Below, piece after piece: positions 1-56,219 of a stretch of DNA of 56,219 bases; position 1 is the first letter of the stretch; the number at the start of each line of letters is the position of its first letter. The stretch covers positions 1 through 56,219 of the forward strand of contig JAFTDE010000057.1 in NCBI GenBank assembly GCA_017454335.1, read 5' to 3'. The stretch is from Bacteroidales bacterium. GTDB taxonomy: Bacteria; Bacteroidota; Bacteroidia; Bacteroidales; UBA932. A program made the translations under genes and the position numbers. The notes beneath the pieces are model-generated. The model saw only the letters and a program-made list of their open reading frames with translations. It was not told the DNA's origin and ran no database searches.

Positions 1-140
1 CGGCTGCTGCCCGGCCAGCTGCGGTCAAAGCTCACGTCATACCACACCTGGGCCATCAGGATGATGAACACCGAGAAGGAGATGACGAGTCCCAAAAGGC
101 CGATTGCGGCGCTCATCCGTTTACGGAACCAGGGTTTCAT
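1..140 (-). CDS. ABC transporter permease (MacB/FtsX-like), N-terminal fragment
   Basis: The first 46 codons of a membrane protein that continues beyond the left edge. It begins MKPWFRKRMSAAIGLLGLVI and has one hydrophobic segment at about residues 10-30, followed by a WYDVSFDR-like stretch. This matches the N-terminus of the other permease in this operon (WWDFRYDR after its first membrane helix), so it is probably a second MacB_PCD/FtsX permease. It starts 11 bases after the ATPase stop and is the last visible gene of the exporter operon. The function is assigned by paralogy to its neighbour; the catalytic and C-terminal parts are not in view. Confidence 0.75.
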   Translation of the reverse strand, partial: MKPWFRKRMSAAIGLLGLVISFSVFIILMAQVWYDVSFDRSWPGSS

Positions 141-151
141 AAGGTGCTTGA

Positions 152-832
152 TTACAGTTCGTTCTTGACGTCGGAGACGATCTGGCCGTCGAAGAGGTCG
201 ATGGTGCGCTGGGCGCAGGCAGCGTCTTTTGGCGAGTGGGTCACCATGACGATGGTGGTGCCGTCCTGGTTGAGTTCTTTCAGCAAGTCCATCACCTCCT
301 TGCCGTTCTTGGAGTCGAGGTTACCGGTGGGCTCATCCGCGAGGATCAGCTTCGGGCCGGCCACGACGGCACGAGCGATGGCGACGCGCTGCTGCTGGCC
401 GCCGGAGAGCTGTTGCGGGAAGTGGTTGGCGCGGTGGCTGATGGCCATGCGCTTCATGATCTCGGTGACCTTGGCCTTACGCTCGCTGGCACTGATGTCC
501 AGGTAGCGCAGCGGCAGTTCGATGTTCTCGTAAACATTCAGCTCGTCGATGAGATTGAAGCTCTGGAATACAAAACCGATGTTCCCTTTGCGGAATTTTG
601 TGCGCTCTTTCTCCTTGAGGTTCGCCACCTCGGTGCCCAGGAGTTCATAGCTGCCGCTGGTCGGATTGTCCAGCAGGCCCAGAATGTTCAGCAGCGTGGA
701 CTTGCCGCAGCCCGAGGGGCCCATGATGGCGACGAACTCGCCGTCCTTGATTTCAAAGCTGACGCCATTGAGCGCCGTGGTCTCGATCTCTTCCGTCCGG
801 AAGATCTTGGAAAGGTTGGTAACTTTAATCAT
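152..832 (-). CDS. ABC transporter ATP-binding protein (MacB/LolD-like)
   Basis: A 226-residue nucleotide-binding subunit that would power the two adjacent permeases. Visible motifs are Walker A GPSGCGKST at about residues 38-46, the Q-loop (FVFQSFNLI), the signature LSGGQQQR, and Walker [14 protein letters not shown] with its catalytic Glu. The LNVYENIELPL stretch and the DEPTGNLDS wording are typical of the MacB/LolD/FtsE group of mechanotransmission ABC systems. It lies between two FtsX-like permeases and downstream of tolC and adaptor genes, so export across the envelope is likelier than lipoprotein release. The substrate cannot be read from sequence. Confidence 0.92.
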   Translation of the reverse strand: MIKVTNLSKIFRTEEIETTALNGVSFEIKDGEFVAIMGPSGCGKSTLLNILGLLDNPTSGSYELLGTEVANLKEKERTKFRKGNIGFVFQSFNLIDELNVYENIELPLRYLDISASERKAKVTEIMKRMAISHRANHFPQQLSGGQQQRVAIARAVVAGPKLILADEPTGNLDSKNGKEVMDLLKELNQDGTTIVMVTHSPKDAACAQRTIDLFDGQIVSDVKNEL

Positions 833-864
833 GATTATTGGGTTTTAATTTTGTTTGTTCAATA

Positions 865-894
865 ATGTCAGGCCCGACCTGATCGGGCATCTCT
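865..894. repeat. Palindromic element PAL, copy 1 (intergenic)
   Basis: Core GCCCGACCTGATCGGGC at 872-888, with GGGCATCTCT on the right flank. It touches the stop codon of the upstream permease gene inside the exporter operon. On the minus strand no T-run follows the hairpin, so it does not look like an intrinsic terminator. It is one of at least eight related copies in the window. Confidence 0.8.
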
Positions 895-3214
895 ACTCTG
901 TTTTCAGCGATTCGGTGGGGTTGGCGCTGGCGGCACGCCAGGCCTGGAGGACGACCGTGACGAGCGTGATGCAGATCACGATCACGAAGGCCAGGACGAA
1001 GATCCATACGGGGATGGTGGTCCGGAAGGCGAACTGCTCCAGCCAGCGCCGGCAAATGGCCAGTGCAATGGGCGCCGCGATGACAAATCCGATCCCGGCG
1101 AGGATCAGGTACTTCCATCCGATCTGGGTCAGGATGTCCCGCAGGGTCGCGCCGTTGACCTTGCGTATTGCGATTTCCTTACGCATAAAGCGCGAATCCA
1201 GCCACACCAGGCCCAGGATTCCGATCAGCGTGATGATCAGTGAAAGGATGGACGACATGCGGATCAGCCGCGTCTGGCGGGTCTCCTGTTCGTAGAGTTT
1301 TTCCAAGTCTTCGTCAAGGAATCCCGTCTCAATCTCCTGAAGATCAATCCGCGGTTTCATCGTGTGGTAAATATTGCGTGCCTTATCCAAAATGGCCGCA
1401 GCATCGGCATTCGGCTCGATCCGCATCATGAAAGAACTGGCATTGTAATTCTCGTGGACAAACAGAACCAGCGGAGAATAATCATTTTCCAGGGTTCTGG
1501 CATTGAAATTCTTCAGGATGCCGATAATGGTAAACTCTCGCTTGCCCGTGAATTGATTGATTGTCGAGCCGATTTCATAGTTGGGCAGGGCCTCGTGGAA
1601 GGATTCGTTGATGAGCGCAACAAACTCCTCGCCCGGCTGGGGCATGCGTCCGTCTGCCAATTGCAGATGGAAGAATTCCGGGTATTCCGGGAATATGTCC
1701 CTGAAACTGAATACGACAACCCTGTCCCCCTCCCGGATTTCGCTGGTTGATGAATTGTGCTGGACCATCGGGGATTCGCCCCGGGTGACACCCACGACCC
1801 CGGGAATATTCTTCAGCTCGGCCGCCACGTCCGCCACCCTCGTATACATGTGGGACTCCATCTTCAGCACATAGTCGTGGTCGAAGCCCAACTGGTTGTT
1901 GTTTACCATGTAAGAGGTCTGCCGCTGGAGCATCATGGCGCATATCAGGAAAATGAAGGACAGGACAAACTGGAATACGGTCGTTACGGTCCGTAGCCCA
2001 CCACCCTTCGCCGACAGGGCGAAGGAGCCCTTCAGTACTAGCGCCGGTTGGAACGACGTGCTGTACAGCGCAGGAGCGAGTCCTGCCAGGATGGCGAGCA
2101 CCAGCGCAGCGGCAGCCCCGATCCACAGGACGGCAGTGTTCTTCTCGGGGGTCATGTTCCAGGACAGGTACGTGCCCCATTGGGTGCCACTGATGGATTT
2201 CATAGCCAGCACGCCGATCAGGTAGGCTGCGCCCACCAGAACCAGTGCCTGGACCAGTTGCCGCAGGATCAGCGCCCCGCGCGAGGAGCCGAACACTTTC
2301 CGGGTGTTGATGTCCCGGATGCGGAACGGAATGGCTGCCATGGCGAAATTGACATAATTGAACCCGGCGATCAGCAGGAACAGCACGGCGATGGACAACA
2401 GGATCAGGCAGAGGGTCCGGTTGCCGCCAAAGCTGTAGCCTCCTGGATTCACGTCCTTCTCAAACCAGGATTCGTGGATTTGCGTCAGGCGGTATCCGCT
2501 CTGGCTTTTAACCAACTGGACTTTCGCAACGGCCTCCCGAACAGCGACCAGATCGGCGCCGTGGGCTAGTTTAAAATAACCCCGGTGCGGGCTATGGTTC
2601 GGCAGGCTCATGTCGTCTTCCCCTTCATGCAGGAGAAAGCCGTTGATCATGGTTTCGTTCTGCTGCCGGTCCTTGTATATGCCGGTGATGCGATATTCGT
2701 CCTGCTCCAGATAAGTTATGATTTCCCCGATGGGATTGCGGTTCGGGAAATAGGTTTTAGCCGCAGATTCCGAAATCAGGGCATCGCCCGCTTTGACAAA
2801 ATCTTCCTTGCGGCCTTCCACCAGGGTGACATTGAAAACGTCCAGTACGGATGTTTCCGTGTTGGCATAATTGGCGCCATAGGCCTTCTGCCACGCTCCC
2901 TGTGCATCTTTAAATCGGATGAAACCATTCGGGTCATTTTTGTATGCAGTAAAATCGCATCCGGCCACAATGTCCGGTGAACTGTCCACGATCATCGGAA
3001 TCAGCGGCCGGAGGACCCGGTCATCATACTTGCCCTCGTATAAAGGATGAGGTGTCTCCACAATGTACACATCCTTTCCGCCCTTAAACCGGTCGTAGCG
3101 GAAATCCCACCAGACCTGGCTGAGCAGGATCAAGAAAATGGAGAATGCGATCCCCAGGCCGATGAGGTTCATCAGGGCTGGGAACCAGCGGGTTTTGATC
3201 TTTAGTAGTTGCAT
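893..3214 (-). CDS. ABC transporter permease, MacB/FtsX family
   Basis: A 773-residue membrane protein, the usual length for the Bacteroidota two-domain FtsX-type permeases. It has one N-terminal membrane helix (about 14-34), a large periplasmic MacB_PCD-like region, three helices near 275-390, a second set starting near 410, a second periplasmic region, and three C-terminal helices ending in the typical ASANPTESLKTE tail. Motifs such as GFNYVNFA and IAIRKVNGAT are characteristic of this family. It forms an operon with the adaptor (13 bases upstream) and the ATPase (60 bases downstream, after a palindromic element). It probably passes ATP-driven motion to a TolC-linked adaptor; the substrate is unknown. 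Confidence 0.9.
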   Translation of the reverse strand: MQLLKIKTRWFPALMNLIGLGIAFSIFLILLSQVWWDFRYDRFKGGKDVYIVETPHPLYEGKYDDRVLRPLIPMIVDSSPDIVAGCDFTAYKNDPNGFIRFKDAQGAWQKAYGANYANTETSVLDVFNVTLVEGRKEDFVKAGDALISESAAKTYFPNRNPIGEIITYLEQDEYRITGIYKDRQQNETMINGFLLHEGEDDMSLPNHSPHRGYFKLAHGADLVAVREAVAKVQLVKSQSGYRLTQIHESWFEKDVNPGGYSFGGNRTLCLILLSIAVLFLLIAGFNYVNFAMAAIPFRIRDINTRKVFGSSRGALILRQLVQALVLVGAAYLIGVLAMKSISGTQWGTYLSWNMTPEKNTAVLWIGAAAALVLAILAGLAPALYSTSFQPALVLKGSFALSAKGGGLRTVTTVFQFVLSFIFLICAMMLQRQTSYMVNNNQLGFDHDYVLKMESHMYTRVADVAAELKNIPGVVGVTRGESPMVQHNSSTSEIREGDRVVVFSFRDIFPEYPEFFHLQLADGRMPQPGEEFVALINESFHEALPNYEIGSTINQFTGKREFTIIGILKNFNARTLENDYSPLVLFVHENYNASSFMMRIEPNADAAAILDKARNIYHTMKPRIDLQEIETGFLDEDLEKLYEQETRQTRLIRMSSILSLIITLIGILGLVWLDSRFMRKEIAIRKVNGATLRDILTQIGWKYLILAGIGFVIAAPIALAICRRWLEQFAFRTTIPVWIFVLAFVIVICITLVTVVLQAWRAASANPTESLKTE

Positions 3215-3226
3215 ATCTTTTCTAAT

Positions 3227-4507
3227 TTAAAACACCAACACATCACTGTCACCATAATTGTCATATCCGGAGGTGATCACCCTCTCTCCGGGCTCCAGGC
3301 CCTCGAGGACCTCGTAATACTGCGGATTCTGACGGCCGATGCGGATCTCTCTTTTGACGGCTTTGTTGCCCTCTTTGTTAACGACGTAAATCCATTTTCC
3401 GCCGGTCTTTTGGTAGAAGGTTCCGCGGGGGATGATCACCGCTTCTTCGCTCTGGCCCAGCTGGAGGTTGAGGTAGTAGGTCTGGCCGCTGCGGATGTTG
3501 TCGGGCTGGGCCCCGTCAAACTTGAAATCGGCCTTGAACTTGCCTTCGCGCACCTCGGGGTAGACCTTGCGGATGACCATCGAGAAGGTCTCGCCCTGGC
3601 GCTCGAAGGTCGCCTCCAGGCCCGCGTCCACACGGTCGATGTAGTGCTCGTCGATCTGGGCTTCCACCTTGTAGGTGCCCACGGAGTTGATTTGGCCGAT
3701 CTTGGTGCCGGAAGCGATGCTCTGGCCCAGGACTACGTCCAGCAGGCCCAGTTCGCCGTCGATCGGGGCCTTGACGATGAGGTTGCTCTTCCGCTTGCGG
3801 ATCATTTGCATGTTCAGCAGCATGTTCTCCAGCGATTCCTCCATGCGGTTGATCTGGGTGCCGCGGTAGAGGCTGTCCTGTTTGGAGCGCTCGCGGATCA
3901 GGTCGTATTTTTGGCAGGCCAGCCGATAGTCTTCTTCGGCCTTCAAGTATTCCTCCCGGGCGATGAGTTGATCTTCGTAGAGGGCCTTCTGTTGTTCATA
4001 AGCACGCATCAGACGTTCCACCTGGGTGCCGTATTCCAGCTGGTTCTGGCGCACGTCCAGCCGCTGCTGCTCCATCTGGATCTGGGTGTTGCGCAGAATG
4101 TTCTCCTTCTCGGCCAGGTCGGCTTCAGCGTTCAGTATCTGCAGGTCCAGGTTGTCGTTGCTGAGGACCAGGATGGGGTCGCCGGCCTTGAGGGTCGCGC
4201 CCTCTTCGATGAGGATCTTCTCCACGATGCCGCCCTCCTGCGGGGACAGCTGGACCGTCGTCATCGGCAGGACCTTGCCGCTGATGCGGATGTAGTCGTT
4301 GAACTCGCCGCGCACGGCGGTTGCGACCGTGACCGTGCTGCCGTCCACGCGCAGGGTTTTGGCGTTGGGGCGGGCGATCAGGTAGATGATGAACGCAGCC
4401 AGCAGCGCTCCCAGCCACCACGGCAGGGCTTTGCGGGTGAACGCCACCCGCCATCCGGTTTTCTTCTCGATAATTCTGTCCATACTCATATTCTTGCCTC
4501 CCATCAT
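3227..4507 (-). CDS. HlyD/MacA-family periplasmic adaptor
   Basis: A 426-residue membrane-fusion protein joining the inner-membrane ABC exporter to the TolC channel. It has a cytoplasmic N-terminus, one membrane helix at about 30-48 (PWWLGALLAAFIIYLIA), a lipoyl/barrel-sandwich start (VLPMTTVQLSPQEGGIVEKI), a long alpha-helical hairpin at about 115-235 rich in Glu/Gln/Leu, the return lipoyl half (IVKAPIDGELGLLDV), and beta-barrel and membrane-proximal domains. The start overlaps the tolC stop by one base. ATG codons at 4489 and 4483 are alternative starts that would keep the membrane helix. Confidence 0.9.
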   Translation of the reverse strand: MMGGKNMSMDRIIEKKTGWRVAFTRKALPWWLGALLAAFIIYLIARPNAKTLRVDGSTVTVATAVRGEFNDYIRISGKVLPMTTVQLSPQEGGIVEKILIEEGATLKAGDPILVLSNDNLDLQILNAEADLAEKENILRNTQIQMEQQRLDVRQNQLEYGTQVERLMRAYEQQKALYEDQLIAREEYLKAEEDYRLACQKYDLIRERSKQDSLYRGTQINRMEESLENMLLNMQMIRKRKSNLIVKAPIDGELGLLDVVLGQSIASGTKIGQINSVGTYKVEAQIDEHYIDRVDAGLEATFERQGETFSMVIRKVYPEVREGKFKADFKFDGAQPDNIRSGQTYYLNLQLGQSEEAVIIPRGTFYQKTGGKWIYVVNKEGNKAVKREIRIGRQNPQYYEVLEGLEPGERVITSGYDNYGDSDVLVF

Positions 4508-5862
4508 TACTGGTTGATATAATCGATTCCGTTGTAGTACCGGACCACTGCCAGCTTGATCAGGTACTGGTACAGGCTGTTCAGGCGGTCGGTGCCGGCA
4601 CGGAGGTAGTTGTTCGCTGCGGTCTGGTACTCCAGCGGCGAGATCAGCCCCTCCTCCAGTTTACGGGTGTGCATGGCGTAAGCCTCTTCCTGTACGGCGG
4701 CCTTGCGATCCGCCTGTTCGAACGCGGCTGCGGCGCCGTCACAGTCCTGGATGGCCCGCCGGATCTCCGAAGCCACGTCGCGCTGGGTCTGGTCGTAATT
4801 GGCCTCGGCCCGCGCCAGGGCGCTCCGTTTGCGTGCGATGTTCGACTGGCGCGACAGGCGGTTGAAAATCGGGATGCTGACGGACAGGGACACATATTCA
4901 CCGCCGTTCCGTCGGAGCAGATCCCAGTACGGCACCTGCTGGGTCCCCTGGAAGGAATAGTAGCTGGTACTCCAGCCGCCGCCCAGACTGACTGTCGGCA
5001 GCAGCTGCCACCGGGCGGTTTTGAGGTCCAGCCGGGCGTTCTCCACGCTCCACGCGGCCAGTTGCACGGCGGGGTTGTGCGCCAGGGCGGCCTCAAGGGC
5101 CTCTTCGGGGAAGGGACCCCCGGTCCAGCCGGGAACGGCGTCATGCCCGACCTGATCGGGCATCTCTTCCGCAATCACCAACGGTTCCCCCACCGGCCAA
5201 AACAACAGATCCTCCAATTTGACCCGCTGGTCGTCCAGCATGTTGCGGGACCGGACCAGATCGTAACGCCGGTCGGCCAGGTCGGCCTCCAGCTGGATCA
5301 CGTCCGAATGGCTCTTGAGGCCCAACGCTTCTTCGCGGCTGGCCTTTTCCAGCAAGCGTTCCGCCACGGCGGCCTGCCGCTCCTGGGCCTCAGCCATCTG
5401 CTGGTAGTACAGCACGTTGTAGTAGGCCTCCATTACCGCAAGGCAGAGGTCCGCCTCGGTCTGTTTCTCTTTGGTCTGGCCCATCTTGAGCGCTGTCTGG
5501 GAAATCTTGAGATTGTTGACGGCGGAAAAGCCGTTGAACAGGGTCATGGATGCCGACAGGTTGTATCCGTTGCTGAAAGAAACCGTGTTGATGTAGGTGT
5601 TGGTTTCGGGGTCGATGTTGCGGCCGAAACTGTACGAAGCGGACATTCCGCTGTTGATCGACGGCAGGAAAACGGCCAGGATGGCGTTGCGCCGGTCGAT
5701 GCGGGCGTCGTTGACATCCGCCTGCTGGATCCGCATCTTGGTCGAATTGGATATCGCATACGCCATGCAGTCACGCAGGGTCATTACCTGGGCCCGCAAT
5801 GTCGCAGCGGTTGCGAGCCCAGTCATGATTGCCAAAAAGAATAAGAAACGACTCTTCTTCAT
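4507..5862 (-). CDS. TolC-family outer-membrane efflux channel
   Basis: A 451-residue TolC-type protein with signal peptide MKKSRFLFFLAIMTGLATAA, two long coiled-coil regions and internal duplication (LRDCMAYAISNSTKM in the first half, ALAHNPAVQLAAWSVENA in the second). The reading frame extends to an ATG at 5880, but the predicted sigma-54 start site falls at about 5881 and the signal peptide begins at 5862, so 5862 is preferred. It is first in the exporter operon. A palindromic element at 5143-5163 is translated in frame as EEMPDQVGHDAVPG, between the two homologous halves. Confidence 0.92.
   Translation of the reverse strand: MKKSRFLFFLAIMTGLATAATLRAQVMTLRDCMAYAISNSTKMRIQQADVNDARIDRRNAILAVFLPSINSGMSASYSFGRNIDPETNTYINTVSFSNGYNLSASMTLFNGFSAVNNLKISQTALKMGQTKEKQTEADLCLAVMEAYYNVLYYQQMAEAQERQAAVAERLLEKASREEALGLKSHSDVIQLEADLADRRYDLVRSRNMLDDQRVKLEDLLFWPVGEPLVIAEEMPDQVGHDAVPGWTGGPFPEEALEAALAHNPAVQLAAWSVENARLDLKTARWQLLPTVSLGGGWSTSYYSFQGTQQVPYWDLLRRNGGEYVSLSVSIPIFNRLSRQSNIARKRSALARAEANYDQTQRDVASEIRRAIQDCDGAAAAFEQADRKAAVQEEAYAMHTRKLEEGLISPLEYQTAANNYLRAGTDRLNSLYQYLIKLAVVRYYNGIDYINQ
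5143..5163. repeat. Palindromic element PAL, copy 2 (inside tolC)
   Basis: Core GCCCGACCTGATCGGGC with the flanks GGCGTCAT and CATCTC, so it has the same orientation as copy 1. It lies inside the tolC reading frame and is translated (minus strand) as MPDQVGH without a stop or frameshift. Confidence 0.85.
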
Positions 5863-5890
5863 CCTATGATTGTTTAACAACTCCGAGGCC

Positions 5891-5908
5891 CGGCATTTGC
5901 TGTGCCAA
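5891..5908 (-). promoter_or_regulatory. Sigma-54 (-24/-12) promoter of exporter operon
   Basis: On the minus strand the sequence reads TTGGCACAGCAAATGCCG: GG at 5906-5905 and GC at 5894-5893, with exactly ten bases between. It matches TGGCAC-N5-TTGC at all positions except one (ATGC). Transcription would begin near 5881. An NtrC-class activator is encoded just upstream and its probable sites lie 50-120 bases away. Confidence 0.8.
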
Positions 5909-5962
5909 AATGGTTAAACAATTGATTATCAGGATGAAGCGGCTACTGCTGCGCCCGCGATA

Positions 5963-5981
5963 GTGTAAAAAACCTTTACAC
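5963..5981. promoter_or_regulatory. Activator binding site 1 upstream of exporter operon
   Basis: A perfect 19-base inverted repeat, GTGTAAA-aaacc-TTTACAC, centred about 66 bases upstream of the sigma-54 -24 element. The same TGTAAA-N5-TTTACA pattern recurs at 5996 and in front of the activator gene, so it is inferred to be the activator's enhancer site. A lone TTTACA half-site lies at 5985-5990. Confidence 0.75.
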
Positions 5982-5995
5982 TTCTTTACACCTTT

Positions 5996-6012
5996 TGTAA
6001 AACCCCTTTACA
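5996..6012. promoter_or_regulatory. Activator binding site 2 upstream of exporter operon
   Basis: TGTAAA-acccc-TTTACA, with the same five-base spacing as site 1 and its centre 32 bases (about three helical turns) from that of site 1. Paired phased sites are typical of enhancers for NtrC-class activators. Confidence 0.75.
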
Positions 6013-6038
6013 TCCGTCTTTCCGGACCTGCACAACGA

Positions 6039-6914
6039 CTATCGGAAGCGGAGTTCGAAAATGGTTTGGTGGAGGTCGCTGCGGACCAGGTCGATGCTGC
6101 CGTTGTGGTTCCGCATGATCTGGCGGGAAATCGACAGGCCGATGCCCGACCCCTCCTTCTTGGTGGTGTAGAAAGGAATGAAAATCTGTTCCTGGGCCGA
6201 GACCGGGATGGGTTCGCCGTCATTGGCCACCTGGATGACAATTTCGTCATCCTTGTCCATCCAGGCACGGATTCCGATGTGTTTCGCCCCAGCTTGCAGG
6301 GCATTCTTGATGAGGTTGATGAGAATCTGCGAAATCTGGCCCTCGTCGGCGTAGATCATCAGGTCCGGGGATTCCGCCTGAAAAACGCACTCCGCGCCGC
6401 AGGACGCGAGGAACTCGCGGTTGAGTCCAATCACGCTGTCCATCAATTCCTGCAGGGCCAGCGCCTTGCGCACGGGCCGGGCAATGCCGGAGAGTTGCCG
6501 GTAGGTCTGCACGAATTCGATCAGGTTTTTCGAGGAATCGGAGATGGTCTCCAGCCCGGCTTTGATGTCCAGCTCGCTGTGCCCGTTCTCATCCACGGAC
6601 TGGGCCATGGCGTCGCTCAGGGACGCGATGGGCGACACCGTGTTCATGATTTCGTGGGTCAGCACGCGGATCAGTTTGGTCCAGGAGTCCTGTTCGTGCT
6701 GTTCCCGCTGCTTCTCGAAAATGGTCCGGATGCGGTTCAGCGTGCGGTTAAACCGGCTGGTGTCCTGGAAGCGGAAGTTCAACTCGCCGTCCTCCAGCGC
6801 GTCCATCATATAGGCTACTTTCCGGATGTCCCGGCGGCGGGTCCGGAGCGTGGCGATCACCGCCACGACAACCGCGACGCCGACGACGATCAATATGACT
6901 TGCCAGAGGGGCAT
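6039..6914 (-). CDS. Sensor histidine kinase (two-component system)
   Basis: A 291-residue membrane kinase that presumably phosphorylates the adjacent sigma-54 activator. It has one N-terminal helix (about 3-23), a short linker, the dimerisation/H-box region LTHEIMNTVSP with His87, the N-box NLIKNALQ near 201-208, a degenerate G1 box (NDGEPI) and the G2 box GSGIGLSISRQI near 255-266. No periplasmic or PAS sensor domain is present and the protein is shorter than usual, so the signal is probably sensed at the membrane or via a partner. The start overlaps the regulator stop by one base. The reading direction leads into the exporter operon. Confidence 0.93.
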   Translation of the reverse strand: MPLWQVILIVVGVAVVVAVIATLRTRRRDIRKVAYMMDALEDGELNFRFQDTSRFNRTLNRIRTIFEKQREQHEQDSWTKLIRVLTHEIMNTVSPIASLSDAMAQSVDENGHSELDIKAGLETISDSSKNLIEFVQTYRQLSGIARPVRKALALQELMDSVIGLNREFLASCGAECVFQAESPDLMIYADEGQISQILINLIKNALQAGAKHIGIRAWMDKDDEIVIQVANDGEPIPVSAQEQIFIPFYTTKKEGSGIGLSISRQIMRNHNGSIDLVRSDLHQTIFELRFR

Positions 6915-8308
6915 TACAGGCCGTATTTTTTCAGTTTCGCGTACAAGGTAGGGCGGCTGACGCCCAGTATCTTGGCGGCAGCGGAGATGTTGCCATCCGT
7001 GTGGTTCATCGCTTGCCGGATCAACCGCTCTTCCTCGGCTGCATTATGGAGGAGATTCCCGGTGTCCGTCATGCCCGGCCCCGACCGGGCATCTCTCTGG
7101 ATGTCCTTCGCTGTCAACTCACTGCCATCAGAAAGAATAACCGCCTTCTCGATGCAGTTCTGCAACTCGCGGATGTTCCCGCTCCAGCGCTGGGCCGTCA
7201 ACAGGGCTTCCGCTTCCGGCGCCAGGCCGGTCAGGGCACGGTGGTATTTCCGGGCGAACTGCCCGAGGAACTGCCGGGCCAGGGGCACGATATCCTCCCG
7301 GCGCTCGCGCAGCGGCGGCAGCGCAATGTGCACGGTGTTGATCCGGTAGTACAGGTCTTCGCGGAAGCGGCCTTCGCGCACGAGCGCCTCCAGGTCCATG
7401 TTGGTCGCGCAGACAAGGCGGATATCCACCGGGCGCGCCTGGGTTCCGCCCACACGCACGACGCTTCGGTTCTGGAGGACCCGCAGGAGTTTGGCCTGCA
7501 GGTGCAGCGGGATGTTGCCGATCTCGTCCAGGAACAGCGTTCCGCCGTCGGCCTGTTCGAATTTGCCCACATGGTCAGTGTATGCGTCGGTGAAGGCGCC
7601 TTTGACATGGCCGAAGAGCTCGCTCTCGAAGAGTGTTTCCGGGATGGCGCCGGCGTCGACCACGACCATCGGCTTCTCGCTCCGGAGGCTGTGGGCATGG
7701 ATCTCACGCGCCAGCACGTCCTTGCCGGTGCCGTTTTCGCCGGTAATCAGCACGGTGGCGTCGGTCGGGGCGGTCTTCTCCACGGTCCGTCGGATGGTGC
7801 GCATCACGGGGGTGGTTCCCCAGAAGAAGCCGCCTTCCTGCAAGGGATCGGGGGTAACGCCGTTGATCCCTGTTCCCGTCATGGCCGCCTTTGATCGGCC
7901 ATCTCGTCCCATCGCCTTCTGCGCCTTGTCCCGCGCAGCTGTCAGGACGGCCATCAATTTGTCATTCTCCCAGGGCTTGACGATGAAATCGAACGCCCCG
8001 CGCTTCATCCCCTCGACCGCCAGCGCGATATCGGCATAGGCCGTGAACAGCACGACCTCCACTTCCGGGAACATTTTCTTGATCTCCCCAGCCCAGTACA
8101 GCCCCTCGTTGCCGGTATTGATGCTGGTCGTGAAATTCATGTCCAGCAGCACCACCTCCGGGCGGAACTGCTCGAGCGTCGCGACCAGCGTGGAGGGCGA
8201 GGGAAGCGTGCGCACCTCGGCAAAACGCAGCGGCAACAGGATCTCCAGCGCCCGCCGGATGCCCTGATTGTCGTCCACGACCAGTATTTTCCCGTTTTTC
8301 GTCGCCAT
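6914..8308 (-). CDS. Sigma-54-dependent response regulator (NtrC family)
   Basis: A 464-residue activator. Its receiver domain (about 1-125) has acidic Asp12/Asp13, phospho-acceptor Asp56, Thr89 and Lys111. The AAA+ domain (about 160-390) has Walker A GENGTGKD (190-197), Walker B GGTLFLDE (255-262) and a sigma-54-contact loop that reads GAFTDA instead of GAFTGA (237-242). A Fis-type helix-turn-helix ends the protein (GNISAAAKILGVSRPTLYAK). Both inter-domain linkers contain an in-frame palindromic element (RDGRSKAAMTGTG and RDARSGPGMTDTG). It likely activates the exporter operon and controls itself, because matching inverted repeats lie at both promoters. Confidence 0.95.
   Translation of the reverse strand: MATKNGKILVVDDNQGIRRALEILLPLRFAEVRTLPSPSTLVATLEQFRPEVVLLDMNFTTSINTGNEGLYWAGEIKKMFPEVEVVLFTAYADIALAVEGMKRGAFDFIVKPWENDKLMAVLTAARDKAQKAMGRDGRSKAAMTGTGINGVTPDPLQEGGFFWGTTPVMRTIRRTVEKTAPTDATVLITGENGTGKDVLAREIHAHSLRSEKPMVVVDAGAIPETLFESELFGHVKGAFTDAYTDHVGKFEQADGGTLFLDEIGNIPLHLQAKLLRVLQNRSVVRVGGTQARPVDIRLVCATNMDLEALVREGRFREDLYYRINTVHIALPPLRERREDIVPLARQFLGQFARKYHRALTGLAPEAEALLTAQRWSGNIRELQNCIEKAVILSDGSELTAKDIQRDARSGPGMTDTGNLLHNAAEEERLIRQAMNHTDGNISAAAKILGVSRPTLYAKLKKYGL
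7071..7092. repeat. Palindromic element PAL, copy 3 (inside regulator gene)
   Basis: Core GCCCGGCCCCGACCGGGC with the family flanks GTCAT and CATCTC. It is translated in frame between the AAA+ domain and the helix-turn-helix as DARSGPGMTD, a frame different from that used in tolC. Confidence 0.8.
7881..7902. repeat. Palindromic element PAL, copy 4 (inside regulator gene, diverged)
   Basis: ATGGCCG-cctttga-TCGGCCAT, a diverged copy with compensating changes in both arms (GGCC/GGCC in place of GCCC/GGGC). It is translated between the receiver and AAA+ domains as DGRSKAAMTG. The same family flanks (GTCAT and ATCTCG) support the relationship. Confidence 0.65.
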
Positions 8309-8314
8309 CCCTTG

Positions 8315-8331
8315 TGTAAAGTTTTTTTACA
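8315..8331. promoter_or_regulatory. Activator binding site 3 (autoregulatory)
   Basis: TGTAAA-gtttt-TTTACA, the same inverted repeat and spacing as the two sites upstream of the exporter operon. It starts 7 bases upstream of the regulator ATG and covers the likely start site, overlapping the end of the -7 box, so binding here would be expected to repress the regulator gene. Confidence 0.75.
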
Positions 8332-8337
8332 AAGGTA
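8330..8337 (-). promoter_or_regulatory. Promoter -7 box of the regulator/kinase operon
   Basis: TACCTTTG on the minus strand fits the Bacteroidota -7 consensus TAnnTTTG. A CTTG occurs 19 bases upstream as a candidate -33 element. The predicted start site is about 15 bases before the ATG and within operator site 3. Confidence 0.6.
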
Positions 8338-8418
8338 TCGTTTTTTCCGCCAAAAACAAGATAATTCGTGTTTCCGCGGGACGCCCTGTTGCTGCTGGGC
8401 GAGAAGAAGGCGTAAGGG

Positions 8419-9084
8419 CTATCTCCGCCGGGCCATGCCGATGTAGTAGAACAGCGTCGCCAGGGAACCGATGGCGGCGATGATGTAGGTATAGGCAGCC
8501 CATTTGAGGGCGGTCTTGGCCATCGGGGTCGTCTCGTAGTCGGTGATGCCGGTGACCTCCAGCCACTGGATGGCCCGCTGGCTGGCGTTCAACTCGACCG
8601 GGAGGGTCACCAGGCTGAAGAAGGTCGTCAGCGCGAACAGCGCGATGCCGAACCACAGCAGGGCAGGGGTGACGTTGATCAGCACGATACCCAGCAGCAG
8701 CACCCACTGGACGGTGCGGTTGGCAAAGGACACGACCGGCACCATCGCGCTGCGCAGGCGCAGCGGGGCGTATCCCGTGGCGTGCTGGATGACGTGCCCG
8801 CATTCGTGCGCCGCGACGGCGGCCGCAGCCACGTTGCGCCCGTTGTACACGCTCTCGCTGAGGTTGACGGACATCTGGGACGGATCGAAATGGTCGGTCA
8901 GCTGGCCTTCGATGCAGGTGATCCTGACCCCGGAGATGCCGTTTTCGCGCAGCATCTTCTCGGCCACCTGGGCGCCGGTCAGGCCCAGGGGAACCTGGCT
9001 GTATTTGTTGAAATTGCTCTGCAGCAGTGCCTGGACGATGAAACTTGCAAGCATCACCAGGATCATGATGGTCCAAATACTCAT
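8419..9084 (-). CDS. YugP-type neutral zinc metallopeptidase
   Basis: A 221-residue membrane metallopeptidase of the Zn_peptidase_2 (YugP) family. It has an N-terminal helix (MSIWTIMILVMLASFIVQAL), the zinc-binding HExxH-type motif in AAAVAAHECGHVIQHATGY with two His and the catalytic Glu, and three further helices in the C-terminal half. The start at 9084 is chosen because it begins directly with the membrane helix; a longer frame would run through the terminator region of the next gene. The peptidase faces the membrane, and its substrate is unknown for the family. Confidence 0.9.
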   Translation of the reverse strand: MSIWTIMILVMLASFIVQALLQSNFNKYSQVPLGLTGAQVAEKMLRENGISGVRITCIEGQLTDHFDPSQMSVNLSESVYNGRNVAAAAVAAHECGHVIQHATGYAPLRLRSAMVPVVSFANRTVQWVLLLGIVLINVTPALLWFGIALFALTTFFSLVTLPVELNASQRAIQWLEVTGITDYETTPMAKTALKWAAYTYIIAAIGSLATLFYYIGMARRR

Positions 9085-9131
9085 GGCTCGTTTCCTTTTA
9101 TACCGATAGCAAAGATAGCAATTCTGCGAGA

Positions 9132-9169
9132 TAAAAAAGAGGCCGCCGGTCCGTGGGACCCGCAGCCTC
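9132..9169 (-). terminator. Intrinsic terminator of the Spy-like gene
   Basis: On the minus strand a GC-rich hairpin (GAGGCTGCGGGTCC, loop, GGACCGGCGGCCTC) is followed by TTTTTTAT. It lies just downstream of the Spy-like gene and just upstream of the metallopeptidase gene. Confidence 0.75.
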
Positions 9170-9195
9170 CGCATAGTTAAACTTTCCGTGGCCGT

Positions 9196-9615
9196 TTATC
9201 TCGGACGCTGTCCGCCGGGACGGGGACCACCCTGTCCGCCGGGGCCGCCCATGCCGCCCATGTTCCGGCGCATGTTCTCCATCTCCTCGGTGTAGGCCTT
9301 GTACTGATCTGACGTAAGAATCTTCTTCAGTTCGGCGTTGGCGTCGTCCTGCAGTTTCTGGAATGCGCTGAAATCAGGCTGTCCGCCACCCTGCATCAGT
9401 TTTCCCATTTCGTCCTGCTGCTTCTGGAAGACAGCCTTGACCTTGGGAACCTGGGCATCCGTGAGTTTGAACGCCTCTTTCATGTGGTTGACACGCATTT
9501 CGATCATCTGGGCAGGATCGAACTGGCCCATGCCGCCGGGCTGGGCTTTTGCGACGAGTGCTCCCACCGAGAGCATAACGCCGACAAACAAGATTTTAAT
9601 CAGTTTCATAGACAT
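9196..9615 (-). CDS. Small secreted Spy/CpxP-like protein
   Basis: A 139-residue protein with a signal peptide (residues 1-24, ending AKAQ), a helical middle part rich in Lys, Gln and Glu (KEAFKLTDAQVPKVKAVFQK, then ILTSDQYKAYTEEME), and a Gly/Pro/Arg-rich tail (GGMGGPGGQGG). The 'LT..Q..K' and 'L....Q...Y' spacing resembles the LTxxQ motif of Spy/CpxP periplasmic chaperones, common as small secreted proteins in Bacteroidota. The gene stands alone with its own terminator. A near-consensus -7 box, AATCTTTG, lies at 9650-9643. An alternative start is 9609. Chaperone function is inferred from the motif only. Confidence 0.7.
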   Translation of the reverse strand: MSMKLIKILFVGVMLSVGALVAKAQPGGMGQFDPAQMIEMRVNHMKEAFKLTDAQVPKVKAVFQKQQDEMGKLMQGGGQPDFSAFQKLQDDANAELKKILTSDQYKAYTEEMENMRRNMGGMGGPGGQGGPRPGGQRPR

Positions 9616-9721
9616 AAAAGTTTACTTGACTTGATTCTATTTCAAAGATTGTGCCCGAGTACTCGTTTTTTAGCAAAAAATGGTTAATATTGTTGAGAAT
9701 TAACACTAAACTGTCTGCCTT

Positions 9722-11041
9722 ATGAAAAAGCTTTTCTTGCTGGTCGCATTGGCGTTCGGAATCGGCTTTGTCCAGTCCGTCCGGGCGCAGCAGGATGTGG
9801 TTGCCGGCATTCCGGTCAACTACGATGAATCCAAGGTCGGAGATTACAAGGCGACGTTGCCTGACGCGCTGGTCTTCAACAACGGAAAACCGGTCAGGAA
9901 CGCCCGCCAGTGGATGCGCAAGCGTCGTCCGGAAATCGTCAAGCTGTTCGAAAAGTACGAGTACGGCAAGTGGCCGGCCAAGCGCCCGAAACTCCGTTAT
10001 GCCGTCCAGAAAGATTTCGGACTGGGGGGAATGGCCGTCCGGAAACAGGTGACGGTCTATTTCTCTCCGGATGACAACGGCCCGCGGGTGGATGTGCTGA
10101 TCTACCTGCCCAGGGATGCGAAAGGCCCCTCGCCGCTGTTGCTGAACCTCAGCTTCTCGCCCAACAACCTGGTCGTCTTCGAACCGGGCGTCAAGCCGGG
10201 CCGGCGCTGGGACCCGAATACCCGTACGGCCAATGTCATACCGACGCCCCCGACGCTCGCTCCCAATCCGGCGATGCGCATCGGCATGAACGAGACGGTC
10301 AGGATGTTCCTCCAGGCCGGCATCGGATTCGCGACGCTGAACTATACGGACATGGAGCCCGATTTCAAGGATGCCGCGGCCCTGGGAATCCGCGGCCTGT
10401 ACCTCAAACCCGGTCAGACCGAGCCGGCCGAGGATGAGTGGGGCGCCATTTCCGCCTGGGCATGGGGCATCAGCAATGTGATGGACTACTTCGTCGAGGA
10501 CGCCGACATCGATGCCGGGCGTGTCGCGCTGACCGGCTGTTCGCGTCTGGGCAAGACGACGATCTGGACCGGCGCCCGCGATCCGCGCTTCGCCGTCGTC
10601 ATCCCCAGCTGTTCCGGCGAGGGCGGCGCGGCCATCAGCCGCCGCAATTTCGGCGAAAACCTGGCGCACATTACAGCGGAGAGCCGCTATCGCTATCAGT
10701 TCTGCTTCAACTATTCCAAGTATGCCGACCGGGTGGATGAACTCCCGGTGGATGCAAACCTGCTGGTCGCGCTGATCGCGCCGCGCCCGCTGCTGCTGCA
10801 GACGGGAACCACCGATACCTGGTCGGATGCCAAGGGTGAATGGGTGGCTGCCTGCGAAGCCGCCAAGGTCTATGAACTGCTGGGCAAGGACGCCCTGGTC
10901 CCAGGTGCGGACCCGGACCATGTCCCTGCACCGGACCGGCCGATCTACAGTACGCTGGGATACGTGATCCACGAGGGCGGACACGGCGTCATGCCCCAAG
11001 ACTGGATATACTATCTTGAGTTCTGCAAGAAGTTCCTTTAG
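9722..11041 (+). CDS. Glucuronoyl esterase-like hydrolase (CE15 family)
   Basis: A 439-residue secreted alpha/beta hydrolase with signal peptide MKKLFLLVALAFGIGFVQSV. The nucleophile motif GCSRLGK (Ser274, with the adjacent Arg and Lys) is the hallmark of CE15 4-O-methyl-glucuronoyl methylesterases. SCSGEGGAA (297-305) and the C-terminal HEGGHGV, with the probable catalytic His, also fit. These enzymes cut ester bonds between glucuronoxylan and lignin alcohols, so the gene suggests access to plant cell-wall material. It stands alone and converges with the phosphopantetheinyl transferase gene, with only six bases between them. Confidence 0.85.
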   Translation: MKKLFLLVALAFGIGFVQSVRAQQDVVAGIPVNYDESKVGDYKATLPDALVFNNGKPVRNARQWMRKRRPEIVKLFEKYEYGKWPAKRPKLRYAVQKDFGLGGMAVRKQVTVYFSPDDNGPRVDVLIYLPRDAKGPSPLLLNLSFSPNNLVVFEPGVKPGRRWDPNTRTANVIPTPPTLAPNPAMRIGMNETVRMFLQAGIGFATLNYTDMEPDFKDAAALGIRGLYLKPGQTEPAEDEWGAISAWAWGISNVMDYFVEDADIDAGRVALTGCSRLGKTTIWTGARDPRFAVVIPSCSGEGGAAISRRNFGENLAHITAESRYRYQFCFNYSKYADRVDELPVDANLLVALIAPRPLLLQTGTTDTWSDAKGEWVAACEAAKVYELLGKDALVPGADPDHVPAPDRPIYSTLGYVIHEGGHGVMPQDWIYYLEFCKKFL

Positions 11042-11047
11042 CAGGAA

Positions 11048-11698
11048 TTACGCGACGACCCACACAAGGACGTGCCGGTCGAAGGTGATGTACTGGAGTT
11101 CGAGTTCCTCCTCGTAGCCGTCCTTGTTGATGAAGGTGGCCTCCAGTTCCCCTTCCGTGCGCATGCGGAAATCGGAGATCTCGATCTGCTCCGCGAAGTC
11201 CACGTTGTATTGGGAGAGTTTCTTGTAGACAGCTTCCTTGGCGCACCAGTAGATGGCCAGCTGTTCGTTGCGTTTCTCGTCGTCCAGGTCGTCGATCTCA
11301 TCCTCGGACAGGGCTTTCTTCTCCACGGCGGAGAAATCTCTGTCCAGGGACTCGCAGTCGATGCCGACCTCGTCGTTGTCGTTGATGATCACCGCGACAT
11401 ACTTGTCCGTGTGGGTGATGCTGATATTGGTTGCGTTGTTCTCGAGATAGGGCTTGCCGTTGTCGTGGTGGCTGAGATAGACCTTTTCTTCGAAAATGGC
11501 ATCCAGCAACGCCCGCACCGCAAGCTTCTGCTTGCGCAGCGATTCGCTCTTGATGTAAGAAATTTCTTCCAGCTCGTCAGATGGAATGGATGAGAGTGCG
11601 CGAAGCTCCGCTTCGGACTCCGTGACCTGCCAGACGCCTATTTTCGCATGGTACGAGTGATAGTCGTCGTCGAGATCCTTGATGAGGTATAGTGCCAT
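11048..11698 (-). CDS. 4'-phosphopantetheinyl transferase (Sfp-type)
   Basis: A 216-residue transferase that would move 4'-phosphopantetheine from CoA to a carrier-protein serine. The family motifs are present: VGIDCES (Mg-binding Asp and Glu) at about residues 127-133 and WCAKEAVYKK (the W-x-x-KEA-x-x-K signature) at about 167-176. It begins at the ATG at 11698 because a perfect -7 box at 11724-11717 overlaps the longer alternative start. The gene is divergent from malate dehydrogenase. No acyl-carrier or polyketide gene is nearby, so the carrier partner is unknown. Confidence 0.88.
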   Translation of the reverse strand: MALYLIKDLDDDYHSYHAKIGVWQVTESEAELRALSSIPSDELEEISYIKSESLRKQKLAVRALLDAIFEEKVYLSHHDNGKPYLENNATNISITHTDKYVAVIINDNDEVGIDCESLDRDFSAVEKKALSEDEIDDLDDEKRNEQLAIYWCAKEAVYKKLSQYNVDFAEQIEISDFRMRTEGELEATFINKDGYEEELELQYITFDRHVLVWVVA

Positions 11699-11716
11699 AA
11701 ATGTTTTATAACGTCG

Positions 11717-11724
11717 CAAAGATA
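11717..11724 (-). promoter_or_regulatory. Promoter -7 box of the phosphopantetheinyl transferase gene
   Basis: TATCTTTG on the minus strand is a perfect TAnnTTTG match, 18 bases before the ATG at 11698. No clear -33 TTTG was seen. Confidence 0.65.
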
Positions 11725-11736
11725 ATAATCTTTTTG

Positions 11737-11744
11737 TATATTTG
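11737..11744 (+). promoter_or_regulatory. Promoter -7 box of malate dehydrogenase
   Basis: TATATTTG on the plus strand is a perfect TAnnTTTG match. It implies a leader of roughly 55-60 bases before the ATG at 11809 and a divergent promoter pair within 30 bases. Confidence 0.6.
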
Positions 11745-11808
11745 CGTCGCTTTTCGGAAGATAGCAGGTTATTTGACAGAAGATAGTTAGTAGATAAATA
11801 GTTAGAGT

Positions 11809-12795
11809 ATGAAATACCTGACTGATGAAAAACTTACCATTGTCGGCGCCGCCGGCATGATAGGTTCCAATATGGCCCAGATCGCCCTGACCCAGGGGCT
11901 GACCCCGAACATCTGCCTGTACGATGTGTACGAACCCGGTCTGCGCGGTGTCGCGCACGAGATTAACCACTGCGCTTTCGACGGGGCCAATGTCAGCTGG
12001 ACCACCGATCCGGAAGAGGCTTTCACCGGCGCCAAATACATTCTCTCGTCCGGTGGTGCTCCGCGAAAGGAAGGTATGACCCGTGAGGATCTGCTGCGGG
12101 GCAACTGTAAGATCGCCGAGGAATTCGGAAAGAATGTCAGGAAATACTGTCCGGATGTCAAGCATGTCGTCATCATCTTCAACCCGGCCGACCTGACCGG
12201 TCTGGTCGTGCTGCTGCACTCCGGCATCCGTCCCGAATGTGTCTCCACCCTGGCGGCCCTGGACTCCACCCGTTTCCAGGAGGCGATTGCCGCGACGGTG
12301 CATGTCCCGCAGTACAAGGTGACCGACGCGCACACCTACGGCGGACACGGCGAGGTGATGGCGGTGTTCGGCAGCCACGTGCGGGTTGACGGCCGTCCGC
12401 TCAGCGAGTTCAACATTTCGCCCGAACAGTGGGAGGAAATCAAGCGCCAGACGGTCCAGGGCGGTTCCAACATCATCAAACTCCGCGGACGCAGCTCGTT
12501 CCAGAGCCCGGCCCACCATTCGGTCCGGATGATCGCGGCGGCGATGGGCGGCGATCCGTTCACCCTGCCTGCCGGCCGCTACCTGAACAGTTGCGGATAC
12601 GAGCACGTGATGATGGCTATGCCGACCGTGATCGATTCCAAGGGCGTCCATTTCACCTGCCCGGTGGGAACGAAGGCCGAAAATGAGGCCCTGCATGCGT
12701 CCTACGAGCATCTCTGCGAGATGCGCGACGAAATCATCGAGCTGGGAATCATCCCCGAAATCAAGGACTGGCACAAACTCAACCCGAACCTCTAG
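11809..12795 (+). CDS. mdh: Malate dehydrogenase
   Basis: A 328-residue NAD-dependent dehydrogenase of the lactate/malate dehydrogenase superfamily, in the form common in Bacteroidales. It has a Rossmann start, TIVGAAGMIGSNMAQ (10-24), an Asp that would select NAD (CLYDVYEP), active-site-loop arginines (GAPRKEGMTRED), the substrate-binding Arg/Asp region LAALDSTRFQ and the catalytic His in TYGGHGEVMAVF. It interconverts malate and oxaloacetate in the cytoplasm, as part of the fumarate/succinate fermentation branch. Its last four bases overlap the stop of the convergent EnvC-like gene. Confidence 0.93.
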   Translation: MKYLTDEKLTIVGAAGMIGSNMAQIALTQGLTPNICLYDVYEPGLRGVAHEINHCAFDGANVSWTTDPEEAFTGAKYILSSGGAPRKEGMTREDLLRGNCKIAEEFGKNVRKYCPDVKHVVIIFNPADLTGLVVLLHSGIRPECVSTLAALDSTRFQEAIAATVHVPQYKVTDAHTYGGHGEVMAVFGSHVRVDGRPLSEFNISPEQWEEIKRQTVQGGSNIIKLRGRSSFQSPAHHSVRMIAAAMGGDPFTLPAGRYLNSCGYEHVMMAMPTVIDSKGVHFTCPVGTKAENEALHASYEHLCEMRDEIIELGIIPEIKDWHKLNPNL

Positions 12796-13979
12796 CGGAC
12801 CAGCCACTGTTCCGGGTCCTGGGGGTCGGTGTTTTTCCAGAGTTGGAAATGCAGCTGGGTCTCGCCGGAGATGGTGTCAATGCGGCCGAGCACTTGCCCG
12901 GTCGTTATTTTTTGTCCGGCCTTGACCGAGACCGAGGCGAGTTTGCAGTAGAAGGTGAAGTAGCTGCCGTGCTGGACCAGGACGCACTGGTTGTATCCGG
13001 GCATCACGACGATCTGCTTGACGACGCCGTCGAAGACGGCCCGGATCTCCGTGCCCTTGTCCACCGCCAGGTTGACGCCGTTGTTGAAAGGCAGCTTGAC
13101 ATTCTTGTACACGGGGTGGTTGTGCTGGCCGAAGCCTTCGACCACGACGCCCGCGGCGGGCCAGGGGAGTTTCCCCTTGTTGGCGGCGAATTCGTTCGCC
13201 AGCTTCGTGTCGATCTCCGTGCTGGTGGTCTTCCGGGTCGTGGTGGTCTTGCCCTTGCCCATAGCGTTGTTGATCATCTGCTGGATCTGCCGGTTCAGCG
13301 CGTCCACCTGCTTTTTCTTGGCATTCAGCTGGGACTGGTAGCGGGATTTGTTGGCGTTCAGCTGATTGACGAGTTTCTTCGAGGAAGCCTCTTCCTGCTG
13401 GAGCTTGGACAGTTCGGCCTGGTGTTCGGCGCGCAGGGCCCGGGCCTCGGCGCGGGTGGAATCCAGGCGGGCGCGGCGCTGCTCGAGTTCCGCGCGGGTT
13501 TCCTGGATGTGGCGCGCCTGGCTGTTCATCTGCGTGGACAGGCCGCGCAGGTAGGCGAAACGCCGGGTGGCCTGGTTGAGGTTGCGGCTGGCCAGGATGT
13601 ACATGTACCACACGCGGGCATCCCGGTTCTTGTAGGCGTTTTTGATCAGCCGGTTATAATATAAGGTCATCGTGTCCAGGCGCTCCTGGGCGCGGTTGAT
13701 CTCGTGCTGCATCGCGTGCAGCGAATCGTCCAGCACGCGGATCTCGCGGTCGCTGCGCTTGACCAGCTCGCGGCGCGCCTTGACCTGCCGCTGGACCAGG
13801 TTCAGCGAGGTCAGCGCATTGTTGCTCTTGGCGGTGTTTTCCTTGATCTGGGCCTCCAGGATGGCGATTTCCTTCTGCAGACGGTCGCGCTCGCCCTGCT
13901 GTTTGGAGACATCCTGCGCCGTGGCGGCCAGGCAGCCCAGCAGCATCAGGACGCTCAGTATGAAGGCGGAACGTTTCAT
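12792..13979 (-). CDS. EnvC-like murein hydrolase activator (coiled coil plus LytM/M23)
   Basis: A 395-residue periplasmic protein with a signal peptide (MKRSAFILSVLMLLGCLAATA), a long coiled coil at about 22-240, and a C-terminal M23/LytM domain at about 270-395 (FNNGVNLAVDKGTEIRAVFDG; LVQHGSYFTFY; ITTGQVLGRI). The first zinc ligand position reads NNGVN-L instead of H-G-x-D, so the domain is probably catalytically inactive, as in EnvC, which activates amidases at division. Its start overlaps the stop of the upstream TPR gene by four bases (ATGA), so the two are translationally coupled. Confidence 0.9.
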   Translation of the reverse strand: MKRSAFILSVLMLLGCLAATAQDVSKQQGERDRLQKEIAILEAQIKENTAKSNNALTSLNLVQRQVKARRELVKRSDREIRVLDDSLHAMQHEINRAQERLDTMTLYYNRLIKNAYKNRDARVWYMYILASRNLNQATRRFAYLRGLSTQMNSQARHIQETRAELEQRRARLDSTRAEARALRAEHQAELSKLQQEEASSKKLVNQLNANKSRYQSQLNAKKKQVDALNRQIQQMINNAMGKGKTTTTRKTTSTEIDTKLANEFAANKGKLPWPAAGVVVEGFGQHNHPVYKNVKLPFNNGVNLAVDKGTEIRAVFDGVVKQIVVMPGYNQCVLVQHGSYFTFYCKLASVSVKAGQKITTGQVLGRIDTISGETQLHFQLWKNTDPQDPEQWLVR

Positions 13980-15226
13980 TGCTTGCCGGACAGGTTGCGG
14001 GCCAGGCCCTCGTAATAGGTGGCGACGTCTTCTTCGCCCAGGGCGTGCAGGACCTGGGCGTAGTGGGCCAGCACGACGGCGCTCTCCCGGCCGCCGTAGA
14101 TCATGGCGTGCTTGAACACCGGCTTGGCCTCCTTGGAGCGTCCCAGCAGGTGCAGGATCCATCCGTAGGTGTCCAGGTAGGTCGCGTTGTCCGGCTCGGC
14201 TTCGACGGTCTTCTTGCTCATCTTCAGCGCCTTGCGCAGGTTTTTGACCTCCTGGCTGAGGTAGTATGCGTAGTTGTTCAGCACGGGCAGGTAGTCGGGC
14301 TGGATCTTCAGCGCCTTGTCGTAGGCCTTGAAAGCGTTGCGGGCGTCACCCATGGTGTAGTAGCTGTCGCCGATCAGGCTGTAGCTCTGCAGCAGGGCGG
14401 TGGTGTCGTGCGGGTCCAGGGCGATGATGTCCTGGCATTCGCGGATGACGGCGGGCCAGTCGGACAGGGTGATCTGAACCTGCAGGTTCAGGGTATGCGC
14501 GGCGCTGTTGTCCGGATGCGCCCGCAGCAGGCTCTGCATCAGGCCGGAGATTTCCGGGCCGAAATTCTCGAAGAACTGCGGCGGATACGATCCGAACAGG
14601 GCGTTGAAATAGCTGCATTTCGCTTCGGGAACCAGCTCCTGGTCCGCCGCGACGCTGTCCAGCAGGCGGAAGTATCCCGGCATGTCGCGCTGGCGGCGCA
14701 GCACGTCCGCCTTGCCCAACAGGGCGGGGGGATAGCCCGGCTCCATCTCAAGGGCCTGGTCATACCAGCCGGCGGCCTCGTCCAGGCGGTTCCGGGCGGC
14801 ATGGCTGTCCCCGAGGATCGTCAGGATATAGCTGTTGTGGTATTGCGAGGGGTACTTGCGCACCAGTTTTTCGTACAGCGGCGCAGCCCGGTCTTCGCGT
14901 CCGATCTGCATGTACAGCAGGGCCAGCGCATCCTGGTACCACTGGTTCGTGGTGTCCAGCTGGACGGCGCGCAGCAGGTGCGATTCCGCCTCGTCCGCCT
15001 GCCCCTCGGCGAAGAGCCAGGCGCCCAGGTAATAATGGGCTGCATCGTTGTCAGGGGCCGTTTCCAGCAGGGCCGTGAGCTTCTTGATGGCGGTCTGGCG
15101 GTCCCCCTGTTCGTGGTCTTTGACGGCATCGACCAGCACGCCGTCCACGGCCGGTTGCAGGATATCCTGCCCGGACGCGCAGATGCAGAGCAACAGGGAA
15201 ACGGCTAAAGCGAGGACCTTGTTCAT
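13976..15226 (-). CDS. Secreted TPR-repeat protein
   Basis: A 416-residue protein with a signal peptide (MNKVLALAVSLLLCICASGQ) and TPR-like helix pairs along its whole length. Clear units are AAHYYLGAWLFAEGQADEAE, ALLYMQIGREDRAAPLYEKL and DSYYTMGDARNAFKAYDKAL. TPR scaffolds mediate protein-protein contacts; here the partner may be the coupled EnvC-like protein in cell-wall remodelling at division. A perfect -7 box ends eight bases before the ATG, so the mRNA may have almost no leader. It is divergent from the ECF sigma gene. Confidence 0.88.
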   Translation of the reverse strand: MNKVLALAVSLLLCICASGQDILQPAVDGVLVDAVKDHEQGDRQTAIKKLTALLETAPDNDAAHYYLGAWLFAEGQADEAESHLLRAVQLDTTNQWYQDALALLYMQIGREDRAAPLYEKLVRKYPSQYHNSYILTILGDSHAARNRLDEAAGWYDQALEMEPGYPPALLGKADVLRRQRDMPGYFRLLDSVAADQELVPEAKCSYFNALFGSYPPQFFENFGPEISGLMQSLLRAHPDNSAAHTLNLQVQITLSDWPAVIRECQDIIALDPHDTTALLQSYSLIGDSYYTMGDARNAFKAYDKALKIQPDYLPVLNNYAYYLSQEVKNLRKALKMSKKTVEAEPDNATYLDTYGWILHLLGRSKEAKPVFKHAMIYGGRESAVVLAHYAQVLHALGEEDVATYYEGLARNLSGKQ

Positions 15227-15234
15227 ATCAATTA

Positions 15235-15242
15235 CAAAAATA
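15235..15242 (-). promoter_or_regulatory. Promoter -7 box of the TPR/EnvC operon
   Basis: TATTTTTG on the minus strand matches TAnnTTTG. Only eight bases separate it from the ATG at 15226. Confidence 0.6.
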
Positions 15243-15245
15243 CTA

Positions 15246-15253
15246 TATTTTTG
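15246..15253 (+). promoter_or_regulatory. Promoter -7 box of the ECF sigma gene
   Basis: TATTTTTG on the plus strand, three bases from the divergent box on the other strand. A start near 15260 would give a leader of about 35 bases. Whether this is a housekeeping promoter or one read by the ECF factor itself cannot be told. Confidence 0.5.
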
Positions 15254-15294
15254 AGAGAAATTTTGGCTATTTTCGTGCCATAATTGTAGTAACG

Positions 15295-15849
15295 ATGCAA
15301 CTTTTTGGAGAGAAGCGGCATCTTATTACTCGGGAAATGGATTGGATCGAAGGGGCCCGCAAGGGCGACCGGAAGTCGCAGAAAGCCATTTACGACCTGC
15401 TGTCCCGCAAGATGTTCGCCGTCTGCCTGCGTTACATGGGCGAGCGGGATGCTGCGGAAGACGTACTGCAGGATGGTTTTGTGACCCTTTTTTCCAAGCT
15501 GGACAGTTTCCACGGGGAGGGATCCTTCGAGGGCTGGGCCCGCAAGATCTTTGTCAATACTGCGCTGATGAGTCTTCGGAAGAAGGACGTGCTGAAGCAG
15601 AGTGAAGACGTGGACACCGCGTGGAACGTGCTGAGCGAAGATCCGACTCCCATTCAGAAAATAACCTATGATGAACTATTGGACTGCATCGCCGAACTGC
15701 CTCCGGGTTTCCGGACCGTGTTCAACATGTATGTAGTCGAAGGCTACTCCCACAAGGAGATCGCCGAAGAATTGGGAATATCCGAGACGACGTCACGCTC
15801 GCAGCTCCTCAGGGCGCGGGCGATGCTGCAGGGCAAGATCAAAAAGTAG
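15295..15849 (+). CDS. ECF-type RNA polymerase sigma factor
   Basis: A 184-residue group 4 sigma factor. Region 2 spans about 20-90 (AIYDLLSRKMFAVCLRYMG, AAEDVLQDGFVTLF, FEGWARKIFVNTAL). Region 4 spans about 125-180 (ELPPGFRTVFNMYVVEGYSH, IAEELGISETTSRSQLLRAR). An alternative start at 15337 (MDWIEGARKG) would drop 14 residues without touching region 2. The next gene, four bases downstream, encodes a fusion of a cytoplasmic N-terminus, a membrane helix and an outer-membrane barrel, so this sigma factor is probably held by that protein and released in response to the outer-membrane state. Confidence 0.93.
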   Translation: MQLFGEKRHLITREMDWIEGARKGDRKSQKAIYDLLSRKMFAVCLRYMGERDAAEDVLQDGFVTLFSKLDSFHGEGSFEGWARKIFVNTALMSLRKKDVLKQSEDVDTAWNVLSEDPTPIQKITYDELLDCIAELPPGFRTVFNMYVVEGYSHKEIAEELGISETTSRSQLLRARAMLQGKIKK

Positions 15850-15853
15850 TAAG

Positions 15854-17092
15854 ATGCGACACGAACAGAACGACAATTTTGACCTCCAGGTGAGGTCAAT
15901 GCTGCAGGACGCGGAGGTAAAGGTACCTTCGCGCGTCTGGCGTGCCGTATCGTCCAGGCTCGATGAGTCGGCCGTCGCGGCCGCCTCTCCGTGGGGCTGG
16001 GCCCGCTGGGCCGGCCTGGCGCTTGCCGTTGCGGGTGCGCTGGCCGCCGCCCTGCTGCTGCCCGGCACCTTCGACCGCCGTCCGGAGGCCCCGCTGGTGG
16101 CGGACAACACCGTCGTGACCGACACCCCGGCCGTCGTGTCTGATGCTCCGGCTGTCCAGTCCGAAGCTCCCGCTGTCATGCCCGACCCGATCGGGCATCC
16201 CGCGACCCAAAGGACCGTTCCCGCGCAGGAGGCCGTTCCTGTGACGGAAGGGACCGTTTCCATTCAAGAGGCGGTTCCTGTGACGGAAGGGACTCCCGAT
16301 CAAGTCGGGAGTGACGCCATTGCCACGAAGGACTCGGAGCGCAGCGACCGAGGGGAGTTTGAGGGGACTCTTCCCCTCAATGATAATCATGATGCGAATG
16401 TCGGCCGTCAGGCCGACCCCTTCGCCGTCATGGCGGCGGAAGACGCGCGCAAAGCCCGCCGGGCGCAGGTCTCCCTGGTCGCGCAGGGATCCTTCACCGG
16501 CAACCGCAGCGAAATCGGCGGCTTGCAGCTCAAACCTTTCTACGGCGCTTCCGGTACCGGATCCCCCAGCCAGATCGTCACGGAGAAATCGGCTTCCAAC
16601 TACGGCATTCCCGTCACCTTCGGTCTGGGCGCCCGCGTGCGTTTCGCGCCGCGCTGGTCCGTGGGATTCGGGCTCAACTACTCGCTGCTCAGCCGCAGTT
16701 TCACGGGCGAGTACCAGAATTTCTACGGTACGGTCAGCAACACCCAGCAGTACATCGGCGTTCCCGTCAACCTCTTCTTCGACATCCTCTCCACGGACGT
16801 CATCCGCTTCTATGCACAGGGCGGCGGATCCGCGGAATACTGCATCGCGAATAATTTCCGGCTGGACCGCGTCGAGACGCCGAAGCTGTTGAAGGAACCC
16901 GCCAGGGGCCTGCAGTTCTCCGCCGGCCTGGGCCTGGGCGTCGAGTTCATGCTGTCGCGCCGCCTGGGCGTTTACATCGATCCGGGTGTCCGCTACTACT
17001 TCCCGGGCCAGCAGCCCAAGAGCGTCCGGACCGACAATCCCCTGCTGGTCACCTTCGAGGCGGGTCTGCGCTTCGACCTCGGAAACAGATAA
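15854..17092 (+). CDS. Dual-membrane anti-sigma factor (Dma-type): cytoplasmic domain, TM helix, periplasmic linker, outer-membrane barrel
   Basis: A 412-residue protein with an unusual layout. A cytoplasmic helical N-terminus spans about 1-47 (LQVRSMLQDAEVKVPSRVW), with no signal peptide. One inner-membrane helix spans about 50-70, a low-complexity Pro/Ala/Val/Glu linker about 71-205, and an outer-membrane beta-barrel about 206-412, ending RFDLGNR. Barrel strands include YGIPVTFGLGARVRF and YIGVPVNLFFDI. The gene lies directly behind an ECF sigma gene. This layout matches dual-membrane-spanning anti-sigma factors (Dma) with their partner sigma factors (Das), described in Bacteroides thetaiotaomicron and linked there to vesiculation. 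The match to that family is by architecture and context, not by alignment. The linker is encoded by a run of palindromic DNA elements and a 13-residue tandem repeat. Confidence 0.82.
   Translation: MRHEQNDNFDLQVRSMLQDAEVKVPSRVWRAVSSRLDESAVAAASPWGWARWAGLALAVAGALAAALLLPGTFDRRPEAPLVADNTVVTDTPAVVSDAPAVQSEAPAVMPDPIGHPATQRTVPAQEAVPVTEGTVSIQEAVPVTEGTPDQVGSDAIATKDSERSDRGEFEGTLPLNDNHDANVGRQADPFAVMAAEDARKARRAQVSLVAQGSFTGNRSEIGGLQLKPFYGASGTGSPSQIVTEKSASNYGIPVTFGLGARVRFAPRWSVGFGLNYSLLSRSFTGEYQNFYGTVSNTQQYIGVPVNLFFDILSTDVIRFYAQGGGSAEYCIANNFRLDRVETPKLLKEPARGLQFSAGLGLGVEFMLSRRLGVYIDPGVRYYFPGQQPKSVRTDNPLLVTFEAGLRFDLGNR
16178..16198. repeat. Palindromic element PAL, copy 5 (inside anti-sigma linker)
   Basis: Core GCCCGACCCGATCGGGC with family flank GTCAT. 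It is translated on the plus strand as VMPDPIGHPA in the periplasmic linker. Confidence 0.85.
16235..16293 (+). repeat. Direct repeat of 20 bases, period 39
   Basis: GTTCCTGTGACGGAAGGGAC occurs identically at 16235-16254 and 16274-16293, 39 bases (13 codons) apart. It gives the repeated peptide QEAVPVTEGT in the linker. Each copy also contains the small inverted repeat TTCC-tgtgac-GGAA. Confidence 0.85.
16293..16311. repeat. Palindromic element PAL, copy 6 (inside anti-sigma linker, reversed)
   Basis: CTCCCGATCAAGTCGGGAG followed by TGACGCC, a family copy in the opposite orientation to copy 5 with both arms changed in step. It is translated as TPDQVGSDAI. Confidence 0.75.
16333..16417. repeat. 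Three further palindromes in the anti-sigma linker DNA
   Basis: CTCGG-agcgcagcga-CCGAG at 16333-16352, TTGAGGGG-actctt-CCCCTCAA at 16359-16380, and GTCGGCC-gtca-GGCCGAC at 16400-16417. They follow copies 5 and 6 directly, all within the linker coding region and all in frame. Confidence 0.8.
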
Positions 17093-17120
17093 TCCCGATA
17101 AGAAACATACAATTGTGGCA

Positions 17121-17162
17121 AAAGCCGGAATATTGTGGCAAACAATTTTCCGGCTTTTTCTT
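17121..17162 (+). terminator. Intrinsic terminator of the sigma/anti-sigma operon
   Basis: AAAGCCGGAA, a 17-base loop, TTCCGGCTTT, then TTCTTTT. It closes the operon 28 bases after the stop and precedes the next lipoprotein gene. Confidence 0.8.
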
Positions 17163-17192
17163 TTATGCTTTGCTTTGCGGAAAAAAAACGCA

Positions 17193-18386
17193 ATGAAAAG
17201 GATTCGACTGTTGGAGCTGCTGCTCCTGTTGCTGCCGGTGGTGGCGTGTGATGTGTTGGAAAGCGGGCGGCTGACGGGCCGGCCCGGCAAGGGGGTGGAC
17301 ATCCCCGGGGAGGTTCCGGAAACCGGTTCTCGTTTCGATACCTGCGTGTTCGTCTCCGCCGTCCGGGTATCGGGCGGATATGACTGGCGCCGGGATGTCG
17401 GCTTCGAGGCGTCCGCCTGTTCGGTGGTCCTGTACCGGGATTTCGAAGTGGTGCTGACCCTGCCCGCGGACGGGGAGATCAGTCCGGATCCGGACATGCA
17501 CCACATCCTGGACGGGCACCTCTATACGGAGTATGCCGCCTGGAACGAGACGGTTGTCCGGCGGGACGGCCAGCTGGTCGCCCGCTGGGCGGGGCGGGAG
17601 CGGCTGTGCGGGCTGTGGGCGGAGGGAGATGCGGTCTATACCCTGGGCCAGAACCGTTCCGGCGAGGGATTCTCGCTCCGCCGCAACGGGGCCGTGCTGT
17701 TCAGCCGGAACTCCGGCCAGGTGGTCGGCAGCCTCTCGGATGCCTCGTTCCCGCGGACGGGCGCGCTGTGCCGGGATGCCGGGGACTTCTGCTTTTTCTT
17801 TACGGACGGGCCCGCGCACGCGCGTACCCTGCATCTGGTGCGGGGCGACCGTGCGCAGCAGCTGGGAACGGTCCCGATCGGCAGCAGCCTGGTGGATGCC
17901 AGGATCGTGGACGGCCGGGTATACAGCCTGGCCCTGGCTTCCGGCCGCGCCGACCTGTGCGTGGACGGGCTGCACGGTGACGAAGGAAACAGCCCCGGGC
18001 TCAGTTGGACGGATGCCCGCATCTTCCCGGAACCCGGCGGGGTGGCCTTGGCGGGGCAGTATGTGCTGGACGGGGAGGCTGGCAGCGGCGTGCTGCACCG
18101 GGACGGCCGGCTGGAACGCAAGGGCGGGCCGGACTGTGTCATCTACGGGGACGGGACGTCTTTTTCGGCGCTGGATATCTCCCGGTCGACGGGCATCGGG
18201 GCGCTCTTTTACTTCTTTCACGGCGGCTGCGCGACCTATTTCGACAGCCGGCTGTATGCGGCGCTCTCGCCGCGCAACCCTTCGGAGGCGGCGATGGTGT
18301 CCTGCGGCGCCCAGGTGCAGCGCCTGGACCTGGACGGGTATCTGACGGGAATTGCGGTCTCAGTCGTCCCAGCTGAGCAGCCTTGA
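17193..18386 (+). CDS. Hypothetical lipoprotein with propeller-like repeats
   Basis: A 397-residue protein of unrecognised family. It has a lipoprotein signal, MKRIRLLELLLLLLPVVAC, with Cys19 as the probable lipidated residue. The rest is rich in short beta-strand units ending in Gly/Asp turns (LYTEYAAWNETVVRRDGQLV; GFSLRRNGAVLFSRNSGQVV), suggesting a beta-propeller-like fold. The start is the first ATG before the signal peptide and follows the terminator hairpin by about 30 bases. Its last 27 bases overlap the convergent tsaE gene. No function can be assigned. Confidence 0.7.
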   Translation: MKRIRLLELLLLLLPVVACDVLESGRLTGRPGKGVDIPGEVPETGSRFDTCVFVSAVRVSGGYDWRRDVGFEASACSVVLYRDFEVVLTLPADGEISPDPDMHHILDGHLYTEYAAWNETVVRRDGQLVARWAGRERLCGLWAEGDAVYTLGQNRSGEGFSLRRNGAVLFSRNSGQVVGSLSDASFPRTGALCRDAGDFCFFFTDGPAHARTLHLVRGDRAQQLGTVPIGSSLVDARIVDGRVYSLALASGRADLCVDGLHGDEGNSPGLSWTDARIFPEPGGVALAGQYVLDGEAGSGVLHRDGRLERKGGPDCVIYGDGTSFSALDISRSTGIGALFYFFHGGCATYFDSRLYAALSPRNPSEAAMVSCGAQVQRLDLDGYLTGIAVSVVPAEQP

Positions 18387-18785
18387 CCCGTCGTCGCGGA
18401 CTTCGATGCGCACGCGCAGGGTCTCGTCGGGCAGCAGTTCCTCGATGTTCTCCGGCCACTCCATCAGGCAGAGTTCGCCGCTGTCCAGATAGTCGTACAG
18501 CCCGATGTCCAGGGCTTCGGCGGCTTCCTTGATGCGGTAGAAGTCGAAATGGAAGACGGGCCTGCCGTCTGCGGCGCGGTACTCGTTGACGATGGCGAAG
18601 GTGGGGGAGCTGACGGCGTCGTCCCGCACGCCCAGCACGTGGCAGAGGGCCGTGGTGAAGGTGGTTTTGCCGGCTCCCATTTCGCCGTAGAAGGCGACGA
18701 GGCGCCGGTCTCCGATCTCGCGCAGGAATGCCTCGGCGGCTGCGCCGATGCCTGCGAGGTTCTGTATGACAATCGTATGCCGCAT
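18360..18785 (-). CDS. tsaE: tRNA threonylcarbamoyladenosine ATPase TsaE
   Basis: A 141-residue P-loop ATPase that works with TsaB and TsaD to complete the t6A37 modification of ANN-decoding tRNAs. Visible motifs are Walker A GEMGAGKTTF (about 34-43), the family motif SSPTFAIVNEY, FHFDFYRI, and LCLMEWPENIEELLP with the acidic Walker B-like residue. Size is normal for TsaE. A -7 box lies seven bases before the ATG. It is divergent from the YifB gene and overlaps the end of the lipoprotein gene. Confidence 0.95.
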   Translation of the reverse strand: MRHTIVIQNLAGIGAAAEAFLREIGDRRLVAFYGEMGAGKTTFTTALCHVLGVRDDAVSSPTFAIVNEYRAADGRPVFHFDFYRIKEAAEALDIGLYDYLDSGELCLMEWPENIEELLPDETLRVRIEVRDDGSRLLSWDD

Positions 18786-18792
18786 AGCGGCA

Positions 18793-18800
18793 CAAAGTTA
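18793..18800 (-). promoter_or_regulatory. Promoter -7 box of tsaE
   Basis: TAACTTTG on the minus strand matches TAnnTTTG, seven bases upstream of the ATG at 18785, so the transcript is probably leaderless or nearly so. Confidence 0.6.
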
Positions 18801-18814
18801 AAACATTTCAAAGT

Positions 18815-20353
18815 ATGCTGATACATGTATTCGGAGCAAAATGCATCGGAATCGATGCGGTGCGGGTGACGGTGGAGGTTGACATTGACCGGGGCATCGG
18901 CATCCATCTGTGCGGCCTGGCGGACGTGGCGGTCAAGGAGAGCCTCCTGCGGACCATCACGGCGCTGACGTCGCTGGACTACAGGATCCCCGGCAAGAAA
19001 ATCGTGATCAACCTGGCCCCGGCGGACCTGCGCAAGAGCGGCAGCGGGTACGACCTGCCCATCGCGGTGGGGATCGTGGCCGCGTCGGGCCAGCGGGAAC
19101 TGCCGCGGCTGGGCCGGTACCTGATGATGGGGGAACTGGGGCTGGACGCGTCCCTGCGGGACATTCCCGGGGCGCTGCCGATCGCGGAGCTGGCTGTCCA
19201 GGAGGGCTTTGACGGCTGCATCCTGCCACGGCGATCGGCACTGGAAGCCGTGGAGCTGGAGGGGACCGAGGTGTACGGGGTGGAGCGCTTCGAGGACGTG
19301 ATCCGCATCCTCGAGGGCGAGGAGGACTGCACGGACCTGCTGGTCCGCAATTCCGATATCCCCGTGCGGCCCGCGGCGGAAGCGGCGTCCGTGGACTTCG
19401 CGGACATCATCGGGCAGGAGAGCGCCAAGCGCGGGGTGGAAATCGCCGCCGCGGGCGGGCACAATGTAGCGATGATCGGGCCGCCGGGATCGGGGAAGAG
19501 CTCGCTCGCGAAGGCGATGGCGGGCATCCTGCCGCCGATGACGCAGGGGGAGGCGCTGCAGACCAGCAAGATCTATTCGATCGCGGGCAAGGGGGACCTG
19601 CGCTATGGCCTGGTCCGTTCGCGGCCCTTCCGCTCGCCCCATTACAGCGCCTCGATGCCGGCGGTGATCGGCGGCGGCACCGATCAGATCCTGCCCGGGG
19701 AAATCAGCCTGGCCCACAACGGGATCCTCTTTCTGGATGAACTGGGACAAATGCCGAAGGCGCTGATTGAAGCGCTTCGGGGGCCGCTGGAGGACCGCGA
19801 GGTGGTGATTTCGCGCCTGAAGAACAAGGTGCGGTACCCGGCGTCGTTCATGCTGGTCGCGGCGTCGAACCCCTGCCCCTGCGGCTACTACGGCGAGGGG
19901 GACCGCTGTACCTGCACGGTGGGGCAGCGCACGCGCTATCTCTCGCGGCTCAGCGGTCCGGTGATGGACCGCATCGATATCCAACTGTGGGTCCGGCCCG
20001 TGCAGTCCGCGCAGCTGGGGATGATCGGGCGGGTCGAGCCCAGCGCCGTCGTCGCAGAGCGGGTCCGTCGCGCCCGGACGCTCCAGCAGGAACGCTTCGC
20101 CTCCGAGGCCATCCGCTGCAACGCCGAGATGGACAACCGGCTGGTGGAACGCTTCTGCCCGCTGGACGGGCCTTGCCGGGAGGTGCTGGGCAAAATGATG
20201 GACCGGCAGGGCCTGTCGATGCGCGCCTACTACCGCATCATCAAGGTCGCGCGGACGATCGCCGACCTCGCCGGAGCGGGGAATATCCAGTCCGAGCACC
20301 TTCTCGAGGCGGCCTCGTTCCGTTTCCTCGACCGCCGCGAAACCTGGGAGTAG
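18815..20353 (+). CDS. YifB/ComM-family Mg-chelatase-like AAA+ ATPase
   Basis: A 512-residue AAA+ protein with an N-terminal ChlI-like domain (about 1-180, with the family motif INLAPADLRKSGSGYDLPIA), a central Mg-chelatase ATPase domain (Walker A IGPPGSGKSS at 221-230, Walker B GILFLDELGQ) and a C-terminal helical domain. A four-cysteine CPCGYYGEGDRCTC motif is present, as usual for the family. ComM in Vibrio is a helicase that aids branch migration during natural transformation; in Bacteroidota the role is unproven. It is divergent from tsaE. Confidence 0.93.
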   Translation: MLIHVFGAKCIGIDAVRVTVEVDIDRGIGIHLCGLADVAVKESLLRTITALTSLDYRIPGKKIVINLAPADLRKSGSGYDLPIAVGIVAASGQRELPRLGRYLMMGELGLDASLRDIPGALPIAELAVQEGFDGCILPRRSALEAVELEGTEVYGVERFEDVIRILEGEEDCTDLLVRNSDIPVRPAAEAASVDFADIIGQESAKRGVEIAAAGGHNVAMIGPPGSGKSSLAKAMAGILPPMTQGEALQTSKIYSIAGKGDLRYGLVRSRPFRSPHYSASMPAVIGGGTDQILPGEISLAHNGILFLDELGQMPKALIEALRGPLEDREVVISRLKNKVRYPASFMLVAASNPCPCGYYGEGDRCTCTVGQRTRYLSRLSGPVMDRIDIQLWVRPVQSAQLGMIGRVEPSAVVAERVRRARTLQQERFASEAIRCNAEMDNRLVERFCPLDGPCREVLGKMMDRQGLSMRAYYRIIKVARTIADLAGAGNIQSEHLLEAASFRFLDRRETWE

Positions 20354-20449
20354 GGGATGTCAGGCCGATCGCCGCCCACCACAGCCAGGCAAGCGGTCAT
20401 CAAGAGCTACACGTTCACACCCGTTCAATAAGTTTTTTCTTTTTGAATC

Positions 20450-20464
20450 CACGGCGTCGCCGTG
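20450..20464. other. Short perfect hairpin upstream of small secreted protein
   Basis: CACGGCG-t-CGCCGTG in the 158-base gap between the YifB gene and the next gene. No T-run follows on either strand, so it is not called a terminator. A weak -7-like TATATTTA lies at 20486-20493. Confidence 0.4.
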
Positions 20465-20511
20465 TCAATACTGACCATTTATCGTTATATTTACGGAAAA
20501 TTCCACATAAG

Positions 20512-20946
20512 ATGACCAGTCGCAAAACCCGTTTCGCCATTTTCGGGACCCTCCTGTCCCTGCTGGTGCCGTCCTGTTTCACCGCGCAGGCGAAGAAGCC
20601 CGTGCTCAAGAATACCCAGTGGATCTGTTTCCACAATGTCCTCGTCCTCGACGCGGGCGTCATGAAGGAGACCTATACGCTGGATTTCATCTCCGCCAGG
20701 GAGTGCATCTATACGTACAAATGGGTGATGCCGTCCCATCCGGCCACCTATGTCAATCCGGACGGGAGCATCGACACCATCCCGGGCAGCAGTTCGGAGA
20801 CTACGGCCCGCGGAACCTGGAAGCTGCGCGGCAACCGGCTCACCATCAAGACCGAGGACGGTCATACCCAGGTCTATGAGTACAAGGACGGCAAGCTGGT
20901 CGATCCGGTCCCGTCCACGGACCAGCTGGTCTTTGAAAAGCAATAA
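20512..20946 (+). CDS. Small secreted or lipid-anchored protein, unknown function
   Basis: A 144-residue protein beginning MTSRKTRFAIFGTLLSLLVP and then SCF, so either a signal peptide or a lipobox with Cys19. The remainder is beta-rich (TQWICFHNVLVLDAGVMKET; ARGTWKLRGNRLTIKTEDGH), resembling small lipocalin-like proteins in which a 'GTWKL-x-GNRLTI' strand pair is common. It precedes the GH31 gene by 22 bases and is likely co-transcribed with it. Family not identified. Confidence 0.65.
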   Translation: MTSRKTRFAIFGTLLSLLVPSCFTAQAKKPVLKNTQWICFHNVLVLDAGVMKETYTLDFISARECIYTYKWVMPSHPATYVNPDGSIDTIPGSSSETTARGTWKLRGNRLTIKTEDGHTQVYEYKDGKLVDPVPSTDQLVFEKQ

Positions 20947-20968
20947 CCAATCATTTAATCATACACCT

Positions 20969-23455
20969 ATGAAGCACATTTTCCGTACGGTTCTGGTAGC
21001 GGCGCTCTGCCTGATGGCGTTCGCCCAGATGCCTGCGCGTGCCGCCGACGCTCCGGCAGCCGCGCCCAAGACCATGACCTACAAGACCCCGGAGGGGACC
21101 ATGAAGGTCGAGTTCTGCACACCTGACATGTTCCGCGTGCGCCGCAGCCGCAGCAATGCGTTCGAGGCGGACGAGCCCTGGATGGTGATCAAGTACAACT
21201 GGGCGAATGTCCCGGTCAAGGAGTCCCAGGAGGACGGCAAGACCATCCTGACCACCTCCGCCCTCAAGATCGCGATCGACAAGTCCAACTATGCGATCGA
21301 GGTCTTCGACCTGGACGGGAAGAGCCTGTACAAGGAGACCGGCGCCCCGCATTTCGAGGACGCCAAGGCCATCATCAACCACGTCGAGATGGATCCGCGC
21401 GAGCATTTCTTCGGATTCGGCGAGCGCATGGATTTCCTGGATCAGCGCGGCAAGCGCGTCAGCCTGAACGTCGGCCTGGGCTTCGGTCCCAAGCCGGCCG
21501 TCGGCGGCAAGGACATCCTGCGCGCGAACTACTGCCCGGTGCCTTTCTTCATGAGCACCAAGGGTTACGGCATCTTCTTCCACAACGCCTTCCCGAATGT
21601 CTGGGACATGGGCTGGACCAACACCGAGGAGTACTCCTTCGAAGCCACCGGCGGTGAACTGGACTACTACTTCTTCAAGGGTGATTTCTACAAGATCCTG
21701 GACCTGTACACGGACCTGACCGGCAAGTCCCCGATGATGCCCGAATATGCCTTCGGCCTGCACCTGGGATCCTACTCCGGCGGTACCTGGAACAACGAGC
21801 AGTACACCTCCGACATGTACCCCGTCCAGCTGGCCAAGCAGATGCGCGACAACAAGATCCCCTTCGACGTACTGTGGCTGGATTCGACCTGGCGTTATTT
21901 CAATACCGAGCGTGTTCCCGGCCAGCCCGGCGGCTTCGGCAACGGCGGCGCGACCTTCGAGTGGCGTCCGACCTTCAAGGATCCGAAGTACATGTTCGAC
22001 CGCGTCTATGACTACAACGTCGCGGCGTTCGGCCTGCACATCCGTTCCATCCTGGACAACGGTCCCGAACTGAAGATCCTGGACAAGGCCCTCGCGCACG
22101 GCGGGGTCGTCTATCCGGGCATGGAGAGCGGCGGCATCGTGAATTTCTTCGACAAGAAGGCCGTCGACTGGTGGTGGGACAACGCCGCCAAGCTGGTCGT
22201 CGACAAGGGCTGCATGTTCTTCAAGACGGATGTCGGCAGCGCCTTCGGCATGCGCTTCTACCGCGGTGCCGAATTCGGTCCGCAGCAGGAATTCAAGGTC
22301 GGTGAAGAGCCCGAGCGCCTGCACAACGTCTTCCCGATCGCCTATGCGAAGGCTCCGTACGAGAAATTCGCCCAGCACAACAAGGCGCGTGGATTCAACC
22401 AGACCCGCGAGGGATACGCCGGCATCCAGCGCTATCCGTACATCTGGGCCGGTGACTGGGGCAGCGAGTGGCAGTGGTTCGAGCCCGTCGTCCGCGGCGG
22501 CCTGAACCTGGCCCTGTCCGGCGTGACCTACTGGGCCCACAACATGGGCGGATTCGAGCAGTATTCCGCCTACGACACCGAGCTGTACGTCCGCTGGTGC
22601 GAATTCGGCCTGTTCACCCCGATGGCGACCCTGTTCGGCATGGACCACCCGCGCTACCACGAGCCCTGGACCTACGGCGAGGAGGCGATGGCGATCTTCC
22701 GCCAGTACGACAACCTCCGCTACCGGCTGATCCCGTATATCTATTCCGCTTCGTACGACCTGTGGAAGTCCGCCCGCCCGATCATGACCCCGCTGGTGAT
22801 GGACTATCCCGAGGATGAGAACACCTACCAGATCTGCGATCAGTACATGTACGGCGGCGACATGATGGTCTGCCCGGTCGTCACCAAGAACGCCCTCAGC
22901 CGTCCGGTGTACTTCCCCGGCGGCGACTGGATCGACTACTGGACCGGCGAGCGCATCTCCGGCCGCCAGTACAAGTCCTTCCTCAGCCCGTGGGAGATCA
23001 TGCCGATCTTCATCAAGGCCGGCGCCATCATCCCGATGCAGGAAGAACGCCAGTACTACAACGAGAAACCGCGCGACCTCATCACCCTGGACGTCTATCC
23101 GGCCGGCGAGTCCTCCTACAAGCTGTACGAGGATGACGGCATGAGCATGGAGTACGAAAAAGGCATCTGCGCCTGGACCGAGTTCAAGAGCGCCCTGTCC
23201 GACGGCAGCTGGAAGATGACGATGGGCAAGACCACCGGCAAGTACACCCCCGTCAAGCGCAACTACGTGCTGAAGGCTTTCCTGGACAAGGCCCCTACGG
23301 CCGTGACCGAGAACGGTGCTCCGGTGACGAAACTGGACTCCGCCGAGGCCGTTCAGGCCGGCGAGGGCTGGTTCTATGATGCCGAGGCGCACCGCCTGTG
23401 GGTCCGCACCCGCGGCAACAACAGCGCCGACATCGACGTCGTCGCCCGCTTCTAG
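20969..23455 (+). CDS. Secreted GH31 family glycoside hydrolase
   Basis: An 828-residue enzyme with a signal peptide (MKHIFRTVLVAALCLMAFAQ), an N-terminal mutarotase-like beta-sandwich (about 40-260), the GH31 TIM barrel (about 265-640) and C-terminal beta domains. The probable nucleophile is the Asp in FFKTDVGSAFG and the acid/base Asp is in AGDWGSEW, followed by LSGVTYWAHNMGGFE, the conserved GH31 end-of-barrel motif. KTD (rather than the WxDMNE of plain alpha-glucosidases) fits alpha-xylosidase-like or related subfamilies. The substrate is an alpha-linked sugar; which one cannot be decided here. Confidence 0.93.
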   Translation: MKHIFRTVLVAALCLMAFAQMPARAADAPAAAPKTMTYKTPEGTMKVEFCTPDMFRVRRSRSNAFEADEPWMVIKYNWANVPVKESQEDGKTILTTSALKIAIDKSNYAIEVFDLDGKSLYKETGAPHFEDAKAIINHVEMDPREHFFGFGERMDFLDQRGKRVSLNVGLGFGPKPAVGGKDILRANYCPVPFFMSTKGYGIFFHNAFPNVWDMGWTNTEEYSFEATGGELDYYFFKGDFYKILDLYTDLTGKSPMMPEYAFGLHLGSYSGGTWNNEQYTSDMYPVQLAKQMRDNKIPFDVLWLDSTWRYFNTERVPGQPGGFGNGGATFEWRPTFKDPKYMFDRVYDYNVAAFGLHIRSILDNGPELKILDKALAHGGVVYPGMESGGIVNFFDKKAVDWWWDNAAKLVVDKGCMFFKTDVGSAFGMRFYRGAEFGPQQEFKVGEEPERLHNVFPIAYAKAPYEKFAQHNKARGFNQTREGYAGIQRYPYIWAGDWGSEWQWFEPVVRGGLNLALSGVTYWAHNMGGFEQYSAYDTELYVRWCEFGLFTPMATLFGMDHPRYHEPWTYGEEAMAIFRQYDNLRYRLIPYIYSASYDLWKSARPIMTPLVMDYPEDENTYQICDQYMYGGDMMVCPVVTKNALSRPVYFPGGDWIDYWTGERISGRQYKSFLSPWEIMPIFIKAGAIIPMQEERQYYNEKPRDLITLDVYPAGESSYKLYEDDGMSMEYEKGICAWTEFKSALSDGSWKMTMGKTTGKYTPVKRNYVLKAFLDKAPTAVTENGAPVTKLDSAEAVQAGEGWFYDAEAHRLWVRTRGNNSADIDVVARF

Positions 23456-23478
23456 TTTGAGGCTGCAGGGCCCCTGTC

Positions 23479-23520
23479 CCGCGGCGTCATGCCCGGCCTG
23501 ACCAGGCATCCCTTTCCCAG
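23479..23520. repeat. Palindromic element PAL, copy 7 (left arm of composite repeat)
   Basis: Core GCCCGGCCTGACCAGGC with flanks GGCGTCAT and CATCCC, spanning 23489-23509, followed by CTTTCCCAG and then the hairpin at 23521. One base in the right arm breaks the palindrome. Confidence 0.8.
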
Positions 23521-23564
23521 AATATGGACTACTCGTGGTCATTTGTACACGAGTAGTCCATATT
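23521..23564. repeat. Hairpin element, left copy (also likely terminator)
   Basis: A perfect 17-bp stem, AATATGGACTACTCGTG paired with CACGAGTAGTCCATATT, with loop GTCATTTGTA. TTTTGT follows, so it can end transcription from the GH31 gene. An identical 44-base copy lies at 25252-25295. Confidence 0.9.
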
Positions 23565-23595
23565 TTTTGTATTTTTACCCCGAAACACAACGGTT

Positions 23596-25233
23596 ATGAA
23601 AAGATTGATCCTCTCGGCCCTCCTGCTGTGCTCGGCGGTGGCCGCATTCGCCTGCACGAACCTCATCGTCGGCAAGAAAGCTTCCGCGGACGGAAGCGTC
23701 ATGTGCACCTACAACTGCGACGGGTTCGGATTCGCTTCGCCGCTGTCCTATTACGCTCCCGGACGCCACGCACCCGGCGAACTGATCGCCCTGCGCGGGG
23801 ACGGCCGCTTCGTCGCCCAGGCGGAATACACCTACGGCGTCGTCGGCCTGATGAACGAGAACCAGGTCAGCATCGTCGAGACGACCTGGGACGGCCGGGA
23901 AGAGCTCCGGAACCCGGAGGGGTACCTGGATTACTTCACCCTGATGCGCCTGACCCTGCAGCGCGCGACTTCGGCCCGCGAAGCGATCGCCATCATGGAC
24001 GCCCTGATTCGGGAATACGGGTACAACAGCACCGGCGAGTCCTTCGCCGTCTGCGACCCCGAGGAGGCCTGGATCATGGAGCTGATCGGCAAGGGACCGG
24101 GCCGCAAGGGCGGGGTCTGGGTGGCGCTGCGCGTGCCGGACGATGCCATCTGCGCTTACGCCAATTCCAGCCGCATCCGCCAGTTCCCGCAGGCACGCCG
24201 TGCTGACAAGAAACTGGGATTCTGCGTTGTCGAAGGGCAGAGCATGTACTCCGCCGACGTGATCTCCTTCGCCCGCGAGATGGGGTATTACGAAGGGCCG
24301 GATGCCGCATTCAGCTTCCGCGAAGCCTACGGACCGCTGGATTTCAGCGCCATCCGCTACTGCGAAGCCCGCGTGTGGAGCTTCTTCCGCCACCACTACG
24401 ATACCGCCGTCATCGACAGTTACCTGCCCTTCATCAACGGGCAGACGAATGTCATTGATGCGTTGCCGCTGTGGATCCAGCCCAATGCGCCCGTGTCCGT
24501 GCGCGACCTGATGAACGACATGCGTGACCATTATGAAGGCACAGCCCTGGACATGACGACGGACGTCAGCGCCGGACCCTGGGCCTCGCCGTACCGCAAC
24601 CAGCCCGTGAATTTCCAGGACAGCGAGGGAACGGCCATGTTCCGCGAGCGTCCCATCGGGTGCCAGCAGAGCGGCATGACGATGGTATGCCAGATGCGTT
24701 CCTGGCTGCCGGATGCCGTCGGCGGAGTGACCTACTTCAATATGGATGACGCCAGCATGGTGGCCTATGTGCCGGTCTACTGCGGCATCAACCGCGTTCC
24801 TGAGCCCTTCCGTGCGGAGAACAACAACATCAGCGAATTCAGCACGGAGAGCGCCTTCTGGATGAACAATTTCGTCGCGAACATGGTCTATCCGCGCTAC
24901 AGCGCCATGATCGGGGACCTGAAGGAGGCCCAGACCGAACTGGAGGACTACTACGCCGCCGACCAGCCCGAGGTCGAAGAGCGCGCGAAGGCCCTGACGC
25001 CCGCCGACCGGGCGGACTACCTGACCCGCAAGACCATCGAATACACCGAGCGGATGATGAGCCGCTGGGACAAGCTGGCCCGCCTGCTGATCGTCAAGCA
25101 CAACGACCAGATCATGCGTCCGAGCCAGGGCGGCGCCATCGCTCCGGGCCGGCACACTTCGCCGGCCTACGCCCCGGCCTTCATCGACGCCGTCCACGCC
25201 CAGACCGGCGACCGCTACGTCCGCCCGGAATAG
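23596..25233 (+). CDS. Secreted C69-family dipeptidase
   Basis: A 545-residue Ntn-hydrolase-fold peptidase. The signal peptide (MKRLILSALLLCSAVAAFA) ends just before Cys20, in CTNLIVGKKASADG. In peptidase family C69 this Cys becomes the N-terminal nucleophile after cleavage. Other family features are GSVMCTYNCDG, VSIVETTWDGR, the GESFAVCDPEEAWIMELIGK stretch and a C-terminal part with DLMNDMRDHYEGT. It probably hydrolyses dipeptides in the periplasm. The gene stands alone between two inverted composite repeats, an arrangement worth testing as a mobile cassette. Confidence 0.92.
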   Translation: MKRLILSALLLCSAVAAFACTNLIVGKKASADGSVMCTYNCDGFGFASPLSYYAPGRHAPGELIALRGDGRFVAQAEYTYGVVGLMNENQVSIVETTWDGREELRNPEGYLDYFTLMRLTLQRATSAREAIAIMDALIREYGYNSTGESFAVCDPEEAWIMELIGKGPGRKGGVWVALRVPDDAICAYANSSRIRQFPQARRADKKLGFCVVEGQSMYSADVISFAREMGYYEGPDAAFSFREAYGPLDFSAIRYCEARVWSFFRHHYDTAVIDSYLPFINGQTNVIDALPLWIQPNAPVSVRDLMNDMRDHYEGTALDMTTDVSAGPWASPYRNQPVNFQDSEGTAMFRERPIGCQQSGMTMVCQMRSWLPDAVGGVTYFNMDDASMVAYVPVYCGINRVPEPFRAENNNISEFSTESAFWMNNFVANMVYPRYSAMIGDLKEAQTELEDYYAADQPEVEERAKALTPADRADYLTRKTIEYTERMMSRWDKLARLLIVKHNDQIMRPSQGGAIAPGRHTSPAYAPAFIDAVHAQTGDRYVRPE

Positions 25234-25251
25234 CGTCTGCCGGACACAAAA

Positions 25252-25295
25252 AATATGGACTACTCGTGGTCATTTGTACACGAGTAGTCCATATT
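25252..25295. repeat. Hairpin element, right copy (also likely bidirectional terminator)
   Basis: Identical to the left copy over all 44 bases, including the loop in the same orientation. A-runs and T-runs flank the stem, extending it to about 20 bp, so it can terminate both the peptidase gene (plus) and the convergent lipoprotein gene (minus). Confidence 0.9.
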
Positions 25296-25306
25296 TTTGA
25301 GAAGGG

Positions 25307-25327
25307 ATGCCCGGTCAGGCCGGGCAT
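25307..25327. repeat. Palindromic element PAL, copy 8 (right arm of composite repeat)
   Basis: Core GCCCGGTCAGGCCGGGC with flanks GGGAT and ATGACACC. It is in the opposite orientation to copy 7, so the pair forms inverted arms around the C69 gene. Confidence 0.88.
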
Positions 25328-25341
25328 GACACCTTGAATGT

Positions 25342-26898
25342 TTAGGAAGCCGGAACCACCTTCACCGGGCGGATGTTGAAGCCCATGTAGCGACGGTGAT
25401 ATCCGGTCGTCCGTGTGCCATCTCCCTTGAAGGAGAGGTGATCGACCCACAACGGATCATAAGCCCCGCCCGAGAAATGCAGGTTCCTGGCCATCAGGGC
25501 TCCGGTCTTCCCCGTGATGAAGTAAGAGCTATACGCGATATCATCGACAAGCGGGATGAACATCTGGTTGGCGGAATACGCACCCTGGCCCGTGACGGTG
25601 TAACCGTAACGATATGGATCATACTCCCAGGTGCAATAGGTATACAATCCCGTGAGTTCTTCTATGGTCGGCGTCCGCCAGGGCATGCCGTAAATCTGGG
25701 AGGCGGCATCGTCGCCCGGCACCAGTTGGTGCAGATCGTCCGGACTGCCCGTGTCGCCCCAAGCTGAAGGGGACGTGGCCGGGACGTACCGGTTGAATGT
25801 TATACCATCACCGGATCCGGAAACGCGGAAGGCGTATTCCGCTTCGGAAAAAGTATGCAGACCTGCACTCATGACTTCCTTCAGGGTGTAACCGGTGGTC
25901 TCGCCCCAGGCGAAGAATAGGCCCGGTTCATTATCCCGCAGGGCACCCAGGTTCTTGGTCGCGAAAACGTAAATATTCCCGTCTTTTTCATACATGGGAA
26001 GTTCCGGGATTTCCGTCCCCTCATCCGTCCAATACGCCAGCTCCGGTAATACGACGGCGCTGCTCCGGGTCAGGGTCTTGCCGCTGACCGAGTAGCTGTA
26101 CAAATGATCCGTCCGGAGGTCCCGCAGGGTGAAGGTGTAGTTTTGCGCCACTCCCTTCAGGGCTGCTGGCAGGACACCGCAGAAAGAGTATCCGCCAGCG
26201 TATTCATAGCCGGGAATGTAGTCAGCCGAGCTGGTGGTATATCCGCTGGCAGTGAGGCCGTCAACCGTCACGCTGGGAATGGCCGGGGAGCTTGTCAATA
26301 GGTAGCGTCCCGCATGCAAGCCGGTAGAAGCAAGATCCGGGATGAAGAAATGGACAAAGTCCTTGTCTGCCGGAAAACGCATGGTCAAGGTGGTACTCAG
26401 CACCCCGTCCGTGATGGTATAGGGTGTGTCTTCGCTGGTCATGTAATACGAATACACGGGCTGGGCGTACGGCTGGTACTCATAGGCAGGACTCCAGACC
26501 TGGTCGTCGAACTGCAGGGAATAGGCATCCCCTGCCATGTTCAATCCTATTCCCACCGACCCCCAGTACGGGACATAGACGGCAGACAGTGTGCCGGAAG
26601 TCCGGTTGGCGAGGCTGTCCTTGCACTCCTGGCTGATGTAAACACTCCATCCCGACGGACCATAAGAGATGTCCATGGTCGGTATTTCGGGCAGGAACTC
26701 TTTGTCGAAGAAGATGTAAATTTTATCCCCATATGTCCAGTCGGTCTTGGCGACACGGCTGTCGTCATCGCATTGGACGTCGATCTTGAAGGTCAGTTCT
26801 TTCTTGCCTGCCTGTTCTTCGGCCGGAACCAGCAGGGATTTCTGGCAGGCCGTCAGGGCGGCTGCCGCACACAGAATCAGTATAGCTATTTTTTTCAT
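25342..26898 (-). CDS. Fimbrillin-like surface lipoprotein
   Basis: A 518-residue lipoprotein with signal MKKIAILILCAAAALTAC (Cys18) and then QKS. The N-terminal part (about 30-290) resembles fimbrillin-like domains of Bacteroidales (LTFKIDVQCDDDSRVAKTDW; a GTLSAVYVPYW strand; DKDFVHFFIP). The C-terminal part (about 300-518) has the pattern DDAASQIYGMPWRTPTIEEL and YMGFNIRPVKV found at the ends of many such surface proteins and related to the FGE-sulfatase-like fold. Localisation is probably the cell surface. It ends just before the BIG2 gene's orientation partner promoter; both genes run on the minus strand and are separated by only 19 bases, with the BIG2 gene upstream. Confidence 0.78.
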   Translation of the reverse strand: MKKIAILILCAAAALTACQKSLLVPAEEQAGKKELTFKIDVQCDDDSRVAKTDWTYGDKIYIFFDKEFLPEIPTMDISYGPSGWSVYISQECKDSLANRTSGTLSAVYVPYWGSVGIGLNMAGDAYSLQFDDQVWSPAYEYQPYAQPVYSYYMTSEDTPYTITDGVLSTTLTMRFPADKDFVHFFIPDLASTGLHAGRYLLTSSPAIPSVTVDGLTASGYTTSSADYIPGYEYAGGYSFCGVLPAALKGVAQNYTFTLRDLRTDHLYSYSVSGKTLTRSSAVVLPELAYWTDEGTEIPELPMYEKDGNIYVFATKNLGALRDNEPGLFFAWGETTGYTLKEVMSAGLHTFSEAEYAFRVSGSGDGITFNRYVPATSPSAWGDTGSPDDLHQLVPGDDAASQIYGMPWRTPTIEELTGLYTYCTWEYDPYRYGYTVTGQGAYSANQMFIPLVDDIAYSSYFITGKTGALMARNLHFSGGAYDPLWVDHLSFKGDGTRTTGYHRRYMGFNIRPVKVVPAS

Positions 26899-26917
26899 AA
26901 TCGTTTCGTTTTACTGA

Positions 26918-29137
26918 TTACCAATTCTCTTCAGCGTTGAAAGGATCCGGGCTGCCCGGGTCGACAGAGGAGGAGAGTACCGTGACGGTGCAGGTGGCTG
27001 TCAGGCCGTTCACCGTCGTGGCAGTGATGTAGGCGGTGCCGATGGCGAGTCCGGTCACGCGGCCGTTGCTGTCGACGGAGACAGTGGTAGGCTGGAGACT
27101 CTCCCAGGTGACGGACTTGTCCGTAGCGCTGGCAGGCCCGACCGTGGCGACGAGGTCATAGGCGCCTCCCACCGTGAGACCCAGCGAGGTCTTGTTCAGG
27201 GAGATGGAGGTCGGGACGAGGCTGGGAGCCGCGACGACGACCACGCAGGTGTCTTTCTGCTCGCCGGCCTGGGCGATGACATAGGTCTGTCCGGCGGCGA
27301 TGGCGGTCACGGAGCCGGTGCTGCTGACCGAGGCGACGCTGGCGTCGGTGCTGGTCCAGGTAACGCTCGGATCGGTGGCGTCATTCGGCAGGACCGTTGC
27401 CGTCAGTGTCTCGCTGGCTGCGATTTCCAGCTTCAGCGTATCCTTGTCGATGGAGACGGAGCTGACTTCGACCGGCGGTGCCGGCGGAGTCGCCGGTGCG
27501 ACGACAGTGACTTTGCAGTCGGCGGTCAGTCCGTTGGCGGACTTGGCGGTGACGGTGGCCGTTCCGACGGAAACAGCCTGGATGACACCGTCGGCAACCG
27601 TTGCGACAGCCTTGTTGGAGGTGGACCAGGTAACAGTCTGGTCCGTGGCGTCGGACGGGATGATCCGGGCGAGGACGTAGTCGCTCTGGCCGACTTCAAT
27701 CTCCGTTTCGGTCTTGCTGAGCGTCAGCGAAGTAACTTCGATGACGGGGTCCTTGACCGTGACTTTGCAGGTCGCGCTCTTTTCGCCGGCCTGGTAGGTG
27801 ATGGTGGCCGTACCGGCGGCGACGGCGGTGACGGTGCCGTCCGCTACGGTGGCGACGGCCGGGTTGGAGCTGGTCCAGCTGATGGCCGGGTTGGTGGCGT
27901 TATCCGGGGAGAACTTGCCGTTGAGGGTGGCAGTCTCGCCGGTGGTCAGATTCAGTTCGGCCGGGTCCAGGGTGACGGACTCGACTTCGATGGCCTTCTC
28001 GTTGACGGTGACGGCACAGGTCGCGGTCTTCTCACCGGCCTTGGCCGTGATGGTGGCCGTACCGGGGGCGACGGCGGTGACGGTGCCGTTCGCTACGGTG
28101 GCAACGCTCGGGTCGGAGGAGGTCCAGGTGACGGTCGGATCGGCGGCGTCATCCGGGGTGACCGTCGCGGTGAGCACGACGGCATCGCCGGCGACCAGGT
28201 TGAGGCTGGTCTGGTCCAGCGTGATGTTGTCAACCGGCACGGGCGGCAGGGAAACGGTCACCTCGCACGTGGCGGTCTTGTCACCCGCCTGGGCGGTGAT
28301 GGTGGCCGTACCGGCGGAAATGGCCGTGACGGTACCGCCGCTGACATAAGCGACCTTCGGGTCGGAGGAAGTCCAGGTGACGGTCTTGACGGAGGCATTG
28401 TCCGGGGAGATCGTGGCGTTCAGGGTTCCGGTTTCTCCGACGATCAACGCCAGGGTGGTCTGGTCCAGGGTGATGCCGCTGACTTCGACGACGGGATCGG
28501 TGACGGTGACCGTGCAGGTCGCGGTCTTGTCACCCGCCTGGACGGCGATGACGGTGGTTCCGGCGGCGAATGCCTTGACGGTACCGTCCGTCACGGTGGC
28601 GACGCTCGGGTCGGAGGAGGTCCAGGTAAGGGTCTTGTCGCCGGCGTCGCTCGGGCTGACGGTGGCGGTGAGCTTGGCGCTCTCGCCCGTAACCAGGCTC
28701 AGTTCGGACTTGTCCAGCTTGACCTCGGCCACGGGTATGGGGGCCTTGGCGGCCTGCCGGACCGTGAAAGTGGTCTTGATCGGACCGCAGGTGATGGTGA
28801 CGATCGCGGCGCGTTCGCTTTCTTCGTTGTTGGGCTGGGCGGTGACGGACAGCGTGACATCTCCGGCGGCACCGCTGGTAGGAACGACGGTGACCCAGCT
28901 GGAAGCCTTGGTGTCATTGACTTCCACGGACCATGCATCGGTTGCGGAGAACTGAACGGTTTTGTTTAGACCCTGTCCGGAAACGGCAGCCTCGAATCTG
29001 ACGCCCGAGGCGAAGATTTCCTTGCTAGCTTCCGGAATCTTGATTTCCGGGCCGACGTCCAGGTTCTTGATCTCCTCGCATGCGGCGAAGGTCAGCAACG
29101 TGGCCAGGATGGTTAAGAAGTTTAGTTTTCTTTGCAA
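26918..29137 (-). CDS. BACON/BIG2-repeat lipoprotein (TTG start)
   Basis: A 739-residue surface lipoprotein. The signal reads (M)QRKLNFLTILATLLTFAAC with lipobox FAAC. A BACON-like domain follows (about 55-135; SATDAWSVEV, SSWVTVVPTSG). Seven consecutive BIG2 (bacterial Ig-like group 2) domains of about 80 residues then run to about 730, each with a variant of LTATVSPSDA, TWTSSDPSVATV and a TATCTVTV end. No ATG precedes the lipoprotein signal in frame except inside the tRNA-proximal region, and a perfect -7 box lies at 29192-29185, so a TTG start at 29137 is inferred. BIG2 arrays are typical of adhesive or glycan-binding surface proteins. Confidence 0.8.
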   Translation of the reverse strand: MQRKLNFLTILATLLTFAACEEIKNLDVGPEIKIPEASKEIFASGVRFEAAVSGQGLNKTVQFSATDAWSVEVNDTKASSWVTVVPTSGAAGDVTLSVTAQPNNEESERAAIVTITCGPIKTTFTVRQAAKAPIPVAEVKLDKSELSLVTGESAKLTATVSPSDAGDKTLTWTSSDPSVATVTDGTVKAFAAGTTVIAVQAGDKTATCTVTVTDPVVEVSGITLDQTTLALIVGETGTLNATISPDNASVKTVTWTSSDPKVAYVSGGTVTAISAGTATITAQAGDKTATCEVTVSLPPVPVDNITLDQTSLNLVAGDAVVLTATVTPDDAADPTVTWTSSDPSVATVANGTVTAVAPGTATITAKAGEKTATCAVTVNEKAIEVESVTLDPAELNLTTGETATLNGKFSPDNATNPAISWTSSNPAVATVADGTVTAVAAGTATITYQAGEKSATCKVTVKDPVIEVTSLTLSKTETEIEVGQSDYVLARIIPSDATDQTVTWSTSNKAVATVADGVIQAVSVGTATVTAKSANGLTADCKVTVVAPATPPAPPVEVSSVSIDKDTLKLEIAASETLTATVLPNDATDPSVTWTSTDASVASVSSTGSVTAIAAGQTYVIAQAGEQKDTCVVVVAAPSLVPTSISLNKTSLGLTVGGAYDLVATVGPASATDKSVTWESLQPTTVSVDSNGRVTGLAIGTAYITATTVNGLTATCTVTVLSSSVDPGSPDPFNAEENW

Positions 29138-29184
29138 AATATAGGTTATTAATAGAAACTGCACGGGAAATCGGCATGTGATTC

Positions 29185-29192
29185 CAAAGATA
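29185..29192 (-). promoter_or_regulatory. Promoter -7 box of the BIG2/fimbrillin-like operon
   Basis: TATCTTTG on the minus strand, directly after the tRNA terminator, gives a leader of about 40 bases to the TTG start at 29137. Confidence 0.6.
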
Positions 29193-29194
29193 GC

Positions 29195-29234
29195 AAAAAA
29201 AACGCACACGAACATGCATTCGTACGCGTTTTTT
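29195..29234 (-). terminator. Intrinsic terminator of tRNA-Pro
   Basis: On the minus strand AAAAAACGCGTACGAA, loop, TTCGTGTGCG, then eight T. It begins one base after the encoded CCA end of the tRNA. Confidence 0.8.
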
Positions 29235-29235
29235 A

Positions 29236-29312
29236 TGGTCGGGGTGATGTGACTCGAACACACGACCCTCTGGTCCCAAACCAGATGCGCTAGCCAACTG
29301 CGCCACACCCCG
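29236..29312 (-). tRNA. tRNA-Pro (anticodon TGG)
   Basis: A 77-base cloverleaf. The acceptor stem CGGGGTG pairs with CACCCCG and is followed by A and an encoded CCA. The D arm contains GCGCAGTTGGCTAGCGC, the anticodon arm is TCTGG-TTTGGGA-CCAGA with anticodon TGG, and the T arm is GTGTG-TTCGAGT-CACAT. A perfect -7 box lies just upstream and a terminator just downstream, so it is a single-gene transcript. Confidence 0.96.
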
Positions 29313-29321
29313 GAAGGACTG

Positions 29322-29329
29322 CAAAGATA
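29322..29329 (-). promoter_or_regulatory. Promoter -7 box of tRNA-Pro
   Basis: TATCTTTG on the minus strand, nine bases before the mature 5' end of the tRNA. Confidence 0.6.
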
Positions 29330-29340
29330 GAAAAAATTCC

Positions 29341-29348
29341 TATCTTTG
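29341..29348 (+). promoter_or_regulatory. Promoter -7 box of the LolD-like gene
   Basis: TATCTTTG on the plus strand ends five bases before the ATG at 29354, which points to a leaderless transcript. Confidence 0.6.
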
Positions 29349-29353
29349 GCCTT

Positions 29354-30007
<654 letters not shown>

Positions 30008-30030
30008 GCTTCCATGTTAAAAATATTTGC

Positions 30031-30038
30031 TAAATTTG
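30031..30038 (+). promoter_or_regulatory. Promoter -7 box of transketolase
   Basis: TAAATTTG matches TAnnTTTG and implies a leader of about 30 bases before the ATG at 30074. Confidence 0.55.
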
Positions 30039-30073
30039 TAGGATTCGTGTAGAAACGACTAAACTACAAATAT

Positions 30074-32095
30074 ATGGCAAATCCTATCAGCGTACTGAAC
30101 CACGCAGCGGACAACATCCGCATCCTGGCGGCCGCCGCCGTTGAAAAGGCCAAGTCCGGACACCCGGGCGGGGCGATGGGCGGAGCAGATTTCATCAACG
30201 TCCTGTACTCCGAGTACCTCAAGTACGATCCGAAAGACCCCCGCTGGGCCGGTCGTGACCGTTTCTTCCTGGATCCGGGCCACATGGCTCCGATGCTGTA
30301 CGGCCAGCTGTGCCTGGCCGGCAAATTCACCCTGGACGAACTGGCGAACCTCCGCCAGTGGGATTCCCCGACCACCGGCCACCCGGAACTGAACCTTGAG
30401 CGCGGCATCGAGAACACCTCGGGCCCGCTGGGCCAGGGCCATGTGCTGGCCATCGGCGCCGCCATTGCGGCCAAGTTCCTCGCCGCCCGTACGGGCAACC
30501 CGACCTTCGCCAAGGAGAAGATCTACGCCTACATCTCCGACGGCGGCATCGAGGAGGAAATCAGCCAGGGCGGTGCCCGCATCGCTTCCGTGCTGGGTCT
30601 GGACAACCTCATCATGTTCTATGACTCCAACGACATCCAGCTGTCCACCGCGACCAATGTCGTGATGAACGAGGACACCGCGGCCAAGTACCGCGCCTTC
30701 GGCTGGGACGTCATCGAGATCGACGGCAACGACGTCGCCCAGATCCGCAAGGCCCTGGACGCCGCGCAGAAGGCCGCCGGCCGTCCGACGCTGATCATCG
30801 GCAAGTGCATCATGGGCAAGGGCGCCCTCAAGGCCGACGGCAGTTCGTTCGAGCGTGACTGCAAGACCCACGGCGCTCCGCTGGGCGGCGACGCGTTCGT
30901 CAACACCGTCAAGCACCTGGGCGGCGATCCGGAGAATCCCTTTGCCATCTTCGACGACGTCAAGCAGCTGTACGCCGACCGCGCAAAGGAACTCGAGACC
31001 ATCGTGGCCGCGCGCAAGGCCGAAGAGAAGGCCTGGGCCGACGCCAATCCCGAGAAGGCGGCCCAGCTGGCCGACTGGTTCAGCGGCAAGGCTCCGAAGA
31101 TCGACTGGAGCAAGGTCGTCCAGAAGGACAATGATTCCACCCGTTCCGCTTCGGCCGCGTGCCTGAGCGCGCTGGCCGAGCAGGTTCCGAACATGATCTG
31201 CGCATCCGCCGACCTCAGCAACTCCGACAAGACCGACGGCTTCCTGAAGAAGACCACCGCATTCAAGTCCGGTGACTTCTACGGCGCCTTCTTCCAGGCC
31301 GGTGTCGCCGAGCTGACGATGGCCTGCTGCTGCATGGGCATGGCCCTGCACGGTGGCGTCATCCCCGCCTGCGGTACCTTCTTCGTCTTCTCCGACTACA
31401 TGAAGCCGGCCGTCCGCATGGCCGCGCTGATGGAACTGCCGGTCAAGTTCATCTGGACCCACGACGCATTCCGCGTGGGCGAGGACGGCCCGACCCACGA
31501 GCCGGTCGAGCAGGAGGCCCAGATCCGCCTGATGGAGAAGCTGAAGAACCACCACGGCAAGAACTCCGTGCTGGTCCTGCGTCCCGCCGACGCCAAGGAG
31601 ACCACCGAAGCCTGGGCCCTGGCCATGGAAAACACCAGCACCCCGACCGCGTTGATCTTCTCCCGCCAGAACATCGCCAACCTGCCCGAGGGCAACGACT
31701 ACAGCCAGGCCGCCAAGGGCGGTTACATCGTCGCCGGTTCCGACGAGAACCCGGATGTCATCCTGGTCGCCTCCGGATCCGAAGTCTCCACGCTGGAGGC
31801 CGGTGCCAAGCTGCTCCGTGCCGACGGCCGGAAGGTCCGCGTCGTGAGCGTCCCGTCCGAGGGACTCTTCCGCCAGCAGAGCAAGGCCTACCAGGAGAGC
31901 GTTCTGCCCGCCGGCGTCCGGAAGTTCGGCATGACCGCCGGCCTGCCCGTGACCCTGCAGGGCCTCGTTCCCGCTTCCGAGGGTACCATCTGGGGCATGG
32001 AGTCGTTCGGATTCTCCGCTCCGTACAAGGTGCTGGACGAGAAGCTCGGATACACCGCCGAGAATGTTTACAAGCAGGTAAACAAGCTGTTCTAG
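30074..32095 (+). CDS. tkt: Transketolase
   Basis: A 673-residue thiamine-diphosphate enzyme that moves two-carbon units between sugar phosphates in the non-oxidative pentose phosphate pathway. It has the N-terminal EKAKSGHPGGAMGGADF motif, a ThDP/Mg-binding region YISDGGIEEEISQGGARIAS...DSNDIQL (with DGG where E. coli has GDG), the pyrimidine domain (about 350-520; TFFVFSDYMKPAVRM, THDAFRVGEDGPTHEPVEQ) and the C-terminal domain. Length and layout are typical. LepA follows after three bases, so the two are probably co-transcribed. Confidence 0.96.
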   Translation: MANPISVLNHAADNIRILAAAAVEKAKSGHPGGAMGGADFINVLYSEYLKYDPKDPRWAGRDRFFLDPGHMAPMLYGQLCLAGKFTLDELANLRQWDSPTTGHPELNLERGIENTSGPLGQGHVLAIGAAIAAKFLAARTGNPTFAKEKIYAYISDGGIEEEISQGGARIASVLGLDNLIMFYDSNDIQLSTATNVVMNEDTAAKYRAFGWDVIEIDGNDVAQIRKALDAAQKAAGRPTLIIGKCIMGKGALKADGSSFERDCKTHGAPLGGDAFVNTVKHLGGDPENPFAIFDDVKQLYADRAKELETIVAARKAEEKAWADANPEKAAQLADWFSGKAPKIDWSKVVQKDNDSTRSASAACLSALAEQVPNMICASADLSNSDKTDGFLKKTTAFKSGDFYGAFFQAGVAELTMACCCMGMALHGGVIPACGTFFVFSDYMKPAVRMAALMELPVKFIWTHDAFRVGEDGPTHEPVEQEAQIRLMEKLKNHHGKNSVLVLRPADAKETTEAWALAMENTSTPTALIFSRQNIANLPEGNDYSQAAKGGYIVAGSDENPDVILVASGSEVSTLEAGAKLLRADGRKVRVVSVPSEGLFRQQSKAYQESVLPAGVRKFGMTAGLPVTLQGLVPASEGTIWGMESFGFSAPYKVLDEKLGYTAENVYKQVNKLF

Positions 32096-32098
32096 GCG

Positions 32099-33889
32099 AT
32101 GAAGAACATCCGGAACTTCTGTATCATCGCCCATATCGACCACGGCAAGAGCACGCTGGCCGACCGCCTGCTGGAACTCACCGGCACGCTGGCCGCGCGC
32201 GAAATGGAAAACCAGGTGCTGGACGATATGGACCTTGAGAAGGAGAAGGGGATCACCATCAAGAGCCACGCGATCCAGATGATCTACAACTGCCGCGGGG
32301 AACAGTACAAGCTGAACCTCATCGACACTCCGGGTCACGTGGACTTCTCCTATGAAGTTTCGCGCAGCATTGCATCCTGCGAAGGCGCCCTGCTGGTCGT
32401 GGACGCCTCGCAGGGTATTCAGGCACAGACGATCTCCAACCTGTACATGGCCATCGACCACGGGTTGGAGATCATCCCTGTGCTGAACAAGATCGACATG
32501 GAGTCCGCCCAGGTGGATGTCGTCACGGACGAGATCTGCGACCTGCTGGGCTGCGACCCCGACGATGTATTCAAGGTTTCCGCGCGTACGGGCGAGGGCG
32601 TACCCCCGATCCTGGACGCCATCGTGGACCGGATCCCGGCGCCGAAGGGCGACCCGGACGGTCCGCTGCAGGCCCTGATTTTCGACTCCGTCTTCAATTC
32701 CTTCCGCGGCGTGATCGCCTATTTCAAGATCAGCAACGGCAGCATCCGCAAGGGGGACAAGGTGAAGTTCTTCGCCACCGGCAAGGAGTATGAAGTCGAA
32801 GAGGTGGGCGTGCTGAAGATGAAGCTGGTCCCGACCGCGGGCATCCCCTGCGGCGACGTCGGCTACATCATCACCGGCATCAAGAGCGCCACGGAGGTCA
32901 AGGTGGGTGACACCATCACCCACGTGGCGGACCCCTGCGCGAAGGCGATCGCCGGATTCGAGGAAGTCAAGCCCATGGTCTTCGCCGGCATGTACCCGGT
33001 GGATGCCAGCAAGTTCGAGGAACTGCGCGCCGTGCTGGAGAAGTTCCAGCTGAACGACGCCTCGTTCGTGTACGAGCCCGAAAGTTCGCTCGCCCTGGGG
33101 TCCGGCTGCCGCTGCGGCTTCCAGGGCCTGCTGCACCTGGAGATCGTGCAGGAGCGCCTGTTCCGCGAGTTCGACATGGACGTGATCACCACCGTGCCGA
33201 ACGTTTCATACAAAGTCTATACGATGCAGGGCGAGGTCAAGGACGTGCACAATCCGTCCGGTCTGCCGGCCCCGACCCTGATCGACCACATCGAAGAGCC
33301 CTTCATCCGCGCGCAGATCATCAGCAAGTCCGAATTCTTCGGACCCATCATGAAACTCTGCCTGGACCGTCGCGGCACCCTGGTCAGCCAGCATTACATC
33401 ACCGCGGACCGGGTGGAGCTGAATTACGACATGCCCCTGTCCGAGATCGTCTTTGATTTCTATGACAAGCTGAAGACGATTTCACGCGGCTACGCCTCGT
33501 TCGACTACCACATTACGGGCTACCGTCCCGCGCGCCTGGTGAAACTCGACATCCTGCTGAACGGCGAGCCCGCGGACGCCCTCTCGACGCTGATCCACGA
33601 GGACAACGCCTACACCTTCGGCCGGAAAATGTGCGAGAAGCTCAAGGACCTGATCCCGCGCCAGCAGTTCGACATTCCCATCCAGGCGGCCATCGGGGCC
33701 AAGATCATCGCCCGCGAAACGGTCAAGCAGGTCCGCAAGGACGTGACTGCGAAATGTTACGGCGGCGATGTGACGCGCAAGCGCAAACTGTTGGAAAAAC
33801 AGAAGGAGGGCAAAAAGCGCATGCGCCAGATCGGAACCGTCCAGGTGCCCCAGAGCGCCTTCATGGCCGTCCTCAAACTCGATTCCTAG
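32099..33889 (+). CDS. lepA: Elongation factor 4 (LepA)
   Basis: A 596-residue translational GTPase with G1 AHIDHGKST (about 11-19), G3 [12 protein letters not shown]4 [11 protein letters not shown]-like domains II, III and V, and the LepA-specific C-terminal domain ([36 protein letters not shown]). It acts on stalled or initiating ribosomes. It is in an apparent operon with tkt and converges with yidD, with two bases between the stop codons. Confidence 0.97.
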
Positions 33890-33891
33890 CC

Positions 33892-34122
33892 CTACGGAAC
33901 GGGATCGTATCCGCTGCCGCCCCAGGGATGGCAGCGCAGGATGCGTTTCAGGCTCAGCCAGAATCCCTTGAAGGGCCCGTATTTGCGGAAAGCCTCCAGG
34001 GCATATTGCGAGCAGGTCGGGGTGAAGCGGCAGGTGGGCCCGCCCTTGAGGGGCGAGATGCATACCTGGTAGAACTTGATCAGCAGGATGAACGGCGCGG
34101 CGAGAATCTGCTTGAGGGTCAT
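33892..34122 (-). CDS. yidD: YidD membrane-insertion efficiency factor
   Basis: A 76-residue amphipathic membrane-associated protein, the usual YidD length. It has the family motif [20 protein letters not shown] with CSQYALEAF and then [17 protein letters not shown]. It aids YidC-dependent membrane protein insertion. The start overlaps the rnpA stop by four bases, in the conserved rnpA-yidD arrangement. Confidence 0.95.
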
Positions 34123-34490
34123 TCCTGCGGGAGTTTTGCTTTGATTCCGCCCAGGGCGGCGGCGACCTCGTCCCGGATCACAGCGAAGGGGGCGGGTTCG
34201 CGGTCGGTGTAAACGAAGAGGATGTCCACGCCGGATCCCGCCAGCAGGCCCTTCTGGGTGCGGTAGGCCTCGCGCAGGCGCCGTTTCAGCAGGTTGCGCT
34301 TGACGGCCCGCTTGAAACATTTCTTGGGGACGGAGACCAGGATGCGGTTCACCCCGTTCTCGCCGGTGCACAGCCAGCAATACTTCAGGTGGGGGAGTAC
34401 CGCCCACCTGCCGGCCGACATCAGCTGTTCAATACGGGTCTTCCCGCGGAGGATCTCCTCCCTGGGAAGGGTATTGGACCCGGCGGCCAT
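34119..34490 (-). CDS. rnpA: Ribonuclease P protein component
   Basis: A 123-residue protein subunit of RNase P, which assists the catalytic RNA in 5' maturation of tRNAs. The conserved basic signature [18 protein letters not shown] lies at about 60-77, with RILVSVPKK before it. Its start overlaps the hemD stop by one base and its stop overlaps yidD. Confidence 0.95.
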
Positions 34491-35224
34491 TATGCCTTCT
34501 GTTGGAGATACAGCTCGATGGCCTTGGCGACCGAGGGGGCTTCCGGGGTGGGAGCCTTGACTTCGATGCTCAGGCCGGCTTCGTCCATCGCCTTGACAAT
34601 GCTCTTGCCGTAGGTGACGAAGCGGATGGACCCCTGCTGGAAATCAGGGTGATTTTCGTACAGCGACTTGATGTCGTACGGATTGTACAGGGCGACCAGG
34701 TCGTAGGCGGCGAGATCCAGGCCCTTGAGGTCCTGGCTGACGGACTTGACCATCACGGCCGTGGCGAAGTCCAGCCCCTGGCGCTCGAACAGGCGCGTCA
34801 TCGCCTCGGAATTGGCATTGTCCGAAGTGGTGATGAGGAATTTCTCGGCCTTGTGCTTGCTGCTGATCAGGGCGATGACGGATTCCGGCGTGCCGTTTCC
34901 GGAGAAGATCTTGCGCTTGCGGAACACGATGTGCTTCTGGAGGTAGTTCGCAACCAGCTCTGTGGTGCAGAAGTATTTCATCGTCTCGGGGACCTTGAAC
35001 CGCGTTTCCTCGCACAGTTTGAAGTAGGCGTCGATCGCGACGCGGGAGGAGAACACGATGGCGGTATAGTCGGGGAGGTTGATGCGCTGGGCCCGGAACT
35101 CCTTGGCGCTGAGGGGTTCGATGCAGAAGAACGGGTGGAATTCCACTTCGGCGCCGAACTTCTCTTCCAGGGCGGCGTACTGCACCCGGTTGGAGGGGGC
35201 TTGTTGGGATATCAGGATCTTCAT
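34490..35224 (-). CDS. hemD: Uroporphyrinogen-III synthase
   Basis: A 244-residue HemD-type enzyme that closes and isomerises hydroxymethylbilane to uroporphyrinogen III. It starts MKILISQQAPSNRVQYAALE and has two alternating Rossmann-like lobes with the usual features (AIVFSSRVAIDAYF; FLITTSDNANSEAMTRLFE; VALYNPYDIKSLYEN). The family is poorly conserved, so context helps: in Bacteroidota hemD commonly precedes rnpA and yidD. The start at 35224 is chosen over an ATG at 35257, which would overlap the DUF4271 gene and lacks the fold start. Confidence 0.88.
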   Translation of the reverse strand: MKILISQQAPSNRVQYAALEEKFGAEVEFHPFFCIEPLSAKEFRAQRINLPDYTAIVFSSRVAIDAYFKLCEETRFKVPETMKYFCTTELVANYLQKHIVFRKRKIFSGNGTPESVIALISSKHKAEKFLITTSDNANSEAMTRLFERQGLDFATAVMVKSVSQDLKGLDLAAYDLVALYNPYDIKSLYENHPDFQQGSIRFVTYGKSIVKAMDEAGLSIEVKAPTPEAPSVAKAIELYLQQKA

Positions 35225-35240
35225 CGTCTGCTCAGTTGAT

Positions 35241-35951
35241 CTAAAAAAGGACTGCACTCAGGACCAGTAAGCCCGCGGGCAGGATTTCAAGGGCGCAAAG
35301 ATACAAAATTGTTGTAAAACCACCGCAATGTGCACCCAAAATTTGTCCGGTCCGCAGCAGGGAGAACAGCCAGAAGAAGCCCGCCATGACCAGCAGAACC
35401 ATGCGTACAGACTCGTCTGGGGCATGAAAAACTTTCATGACCAGGGCGGTGAAAAGCATCAGGATGCCGGCGAGGATGGTAAACGTATTCAGGGTGTATT
35501 TGACTGCTCCGCGGTTGTCGGAATCCAGCGTGTGCGGGAGGACGATGGCCGAGATGCCGCGCCGTACCAGCAGGAAAACGCCCCAGATGCCGATGAAGGC
35601 CGGCGCGGACCATGCCGGGGGGATTGCGCTCCACCAGTCCGGGCGGTACAGGGCGAAACGGTCCGCCAGCAGGCAGAGCGGCGCGGCCATCGCCATGGCG
35701 CTGAGGTTGCGCGAGCGGGCCATGTTGACGCTGTGCTCGAGGTAGACGGCGCCCCGCCAGCGGGACGCGACCTGGACCAGCGAGGGCAGCAGGCGGATGA
35801 TTTCCGCGATGTACAGCAGGAAGACCACGGCGGCGGCCACGACCAGGATCCGGTTCGTGGTCAGGTCCTGCCACTGCAGGTCCCGGACCGGGTCCGGGGG
35901 CGTCTGCGGCAGCAGCAGCTCGCCGCGGGTAAAGGGGAAGCCGGTCTGCAT
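35241..35951 (-). CDS. DUF4271-type membrane protein
   Basis: A 236-residue integral membrane protein with about six helices (first near 36-52, LVVAAAVVFLLYIAEIIRLL; last near 215-236). The family is known from Bacteroidota only and usually lies just upstream of hemD, as here (16-base gap). Function unknown. It sits second in the operon after the SUI1-like gene. Confidence 0.8.
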   Translation of the reverse strand: MQTGFPFTRGELLLPQTPPDPVRDLQWQDLTTNRILVVAAAVVFLLYIAEIIRLLPSLVQVASRWRGAVYLEHSVNMARSRNLSAMAMAAPLCLLADRFALYRPDWWSAIPPAWSAPAFIGIWGVFLLVRRGISAIVLPHTLDSDNRGAVKYTLNTFTILAGILMLFTALVMKVFHAPDESVRMVLLVMAGFFWLFSLLRTGQILGAHCGGFTTILYLCALEILPAGLLVLSAVLF

Positions 35952-35955
35952 GGTC

Positions 35956-36300
35956 TCAGTTCCCCCGCTTGGCGTTGTATCCCATCTCGCGCAGCAGGTC
36001 CGTCACCTTGTCGCGCCAGTCGCCCTGGACCGTAATTTCCCCGTCCTTGGCCGTCCCGCCGACACCGCAGCGGGTTTTCAGGGTCTTGGCCAGGGCGGCG
36101 AGGTCCTCCTGCGTCCCGACGAATCCCTTGACCAGCGTGACCTGCTTGCCGGCCCGGCCGCTCCGGTCGATCGTGACGACGAGACGCTGGCGCGCGGCCT
36201 CAAGGGTCTGTACCGGGGCTGATTCAGCCTCGGTGTAAGCGAAGTCCGGGTTGGTGGAATAGACCACGCCCAGGCGTTTTTTCCAGTCGTTTTCGGCCAT
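35956..36300 (-). CDS. SUI1/YciH-like translation initiation factor
   Basis: A 114-residue protein with a C-terminal SUI1 (eIF1-like) domain: VTIDRSGRAGKQVTLVKGFV, DLAALAKTLKTRCGVGGTAK and DGEITVQGDWRDKV are the family's core motifs. Bacterial YciH is thought to influence start-codon fidelity. It is the first gene of the operon SUI1-DUF4271-hemD-rnpA-yidD, with a perfect -7 box 16 bases before the ATG. Confidence 0.93.
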   Translation of the reverse strand: MAENDWKKRLGVVYSTNPDFAYTEAESAPVQTLEAARQRLVVTIDRSGRAGKQVTLVKGFVGTQEDLAALAKTLKTRCGVGGTAKDGEITVQGDWRDKVTDLLREMGYNAKRGN

Positions 36301-36316
36301 GATGGGATAATTTTTG

Positions 36317-36324
36317 CAAAGATA
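36317..36324 (-). promoter_or_regulatory. Promoter -7 box of the SUI1-hemD-rnpA-yidD operon
   Basis: TATCTTTG on the minus strand, 16 bases before the ATG at 36300. Confidence 0.65.
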
Positions 36325-36337
36325 AGGATTTCCTTTG

Positions 36338-36345
36338 TATCTTTG
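36338..36345 (+). promoter_or_regulatory. Promoter -7 box of the DUF2723 gene
   Basis: TATCTTTG on the plus strand ends six bases before the ATG at 36352, so the transcript is probably leaderless. The divergent box on the other strand is 13 bases away. Confidence 0.65.
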
Positions 36346-36351
36346 TCAGTT

Positions 36352-39300
36352 ATGATGAACCGTAAACAATTCGATCTGTGGCACCGGATCTGCGCCCTCG
36401 TGGCCCTGGCAGTATCCTCCGTTACGTATTTGCTGACCATAGAACCCTCCGCGTCCTACTGGGACTGCGGGGAATTCATCGCTTCGTCCTACAAACTGGA
36501 AGTCGGTCACCCGCCGGGAAACCCGGTGTTCCAGCTGTTCGCCCGGATCTTCACGATCTTCGGCGACAACATGCATGCGGCCGTGCTGGTCAATGCGCTG
36601 AGCGCGATCTGCTCGGGGCTGACGATCTTTTTCCTGTACCTGACGATCGTCTTCCTGGTCAAGCGCCTGATCGTCAAGAAGGAACAGGATGCATACAGCC
36701 CGGCGCAGGCCGTCGCGATCTTCGGATCGGGACTGGTGGGCGCCCTGGCCTACTGCTTCTCGGATACCTTCTGGTTCTCCGCTGTCGAGGGTGAGGTGTA
36801 CGCGATGTCCTCGCTGTTCACGGCGATGGTGTTCTGGGCGATGACGCACTGGTACGACCATGCGGACGAGCCCCACGCCAACCGCTGGATCGTGCTGATC
36901 GCCTTCCTGATGGGTCTGAGCATCGGGGTGCACCTGCTGAACCTGCTGGCCATTCCCGCCATCGTCTTCCTGTACTATTACCGCCAGCGTGAGGACCGTC
37001 CGTTCAGCTTCTGGGAGCTGGTCAAGATCTTCGCGGTGGGCGTGGTGATCCTGGGCCTGCTGAACTTCCTGTTCATCCCGTACCTCCCGAAGCTGGCCGC
37101 GTACGTGGACCTGCTGTTCGTCAACGTCTTCGGCCTGCCGTACAACTCCGGCGCCGCCTTCTTCATGGTGGCGGTGTTCGTCCTGTGCTTCTGGGGCCTG
37201 TCGGCCACCTACAAGCGCCGCAAGGTGTTCTGGAACACGGCCCTGCTGTGCATGACCACCATCCTGATCGGCTTCTCGCTGTTCTCGATCGACATCATCC
37301 GCTCCTGCGCCAAGACCCCGACCAACGAGTACCAGCCGGACAACGCCTTCACCCTGGTCCGTTATCTGTCCCGTGAACAGTACGGCAGCGCGCCGCTCGT
37401 TTACGGCCAGTATTTCGACGCCCCGTACGACCTGGAGACCGTGGACTACTGGGCGCCCCTGGACGGCAAGTACAAGAAGGTCGAAGGCCCGCTGTCCCCC
37501 AAGTACAAGGCGACGGGCAAGATGCTGTTCCCGCGCATGTGGAGCGCCGCCGACCCCAAATACATCTCATTCTACGAGGCGTACACCCAGGGCAAGGGCC
37601 AGTTCGTTCGGGATGCGGAACACCGCAAGCCGACGATGGGGGCCAACCTGGCCTATTTCTTCGATTACCAGCTGAACTGGATGTACTGGCGCTATTTCCT
37701 CTGGAATTTCGTCGGACGCCAGAACGAAATCCACAGCCCCACCCCGGGCAACCTCTTCTACGGCAACTGGGAGAGCGGTATCGATGCCCTGGACGAACTG
37801 CGCCTGGGTGACCAGTACGACGCGCCGGATGCGCTGCGGAACAACAAGGGCAAGAACCACTATTTCTTCCTGCCGCTGCTGCTGGGCCTGCTGGGCCTGT
37901 TCTACCAGTTCGCGCGTGACAAGCGCGGGTGCTGGCTGACTTTCCTGATGTTCTTCATGACGGGTATCGCCATCGTGCTGTACCTGAACCAGCCGCCCGG
38001 ACAGGTCCGTGAGCGGGATTACGCCTACGCCGGATCGTTCTATTTCTTCTGCGTCTGGATCGGACTGGGCGTGGCGGCGATCTACGATGCCGTGGACGGG
38101 TGGCTGCACGGCAAGGGCCGGATGGTCACGGCGGCCGGCACGACGCTGGTCTGCCTGTGCGTGCCCGCCCTGATGGCGGCCCAGAACTGGGACGACCACG
38201 ACCGCTCCAACCGGGCCACGGCCGTCGAAATGGCCGGCAATTACCTGCGTTCGGTCGGGGAGAACGGCATCCTGGTGACGCACGGCGACAACGATACCTT
38301 CCCGCTGTGGTATGCCCAGGAGGTGGAAGGCATCCGGACCGACGTGCGCATCTGCAACACCTCGCTGCTGGGCACCGACTGGCACATCGACCAGATGACC
38401 TGGGCCGTGAACCAGTCCGCTCCGCTCCGCCTGAGCGTCCCGCACGAGCAGTACCTGTACGGCAACAACGAATACATCCCGATCCACGACGTCCGGAACC
38501 AGGTGATGTCCATCTCCGACGTGATGCGGATCTTCCGCCATCCCGACGCCCGGGTCGCGCTGACCTCCGGCCGCCGGGTGGACTACATCCCCTCGCAGCG
38601 CATTTCCGTGCCGGTCAACAAGGAGAACGTCATCAAGTACGGGATCCTGAGCGCGGACTTCGAACCGTACATCCCGGATGAGATCATCCTGACCATCCCG
38701 TCGGACAAGACCTACCTCACCAAACCCGAGCTGTTCTTCCTGGACCTGCTGGACAATTACCAGTGGGACCGCCCGCTGCATTTCCTGAGCATGGGCGGCG
38801 ACATCAACATCGGGATCAAGGAATACCTGATGTTCGAGGGCTATTCGTACAAGTTCGTGCCGGTCAAGACGGGTGTGAGCACCATCGATGCCGGCCTGAT
38901 CGATCCGGTCGAACTGGACCGCCTGTTCACGAAGGAATTCCGCTTCGACGCCGTGGCGCGCGACGACTACTTCATCGACTACCAGAACCTCTACACCAAC
39001 CTGGGCACGATGTCCCTGCGCGGCCTGTTCTACGTGACGGCCAACGCCTTCATCGAGCTGGGCGAGAACGAGATGGCCCTGGCGCTGATGGACCGCGGCG
39101 TGGAGGTGATGCAGCATTATCCGCTGGAGAGCATCTGCCTGGGATTCTCCGCCAACGACTACATGGTGGCGGGCATCATCGACAACTACTACAAGCTCGG
39201 CCAGCCGGACAAGGCGCGAGCCCTGGCCAAGCCTTTCGGCGAGGAACTGATGAAGTCCGCGGTCTTCTTCCTGTCGTACTACGACGTGGCCCAGCGGGAA

Positions 39301-39435
39301 TTCGACGATTGCGCCAGCTATCTGTACTACCTGGCGGACGTGATGGCGAAGGGCGGCGACAAGGAAGCCTCGGATGACTTCCGCAACCGCTTCTCGGCGA
39401 TGCTGTCCATGGAGAAAGCCGTTGCAGACGATTAA
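36352..39435 (+). CDS. DUF2723 (TMEM260-like) membrane protein, probable protein O-mannosyltransferase family
   Basis: A 1027-residue protein. The N-terminal half (about 1-580) is a multi-helix membrane domain with the DUF2723 signature (SASYWDCGEFIASSYKLEVG, HPPGNPVFQLFARIF), whose Asp/Glu pair resembles the catalytic entry of GT-C glycosyltransferases. The C-terminal half is soluble, with TPR-like helices at the end. The family includes human TMEM260, a protein O-mannosyltransferase, and is widespread in Bacteroidota. The start is the ATG after the -7 box; a second ATG follows at once (36355). The acceptor is unknown. Confidence 0.88.
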   Translation: MMNRKQFDLWHRICALVALAVSSVTYLLTIEPSASYWDCGEFIASSYKLEVGHPPGNPVFQLFARIFTIFGDNMHAAVLVNALSAICSGLTIFFLYLTIVFLVKRLIVKKEQDAYSPAQAVAIFGSGLVGALAYCFSDTFWFSAVEGEVYAMSSLFTAMVFWAMTHWYDHADEPHANRWIVLIAFLMGLSIGVHLLNLLAIPAIVFLYYYRQREDRPFSFWELVKIFAVGVVILGLLNFLFIPYLPKLAAYVDLLFVNVFGLPYNSGAAFFMVAVFVLCFWGLSATYKRRKVFWNTALLCMTTILIGFSLFSIDIIRSCAKTPTNEYQPDNAFTLVRYLSREQYGSAPLVYGQYFDAPYDLETVDYWAPLDGKYKKVEGPLSPKYKATGKMLFPRMWSAADPKYISFYEAYTQGKGQFVRDAEHRKPTMGANLAYFFDYQLNWMYWRYFLWNFVGRQNEIHSPTPGNLFYGNWESGIDALDELRLGDQYDAPDALRNNKGKNHYFFLPLLLGLLGLFYQFARDKRGCWLTFLMFFMTGIAIVLYLNQPPGQVRERDYAYAGSFYFFCVWIGLGVAAIYDAVDGWLHGKGRMVTAAGTTLVCLCVPALMAAQNWDDHDRSNRATAVEMAGNYLRSVGENGILVTHGDNDTFPLWYAQEVEGIRTDVRICNTSLLGTDWHIDQMTWAVNQSAPLRLSVPHEQYLYGNNEYIPIHDVRNQVMSISDVMRIFRHPDARVALTSGRRVDYIPSQRISVPVNKENVIKYGILSADFEPYIPDEIILTIPSDKTYLTKPELFFLDLLDNYQWDRPLHFLSMGGDINIGIKEYLMFEGYSYKFVPVKTGVSTIDAGLIDPVELDRLFTKEFRFDAVARDDYFIDYQNLYTNLGTMSLRGLFYVTANAFIELGENEMALALMDRGVEVMQHYPLESICLGFSANDYMVAGIIDNYYKLGQPDKARALAKPFGEELMKSAVFFLSYYDVAQREFDDCASYLYYLADVMAKGGDKEASDDFRNRFSAMLSMEKAVADD

Positions 39436-40331
39436 CGGCGCATCCGGACGAAAATACTCAAGGGGAGGGCTTTTCCGAAGCGGTCGCGCAGGGAAAGCTC
39501 TCCGCTTTCTATGCGGGCGGAATCGTCTTGCACGCCGAAGGCCTCCCGCACGAGGGTCTCGCCCAGCAGGGCGGAATAGCCGTTGGAATAGAGGTTCAGC
39601 ACGAGGAAGCTGTTCTCCGGGGACAGGATCTCGTTTACGGTACGCAGCATCTCGAACAGGCATTCGTCCAGCTTCCATTTCTCCCCGTCCGGGCCGTGCC
39701 CATAGGCCGGCGGATCCAGGATGATGCCGTCGTAGCGGTTGCCGCGCCGCGCTTCGCGCCGGACGAATTTCATCGCATCCTCGACGACCCAGCGTATGCC
39801 GTCCAGCTGTGAACTCTCCATGTTCGTGCGGGCCCAGGTGACGACCTGGCGCACCGAATCCAGGTGGGTGACGTCGGCCCCGGCGGCCTTGGCGGCCAGC
39901 GAAGCGGCTCCGGTGTAGGCGAAGAGGTTCAGGACCCGGGGGTGCGGGCCCAGCTCGCGGGTCCGGGCGTAGATGTATTCCCAGTTCGGGGCCTGTTCGG
40001 GAAAGACCCCGACGTGCTTGAACGAGGTCAGCCCGAGGCGCAGCGAGATATCCTTTCCCTGCAGCGGGTAGCGGATGTACCACTGGTCCTCCATGCGGTG
40101 CAGGCGGTTCCAGGTGCCGCTGTCTTCCTTGCCGGCCTTGCCGAAACCGGCGCCGGGGGTGAAACGGGTGTGCGCGAGGCGCTGCCACTCCGCTTCGGGA
40201 AGGCTCTTGTCCCAAAGGGCCTTGGGTTCGGGCCGGGCGAGGCAGTAGGCGCCGAAGCGCTCCAGCTTTTCGCCGTTTCCGCTGTCAATCAGCTCGTAGT
40301 CTTGCCACTGTCGGTCTGGATATTCGATCAT
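39432..40331 (-). CDS. SAM-dependent methyltransferase, RlmI/RlmK-like
   Basis: A 299-residue class I methyltransferase of the family that includes 23S rRNA cytosine-C5 (RlmI) and guanine-N7 (RlmK) enzymes. The SAM motif I reads RVLNLFAYTGAASLAAKAAG (about 133-152), followed by acidic VTHLDSVRQVV and the catalytic-type motif YDGIILDPPAYGHG (about 198-211). It has an N-terminal beta domain but no PUA or extra Cys. The product is therefore probably an rRNA methyltransferase, substrate undetermined. It overlaps the DUF2723 stop by four bases, convergently, and has a -7 box seven bases before its ATG. Confidence 0.87.
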   Translation of the reverse strand: MIEYPDRQWQDYELIDSGNGEKLERFGAYCLARPEPKALWDKSLPEAEWQRLAHTRFTPGAGFGKAGKEDSGTWNRLHRMEDQWYIRYPLQGKDISLRLGLTSFKHVGVFPEQAPNWEYIYARTRELGPHPRVLNLFAYTGAASLAAKAAGADVTHLDSVRQVVTWARTNMESSQLDGIRWVVEDAMKFVRREARRGNRYDGIILDPPAYGHGPDGEKWKLDECLFEMLRTVNEILSPENSFLVLNLYSNGYSALLGETLVREAFGVQDDSARIESGELSLRDRFGKALPLSIFVRMRR

Positions 40332-40338
40332 AGTATGA

Positions 40339-40346
40339 CAAAGATA
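40339..40346 (-). promoter_or_regulatory. Promoter -7 box of the methyltransferase gene
   Basis: TATCTTTG on the minus strand, seven bases before the ATG at 40331. Confidence 0.6.
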
Positions 40347-40359
40347 TGCAGAAAATTGT

Positions 40360-40367
40360 TAAATTTG
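40360..40367 (+). promoter_or_regulatory. Promoter -7 box of pgk
   Basis: TAAATTTG on the plus strand, giving a leader of roughly 25 bases to the ATG at 40399. Confidence 0.55.
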
Positions 40368-40398
40368 CCGTTCCTGAAATACATTTACATCTCATATT

Positions 40399-41652
40399 AT
40401 GCAACAGTACATTGACAGTTATGATTTCACAGGCAAAAAAGCCATTGTGAGAGTCGATTTCAATGTTCCTCTCAACGAGAACTTCGAAATCACCGACGAC
40501 ACCCGCATCCGCCGGGCTATGCCCACCCTCAAGAAAGTCCTGGAGAAGGGCGGTTCGCTCATCATCATGTCCCACCTGGGCCGTCCCAAGAAGGTGGATC
40601 CGAAGTTTTCCCTCAAGCACATTGTCGGCCGCGTGAGCGAGTGCCTGGGCGTTCCCGTCCAGTTTGCCGACGACTGCCAGAAGGCTGACGCGCAGGCTGC
40701 CGCCCTCAAGCCGGGCGAGGCCCTGCTGCTGGAGAACCTCCGCTTCTACGCCGAGGAGGAAGGCAAGCCCCGCGGACTCGCCGAGGATGCCTCCGACGAG
40801 GAGAAGAAGGCCGCCAAGGCGGTTGTGAAGGAGTCCCAGAAGGAATTCGTCAAGAAGCTCGCCTCGTATGCGGACTGCTATATCAACGATGCATTCGGCA
40901 CGGCGCACCGCGCCCACGGATCCACCGCCCTGATCGCCAAGTACTTCCCGAACGACAAGATGTTCGGATACCTGATGGAAGGCGAGATCGAGGCCATCGA
41001 GAATGTCCTGAAGAACGCCCAGCGCCCGCTGACCGCCATCATCGGCGGATCCAAGGTCAGTTCCAAGCTGGCCGTCCTGAAGAACCTGGTCGGCAAGGTG
41101 GACAACCTGATCATCGGCGGCGGCATGGGATACACCTTCATCAAGGCCGAAGGCGGCAAGATCGGCAACTCCCTGCACGAGGACGAACTCATCCCCGATG
41201 CGCTCGAGATCATGGCCGAGGCCAAGGCCAAGGGCGTCAACCTCAGCCTGTCCGTCCAGACCAAGGTCGCGGACGACTTCAGCAACGACGCCAACATCCA
41301 GCTGGTCCCCTCGCACGAGATTCCCGACGGCTGGGAGGGCATGGACGCCGGTCCCGAGTCCCTCAAGCGCTGGAAGGAGATCATCCTCGCCTCCAAGACC
41401 ATTCTCTGGAACGGTCCCGTGGGTGTTTTCGAACTTCCGAACTTCGCCAAGGGTACCCTGCAGATCGCCGAGGACCTGGCCGAGGCCACCAAGAACGGTG
41501 CCTACACCCTGGTGGGCGGCGGCGATTCGGTGGCTGCCGTCACCAAGATGGGATATGCCGACAAGGTCAGCTATGTCTCCACCGGCGGCGGTGCCATGCT
41601 GGAAGCCATCGAGGGCAAGGAGCTCCCGGGCATCGCAGCGATTCGCGAATAA
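40399..41652 (+). CDS. pgk: Phosphoglycerate kinase
   Basis: A 417-residue glycolytic enzyme that transfers phosphate from 1,3-bisphosphoglycerate to ADP. It shows the family signature [20 protein letters not shown] (about 14-33), [48 protein letters not shown] and the C-terminal ADP/Mg site WNGPVGVFE plus GGGDSVAAV. Length is usual. It is a single gene, convergent with lgt with three bases between. Confidence 0.98.
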
Positions 41653-41655
41653 TGA

Positions 41656-42552
41656 TTACGGACGCTCGGAGTTGATGCTCCGGGCGTAATGCGTAGCCTC
41701 CTTTTTCCGTGCCGTGGTTTCCGGATGGACAACCGCGGCCGGAATTTTTTTGCGGTACGCATACACCAGCAGGCAGATGCCCGCGATGACGAAGGGGATG
41801 GACAGCAGCTGGCCCATGTTCAGGGCCATCGATTCCTCGAATCCGACCTGCGGCTCCTTGATGAACTCGATCAGGAAGCGCATGCCGAAGCATCCGATCA
41901 GGAACAGCCCGAAGAAGGTCCCGCGCCAGGTCTTGTCCAGCCGCCACTTGTAGATGGCGGTCAGGATCAGGCCCAGGATGAGGTAGGAAAGGGCTTCGTA
42001 GATCTGCGTGGGGTGCTTGGGAAGGGTCTCGCCGTTGCGCTCGAAGATGAATCCCCAGGGCAGGGTGGTGACGTCGCCGTAGATCTCGGAATTGAAGAGG
42101 TTGCCCAGGCGGATGAAGCAGCCGACGAAGGCGACCGGGATGACCAGGTGGTCCATGATCCACAGGAAGTCGAAATTGTGTTTCCTGCCGTATTTCGCGG
42201 AGAACCACCACATGGCGAGGATCAGGGCGATGGCGCCGCCGTGGCTGGCCAGGCCGCCCTTCCAGGGCATGAAGATCTCCAGGAAACCCTGCCACGATCC
42301 CAGATAGTAGTCGGGCTGGTAGAAGAGGCAGTGCCCCAGGCGTGCGCCGACGATGGTGGCGACGACCAGCGTGATCAGCAGCGGGTCCAGCAGGGATACC
42401 GGCAGTTTCTCCCGCTTGCAGAACCACTGGAACATGTACCAGCCGAGCGTGAATCCGAGAATGAACATCAGGCCGTAGTAGCGGATGCCGCCCTGTCCGA
42501 TGTGGATCAGGACCGGGTCGATGTTCCAGCGAACGTAAAGTAAATCCAGCAT
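41656..42552 (-). CDS. lgt: Prolipoprotein diacylglyceryl transferase
   Basis: A 298-residue membrane enzyme that attaches diacylglycerol to the lipobox Cys of prolipoproteins, the first step for the many lipoproteins in this window. It has about seven membrane helices, the Lgt signature FIRLGNLFNSEIYG (about 131-144), the conserved RLGHCLFYQPDYYL, and HPTQIYEAL (about 165-173). The start MLDLLYVRWNIDP is the usual periplasmic N-terminus. A -7 box lies 19 bases before the ATG. Confidence 0.96.
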   Translation of the reverse strand: MLDLLYVRWNIDPVLIHIGQGGIRYYGLMFILGFTLGWYMFQWFCKREKLPVSLLDPLLITLVVATIVGARLGHCLFYQPDYYLGSWQGFLEIFMPWKGGLASHGGAIALILAMWWFSAKYGRKHNFDFLWIMDHLVIPVAFVGCFIRLGNLFNSEIYGDVTTLPWGFIFERNGETLPKHPTQIYEALSYLILGLILTAIYKWRLDKTWRGTFFGLFLIGCFGMRFLIEFIKEPQVGFEESMALNMGQLLSIPFVIAGICLLVYAYRKKIPAAVVHPETTARKKEATHYARSINSERP

Positions 42553-42571
42553 AATGACACAATTATCCGGA

Positions 42572-42579
42572 CAAATATA
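42572..42579 (-). promoter_or_regulatory. Promoter -7 box of lgt
   Basis: TATATTTG on the minus strand, 19 bases before the ATG at 42552. The 94-base gap to the divergent efflux operon shows no clear plus-strand -7 match. Confidence 0.55.
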
Positions 42580-42646
42580 GTAACTTTACACGATTTTTCC
42601 GAAGGAATGATTTTTGCGGGATTATCTTGTAATTTTTTAGTTAGTA

Positions 42647-44044
42647 ATGATACTTTTTTCGAGTCTGGTGGCCTTGTCGCTCACCCTCTCTCCGGCAGAT
42701 ACGGCTACATACCCGACAGTCATCACGCTCCGGCAGGCGATGGAAATCGCCCTGAGTGAAAATGTGTCGGTGAAAGTGGCGGATCTGGAGATCGAGCGTT
42801 CGGAGTATGCCAAGCGGGGAACCTATGCTTCGCTGTTCCCCCAGGTGGACGGTTCCGCTGCCTACCAGCGCACCATCAAGAAGCAGGTGATGTACATGGA
42901 TTTCGACATGGGGTCGATGTTCGGCGGCGGGGATGACACCGAGCTGCCCGAAGGGATCGAGCCCACGGCGTCCTCCGGCGGCAACAGCGGCGGCATCGAG
43001 GTCGGCCGCTGGAATACCTGGTCGGCCGGTATCAATGCGTCGATGCCCCTGGTCAACGCCCAGTTGTGGAAGAGCCTCGCGGTCAGCGGACAGGACGTCG
43101 AGCTGGCCGTCGAGAAGGCCCGCGCCTCGCGCCTGGAGATGATCACCCAGGTCAAGTCCGCGTTTTACGGGGTCCTGCTGGCCAAGGAGGTCTATTCCGT
43201 GTACGAAGGCGTTTACGACAACGCCGTCCGCAACTTCGAGCAGGTCCGGATGAAATACAACGCCCAGAAGGCTTCGGAGCTGGATTTCGTGCGGGCCAAG
43301 ACCGCCGTGACCAGCGCGATTCCCGACCTGTACGACGCCGACAACGCCATCGCCCTGGCGCTCTGGCGCCTCAAGGCCGTGATGGGCGTGGACCTGGACA
43401 TGAACCTGGACGTCTCCGGTTCCCTGCAGGACTACAGCCAGCAGATGTTCTACGACATCCACCGGCACGACGGCGCCCCGCTGGACCGCAACGCGACGAT
43501 GCGCCAGATCGCGATCCAGGCGGAAGAGCTGGCCAATGCGGTCAAGATGCAGCAGTACGCTTCGCTGCCGACCCTGTCCCTGGGATTCGCCTACAGCCTG
43601 AACGCGATGACCAACGACTTCAAGTTCAGCGAGTACCGCTGGTCCCCGTATTCCTATGTCGGGCTGTCCCTGGCCATCCCCATCTTCGCGGGCGGCCGGC
43701 GCAGCTATGCCATCAAGCAGGCCAAGGTCCAGTCACGCGAACTGGAACTGCAGCGCCAGGACACCGAGCGCCAGCTGAAAATATCCATCCGCCAGCAGCT
43801 GAATACGATGGAGACGGCGATGAACAGCCTCTCCGCGGCGAAGGAATCCGTCGAGACGGCGGCCAAGGCCTACGACATCGCCTCCAAGTCCTACGATGTC
43901 GGCCGCAGCACGCTGACGGACCTGAACGCCGCCCAGCTGGCCCTGACGCAGGCCCAGCTGAGTGTCTCCCAGGCCATCTACTCGTTCGTGACGGCCCAGG
44001 CCCAGCTCGAACAGATCCTCGGAATCGAAGAAGAAGAACAATAG
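42647..44044 (+). CDS. TolC-family outer-membrane efflux protein (RND operon)
   Basis: A 465-residue outer-membrane channel with a short signal peptide (to about residue 20) and two homologous coiled-coil halves (VITLRQAMEIALSENVSVKV in the first; ATMRQIAIQAEELANAV in the second), ending with TLTDLNAAQLALTQAQLSVS and QLEQILGIEEEEQ. It is the first gene of an RND tripartite pump operon; the adaptor follows after seven bases. It shares only the fold with the TolC protein of the first exporter operon and carries no palindromic insertion. Confidence 0.93.
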   Translation: MILFSSLVALSLTLSPADTATYPTVITLRQAMEIALSENVSVKVADLEIERSEYAKRGTYASLFPQVDGSAAYQRTIKKQVMYMDFDMGSMFGGGDDTELPEGIEPTASSGGNSGGIEVGRWNTWSAGINASMPLVNAQLWKSLAVSGQDVELAVEKARASRLEMITQVKSAFYGVLLAKEVYSVYEGVYDNAVRNFEQVRMKYNAQKASELDFVRAKTAVTSAIPDLYDADNAIALALWRLKAVMGVDLDMNLDVSGSLQDYSQQMFYDIHRHDGAPLDRNATMRQIAIQAEELANAVKMQQYASLPTLSLGFAYSLNAMTNDFKFSEYRWSPYSYVGLSLAIPIFAGGRRSYAIKQAKVQSRELELQRQDTERQLKISIRQQLNTMETAMNSLSAAKESVETAAKAYDIASKSYDVGRSTLTDLNAAQLALTQAQLSVSQAIYSFVTAQAQLEQILGIEEEEQ

Positions 44045-44051
44045 CAGAAAC

Positions 44052-45059
44052 ATGAAAAGAACCATCATAATCCTGTGTGCCGCAGCGCTGGTCAGCAGCT
44101 GCGCCCGCAATGCCCAGCAGGGCCCCGTGATCGAGGCCCAGACTCCCAAGGTCGAGGTCGCCGTGGCGGCCACCCAGCTGGTCGCCCACGAGAATGTCTA
44201 TTCCGCAACCGTCCAGGCCAATGTCACCAACAACATCGCCCCGCAGACCGGATCACGCATCCAGAAGATCCTGGTGGACGTCGGGGACTTCGTGAACGCC
44301 GGCCAGACCGTCGCCGAGATGGACCGCGTCCAGCTGGAACAGGCCCGTCTGAACCTGGCCAACAGCGAAACCGAGCTGGAGCGGATCCGCCAGCTGTACG
44401 ATCAGGGCGGGGTCTCCAAGTCGGACCTCGACGCCATCGAACTGTCCGTGAACGTCGCCCGTACCTCGTACAACAACCTGCTGGAGAACACCGTGCTGCG
44501 TTCGCCGGTCTCCGGCGTGGTCACCGCCCGTAACTATGACCGCGGGGACATGTACACGATGACCGCCCCGATCTTCACCGTCCAGCAGATCACCCCGGTC
44601 AAGATCCTGGTCGCCGTGTCCGAATCCGACTACGCCCGCGTCCACAAGGGGGACAAGGTGTCCCTGGTGGCCGACGCGCTGCCCGGACAGACTTTCAGCG
44701 GCACCATCTACCGCATCTATCCGACGGTCGATCCCGTCTCGCATACGGTCAACGTGGAAGTCCGCGTTCCCAACGAGAAGCGGCTCCTGCGTCCCGGCAT
44801 GTACACCCGCGTGACGCTGACCTTCGACGAGGTCGAGCGGGTCGTCCTGCCGGACGGCGCCATCGTCAAGCAGCAGGGTTCCGGCCAGCGTGCCGTGTAC
44901 ATCCTGGGTGCGGACAATACCGTCACGCTGCGCGTCGTCGAGCTGGGCCGTCATTTCGGCGGCAACTATGAGATCGTCTCCGGTGTGGAACCGGGCGAGA
45001 AAGTCGTGGTCAAGGGACAGACCGCCCTGCGGAGCGGCGTAACGGTGGAGGTACTCTGA
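44052..45059 (+). CDS. RND efflux periplasmic adaptor lipoprotein
   Basis: A 335-residue membrane-fusion protein anchored by a lipoprotein signal (MKRTIIILCAAALVSSC, then ARN). It has a lipoyl/barrel-sandwich domain (ITPQTGSRIQKILVDVGDFV-like at about 55-80; NTVLRSPVSGVVTARNYDRG), a short helical hairpin between them, a beta-barrel (PVKILVAVSESDYARVHKGD) and a membrane-proximal domain. It links the TolC channel to the RND pump, whose start codon overlaps its stop by one base. Confidence 0.94.
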   Translation: MKRTIIILCAAALVSSCARNAQQGPVIEAQTPKVEVAVAATQLVAHENVYSATVQANVTNNIAPQTGSRIQKILVDVGDFVNAGQTVAEMDRVQLEQARLNLANSETELERIRQLYDQGGVSKSDLDAIELSVNVARTSYNNLLENTVLRSPVSGVVTARNYDRGDMYTMTAPIFTVQQITPVKILVAVSESDYARVHKGDKVSLVADALPGQTFSGTIYRIYPTVDPVSHTVNVEVRVPNEKRLLRPGMYTRVTLTFDEVERVVLPDGAIVKQQGSGQRAVYILGADNTVTLRVVELGRHFGGNYEIVSGVEPGEKVVVKGQTALRSGVTVEVL

Positions 45060-48000
45060 TGAGCATTTACAGAACAGCCGTCGACCATCCGGTCACCACG
45101 GCGCTGGTCTTCATCGCCTGTATGGTCTTCGGCGTGTATTCGCTGATGAACACCAGCATCGCGCAGTTCCCGGAGTTCGACGCCAACGTCATCATGGTGA
45201 TGTCCTCGTACCAGGGGGCCAACGCTTCCGATATCGAAAACAACCTGACCAAGGTCCTGGAAAACTCCTTGAACGGTGTCGAGGACCTGAAGAACCTGAG
45301 CTCCCAGTCCAAGGAGAACATCGCGCTGCTGACCCTGGAATTCGAATACGGCACGGACATCGACGAGGCGACCAACAACGTCCGGGACAAGCTGGACATG
45401 GTCAGCGCCATCCTGCCGGACGGAGCCTCCCAGCCGACCATCTTCAAGTTCAGCGCGGACGACATGCCGATCATGATGCTGTCCGCGACGGCCACGGAGA
45501 GCCTCCCGGGCCTGGACAAGATCCTGGACGACAAGGTCACCACGACCCTGGCCCGCGTGCCGGGCGTCGGTACGGTGTCGGTCAGCGGTGCGCCTACGCG
45601 GGAAATCCAGGTGTACTGCGATCCCACCCGCCTGGAAGCCTTCGGGCTGAGCGTGTCCAACATCGCCGCCATCATCGGCGCCGAGAACCGCAACCTGCCT
45701 TCCGGCAGCATCGACATCGGCTCCGAGACCTATTCCCTGCGCATCGAGAAGGAGTTCGACGATCCGTCCGAGATGCTGGACATCGTGCTGGGCGCCTACA
45801 ACGGCCAGACGGTGTACCTGCGGGACGTCGCCACCCTGCGTGACGGCAGCGAAGAGCGCGAGCAGGAATCCTACACCAACGGCGAACGCGCCGCGCGCAT
45901 CATCATCCAGAAGCAGACCGGCGCCAATACGGTCAACGTCATCCGCCGTGTCAAGAAGCAGCTGGCCGAAATCGAGAAGACCCTGCCGTCCGACATCCGG
46001 ATCACGACCATCGTCGATTCCTCGGACAACATCATCCGGACCATCAACACCCTGCGCGATACGATCATCATCACCTTCCTGGTGGTCATGCTGGTCGTGT
46101 TCATCTTCCTGGGCCGCTGGCGCGCGACCTTCATCATCGTCCTGTCCATCCCGATCGCCCTGCTGGCCTCGCTGGTGTACCTGTTCGCGACGGGCAGCAC
46201 CCTGAACATCATCTCGATGTCCGCCCTGGCCATTGCCATCGGCATGGTCGTGGACGACGCCATCGTCGTGCTGGAGAACGTGACGACGCACCTGGAGAAG
46301 GGCGAGAAGCCCCGCGAGGCCGCCATCCACGGCACCTCGGAGGTGGGTATCTCCGTCATCGCCTCGACCCTGACCATGCTGAGCGTGTTCCTGCCGCTGA
46401 CCCTGATCAAGGGCATGACCGGCATCATGTTCAAGCAGCTGGGCTGGATCGTCAGCATCATCATGATCGTGTCCACGACGGCGGCGCTGACCCTGGTCCC
46501 GATGCTGTGTTCGCGCTTCCTGCGCGGGAACTTCCAGGCCGGGAAGTTCTACAAGGTCGTCTTCGGCCCGATCAACCGCGGCCTGGACGCCGTTTCGCGC
46601 GGGTACGCCCGCCTGATCGGCTGGGCCGTTATCCACCGCCGGCAGGTCATCTTCGGCGCGCTGGGCATCTTCGTGCTGGTCCTTGCCCTGGTCGCTCCGC
46701 GCGTCAAGAGCGAATTCTTCCCCCGCGGGGACGAGGGCCGTCTGACGGTCAACATCCAGTTGCCGATCGGTACCGGCCAGAACGTCACGCGCGACCTGGC
46801 CCAGCGGGTATATGACCAGATCGTGGACGAGGTGCCCGAGATCCAGATCTGCAACTTCACCTTCGGCCAGGCGGATTCCGACAATACCTTCGCCAACATG
46901 CAGTCGAACGGAACGCATATCATTTCGTTCAACATCAACGTGGGCGGCAAGACCACCCGCAAGCGCAGCACCTCCGACATCGCCGACGTCGTGCGGGGCA
47001 TCGTGGCGCAGTACCCGGAGATCCGCAAAGTCAGCGTCACCGAGGGCGGCGGCATGATGGGCGGCGCCTCGACCATCAGCGTGGAGGTGTATGGATACGA
47101 CTTCGAAGAGACGGATGCGACCGCACGCGAGTTGCAGGAGAAGATGTCGCAGAGCCCGGTGTTCGCCTTGGTAAACCTCAGCCGCGAGGAGTACACGCCG
47201 GAATACCAGATCGACTTCGACCGCACCAAGCTGGCCCTGAACGGCCTGAATTCCTCGACCGCCGGCGCCGCATTCAGTGCGGCGATGAGCGGAACGATTG
47301 CGTCGTTCTACCGCGAGGACGGTGAGGAATACAACATCCGCGTCCGCTATGCGCCGCAGTTCCGCACCAGCATCGAGGACATGGAGAACGTGACCGTGTA
47401 CAACGCCTCCGGGCGGCCGGTCAAGATCAAGGAGCTGGGAACGGTCATCGAGACCAGCGTCCCGCCGACCATCGAGCGCAAGAACCGCGAGCGCCTGGTG
47501 ACCATCACCGGCATCGTGGCCCAGCGGGCTGCGCTCAGCGACGCCGTGGCCGTGGCGAACCAGGCCATCGCCGCCACCGAGATCCCCTCGAACCTGTCCG
47601 TGGTGATCTCCGGCGACTACGAGGACCAGCAGGACATGTTCTCCGACCTGCTGACCCTGATGGTGCTGATCCTCATCCTGGTGTACATGGTGATGGCTTC
47701 GCAGTTCGAGTCCTTCATGGCGCCCTTCGTCATCATGTTCTCGGTCCCGTTCGCCCTGGTCGGCGTCTTCCTGGGCCTGTGGAGCACGGGCACGCCGCTG
47801 GGCGTCATGGCCATGATCGGCATCATCATCCTGCTGGGTATCGTCGTCAAGAACGGTATCGTGCTGATCGATTACACCATCCTCTGCCGCGAGCGGGGCA
47901 TGAACGTGATCGAATCCTCCGTGACCGCGGCCCGCAGCCGTCTGCGTCCGATCCTGATGACCACCCTGACCACCGTGCTGGGTATGCTGCCGATGGCACT

Positions 48001-48154
48001 CGGCAACGGTGAGGGCGCTGAAATGTGGAAATCCCTGGGTATGACGGTCGTCTGGGGCCTGTCGATCTCGACGCTGGTCACCCTCGTCCTCATCCCGACC
48101 GTGTACTGCGTCTTCGCGGCACGGGAAGAAAAACGTCAAAGCAAGAAGAAATGA
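45059..48154 (+). CDS. RND multidrug efflux pump (HAE1/AcrB-like)
   Basis: A 1031-residue inner-membrane pump with 12 predicted helices and two large periplasmic loops. The proton-relay Asp pair is present in helix 4 (GMVVDDAIVVLENV, about 396-409), and ILLGIVVKNGIVLIDY marks helix 10. Asp in VDD and Lys in VKNG fit the hydrophobe/amphiphile efflux (HAE) group; heavy-metal pumps usually have other residues in helix 4. Likely substrates are lipophilic compounds such as bile salts or drugs, which is inference. The stop overlaps the start of the small PII-like gene. Confidence 0.95.
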   Translation: MSIYRTAVDHPVTTALVFIACMVFGVYSLMNTSIAQFPEFDANVIMVMSSYQGANASDIENNLTKVLENSLNGVEDLKNLSSQSKENIALLTLEFEYGTDIDEATNNVRDKLDMVSAILPDGASQPTIFKFSADDMPIMMLSATATESLPGLDKILDDKVTTTLARVPGVGTVSVSGAPTREIQVYCDPTRLEAFGLSVSNIAAIIGAENRNLPSGSIDIGSETYSLRIEKEFDDPSEMLDIVLGAYNGQTVYLRDVATLRDGSEEREQESYTNGERAARIIIQKQTGANTVNVIRRVKKQLAEIEKTLPSDIRITTIVDSSDNIIRTINTLRDTIIITFLVVMLVVFIFLGRWRATFIIVLSIPIALLASLVYLFATGSTLNIISMSALAIAIGMVVDDAIVVLENVTTHLEKGEKPREAAIHGTSEVGISVIASTLTMLSVFLPLTLIKGMTGIMFKQLGWIVSIIMIVSTTAALTLVPMLCSRFLRGNFQAGKFYKVVFGPINRGLDAVSRGYARLIGWAVIHRRQVIFGALGIFVLVLALVAPRVKSEFFPRGDEGRLTVNIQLPIGTGQNVTRDLAQRVYDQIVDEVPEIQICNFTFGQADSDNTFANMQSNGTHIISFNINVGGKTTRKRSTSDIADVVRGIVAQYPEIRKVSVTEGGGMMGGASTISVEVYGYDFEETDATARELQEKMSQSPVFALVNLSREEYTPEYQIDFDRTKLALNGLNSSTAGAAFSAAMSGTIASFYREDGEEYNIRVRYAPQFRTSIEDMENVTVYNASGRPVKIKELGTVIETSVPPTIERKNRERLVTITGIVAQRAALSDAVAVANQAIAATEIPSNLSVVISGDYEDQQDMFSDLLTLMVLILILVYMVMASQFESFMAPFVIMFSVPFALVGVFLGLWSTGTPLGVMAMIGIIILLGIVVKNGIVLIDYTILCRERGMNVIESSVTAARSRLRPILMTTLTTVLGMLPMALGNGEGAEMWKSLGMTVVWGLSISTLVTLVLIPTVYCVFAAREEKRQSKKK

Positions 48155-48444
48155 AAGCGATATTCATAGCATACGACCAGGCCTACGGCGAGGAGATCGT
48201 CGGGGTGCTGGAGGAAAACGGCCAGCGGGGATATACCCGTTGGGAAGACATCCGCGGCCGGGGCCACGTCGACGGCCTGCCGCACATGGGCAACCACGCC
48301 TGGCCGGCGATGAATGCGGGCCTGCTGGCGGTCGTCCCGGATGACAAGGCGGCTCCGATCCTGGAGCAGCTGCGCGCCAAGGATGAGGCGACGCCCGGAC
48401 TGGGCCTGCGCGCTTTCACATGGAATGTCGAAGATATGATATAA
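48151..48444 (+). CDS. Small PII-like protein in RND operon
   Basis: A 97-residue protein beginning MKAIFIAYDQAYGEEIVGVL. The beta-alpha-beta start, the mid-chain loop with four His residues (RGRGHVDGLPHMGNHAWP) and the second beta-alpha-beta half (LLAVVPDDKAAPILEQLR) fit the ferredoxin-like fold of PII/CutA-like proteins. Its start overlaps the pump stop by four bases (ATGA), so it is coupled to pump expression. A regulatory or metal-sensing role is plausible but inferred. The family name is not certain. Confidence 0.65.
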   Translation: MKAIFIAYDQAYGEEIVGVLEENGQRGYTRWEDIRGRGHVDGLPHMGNHAWPAMNAGLLAVVPDDKAAPILEQLRAKDEATPGLGLRAFTWNVEDMI

Positions 48445-48449
48445 AATTG

Positions 48450-48457
48450 TATATTTG
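48450..48457 (+). promoter_or_regulatory. Promoter -7 box of trxA
   Basis: TATATTTG ends five bases before the ATG at 48463, so the trxA transcript is probably leaderless. Confidence 0.6.
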
Positions 48458-48462
48458 TGAGT

Positions 48463-48777
48463 ATGGAAAAGATTATTACAAATACCAATGTCGAGGAGAT
48501 CATCTCCTCCAGCCAGCCTGTTCTGGTGGATTTCTGGGCAACCTGGTGCGGCCCCTGCCGCGTCCTGTCGCCGACTGTGGACGAGATCGCCGCGGAGTTC
48601 GAAGGCCGCGCCGTCGTCGCCAAGTGCAATGTGGATGACTGCGAGGATGTCGCCTTCAAGTATGGCATCCGCAACATCCCGACCCTGATCTTCTTCAAGG
48701 ACGGCCAGATGGTCGACCGCCTGGTCGGCGTCGTCTCCAAGGAAGAGATCGCCGCGAAGCTCGAGTCCCTGATGTAA
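48463..48777 (+). CDS. trxA: Thioredoxin
   Basis: A 104-residue cytoplasmic thioredoxin (no signal peptide) with the active site WCGPC at about 29-33, the cis-Pro loop RNIPTLIFFKDG and standard length. It reduces disulfides of cytoplasmic enzymes. A GTG six bases upstream lies inside the -7 box, so ATG at 48463 is the start. The next gene follows after 12 bases. Confidence 0.97.
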   Translation: MEKIITNTNVEEIISSSQPVLVDFWATWCGPCRVLSPTVDEIAAEFEGRAVVAKCNVDDCEDVAFKYGIRNIPTLIFFKDGQMVDRLVGVVSKEEIAAKLESLM

Positions 48778-48789
48778 TTCCCGCCGGCC

Positions 48790-49413
48790 ATGAGACAGTG
48801 GGTGCTCTGCGTTCTTGCGCTGGCGCTTTCGCTTGGCGTCTGCCGGGCCCAGACGGGTATCGTCGGCGGCCTGACCTCGTCCCGTCCGGACCTGGCCGGT
48901 GCCGTCCAGGATGCGTACAACATCAACCTGTACCATGTCGGTGTTACGCAGAAGATCCCCTTGCTGTTCGGATTCGCCATCCAGCCGTCGATCATCTACA
49001 ATGTCAAGGGCTCCTGCCTCGGGACGATGACCGATGACATCTGGGAGCGCTCTTTCCGGGCGGACATGCGGACCGGGTACCTGGAGTTGCCGGTGCAGTT
49101 CCAGTGGGGCCCGGACCTGGGCGGTTTCCGGCCCTATGTGTTCGCGGAACCGTTCCTGGGATATGCGCTCAGCAATTCCGTGTGCGTCGACTCCTCCCCC
49201 GAACAGACCTGGGACAACCTGCGCAAGCGTTTCGAATACGGCGTCGGCCTGGGAGGCGGCCTGGAACTGTTCCGGCACATCCAGCTGTCTGTCCGGTATT
49301 TCTGGAATCTGGGATACGCCTACGCGGATACGATTACGGTCGAGAACATCACCCGGGCCATCGCCAACAACCGCTGTAACGGGATTTCGGCTTCCGTGGC
49401 CTTCCTCTTCTGA
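48790..49413 (+). CDS. Outer-membrane beta-barrel protein (PorT-like)
   Basis: A 207-residue secreted protein with signal peptide MRQWVLCVLALALSLGVCRA and alternating-residue beta-strands typical of the Bacteroidota OMP_b-brl families (YLELPVQFQWGPDL; RPYVFAEPFLGYAL; FEYGVGLGGGLELFRHIQLS; ending AFLF). It probably forms an eight-stranded barrel in the outer membrane. It lies between trxA and a LOG-family gene in a dense operon; its role is unknown. Confidence 0.8.
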   Translation: MRQWVLCVLALALSLGVCRAQTGIVGGLTSSRPDLAGAVQDAYNINLYHVGVTQKIPLLFGFAIQPSIIYNVKGSCLGTMTDDIWERSFRADMRTGYLELPVQFQWGPDLGGFRPYVFAEPFLGYALSNSVCVDSSPEQTWDNLRKRFEYGVGLGGGLELFRHIQLSVRYFWNLGYAYADTITVENITRAIANNRCNGISASVAFLF

Positions 49414-49418
49414 CGGAT

Positions 49419-49958
49419 ATGGACGAGAAAAAAGCCGTATTCTTCTGTTCGTCGAGCTACAACATCGACCCGAAGTACAACCGGGCCGCCCGTGACGTGG
49501 TCCATGCGGCCTGCGCCTGCGGGTATGACATCGTTTCCGGCGGAACGGTCAAGGGAACGATGCTGCACGTGGCCGACGAGGCCATCCGCTGCGGCCGCCG
49601 GAGCATCGGGATCCTGCCCCGCTTCATGCAGGGGCTGGAGTATCCCCGCCTGAGCGAACTGGTCTGGACGGACACGATGGCCGAACGCAAGGAAAGGATG
49701 CGGGCGGGCACCAGCCTGGCCGTGGCCCTGCCCGGGGGTATCGGGACGCTGGACGAACTCTTCGAGACCTACACCCTGGCCAAGCTCAGACGCTATCCGG
49801 GGCGGGTGGTCGCCTACAATTTCGAAGGGTTCTACGACAGCCTGGTCCGCCTGCTGGACGAGTATGTCGCCACGCAGATGCTGGATCCCGCTTCGCGTGC
49901 GCTGATTTCCTTTCCCGAGACGGTGGACGAGTTCTCCAAACTGATCGGAGAGGAATGA
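49419..49958 (+). CDS. LOG-family nucleotide phosphoribohydrolase
   Basis: A 179-residue cytoplasmic enzyme with the LOG family motif LPGGIGTLDELFE (about 106-118) and an N-terminal Rossmann-like FFCSSSYNIDPKY. LOG enzymes release free bases from cytokinin-type or other nucleoside 5'-monophosphates (Lonely guy). In gut bacteria a role in nucleotide salvage or clean-up is likelier than hormone synthesis. A miaA gene, which makes isopentenyl-adenosine, is 5 kb away. The end overlaps the next gene by four bases. Confidence 0.9.
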   Translation: MDEKKAVFFCSSSYNIDPKYNRAARDVVHAACACGYDIVSGGTVKGTMLHVADEAIRCGRRSIGILPRFMQGLEYPRLSELVWTDTMAERKERMRAGTSLAVALPGGIGTLDELFETYTLAKLRRYPGRVVAYNFEGFYDSLVRLLDEYVATQMLDPASRALISFPETVDEFSKLIGEE

Positions 49959-50920
49959 ACCGCGGAAAAGTACTGGAACTGCTCGGAGCGGACTGGACCC
50001 GGATGACGGAGCTGATCCGCAGCGCCCTGGTCTCCGATGTGCCCCTGGCCAACGAGATCAACGACGGGATCCTGGCGCATCCGGGCAAGTTGCTGCGGCC
50101 GATGATTTCGCTCCTGCTGGCGCGCTGTTGCGGCGCTCTCACCCCGGCCGGCATCCGCTATGCGGCAGCGGCCGAGCTGCTGCACAACGCCACGCTGATC
50201 CACGACGACGTCGCGGATGACAGTTCGCAGCGGCGCGGAATGCCGACGCTTCGCTCGCTGGTCGGACCGCGGGCGGCCGTGCTGGTCGGCGATTACTGGC
50301 TGGCCCGTGCTGTCGAACTGATGATGGGCGAGGGGGACGACCCGCAGGCCCTGCGCCTGCTGTCCGCCCTGCTGGTGAAGATGGCCGAAGGGGAAATCCT
50401 GCAGCTGCAGAAGGCGGAATCTTGTGATACGGACGAGGCCGATTACCTGCGGATCATTTCCTGCAAGACCGCTTCGCTGTTCGCGTTCACGGGGGAGACC
50501 GCGGCCCGTTCGGCCGCTGCCCCGCAGCCCCTGGCCGAAGCCGCCCGGGCCTATGCGGAGGCTTTCGGCATGGCGTTCCAGATCCGGGATGACATCCTGG
50601 ATTACTGCGGGGAGGATAGCGGCAAGCCCGTCGGGCAGGACCTGGCCGAACGCAAGATCACCCTGCCGCTGATCGGTGCGCTGCGCGGATCGGACCGGGA
50701 GGCTGACATCCGCGCCCGGGTCCACGGGATTCCCGCCCATCCGGAAGACCGGGCGTACGTCCGGGATTTCGTGCTGGAACACGGCGGGATCGCGTACGCA
50801 CGGGAGCGGCTGGAAGAATATGTCGGGGAGGCGCTCCGCGCGCTGGAGGCGCTGCCCGATACGCCGGAGCGGGAAAGCCTGGCGGAAATCGCACGGTATA
50901 ACAGTTTCAGAAACGTATGA
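49955..50920 (+). CDS. Polyprenyl diphosphate synthase
   Basis: A 321-residue trans-prenyltransferase with both Asp-rich motifs: LIHDDVADDSSQRRG (DDxxDD, about 85-99) and FQIRDDILDYCGED (DDxxD, about 208-221), plus GGKxxR-like GKLLRPM (near 46-52). It makes long isoprenoid chains, probably octaprenyl- or similar for menaquinone. It starts within the LOG stop (four-base overlap) and ends overlapping holB. Confidence 0.93.
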   Translation: MNRGKVLELLGADWTRMTELIRSALVSDVPLANEINDGILAHPGKLLRPMISLLLARCCGALTPAGIRYAAAAELLHNATLIHDDVADDSSQRRGMPTLRSLVGPRAAVLVGDYWLARAVELMMGEGDDPQALRLLSALLVKMAEGEILQLQKAESCDTDEADYLRIISCKTASLFAFTGETAARSAAAPQPLAEAARAYAEAFGMAFQIRDDILDYCGEDSGKPVGQDLAERKITLPLIGALRGSDREADIRARVHGIPAHPEDRAYVRDFVLEHGGIAYARERLEEYVGEALRALEALPDTPERESLAEIARYNSFRNV

Positions 50921-51948
50921 CGTTCAAACAGATACCAGGAAATGAGAGCGTGGTCCGCGCGCTGGCCGGGATGGTGGATGCCGGCCGGGTGCCGCACGCG
51001 ATCCTCTTCCACGAGGACGACGGCGGGGGCGGCATCGCCCTGTGCCTGGCTTTCCTGCAGTACCTGTTCTGTGAGGACCGCCACGACGGGGATGCCTGCG
51101 GGGTCTGCCCGACCTGCAACCGCATCGCCAAGCTCATCCACCCGGACGTGCATTTCATCTACCCGGTCAGCGGTGGATCCAGGATCGCCGCGTCCGAGAA
51201 ACCGACCTCGCTCTCGTACATCAAATACTGGCGCGAGCTGGTCCTGTCCAACCCCGGATTCACCGAGGCGGACCTGAACGCGGCGCTGGGCATCGAGGGC
51301 AAGTCCGCGCTGATCGCCGTCGGCGAGGCGAAGGAACTGCTGGACAGCCTGTCCCTGAGCGCCCTGGAAGGCGGATACCGCGCCGTCGTGATCTACCTGC
51401 CGGAGCGGATGAACCAGGAGGCGGCGAACCGCCTGCTGAAGGTCATCGAGGAACCGCCCGAACTGACGCAGTTCCTGCTGGTCACGCATGCCCCCGAACG
51501 GGTGCTGCCGACGATCGCCTCGCGCTGCCAGCGCCTGCGCATCCTGCCGGCCGGTTTCGCTCCGGCGGCGGATTCGGTCGTGACGGAGGAGAACGCCCGT
51601 TTTGCGGGACTCTTCGGCGATCTGATGGATGCGCTGCTGCGGCGCAGCGTCAGCCGTTCGCTGGAGGTGGCCGAGCAGCTTGCGGCGCTGCCTTCGCGCG
51701 AAAGTGCCAAAGCTTTTTGTAAATTTGCCGGGGAACGCCTCCGCGAAGTATTCCTGCTGCAGCAGGGACTTCCGCAGCTGGCCGCCGGTGCGGACGAGCG
51801 CACGCAAAGCTGGGCCGCCCAGGCCAAGCGTACCTTTCCCCGGACCGCGATGGCGGCCCTGGACCGTGCGCACCAGTTGATAGAACGCAATGTCAACCCC
51901 AAGATCCTGTTCACGGACCTGGTGGACCGGATGTTTTTATCGCTTTGA
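50917..51948 (+). CDS. holB: DNA polymerase III delta-prime subunit
   Basis: A 343-residue clamp-loader subunit. It has a zinc-binding Cys cluster (CEDRHDGDACGVCPTCNRI, about 48-66), a degenerate nucleotide-binding fold, the SRC-type motif IASRCQRLRI near 205, and the ERMNQEAANRLLKVIEEPPE sensor region. In Bacteroidota holB typically precedes ricT and gldH, as here. The final bases overlap the ricT region by reading frame only; the ricT ATG lies at 51951. Confidence 0.93.
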   Translation: MTFKQIPGNESVVRALAGMVDAGRVPHAILFHEDDGGGGIALCLAFLQYLFCEDRHDGDACGVCPTCNRIAKLIHPDVHFIYPVSGGSRIAASEKPTSLSYIKYWRELVLSNPGFTEADLNAALGIEGKSALIAVGEAKELLDSLSLSALEGGYRAVVIYLPERMNQEAANRLLKVIEEPPELTQFLLVTHAPERVLPTIASRCQRLRILPAGFAPAADSVVTEENARFAGLFGDLMDALLRRSVSRSLEVAEQLAALPSRESAKAFCKFAGERLREVFLLQQGLPQLAAGADERTQSWAAQAKRTFPRTAMAALDRAHQLIERNVNPKILFTDLVDRMFLSL

Positions 51949-51950
51949 TT

Positions 51951-53246
51951 ATGATGGAAGAAAACGAAAACATACAATACGACTGCAACCGCGGTTGTGC
52001 GGTGTCGCACGATGGCCAGACCGGTGAACCGGTCTGCGCCTACCGTGCCGGCTGCTGCAAGCTCAGCGCCCGCGACTGGCTGAAGGGGGTCGATGACGGG
52101 ACCTGCCCGGACCTGTACGAAGTCCGCTTCAAGAACACCCGCAAGGGAATCTACCGCAACGATTCCGGCCAGCGGGTCAAGACCGGCGACATGGTCATCG
52201 TCGAGGCGGCGAACGGCCACGATCTCGGAATCGTCACCCTCGAAGGCCCGATTGTGCTGCGCCAGATGCGCTGCAAGGGGGTCGATCCGGCGACGGCGGA
52301 GTTCAAGAAGATCTACCGCCGCGCCCGTCCGCTGGACATCGCGAAGTGGCAGGAGGCCATCGCCCGCGAGCAGGATACGATGATCAAGGCCCGCCGCATC
52401 GCGGCCGAGATGGGCCTGGAGATGAAAATCGGGGACGTGGAGTTCCAGGGCGACGGGACCAAGGCCATCTTCTACTACATCGCGGATGGCCGCGTGGATT
52501 TCCGCCAGCTGATCAAGGTTTTCGCCGAGGAATTCCGCATCCGCATCGAAATGAAACAGATCGGCGCGCGCCAGGAGGCCGGCCTGATCGGCGGACTGGG
52601 CGTCTGCGGACGGGAGCTCTGCTGTTCGAACTACATCACCTCGTTCCAGAGCATCTCCACTTCGGCGGCCAAGTGCCAGGACATTCCGCTGAACCCGCAG
52701 AAACTGGCGGGACAGTGCGGGAAACTGAAGTGCTGCCTGAACTATGAGGTGGCGACCTATCTGGACGCGCAGTCGCGCATCCCGCGGGTCAGCGAGCCGC
52801 TGGAGTTCCAGGACGGACAGGCCTGGCTGCGCAAGACGGACATCCTGCAGGAAGTGATGTATTTCTCGTACGACAAGTCTTCCGACGCGGACCTGTATCC
52901 GCTGGATGCGGCCGAGGTACGGGAGATCATCCAGATGAACCGCAACGGGCAGAAGCCCGAGTCGCTGCGGACGGAACCTGAACCGGCCAAACCCGAATTC
53001 GTCACCTCGGTCGGGGATGACAGCATTTCCCGCTTCGATGCTCCCAAGCGCAAGCGCAAGCGGAACCGCGGCAAGGGCCAGGGCGGCGGAAACCGGGAGG
53101 CCCAGGGCGGTAATGCGGCCGGATCCGGCCGCGAAGCCCAGGGCGGAGGCAACGGCGGCGGTCGCAACCGGGGCCGGAACCGGGGCCGCGGCGGCCAGAA
53201 CAACCATCGTCCGGGAGGCGGCGGTAATGCCCCCAAGGGGGAGTGA
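51951..53246 (+). CDS. ricT: RicT/PSP1-domain protein with basic Gly-rich tail
   Basis: A 431-residue protein with a PSP1 domain (about 45-280). It carries the typical Cys-rich signature LGVCGRELCCSNYITSFQ and KLAGQCGKLKCCLNYE, plus KARRIAAEMGLEMKIGDVEF. RicT of Bacillus (YaaT) takes part with RicA and RicF in RNA maturation complexes. The C-terminus from about 360 is low complexity, rich in Arg, Lys and Gly (KRKRKRNRGKGQGGGNRE), suggesting RNA binding. The start is the first of two adjacent ATGs. gldH overlaps its stop by one base. Confidence 0.92.
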   Translation: MMEENENIQYDCNRGCAVSHDGQTGEPVCAYRAGCCKLSARDWLKGVDDGTCPDLYEVRFKNTRKGIYRNDSGQRVKTGDMVIVEAANGHDLGIVTLEGPIVLRQMRCKGVDPATAEFKKIYRRARPLDIAKWQEAIAREQDTMIKARRIAAEMGLEMKIGDVEFQGDGTKAIFYYIADGRVDFRQLIKVFAEEFRIRIEMKQIGARQEAGLIGGLGVCGRELCCSNYITSFQSISTSAAKCQDIPLNPQKLAGQCGKLKCCLNYEVATYLDAQSRIPRVSEPLEFQDGQAWLRKTDILQEVMYFSYDKSSDADLYPLDAAEVREIIQMNRNGQKPESLRTEPEPAKPEFVTSVGDDSISRFDAPKRKRKRNRGKGQGGGNREAQGGNAAGSGREAQGGGNGGGRNRGRNRGRGGQNNHRPGGGGNAPKGE

Positions 53247-53683
53247 TGCTCCGTACACTCCGCTGGGTGATGCCGCTGGCGGCACTGCTCCTGGCGGCTG
53301 CCTGCAGCCGGCCGGATACCTGGGAACAGTTCATCCGGACGGCCGACGCACCCGGGGGCGTGTATGCGTTCGAGATGGACCTGTCCGATTCGACGGCCCT
53401 GTACGATTTCACCTTCTACCTGCGCAACGACAAGACATCGCTGTGGACGCGGGCGGAAGACTGCTCCGTGCCGCTGGACATCGTATGGACGGCTCCTTCG
53501 GGGGAGTCCTGGTCCGAGCGGGTGTACCTGCGCAGCGGCGATGAACGCGGCCGGGTGGAACCGTACCGGCGCGACTGCATGATGGCGGAATCCGGGACCT
53601 GGACGCTGCAGGTCACGCCCCGGGATACGGACCGGGGTTTCCGCGGACTGGGAATCATTTGCCACAGACATGGGACACGATAA
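53246..53683 (+). CDS. GldH-family lipoprotein
   Basis: A 145-residue lipoprotein with signal MLRTLRWVMPLAALLLAAAC (Cys20) and a beta-rich body (FEMDLSDSTALYDFTFYLRN; VDIVWTAPSGESW-like; SGTWTLQVTPRDTDRGFRG). It matches the GldH family by size, position after ricT and the ending WTLQV...GI. GldH is needed for gliding in Flavobacterium but is also kept in non-gliding Bacteroidales, where its role is unknown. It overlaps trmB by 14 bases. Confidence 0.82.
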   Translation: MLRTLRWVMPLAALLLAAACSRPDTWEQFIRTADAPGGVYAFEMDLSDSTALYDFTFYLRNDKTSLWTRAEDCSVPLDIVWTAPSGESWSERVYLRSGDERGRVEPYRRDCMMAESGTWTLQVTPRDTDRGFRGLGIICHRHGTR

Positions 53684-54452
53684 ACTGCGCAAATTCGCCG
53701 AGAACGAGACGTTCTCCTGCCTGCTCCAGCCTTCCGCGCAGGAAGTGCTGGCGCGGGGGTATTTCAACCTGCAGGACCACGCCATCAAGGGGCACTGGAA
53801 CGAAAGGATGTTCGCCCGGCCTGCACCCATCGTGCTGGAACTGGGCTGCGGCAAGGGGGAGTATACGCTGGACCTGGCACGCCGCCATCCCGAGCGCAAC
53901 TACATCGGCGTGGACATCAAGGGTGCCCGGCTGTGGCGCGGGGCCAAGACGGCGACCGAAGAGGGCCTTCCCAACGTGGCCTTCCTGCGCACCCGCATCG
54001 AGTTCATCACGGCGTATTTCGCCCCCGGCGAGATCGACGAGATCTGGCTGACTTTTTCCGATCCCCAGCTGGGCAGCGAGAATTTGCGCCTGACTTCGCC
54101 CCTGTTCCTGAACCGCTACCGTTCCTTCATGCGGCCGGGCGGGATCGTCCACCTCAAGACGGACAGCCGTTTCCTGCATGAGTACACGCGGGCGGTGGTT
54201 GAGGCGAACGGCCTGGTGATGCCGGCCTGCACGGCGGACCTGTACGGAGACGGCGGGATTTCACGCGAAGAGCGTCCGGAGCTGTTCGAAGTGCAGACCT
54301 TCTACGAAAAAATGTTCCTGGCGCAGGGCTACAAGATTACATATCTGTCTTTCTGCATTGACCACGAAGGGGACTTCGTTTACCCCACCGACTTTGACGC
54401 CGCCTACTGGCGCAGCGTCGAAGGTCCCCGCAAGTTCGTCCAGGTGCCGTAA
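53670..54452 (+). CDS. trmB: tRNA (guanine46-N7)-methyltransferase
   Basis: A 260-residue SAM-dependent tRNA methyltransferase. SAM motif I is VLELGCGKGEYTLDLARRHP (about 52-71), followed by YIGVDIKGARLWRGAKTATE and the TrmB-specific WLTFSDPQLGSENLRLTSP (about 124-142) with the PGG loop in RPGGIVHLKTDS. It has an extra C-terminal segment compared with E. coli TrmB. It is the last gene of the trxA-to-trmB cluster and converges with smpB. Confidence 0.94.
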   Translation: MGHDKLRKFAENETFSCLLQPSAQEVLARGYFNLQDHAIKGHWNERMFARPAPIVLELGCGKGEYTLDLARRHPERNYIGVDIKGARLWRGAKTATEEGLPNVAFLRTRIEFITAYFAPGEIDEIWLTFSDPQLGSENLRLTSPLFLNRYRSFMRPGGIVHLKTDSRFLHEYTRAVVEANGLVMPACTADLYGDGGISREERPELFEVQTFYEKMFLAQGYKITYLSFCIDHEGDFVYPTDFDAAYWRSVEGPRKFVQVP

Positions 54453-54466
54453 GCGGACCTCCGCTT

Positions 54467-54916
54467 CTAGTCGCGCTCCATCTCGCGGCGGATGTCTTTT
54501 TCCTTGATGGTCTGGCGCTTGTCGAATTCGCGCTTGCCCCGCGCCAGGGCGATGACCAGCTTGGCATAACCGTTTTCAGAGACGAACAACTTGACCGTCA
54601 CGATGGTCTGGCCCTTGGTCTTCACAGCCTGGGCGAGGTGCCGCAGTTCCCGCTTCTGCAGGAGAAGCTTGCGGTCCCGGGCGGGTTCGTGCTGGCCCCA
54701 GGAGCCCCAGAAATACTGCGCGATGTTCATGCCCTTGACGTACAACTCACCGTTCGCGAAATAGCAGTACGAGTCCTGCAGGGACACCTTGCCGGCGCGG
54801 ACGGATTTGATCTCCGTCCCCACCAGCACGATTCCCGCCGTGTACGTTTCCAGCAACTCGTAGTCGAAGGTCGCCCGCTTGTTGCTGACCTGGATTTTGC
54901 TCTTCGCTTTGGGCAT
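54467..54916 (-). CDS. smpB: SsrA-binding protein (SmpB)
   Basis: A 149-residue protein that delivers tmRNA to stalled ribosomes. Family motifs are [60 protein letters not shown] and the basic tail [19 protein letters not shown]. Length is normal. A -7 box lies eight bases before the ATG. Confidence 0.97.
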
Positions 54917-54924
54917 AACGACGG

Positions 54925-54932
54925 CAAAGATA
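54925..54932 (-). promoter_or_regulatory. Promoter -7 box of smpB
   Basis: TATCTTTG on the minus strand, eight bases before the ATG at 54916; a near-leaderless transcript is likely. Confidence 0.6.
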
Positions 54933-54968
54933 CGGAAATCCCCGGGAAATTGCTATCTTCACGTCACG

Positions 54969-55814
54969 ATGAGAAAGTCCGTTTCCACCGGCGCGGCCAC
55001 GCACAGCAGGATGCCGCGCATCGCGCCCCTGCCCGATCCCGAGGTCGTTGACCCCGCCGACCTGGTGCGCGCGTACCGGGCGGGCGGGATCGACCTGGTG
55101 TGCGTGCTGGGCCCGACAGCTTCGGGCAAGACCCGCTATGCCGTAGGACTGGCCCGCCGGATGGCTCCGGAGATTCCCGCCGAGATCCTCTCCGCCGATT
55201 CGCGCCAGGTGTACCGCGGGATGGACATCGGCACGGGAAAGGACCTGGACGAGTACGGCGGGATTCCCTATCACATCATCGACGTCGTCCCCGCCGGGAC
55301 CCAGTACAACGTCTGGCAGTTCCGTGAGGACTTTCTCAAGGCTTACGCCGACATCCGCGCCAGGGGCGCCCTGCCCATCCTGTGCGGCGGAACCGGGCTG
55401 TACATCCAGGCCGTCACCACCGGATACGACTTCCGCACCCACAAGCCCCTGAGCGAGGCGGGCGCGACGCATGCCGACCCCACCGAGGGATTGCCCCGCA
55501 ACACCTTTTTCATCGGCACCCTGGTGGACCGCGAGACCCGCATCGAGCGCATCGACAGACGCTTGCGGGAGCGCCTGGACGGGGGGCTGGTCGAAGAGAT
55601 TCGGGGCCTGCTGGCAGCCGGCGTCCCGGCCCAGACCCTGATCGGATACGGGCTGGAATACAAGTTCGTCACCCGGTATGTGTTGGGAGAACTGACGGAG
55701 GAGGAACTCTACACCCAGCTGTCCACCGCCATCCACCAGTTCGCCAAACGGCAGATGACCTGGTTCCGCGGCATGGAGCGCAGCGGAACCGTGATCCACT
55801 GGGTGGAGGTTTAG
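54969..55814 (+). CDS. miaA: tRNA dimethylallyltransferase, compact form
   Basis: A 281-residue MiaA-type enzyme that would prenylate A37 of UNN-decoding tRNAs. It has the P-loop LGPTASGKT (47-55), SADSRQVYRGMDIGTGK (75-91), GGTGLYI (140-146) and the C-terminal QTLIGYGLEYKF plus QFAKRQMTWFR (257-267). Two oddities are visible: about 45 residues precede the P-loop, where MiaA normally has about 10, and the segment between GGTGLYI and the DRETRIERIDRRLRERLDGG helix is only about 45-55 residues, roughly half the usual, so most of the helical tRNA-clasping insert is missing. An alternative start is 55011 (MPRIAPL). It overlaps metK convergently by four bases. Confidence 0.85.
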   Translation: MRKSVSTGAATHSRMPRIAPLPDPEVVDPADLVRAYRAGGIDLVCVLGPTASGKTRYAVGLARRMAPEIPAEILSADSRQVYRGMDIGTGKDLDEYGGIPYHIIDVVPAGTQYNVWQFREDFLKAYADIRARGALPILCGGTGLYIQAVTTGYDFRTHKPLSEAGATHADPTEGLPRNTFFIGTLVDRETRIERIDRRLRERLDGGLVEEIRGLLAAGVPAQTLIGYGLEYKFVTRYVLGELTEEELYTQLSTAIHQFAKRQMTWFRGMERSGTVIHWVEV

Positions 55815-56219
55815 ATTCCGAAGGCTTCGCGGATGCGGTCCACCGAATCCAGCAATTCCCATCCGAAGAACTGCATGCCGTCCTTCACGTAGGGCTTGCG
55901 GCCCATGTGGCCGTAGGCGGCGGTCGGTTCGTAGATGGGGTTCTTCAGCCCGAATTTCCGGACGATGGCGGCGGGACGCAGGTCGAAGAGGCGTCCCACG
56001 ACCGAGGCGATCCAGGCGTCGGTGGCCTCGCCGTGCTCTTCCGAGATGCCGCTGCCCTGCGGGGCGCTGACATGTGCGCTGCCATAGCTGTCCACGAAGA
56101 TGCTGACGGGCTCGGCCACGCCGATGGCGTAGGCGATCTGGACCAGGCATTCATCCGCGACGCCCGCGGCGACGAGGTTCTTGGCGATGTAGCGGGCGGC
56201 ATAGGCGCCGCTGCGGTCC
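55811..56219 (-). CDS. metK: S-adenosylmethionine synthetase, C-terminal part (cut by window edge)
   Basis: The last 135 codons of MetK, running off the right edge. Visible family sequence includes DRSGAYAARYIAKNLVAAGV (start of the fragment), CLVQIAYAIGVAEPVSIFVD and the end motif AAYGHMGRKP. The enzyme joins methionine and ATP to make SAM. Nothing in the visible part is unusual; an internal ATG at 56119 is not a real start because the homologous sequence continues upstream. Confidence 0.96.
   Translation of the reverse strand, partial: DRSGAYAARYIAKNLVAAGVADECLVQIAYAIGVAEPVSIFVDSYGSAHVSAPQGSGISEEHGEATDAWIASVVGRLFDLRPAAIVRKFGLKNPIYEPTAAYGHMGRKPYVKDGMQFFGWELLDSVDRIREAFGI

Follow-up and report, generated by a model that had tools for sequence, protein, structure and literature searches.

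How might the state of the outer membrane be reported to a sigma factor, and what would that sigma factor do with the information? The question is raised by two adjacent genes in the stretch of 56,219 nucleotides analyzed here (the window). These encode an ECF sigma factor (15295-15849) and, after a gap of 4 nt, a partner of 412 residues (15854-17092). A preliminary description of the locus had proposed that the partner is an anti-sigma factor spanning both membranes, of the kind found in the Dma/Das pairs of Bacteroides. Here, we examine the architecture and the genomic company of this pair, and we suggest, with a probability of roughly 0.6, that it is a Dma/Das switch controlling a small RNA which represses fatty-acid synthesis; in this proposal sigma binding, transcription and repression are the steps that we infer.

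The sigma factor and its barrel-bearing partner

The features of the locus, and the one related element that lies elsewhere in the genome, are the following.

12792..13979, minus strand: Peptidase_M23 (EnvC-like) gene, downstream of the TPR gene (PF01551, 72.8 bits)
13976..15226, minus strand: gene of a secreted TPR protein, divergent from the sigma gene (TPR families)
15295..15849, plus strand: ECF sigma factor of 184 aa when read from its first ATG (Pfam matches PF04542 and PF08281)
15296..15323, plus strand: ECF-type promoter motif TGCAAC-N16-GCATCT, spanning the sigma gene's first ATG and putatively autoregulatory (conservation)
15854..17092, plus strand: Dma-type anti-sigma factor, 412 aa (Pfam, AlphaFold2, conservation profile, linkage)
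15854..15991, plus strand: predicted cytoplasmic sigma-binding region, residues 1-46 (helices 4-18 and 26-42; conserved pattern)
15992..16054, plus strand: single transmembrane helix, residues 47-67 (AlphaFold2, low confidence; hydrophobic segment in relatives)
16055..16417, plus strand: disordered periplasmic tether, residues 68-188 (low pLDDT; identity 0.16)
16466..17077, plus strand: outer-membrane beta-barrel of eight long strands, residues 205-408 (PF13568; AlphaFold2)
17117..17165, plus strand: intrinsic terminator of the sigma-dma operon (hairpin, then T-rich run)
G000:C44:37457-37521, outside the window: candidate small RNA of roughly 65 nt (motif upstream, 21-nt block, terminator-like hairpin)

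Both open reading frames of the pair were recovered, with matches above the cut-off for sigma region 2 (PF04542, 49.4 bits; cut-off 24), sigma region 4 (PF08281, 66.5 bits; cut-off 25.7) and, in the partner, the barrel family OMP_b-brl_2 (PF13568, 39.3 bits; cut-off 27), which is also matched by 36 of the 36 aligned partner sequences. TIGR02985 (Sig70_bacteroi1) scored 86.2 on the sigma factor, below its cut-off of 126.4. The sigma sequence is 54-80% identical across 28 other loci of the same genus. Its start is uncertain because a promoter-like motif overlaps the first ATG, and a second possible start, the ATG at 15337, would give a protein of 170 aa.

The association of the two genes is remarkably constant. 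When named loci were gathered with the sigma profile alone as query and the best 80 of 576 were taken, a related barrel protein adjoined the sigma gene in 79 of these 80, and the contig of the lone exception has 96 bases remaining. We infer that the sigma factor and the adjacent Dma-type protein are a cognate pair. The divergent TPR and EnvC-like genes of the preliminary description are likewise present, the TPR gene adjoining the sigma gene in 78 and the M23 gene in 77 of the best 80 of 576 loci, as is the operon's own terminator, a hairpin of -22 kcal/mol (17112-17168, z -5.0) which a simple terminator scan did not list. That description had also placed the pair in a "distant high-GC lineage"; the GC content is indeed high (0.56-0.66), but the lineage is not distant, since the relatives that have names belong, like Bacteroides, to the order Bacteroidales, some of them to Ca. 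Cryptobacteroides. Labels of Bacteroidales, Bacteroidia, Prevotellaceae, Ca. Cryptobacteroides or Ca. Cacconaster are carried by 79 of the best 80 of 576 loci, and one is labeled Treponema. The host is a gut bacterium, and the assemblies are incomplete (own genome 78.8%).

The AlphaFold2 model of the partner alone, built on a 36-sequence alignment (mean pLDDT 71.5, pTM 0.55), is confident in the barrel, with blocks 241-410 at pLDDT 88-98, a first strand at 75-85 and a weak loop at 221-240. At the other end of the protein, helices 4-18 and 26-42 fall in 10-residue blocks of pLDDT 64-80, and they are followed by helix 47-67 at low confidence (50-57). In all 36 partner sequences 41-69 residues precede the most hydrophobic segment, in line with the N-terminal stretch of about 47 residues that had been proposed; the partner probably has no cleavable signal. 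Between helix and barrel, the linker, put at about 135 residues in the preliminary description, has about 120 residues predicted to be disordered (pLDDT mostly below 50 over residues 68-181); it carries a net charge of -14, has a contour of about 44 nm and varies from 99 to 149 aa across the 36 sequences. Mean pairwise identity among these partners is 0.43 over residues 9-37, 0.16 in the linker and 0.40 in the barrel, and the N-terminus is thus conserved like a domain, with the pattern F-D-x3-R-S-x-L ... V-P-x2-V-W. When the pair of a relative (L013) was joined by read-through of the stop and folded from an alignment (A7) of fused rows and sigma rows only, the N-terminal helix blocks reached pLDDT 66-87 (pTM 0.64). 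A PDB sequence search gave no convincing match. Taken with the linkage in 79 of the best 80 of 576 loci and the Pfam matches, these profiles leave the dual-membrane anti-sigma design well supported. Residues 1-46 would bind the sigma factor, and the protein may report barrel occupancy or outer-membrane stress.

A promoter-like motif at the start of the sigma gene

A bipartite element, TG(C/A)AAC-N16-GCATCT, sits on the start of the sigma gene or immediately before it. It is new here, the preliminary description having mentioned neither this element nor the small RNA that shares it. The motif was found in 29 of 29 same-genus loci, a count that left out L035 and L004, always with a spacer of 16. 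With spacers of 15-17 allowed, it occupies the same position in 79 of 80 named loci (best 80 of 576), the one without it being L288, which has TGTAAC there; a second count, with another anchor and a looser first half of the motif, misses it in L247. Across 61 genomes there are 101 exact copies of the motif and 3 of the reversed pattern, and the own genome has six sites with at most one mismatch.

Since the motif overlaps the first ATG, its conservation could in principle be that of a peptide. We rejected the conserved sigma N-terminus (MQLF..K.HL) as the main cause: the open frame from motif to sigma is absent in 4 of 29 same-genus loci and in 23 of 79 named loci (best 80 of 576), and persistence of the motif where no open frame reaches sigma marks it as a DNA element rather than a peptide. 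Nonetheless, ATG, GTG and TTG are all absent between motif and region 2 in 33 of 79 relatives (best 80 of 576), and in these, where no other start exists, the MQLF..K.HL stretch may be translated.

A candidate small RNA and the acpP leaders

The motif also precedes, elsewhere in the genome, what appears to be a small RNA, likewise new here. At its 5' end stands a nearly invariant block of 21 nt, AGGUUUAGGUUUUAGUACACG, and the transcript of roughly 65 nt is predicted to start with AGGUUUAGG. The block occurs in 94 of 121 same-genus genomes and in none of 79 genomes of other genera, and its reversed pattern gave 0 matches. Among 30 loci retrieved by the block alone (30 of 96 sites), the exact motif lies just upstream in 29 and a version with one mismatch in the remaining one. 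A terminator-like hairpin with a T-rich tail follows the block; assessed individually, without model R1, the hairpins have z below -2 in 46 of 47 cases, and the own small RNA by itself folds no better than its dinucleotide shuffles (z -1.5). RNAalifold found no consensus pair in the MAFFT alignment, so the covariance model R1 is sequence-only, and Rfam gave 0 matches at gathering score for four of these loci. Judged by its sequence, the candidate thus appears to have its own promoter motif, a conserved 5' pairing region, an intrinsic terminator and, on inspection, no reading frame. Pair and RNA tend to occur together in 37 genomes (25/4/3/5, p 0.012; the genomes are related, not independent), with Dma but no small RNA in 4 and the small RNA without a strong Dma match in 3.

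The block is complementary to the leaders of acpP, the gene of acyl carrier protein, in the genus. Over 29 leaders the mean pairing energy is -13.06 kcal/mol, a value that none of 400 permuted blocks and none of 1500 dinucleotide-shuffled ones equaled; for leaders of other genera (n = 29) the mean is -8.31, and 150 of 400 permuted blocks do as well (genus versus other genera, p 2e-8). The median site extends from -31 to -10 relative to the AUG. No pairing signal was obtained with the TPR, sigma, M23 and Dma leaders. The genus acpP loci were the best-scoring 30 from 46 genomes, a choice that favors close relatives; 29 were scored, L195 having no leader sequence, and L298 was removed from the other-genus set as belonging to the genus itself. 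A sample of 352 leaders, with gene starts called mechanically, was drawn from the window and from 20 stretches that cover 0.40 Mb, or about 18% of the genome, contig C35 being put in because acpP lies there; the top pairing was that of a gene resembling, by eye, a xylanase-esterase. A match on contig C1 was rejected as another target, no start codon being visible after the site.

Might the pair be an ordinary Dma/Das system, with the small RNA in its regulon but without acpP as a target, the complementarity having arisen by chance in an ancestor and been inherited? We regard this as a minority possibility. The genomes are kin, and the own-genome search that yielded the acpP site gave 3 matches, one of them the small RNA itself, against 9 in the reversed control, so that the case for acpP rests on conservation. 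But the leaders have diverged within the genus and the sites stand at differing distances from the AUG, none of the 1500 shuffled blocks matches the pairing, and the signal is missing from other genera, all of which argues against mere inheritance. Within the genus the contrast is weak, since genomes bearing the small RNA (19) average -13.4 and those where it was not found (10) -12.4 (p 0.065), and two bearers, G063 and G067, have no leader site (-3.8 and -9.1).

It is improbable that another sigma factor of the genome reads the motif, the sigma gene here being its target in a cascade. The own genome does contain four further sigma region 4 matches, one of which belongs to another sigma-barrel pair, on contig C10; yet none of the six own-genome motif sites is on C10, the motif accompanies this sigma gene in 79 of 80 loci (best 80 of 576), and ECF factors usually autoregulate. 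Slightly less probable again is that block and hairpin form the 5' leader or attenuator of the gene beside them, which often encodes a secreted M6 metalloprotease. In 19 of 30 motif sites with the block, an ORF from a single blastp cluster, whose own member matches Peptidase_M6, lies 31-159 nt downstream (Pfam was run on 28 of 54 downstream ORFs picked by eye, a choice that omitted 15 members of the M6 cluster and 11 ORFs that were short or doubtful), but the cluster is absent after the other 11, the T-rich tail of the hairpin is typical of a terminator, and the acpP leaders to which the block is complementary are located elsewhere. Finally, that the partner is no anti-sigma factor but a barrel with a long signal-anchor, set beside sigma by an accident of operon structure, is very improbable: no Pfam or NCBIfam model recognizes an anti-sigma domain in it, but its N-terminal region has two predicted helices and is conserved as much as the barrel, the linkage holds in 79 of 80 loci (best 80 of 576), and a similar pair of Phocaeicola vulgatus acts as sigma and anti-sigma according to the accessible text of PMC9308784.

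Proposed regulation and known systems

In the switch that we favor, the N-terminal helices of Dma would keep the sigma factor at the inner membrane, and the disordered tether would connect them to the outer-membrane barrel. Some change in the envelope or at the barrel would release the sigma factor, which, once free, would read TG(C/A)AAC-N15/16-GCATCT and transcribe its own operon from the promoter at or over its start codon. Where no start codon lies between promoter and region 2 (33 of 79; best 80 of 576), the sigma-driven transcript would yield Dma but not full sigma, and hence negative feedback; in the window, with its second ATG at 15337, the transcript could give both proteins. The sigma factor would also transcribe the small RNA, whose 5' block would pair with the leader of the acpP mRNA, immediately before the start codon, and lower acyl-carrier-protein synthesis; this, we propose, would reduce lipid supply during envelope disturbance. 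The strongest form of the idea, in which the outer-membrane barrel directly controls lipid supply, a genus-specific small RNA stopping acpP translation and the start-codon promoter making mainly the anti-sigma factor as a brake, is more tentative, and we would give it somewhat less than even odds.

In the enterobacteria, RybB, MicA and MicL are Sigma-E-dependent small RNAs: an envelope-stress ECF factor drives a short RNA with an intrinsic terminator, and a conserved part of it pairs with the leaders of envelope-related mRNAs. The candidate described here resembles that scheme, with no relation in sequence claimed, but its predicted target is acpP rather than the porins or Lpp. To our knowledge, the Bacteroidota lack Hfq.

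The closest counterparts of the pair, likened to it by domain plan, are Dma1/Das1 and Dma2/Das2 of B. thetaiotaomicron. As far as the accessible text of PMC13088901 describes them, they share with it an origin in the Bacteroidota, an adjacent ECF sigma gene, an N-terminal sigma-binding region (predicted here), one transmembrane helix, a long disordered tether and a C-terminal barrel, and the Dma-like design of the preliminary description agrees with that plan. Dma1 works via nigD1, and Dma2 changes PUL expression and vesicle cargo (PMC13088901, accessible text); here, unlike there, the pair adjoins a TPR-M23 gene pair, and both a small RNA and a promoter motif are part of the predicted output. 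M0N98_03760-61 of P. vulgatus, and EcfO with its anti-sigma factor in B. fragilis, also have a large anti-sigma factor with an outer-membrane barrel that is predicted to span the periplasm. In P. vulgatus an antibacterial protein that acts on the envelope induces the sigma gene, and the regulon involves O-antigen length and NigD proteins, with no small RNA mentioned in the accessible part of that paper (PMC9308784). Rfp18 of Flavobacterium psychrophilum, like the RNA described here, is a genus-conserved small RNA of the Bacteroidota with a link to metalloproteases. It is a strongly folded RNA that has protease mRNAs as its trans targets, ECF control not being mentioned in the accessible part of PMC9723704, whereas our element is predicted to be unpaired at its 5' end and merely adjoins an M6 protease gene. 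A literature search, with most subscription journals outside its scope, gave no paper on acpP with a small RNA or sigma factor and none on a Cryptobacteroides small RNA; within the same scope, the accessible texts tie no small RNA to a Dma/Das system.

The Dma class was described recently, and for the most part its signals and the genes it controls directly have yet to be established (PMC13088901, accessible text). Here comparative genomics contributes a sharply defined promoter motif, a candidate regulon and a small RNA whose predicted target can be tested, and the function of a dual-membrane anti-sigma factor becomes a directly testable question. If our reading is true, the Dma/Das system would have a small-RNA arm, a small RNA would act on acyl carrier protein, and the state of the outer membrane would be linked to fatty-acid synthesis.

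Architecture and setting of the pair

The first gene of the pair encodes an ECF-type sigma factor in which Pfam recognizes regions 2 and 4, and open reading frames were found for it and for its partner at the positions proposed in the preliminary description. The relevant features of the window are:

12792 to 15226, minus strand, TPR and M23 genes, divergent neighbours of the sigma gene
15295 to 15849, plus strand, ECF sigma gene
15854 to 17092, plus strand, Dma-type gene (412-residue barrel protein)
17193 to 18386, lipoprotein-like gene 3' of the operon's terminator, with no Pfam family match

The C-terminus of the partner belongs to an outer-membrane barrel family in Pfam, as it does in all 36 aligned sequences. 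An AlphaFold2 run on the window protein alone, with this alignment of 36 sequences, agrees with the earlier proposal of a membrane helix (here at low confidence), a low-confidence linker and a C-terminal barrel part of eight strands.

Predicted segments of the partner protein (AlphaFold2)
Residues 4-18 and 26-42, short helices
Residues 47-67, helix at the hydrophobic segment, low confidence
Residues 68-181, linker, mostly very low confidence
Residues 205-408, eight long barrel strands within this range; blocks 241-410 at pLDDT 88-98

Mean pairwise identity is 0.43 over residues 9-37, 0.16 in the linker and 0.40 in the barrel; the N-terminal part is thus conserved in the manner of a domain, which one would not normally expect of a signal peptide. 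Across the 36 sequences the tether measures 99-149 residues, and one of 121 residues has a computed contour length of about 44 nm, which is enough for crossing the periplasm. Compared by design with the Dma/Das pairs of Bacteroides thetaiotaomicron (PMC13088901), the pair is alike in architecture, linkage and phylum, and by these it is a Dma/Das pair, in which binding of the sigma factor by the partner is predicted.

The host assembly spans 2.16 Mb and is 78.8% complete. Its lineage had been called distant and high in GC; the high GC stands, the distance does not, and since the host and Bacteroides share an order, the pair falls within the range already known for Dma proteins. A search with the sigma profile provided a set of named loci (the best 80 of 576, some from genomes already in the earlier same-genus set), all but one of them from Bacteroidales, many from animal guts and several from Ca. 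Cryptobacteroides. The single Treponema-titled record among the 80, a 3.9-kb contig (L248, CAMNGY010000257.1, uncultured Treponema), has a sigma gene of 63% identity and the same promoter motif, and its title is probably a binning error. A related barrel protein follows the sigma gene in 79 of the 80 loci, the remaining one stopping at a contig edge. The divergent cell-wall operon also holds up (TPR gene in 78/80, M23 gene in 77/80), so that sigma, barrel, TPR and M23 genes side by side characterize the group; the kept TPR-M23 neighbourhood hints at a functional tie of the pair to cell-wall splitting. A hairpin folding test bore out the operon's own terminator.

The genome carries another ECF sigma gene followed by a membrane-helix-plus-barrel gene (G000:C10:15914-17319; L128:2112-3323). 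The promoter motif described below, with up to one mismatch allowed, has six sites in this genome and none is on that contig; judged by sequence, this pair is a further Dma-like system with a different promoter.

A putative promoter at the start of the sigma gene

The motif TG(C/A)AAC, 16 bases, GCATC(T/C) occurs in all 29 same-genus sigma loci, in a search with most letters fixed; its spacer was 16 in every one of them though 12-20 was permitted. With spacers of 15-17 it occurs in 79 of the 80 named loci. In having AAC and CATC some 17 bases apart it takes the form of an ECF promoter. The genome-wide check proposed for such a motif found 101 exact copies in 61 same-genus genomes, spread over 51 of these; the reversed pattern gave 3. 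A peptide, MQLF..K.HL, apparently common to the N-termini of the relatives' sigma reading frames, was rejected as the main cause of this conservation. The same DNA yields L, H or R at the third position, the motif-to-sigma open frame is absent in 4/29 same-genus and 23/79 named loci, and the DNA motif accounts for the shared peptide.

The promoter covers the sole ATG, GTG or TTG before region 2 in 33 of the 79 loci; in 23 it covers a start with a second one downstream, in 22 the start codon lies only downstream, and in one neither was found. The window's sigma gene retains an ATG at 15337. In loci without a remaining start the promoter's transcript could yield Dma but not sigma, which suggests, as we infer, feedback through the start-codon promoter. 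Upstream of the motif, at 15267-15275, several close relatives share a block like CTATTTTCG, which may be a house-keeping promoter of the sigma gene.

A candidate small RNA and other motif sites

The fetched loci hold 97 distinct motif sites, 41 preceding a sigma gene and 56 not. Thirty of the 56 lead directly into the block AGGTTTAGGTTTTAGTACACG; a hairpin comes next, in most cases with a T-rich tail. In all, 21 columns of the block are invariant in 30/30, 11 of these bases being imposed by the search. Searched alone with up to 2 mismatches, the block was found in 94 of 200 genomes, that is 94 of the 121 of the genus and 0 of 79 from other genera, and the reversed pattern had no match in the 200. 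When 30 of the 96 block sites were fetched, the exact promoter motif preceded 29 and a one-mismatch form the last. The block starts 7-8 bases past the -10 element in 52/52 distinct loci (some found via the motif), and from this constant distance a candidate RNA would be expected to start with it.

In 46 of 47 cases the hairpin half is more stable than its mononucleotide shuffles (mean z -4.3), and no two of the 47 stem-loops have the same sequence; the genome's own copy folded alone has no significant structure (z -1.5), and the four loci compared with Rfam had no match at gathering score. This copy lies outside the window (G000:C44:37457-37521), flanked by a pth-like gene (by eye) on one side and a Peptidase_M6 gene on the other. 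The latter, directly 3', encodes a secreted M6-type metalloprotease (G000:C44:37578-38948; L036:1657-3027, truncated where the locus stops). With the pair represented by 29 loci (L006-L034), its co-occurrence with the RNA in 37 genomes is 25/4/3/5 (p 0.012); among genomes at least 90% complete the RNA is present in 10 of 11 with the pair and absent in both without it.

Besides the candidate RNA, no widely recurring target was found among the motif sites. The blastp cluster to which the metalloprotease belongs makes up 19 of the 54 reading frames after non-sigma sites. Pfam, run on 28 of the 54 picked by eye, gave OmpH-like (1), PagL-like (2), barrel (1), VWA-domain (4) and Peptidase_M6 (4) products, which would fit an envelope regulon, and also Hsp90 (1), histidyl-tRNA synthetase (2) and others. 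At G000:C22:2423-2450 (L039) a one-mismatch motif separates two divergently transcribed genes, one encoding a secreted protein and the other a lipoprotein-like protein, and is a possible further member.

The acpP leader as predicted target

An own-genome search for the block's complement by itself proves nothing (3 matches, one the RNA itself and one the acpP leader, versus 9 for the reversed control). Within the genus, acpP leaders were scored at 29 loci, what remained of the 30 top-scoring loci in 46 genomes after one proved unusable, and the block has a mean duplex energy of -13.06 kcal/mol with them. The 400 permuted blocks average -8.0 and the 1500 dinucleotide shuffles -8.9, with -12.2 for the best shuffle; no block of either set reaches the real value. 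In 29 leaders of other Bacteroidales genera (70 genomes searched; 28 of the 29 block-searched, without a match) the mean is -8.31 kcal/mol, equalled by 150/400 permuted blocks; genus and other-genus energies differ at p 2e-8. The TPR, sigma, M23 and Dma leaders have no signal, 360, 399, 233 and 355 of 400 permuted blocks being as good.

Among 352 leaders sampled from the host genome, that of acpP comes second. The predicted site lies at a median of -31 to -10 from the AUG and spans most of the block, positions 2 through 18 each being paired in 17 to 28 of the 29 leaders. Two observations count against this target: pairing is only slightly better in RNA-bearing genomes than where no RNA was found (p 0.065), and two genomes, G063 and G067, have the RNA and lack the leader site.

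No small RNA tied to a Dma system was found in the available text of PMC13088901, PMC9308784, PMC9723704 and PMC12596196. On present evidence, in how it appears to work, the pair resembles a sigma-E-type envelope response with a putative small-RNA arm.
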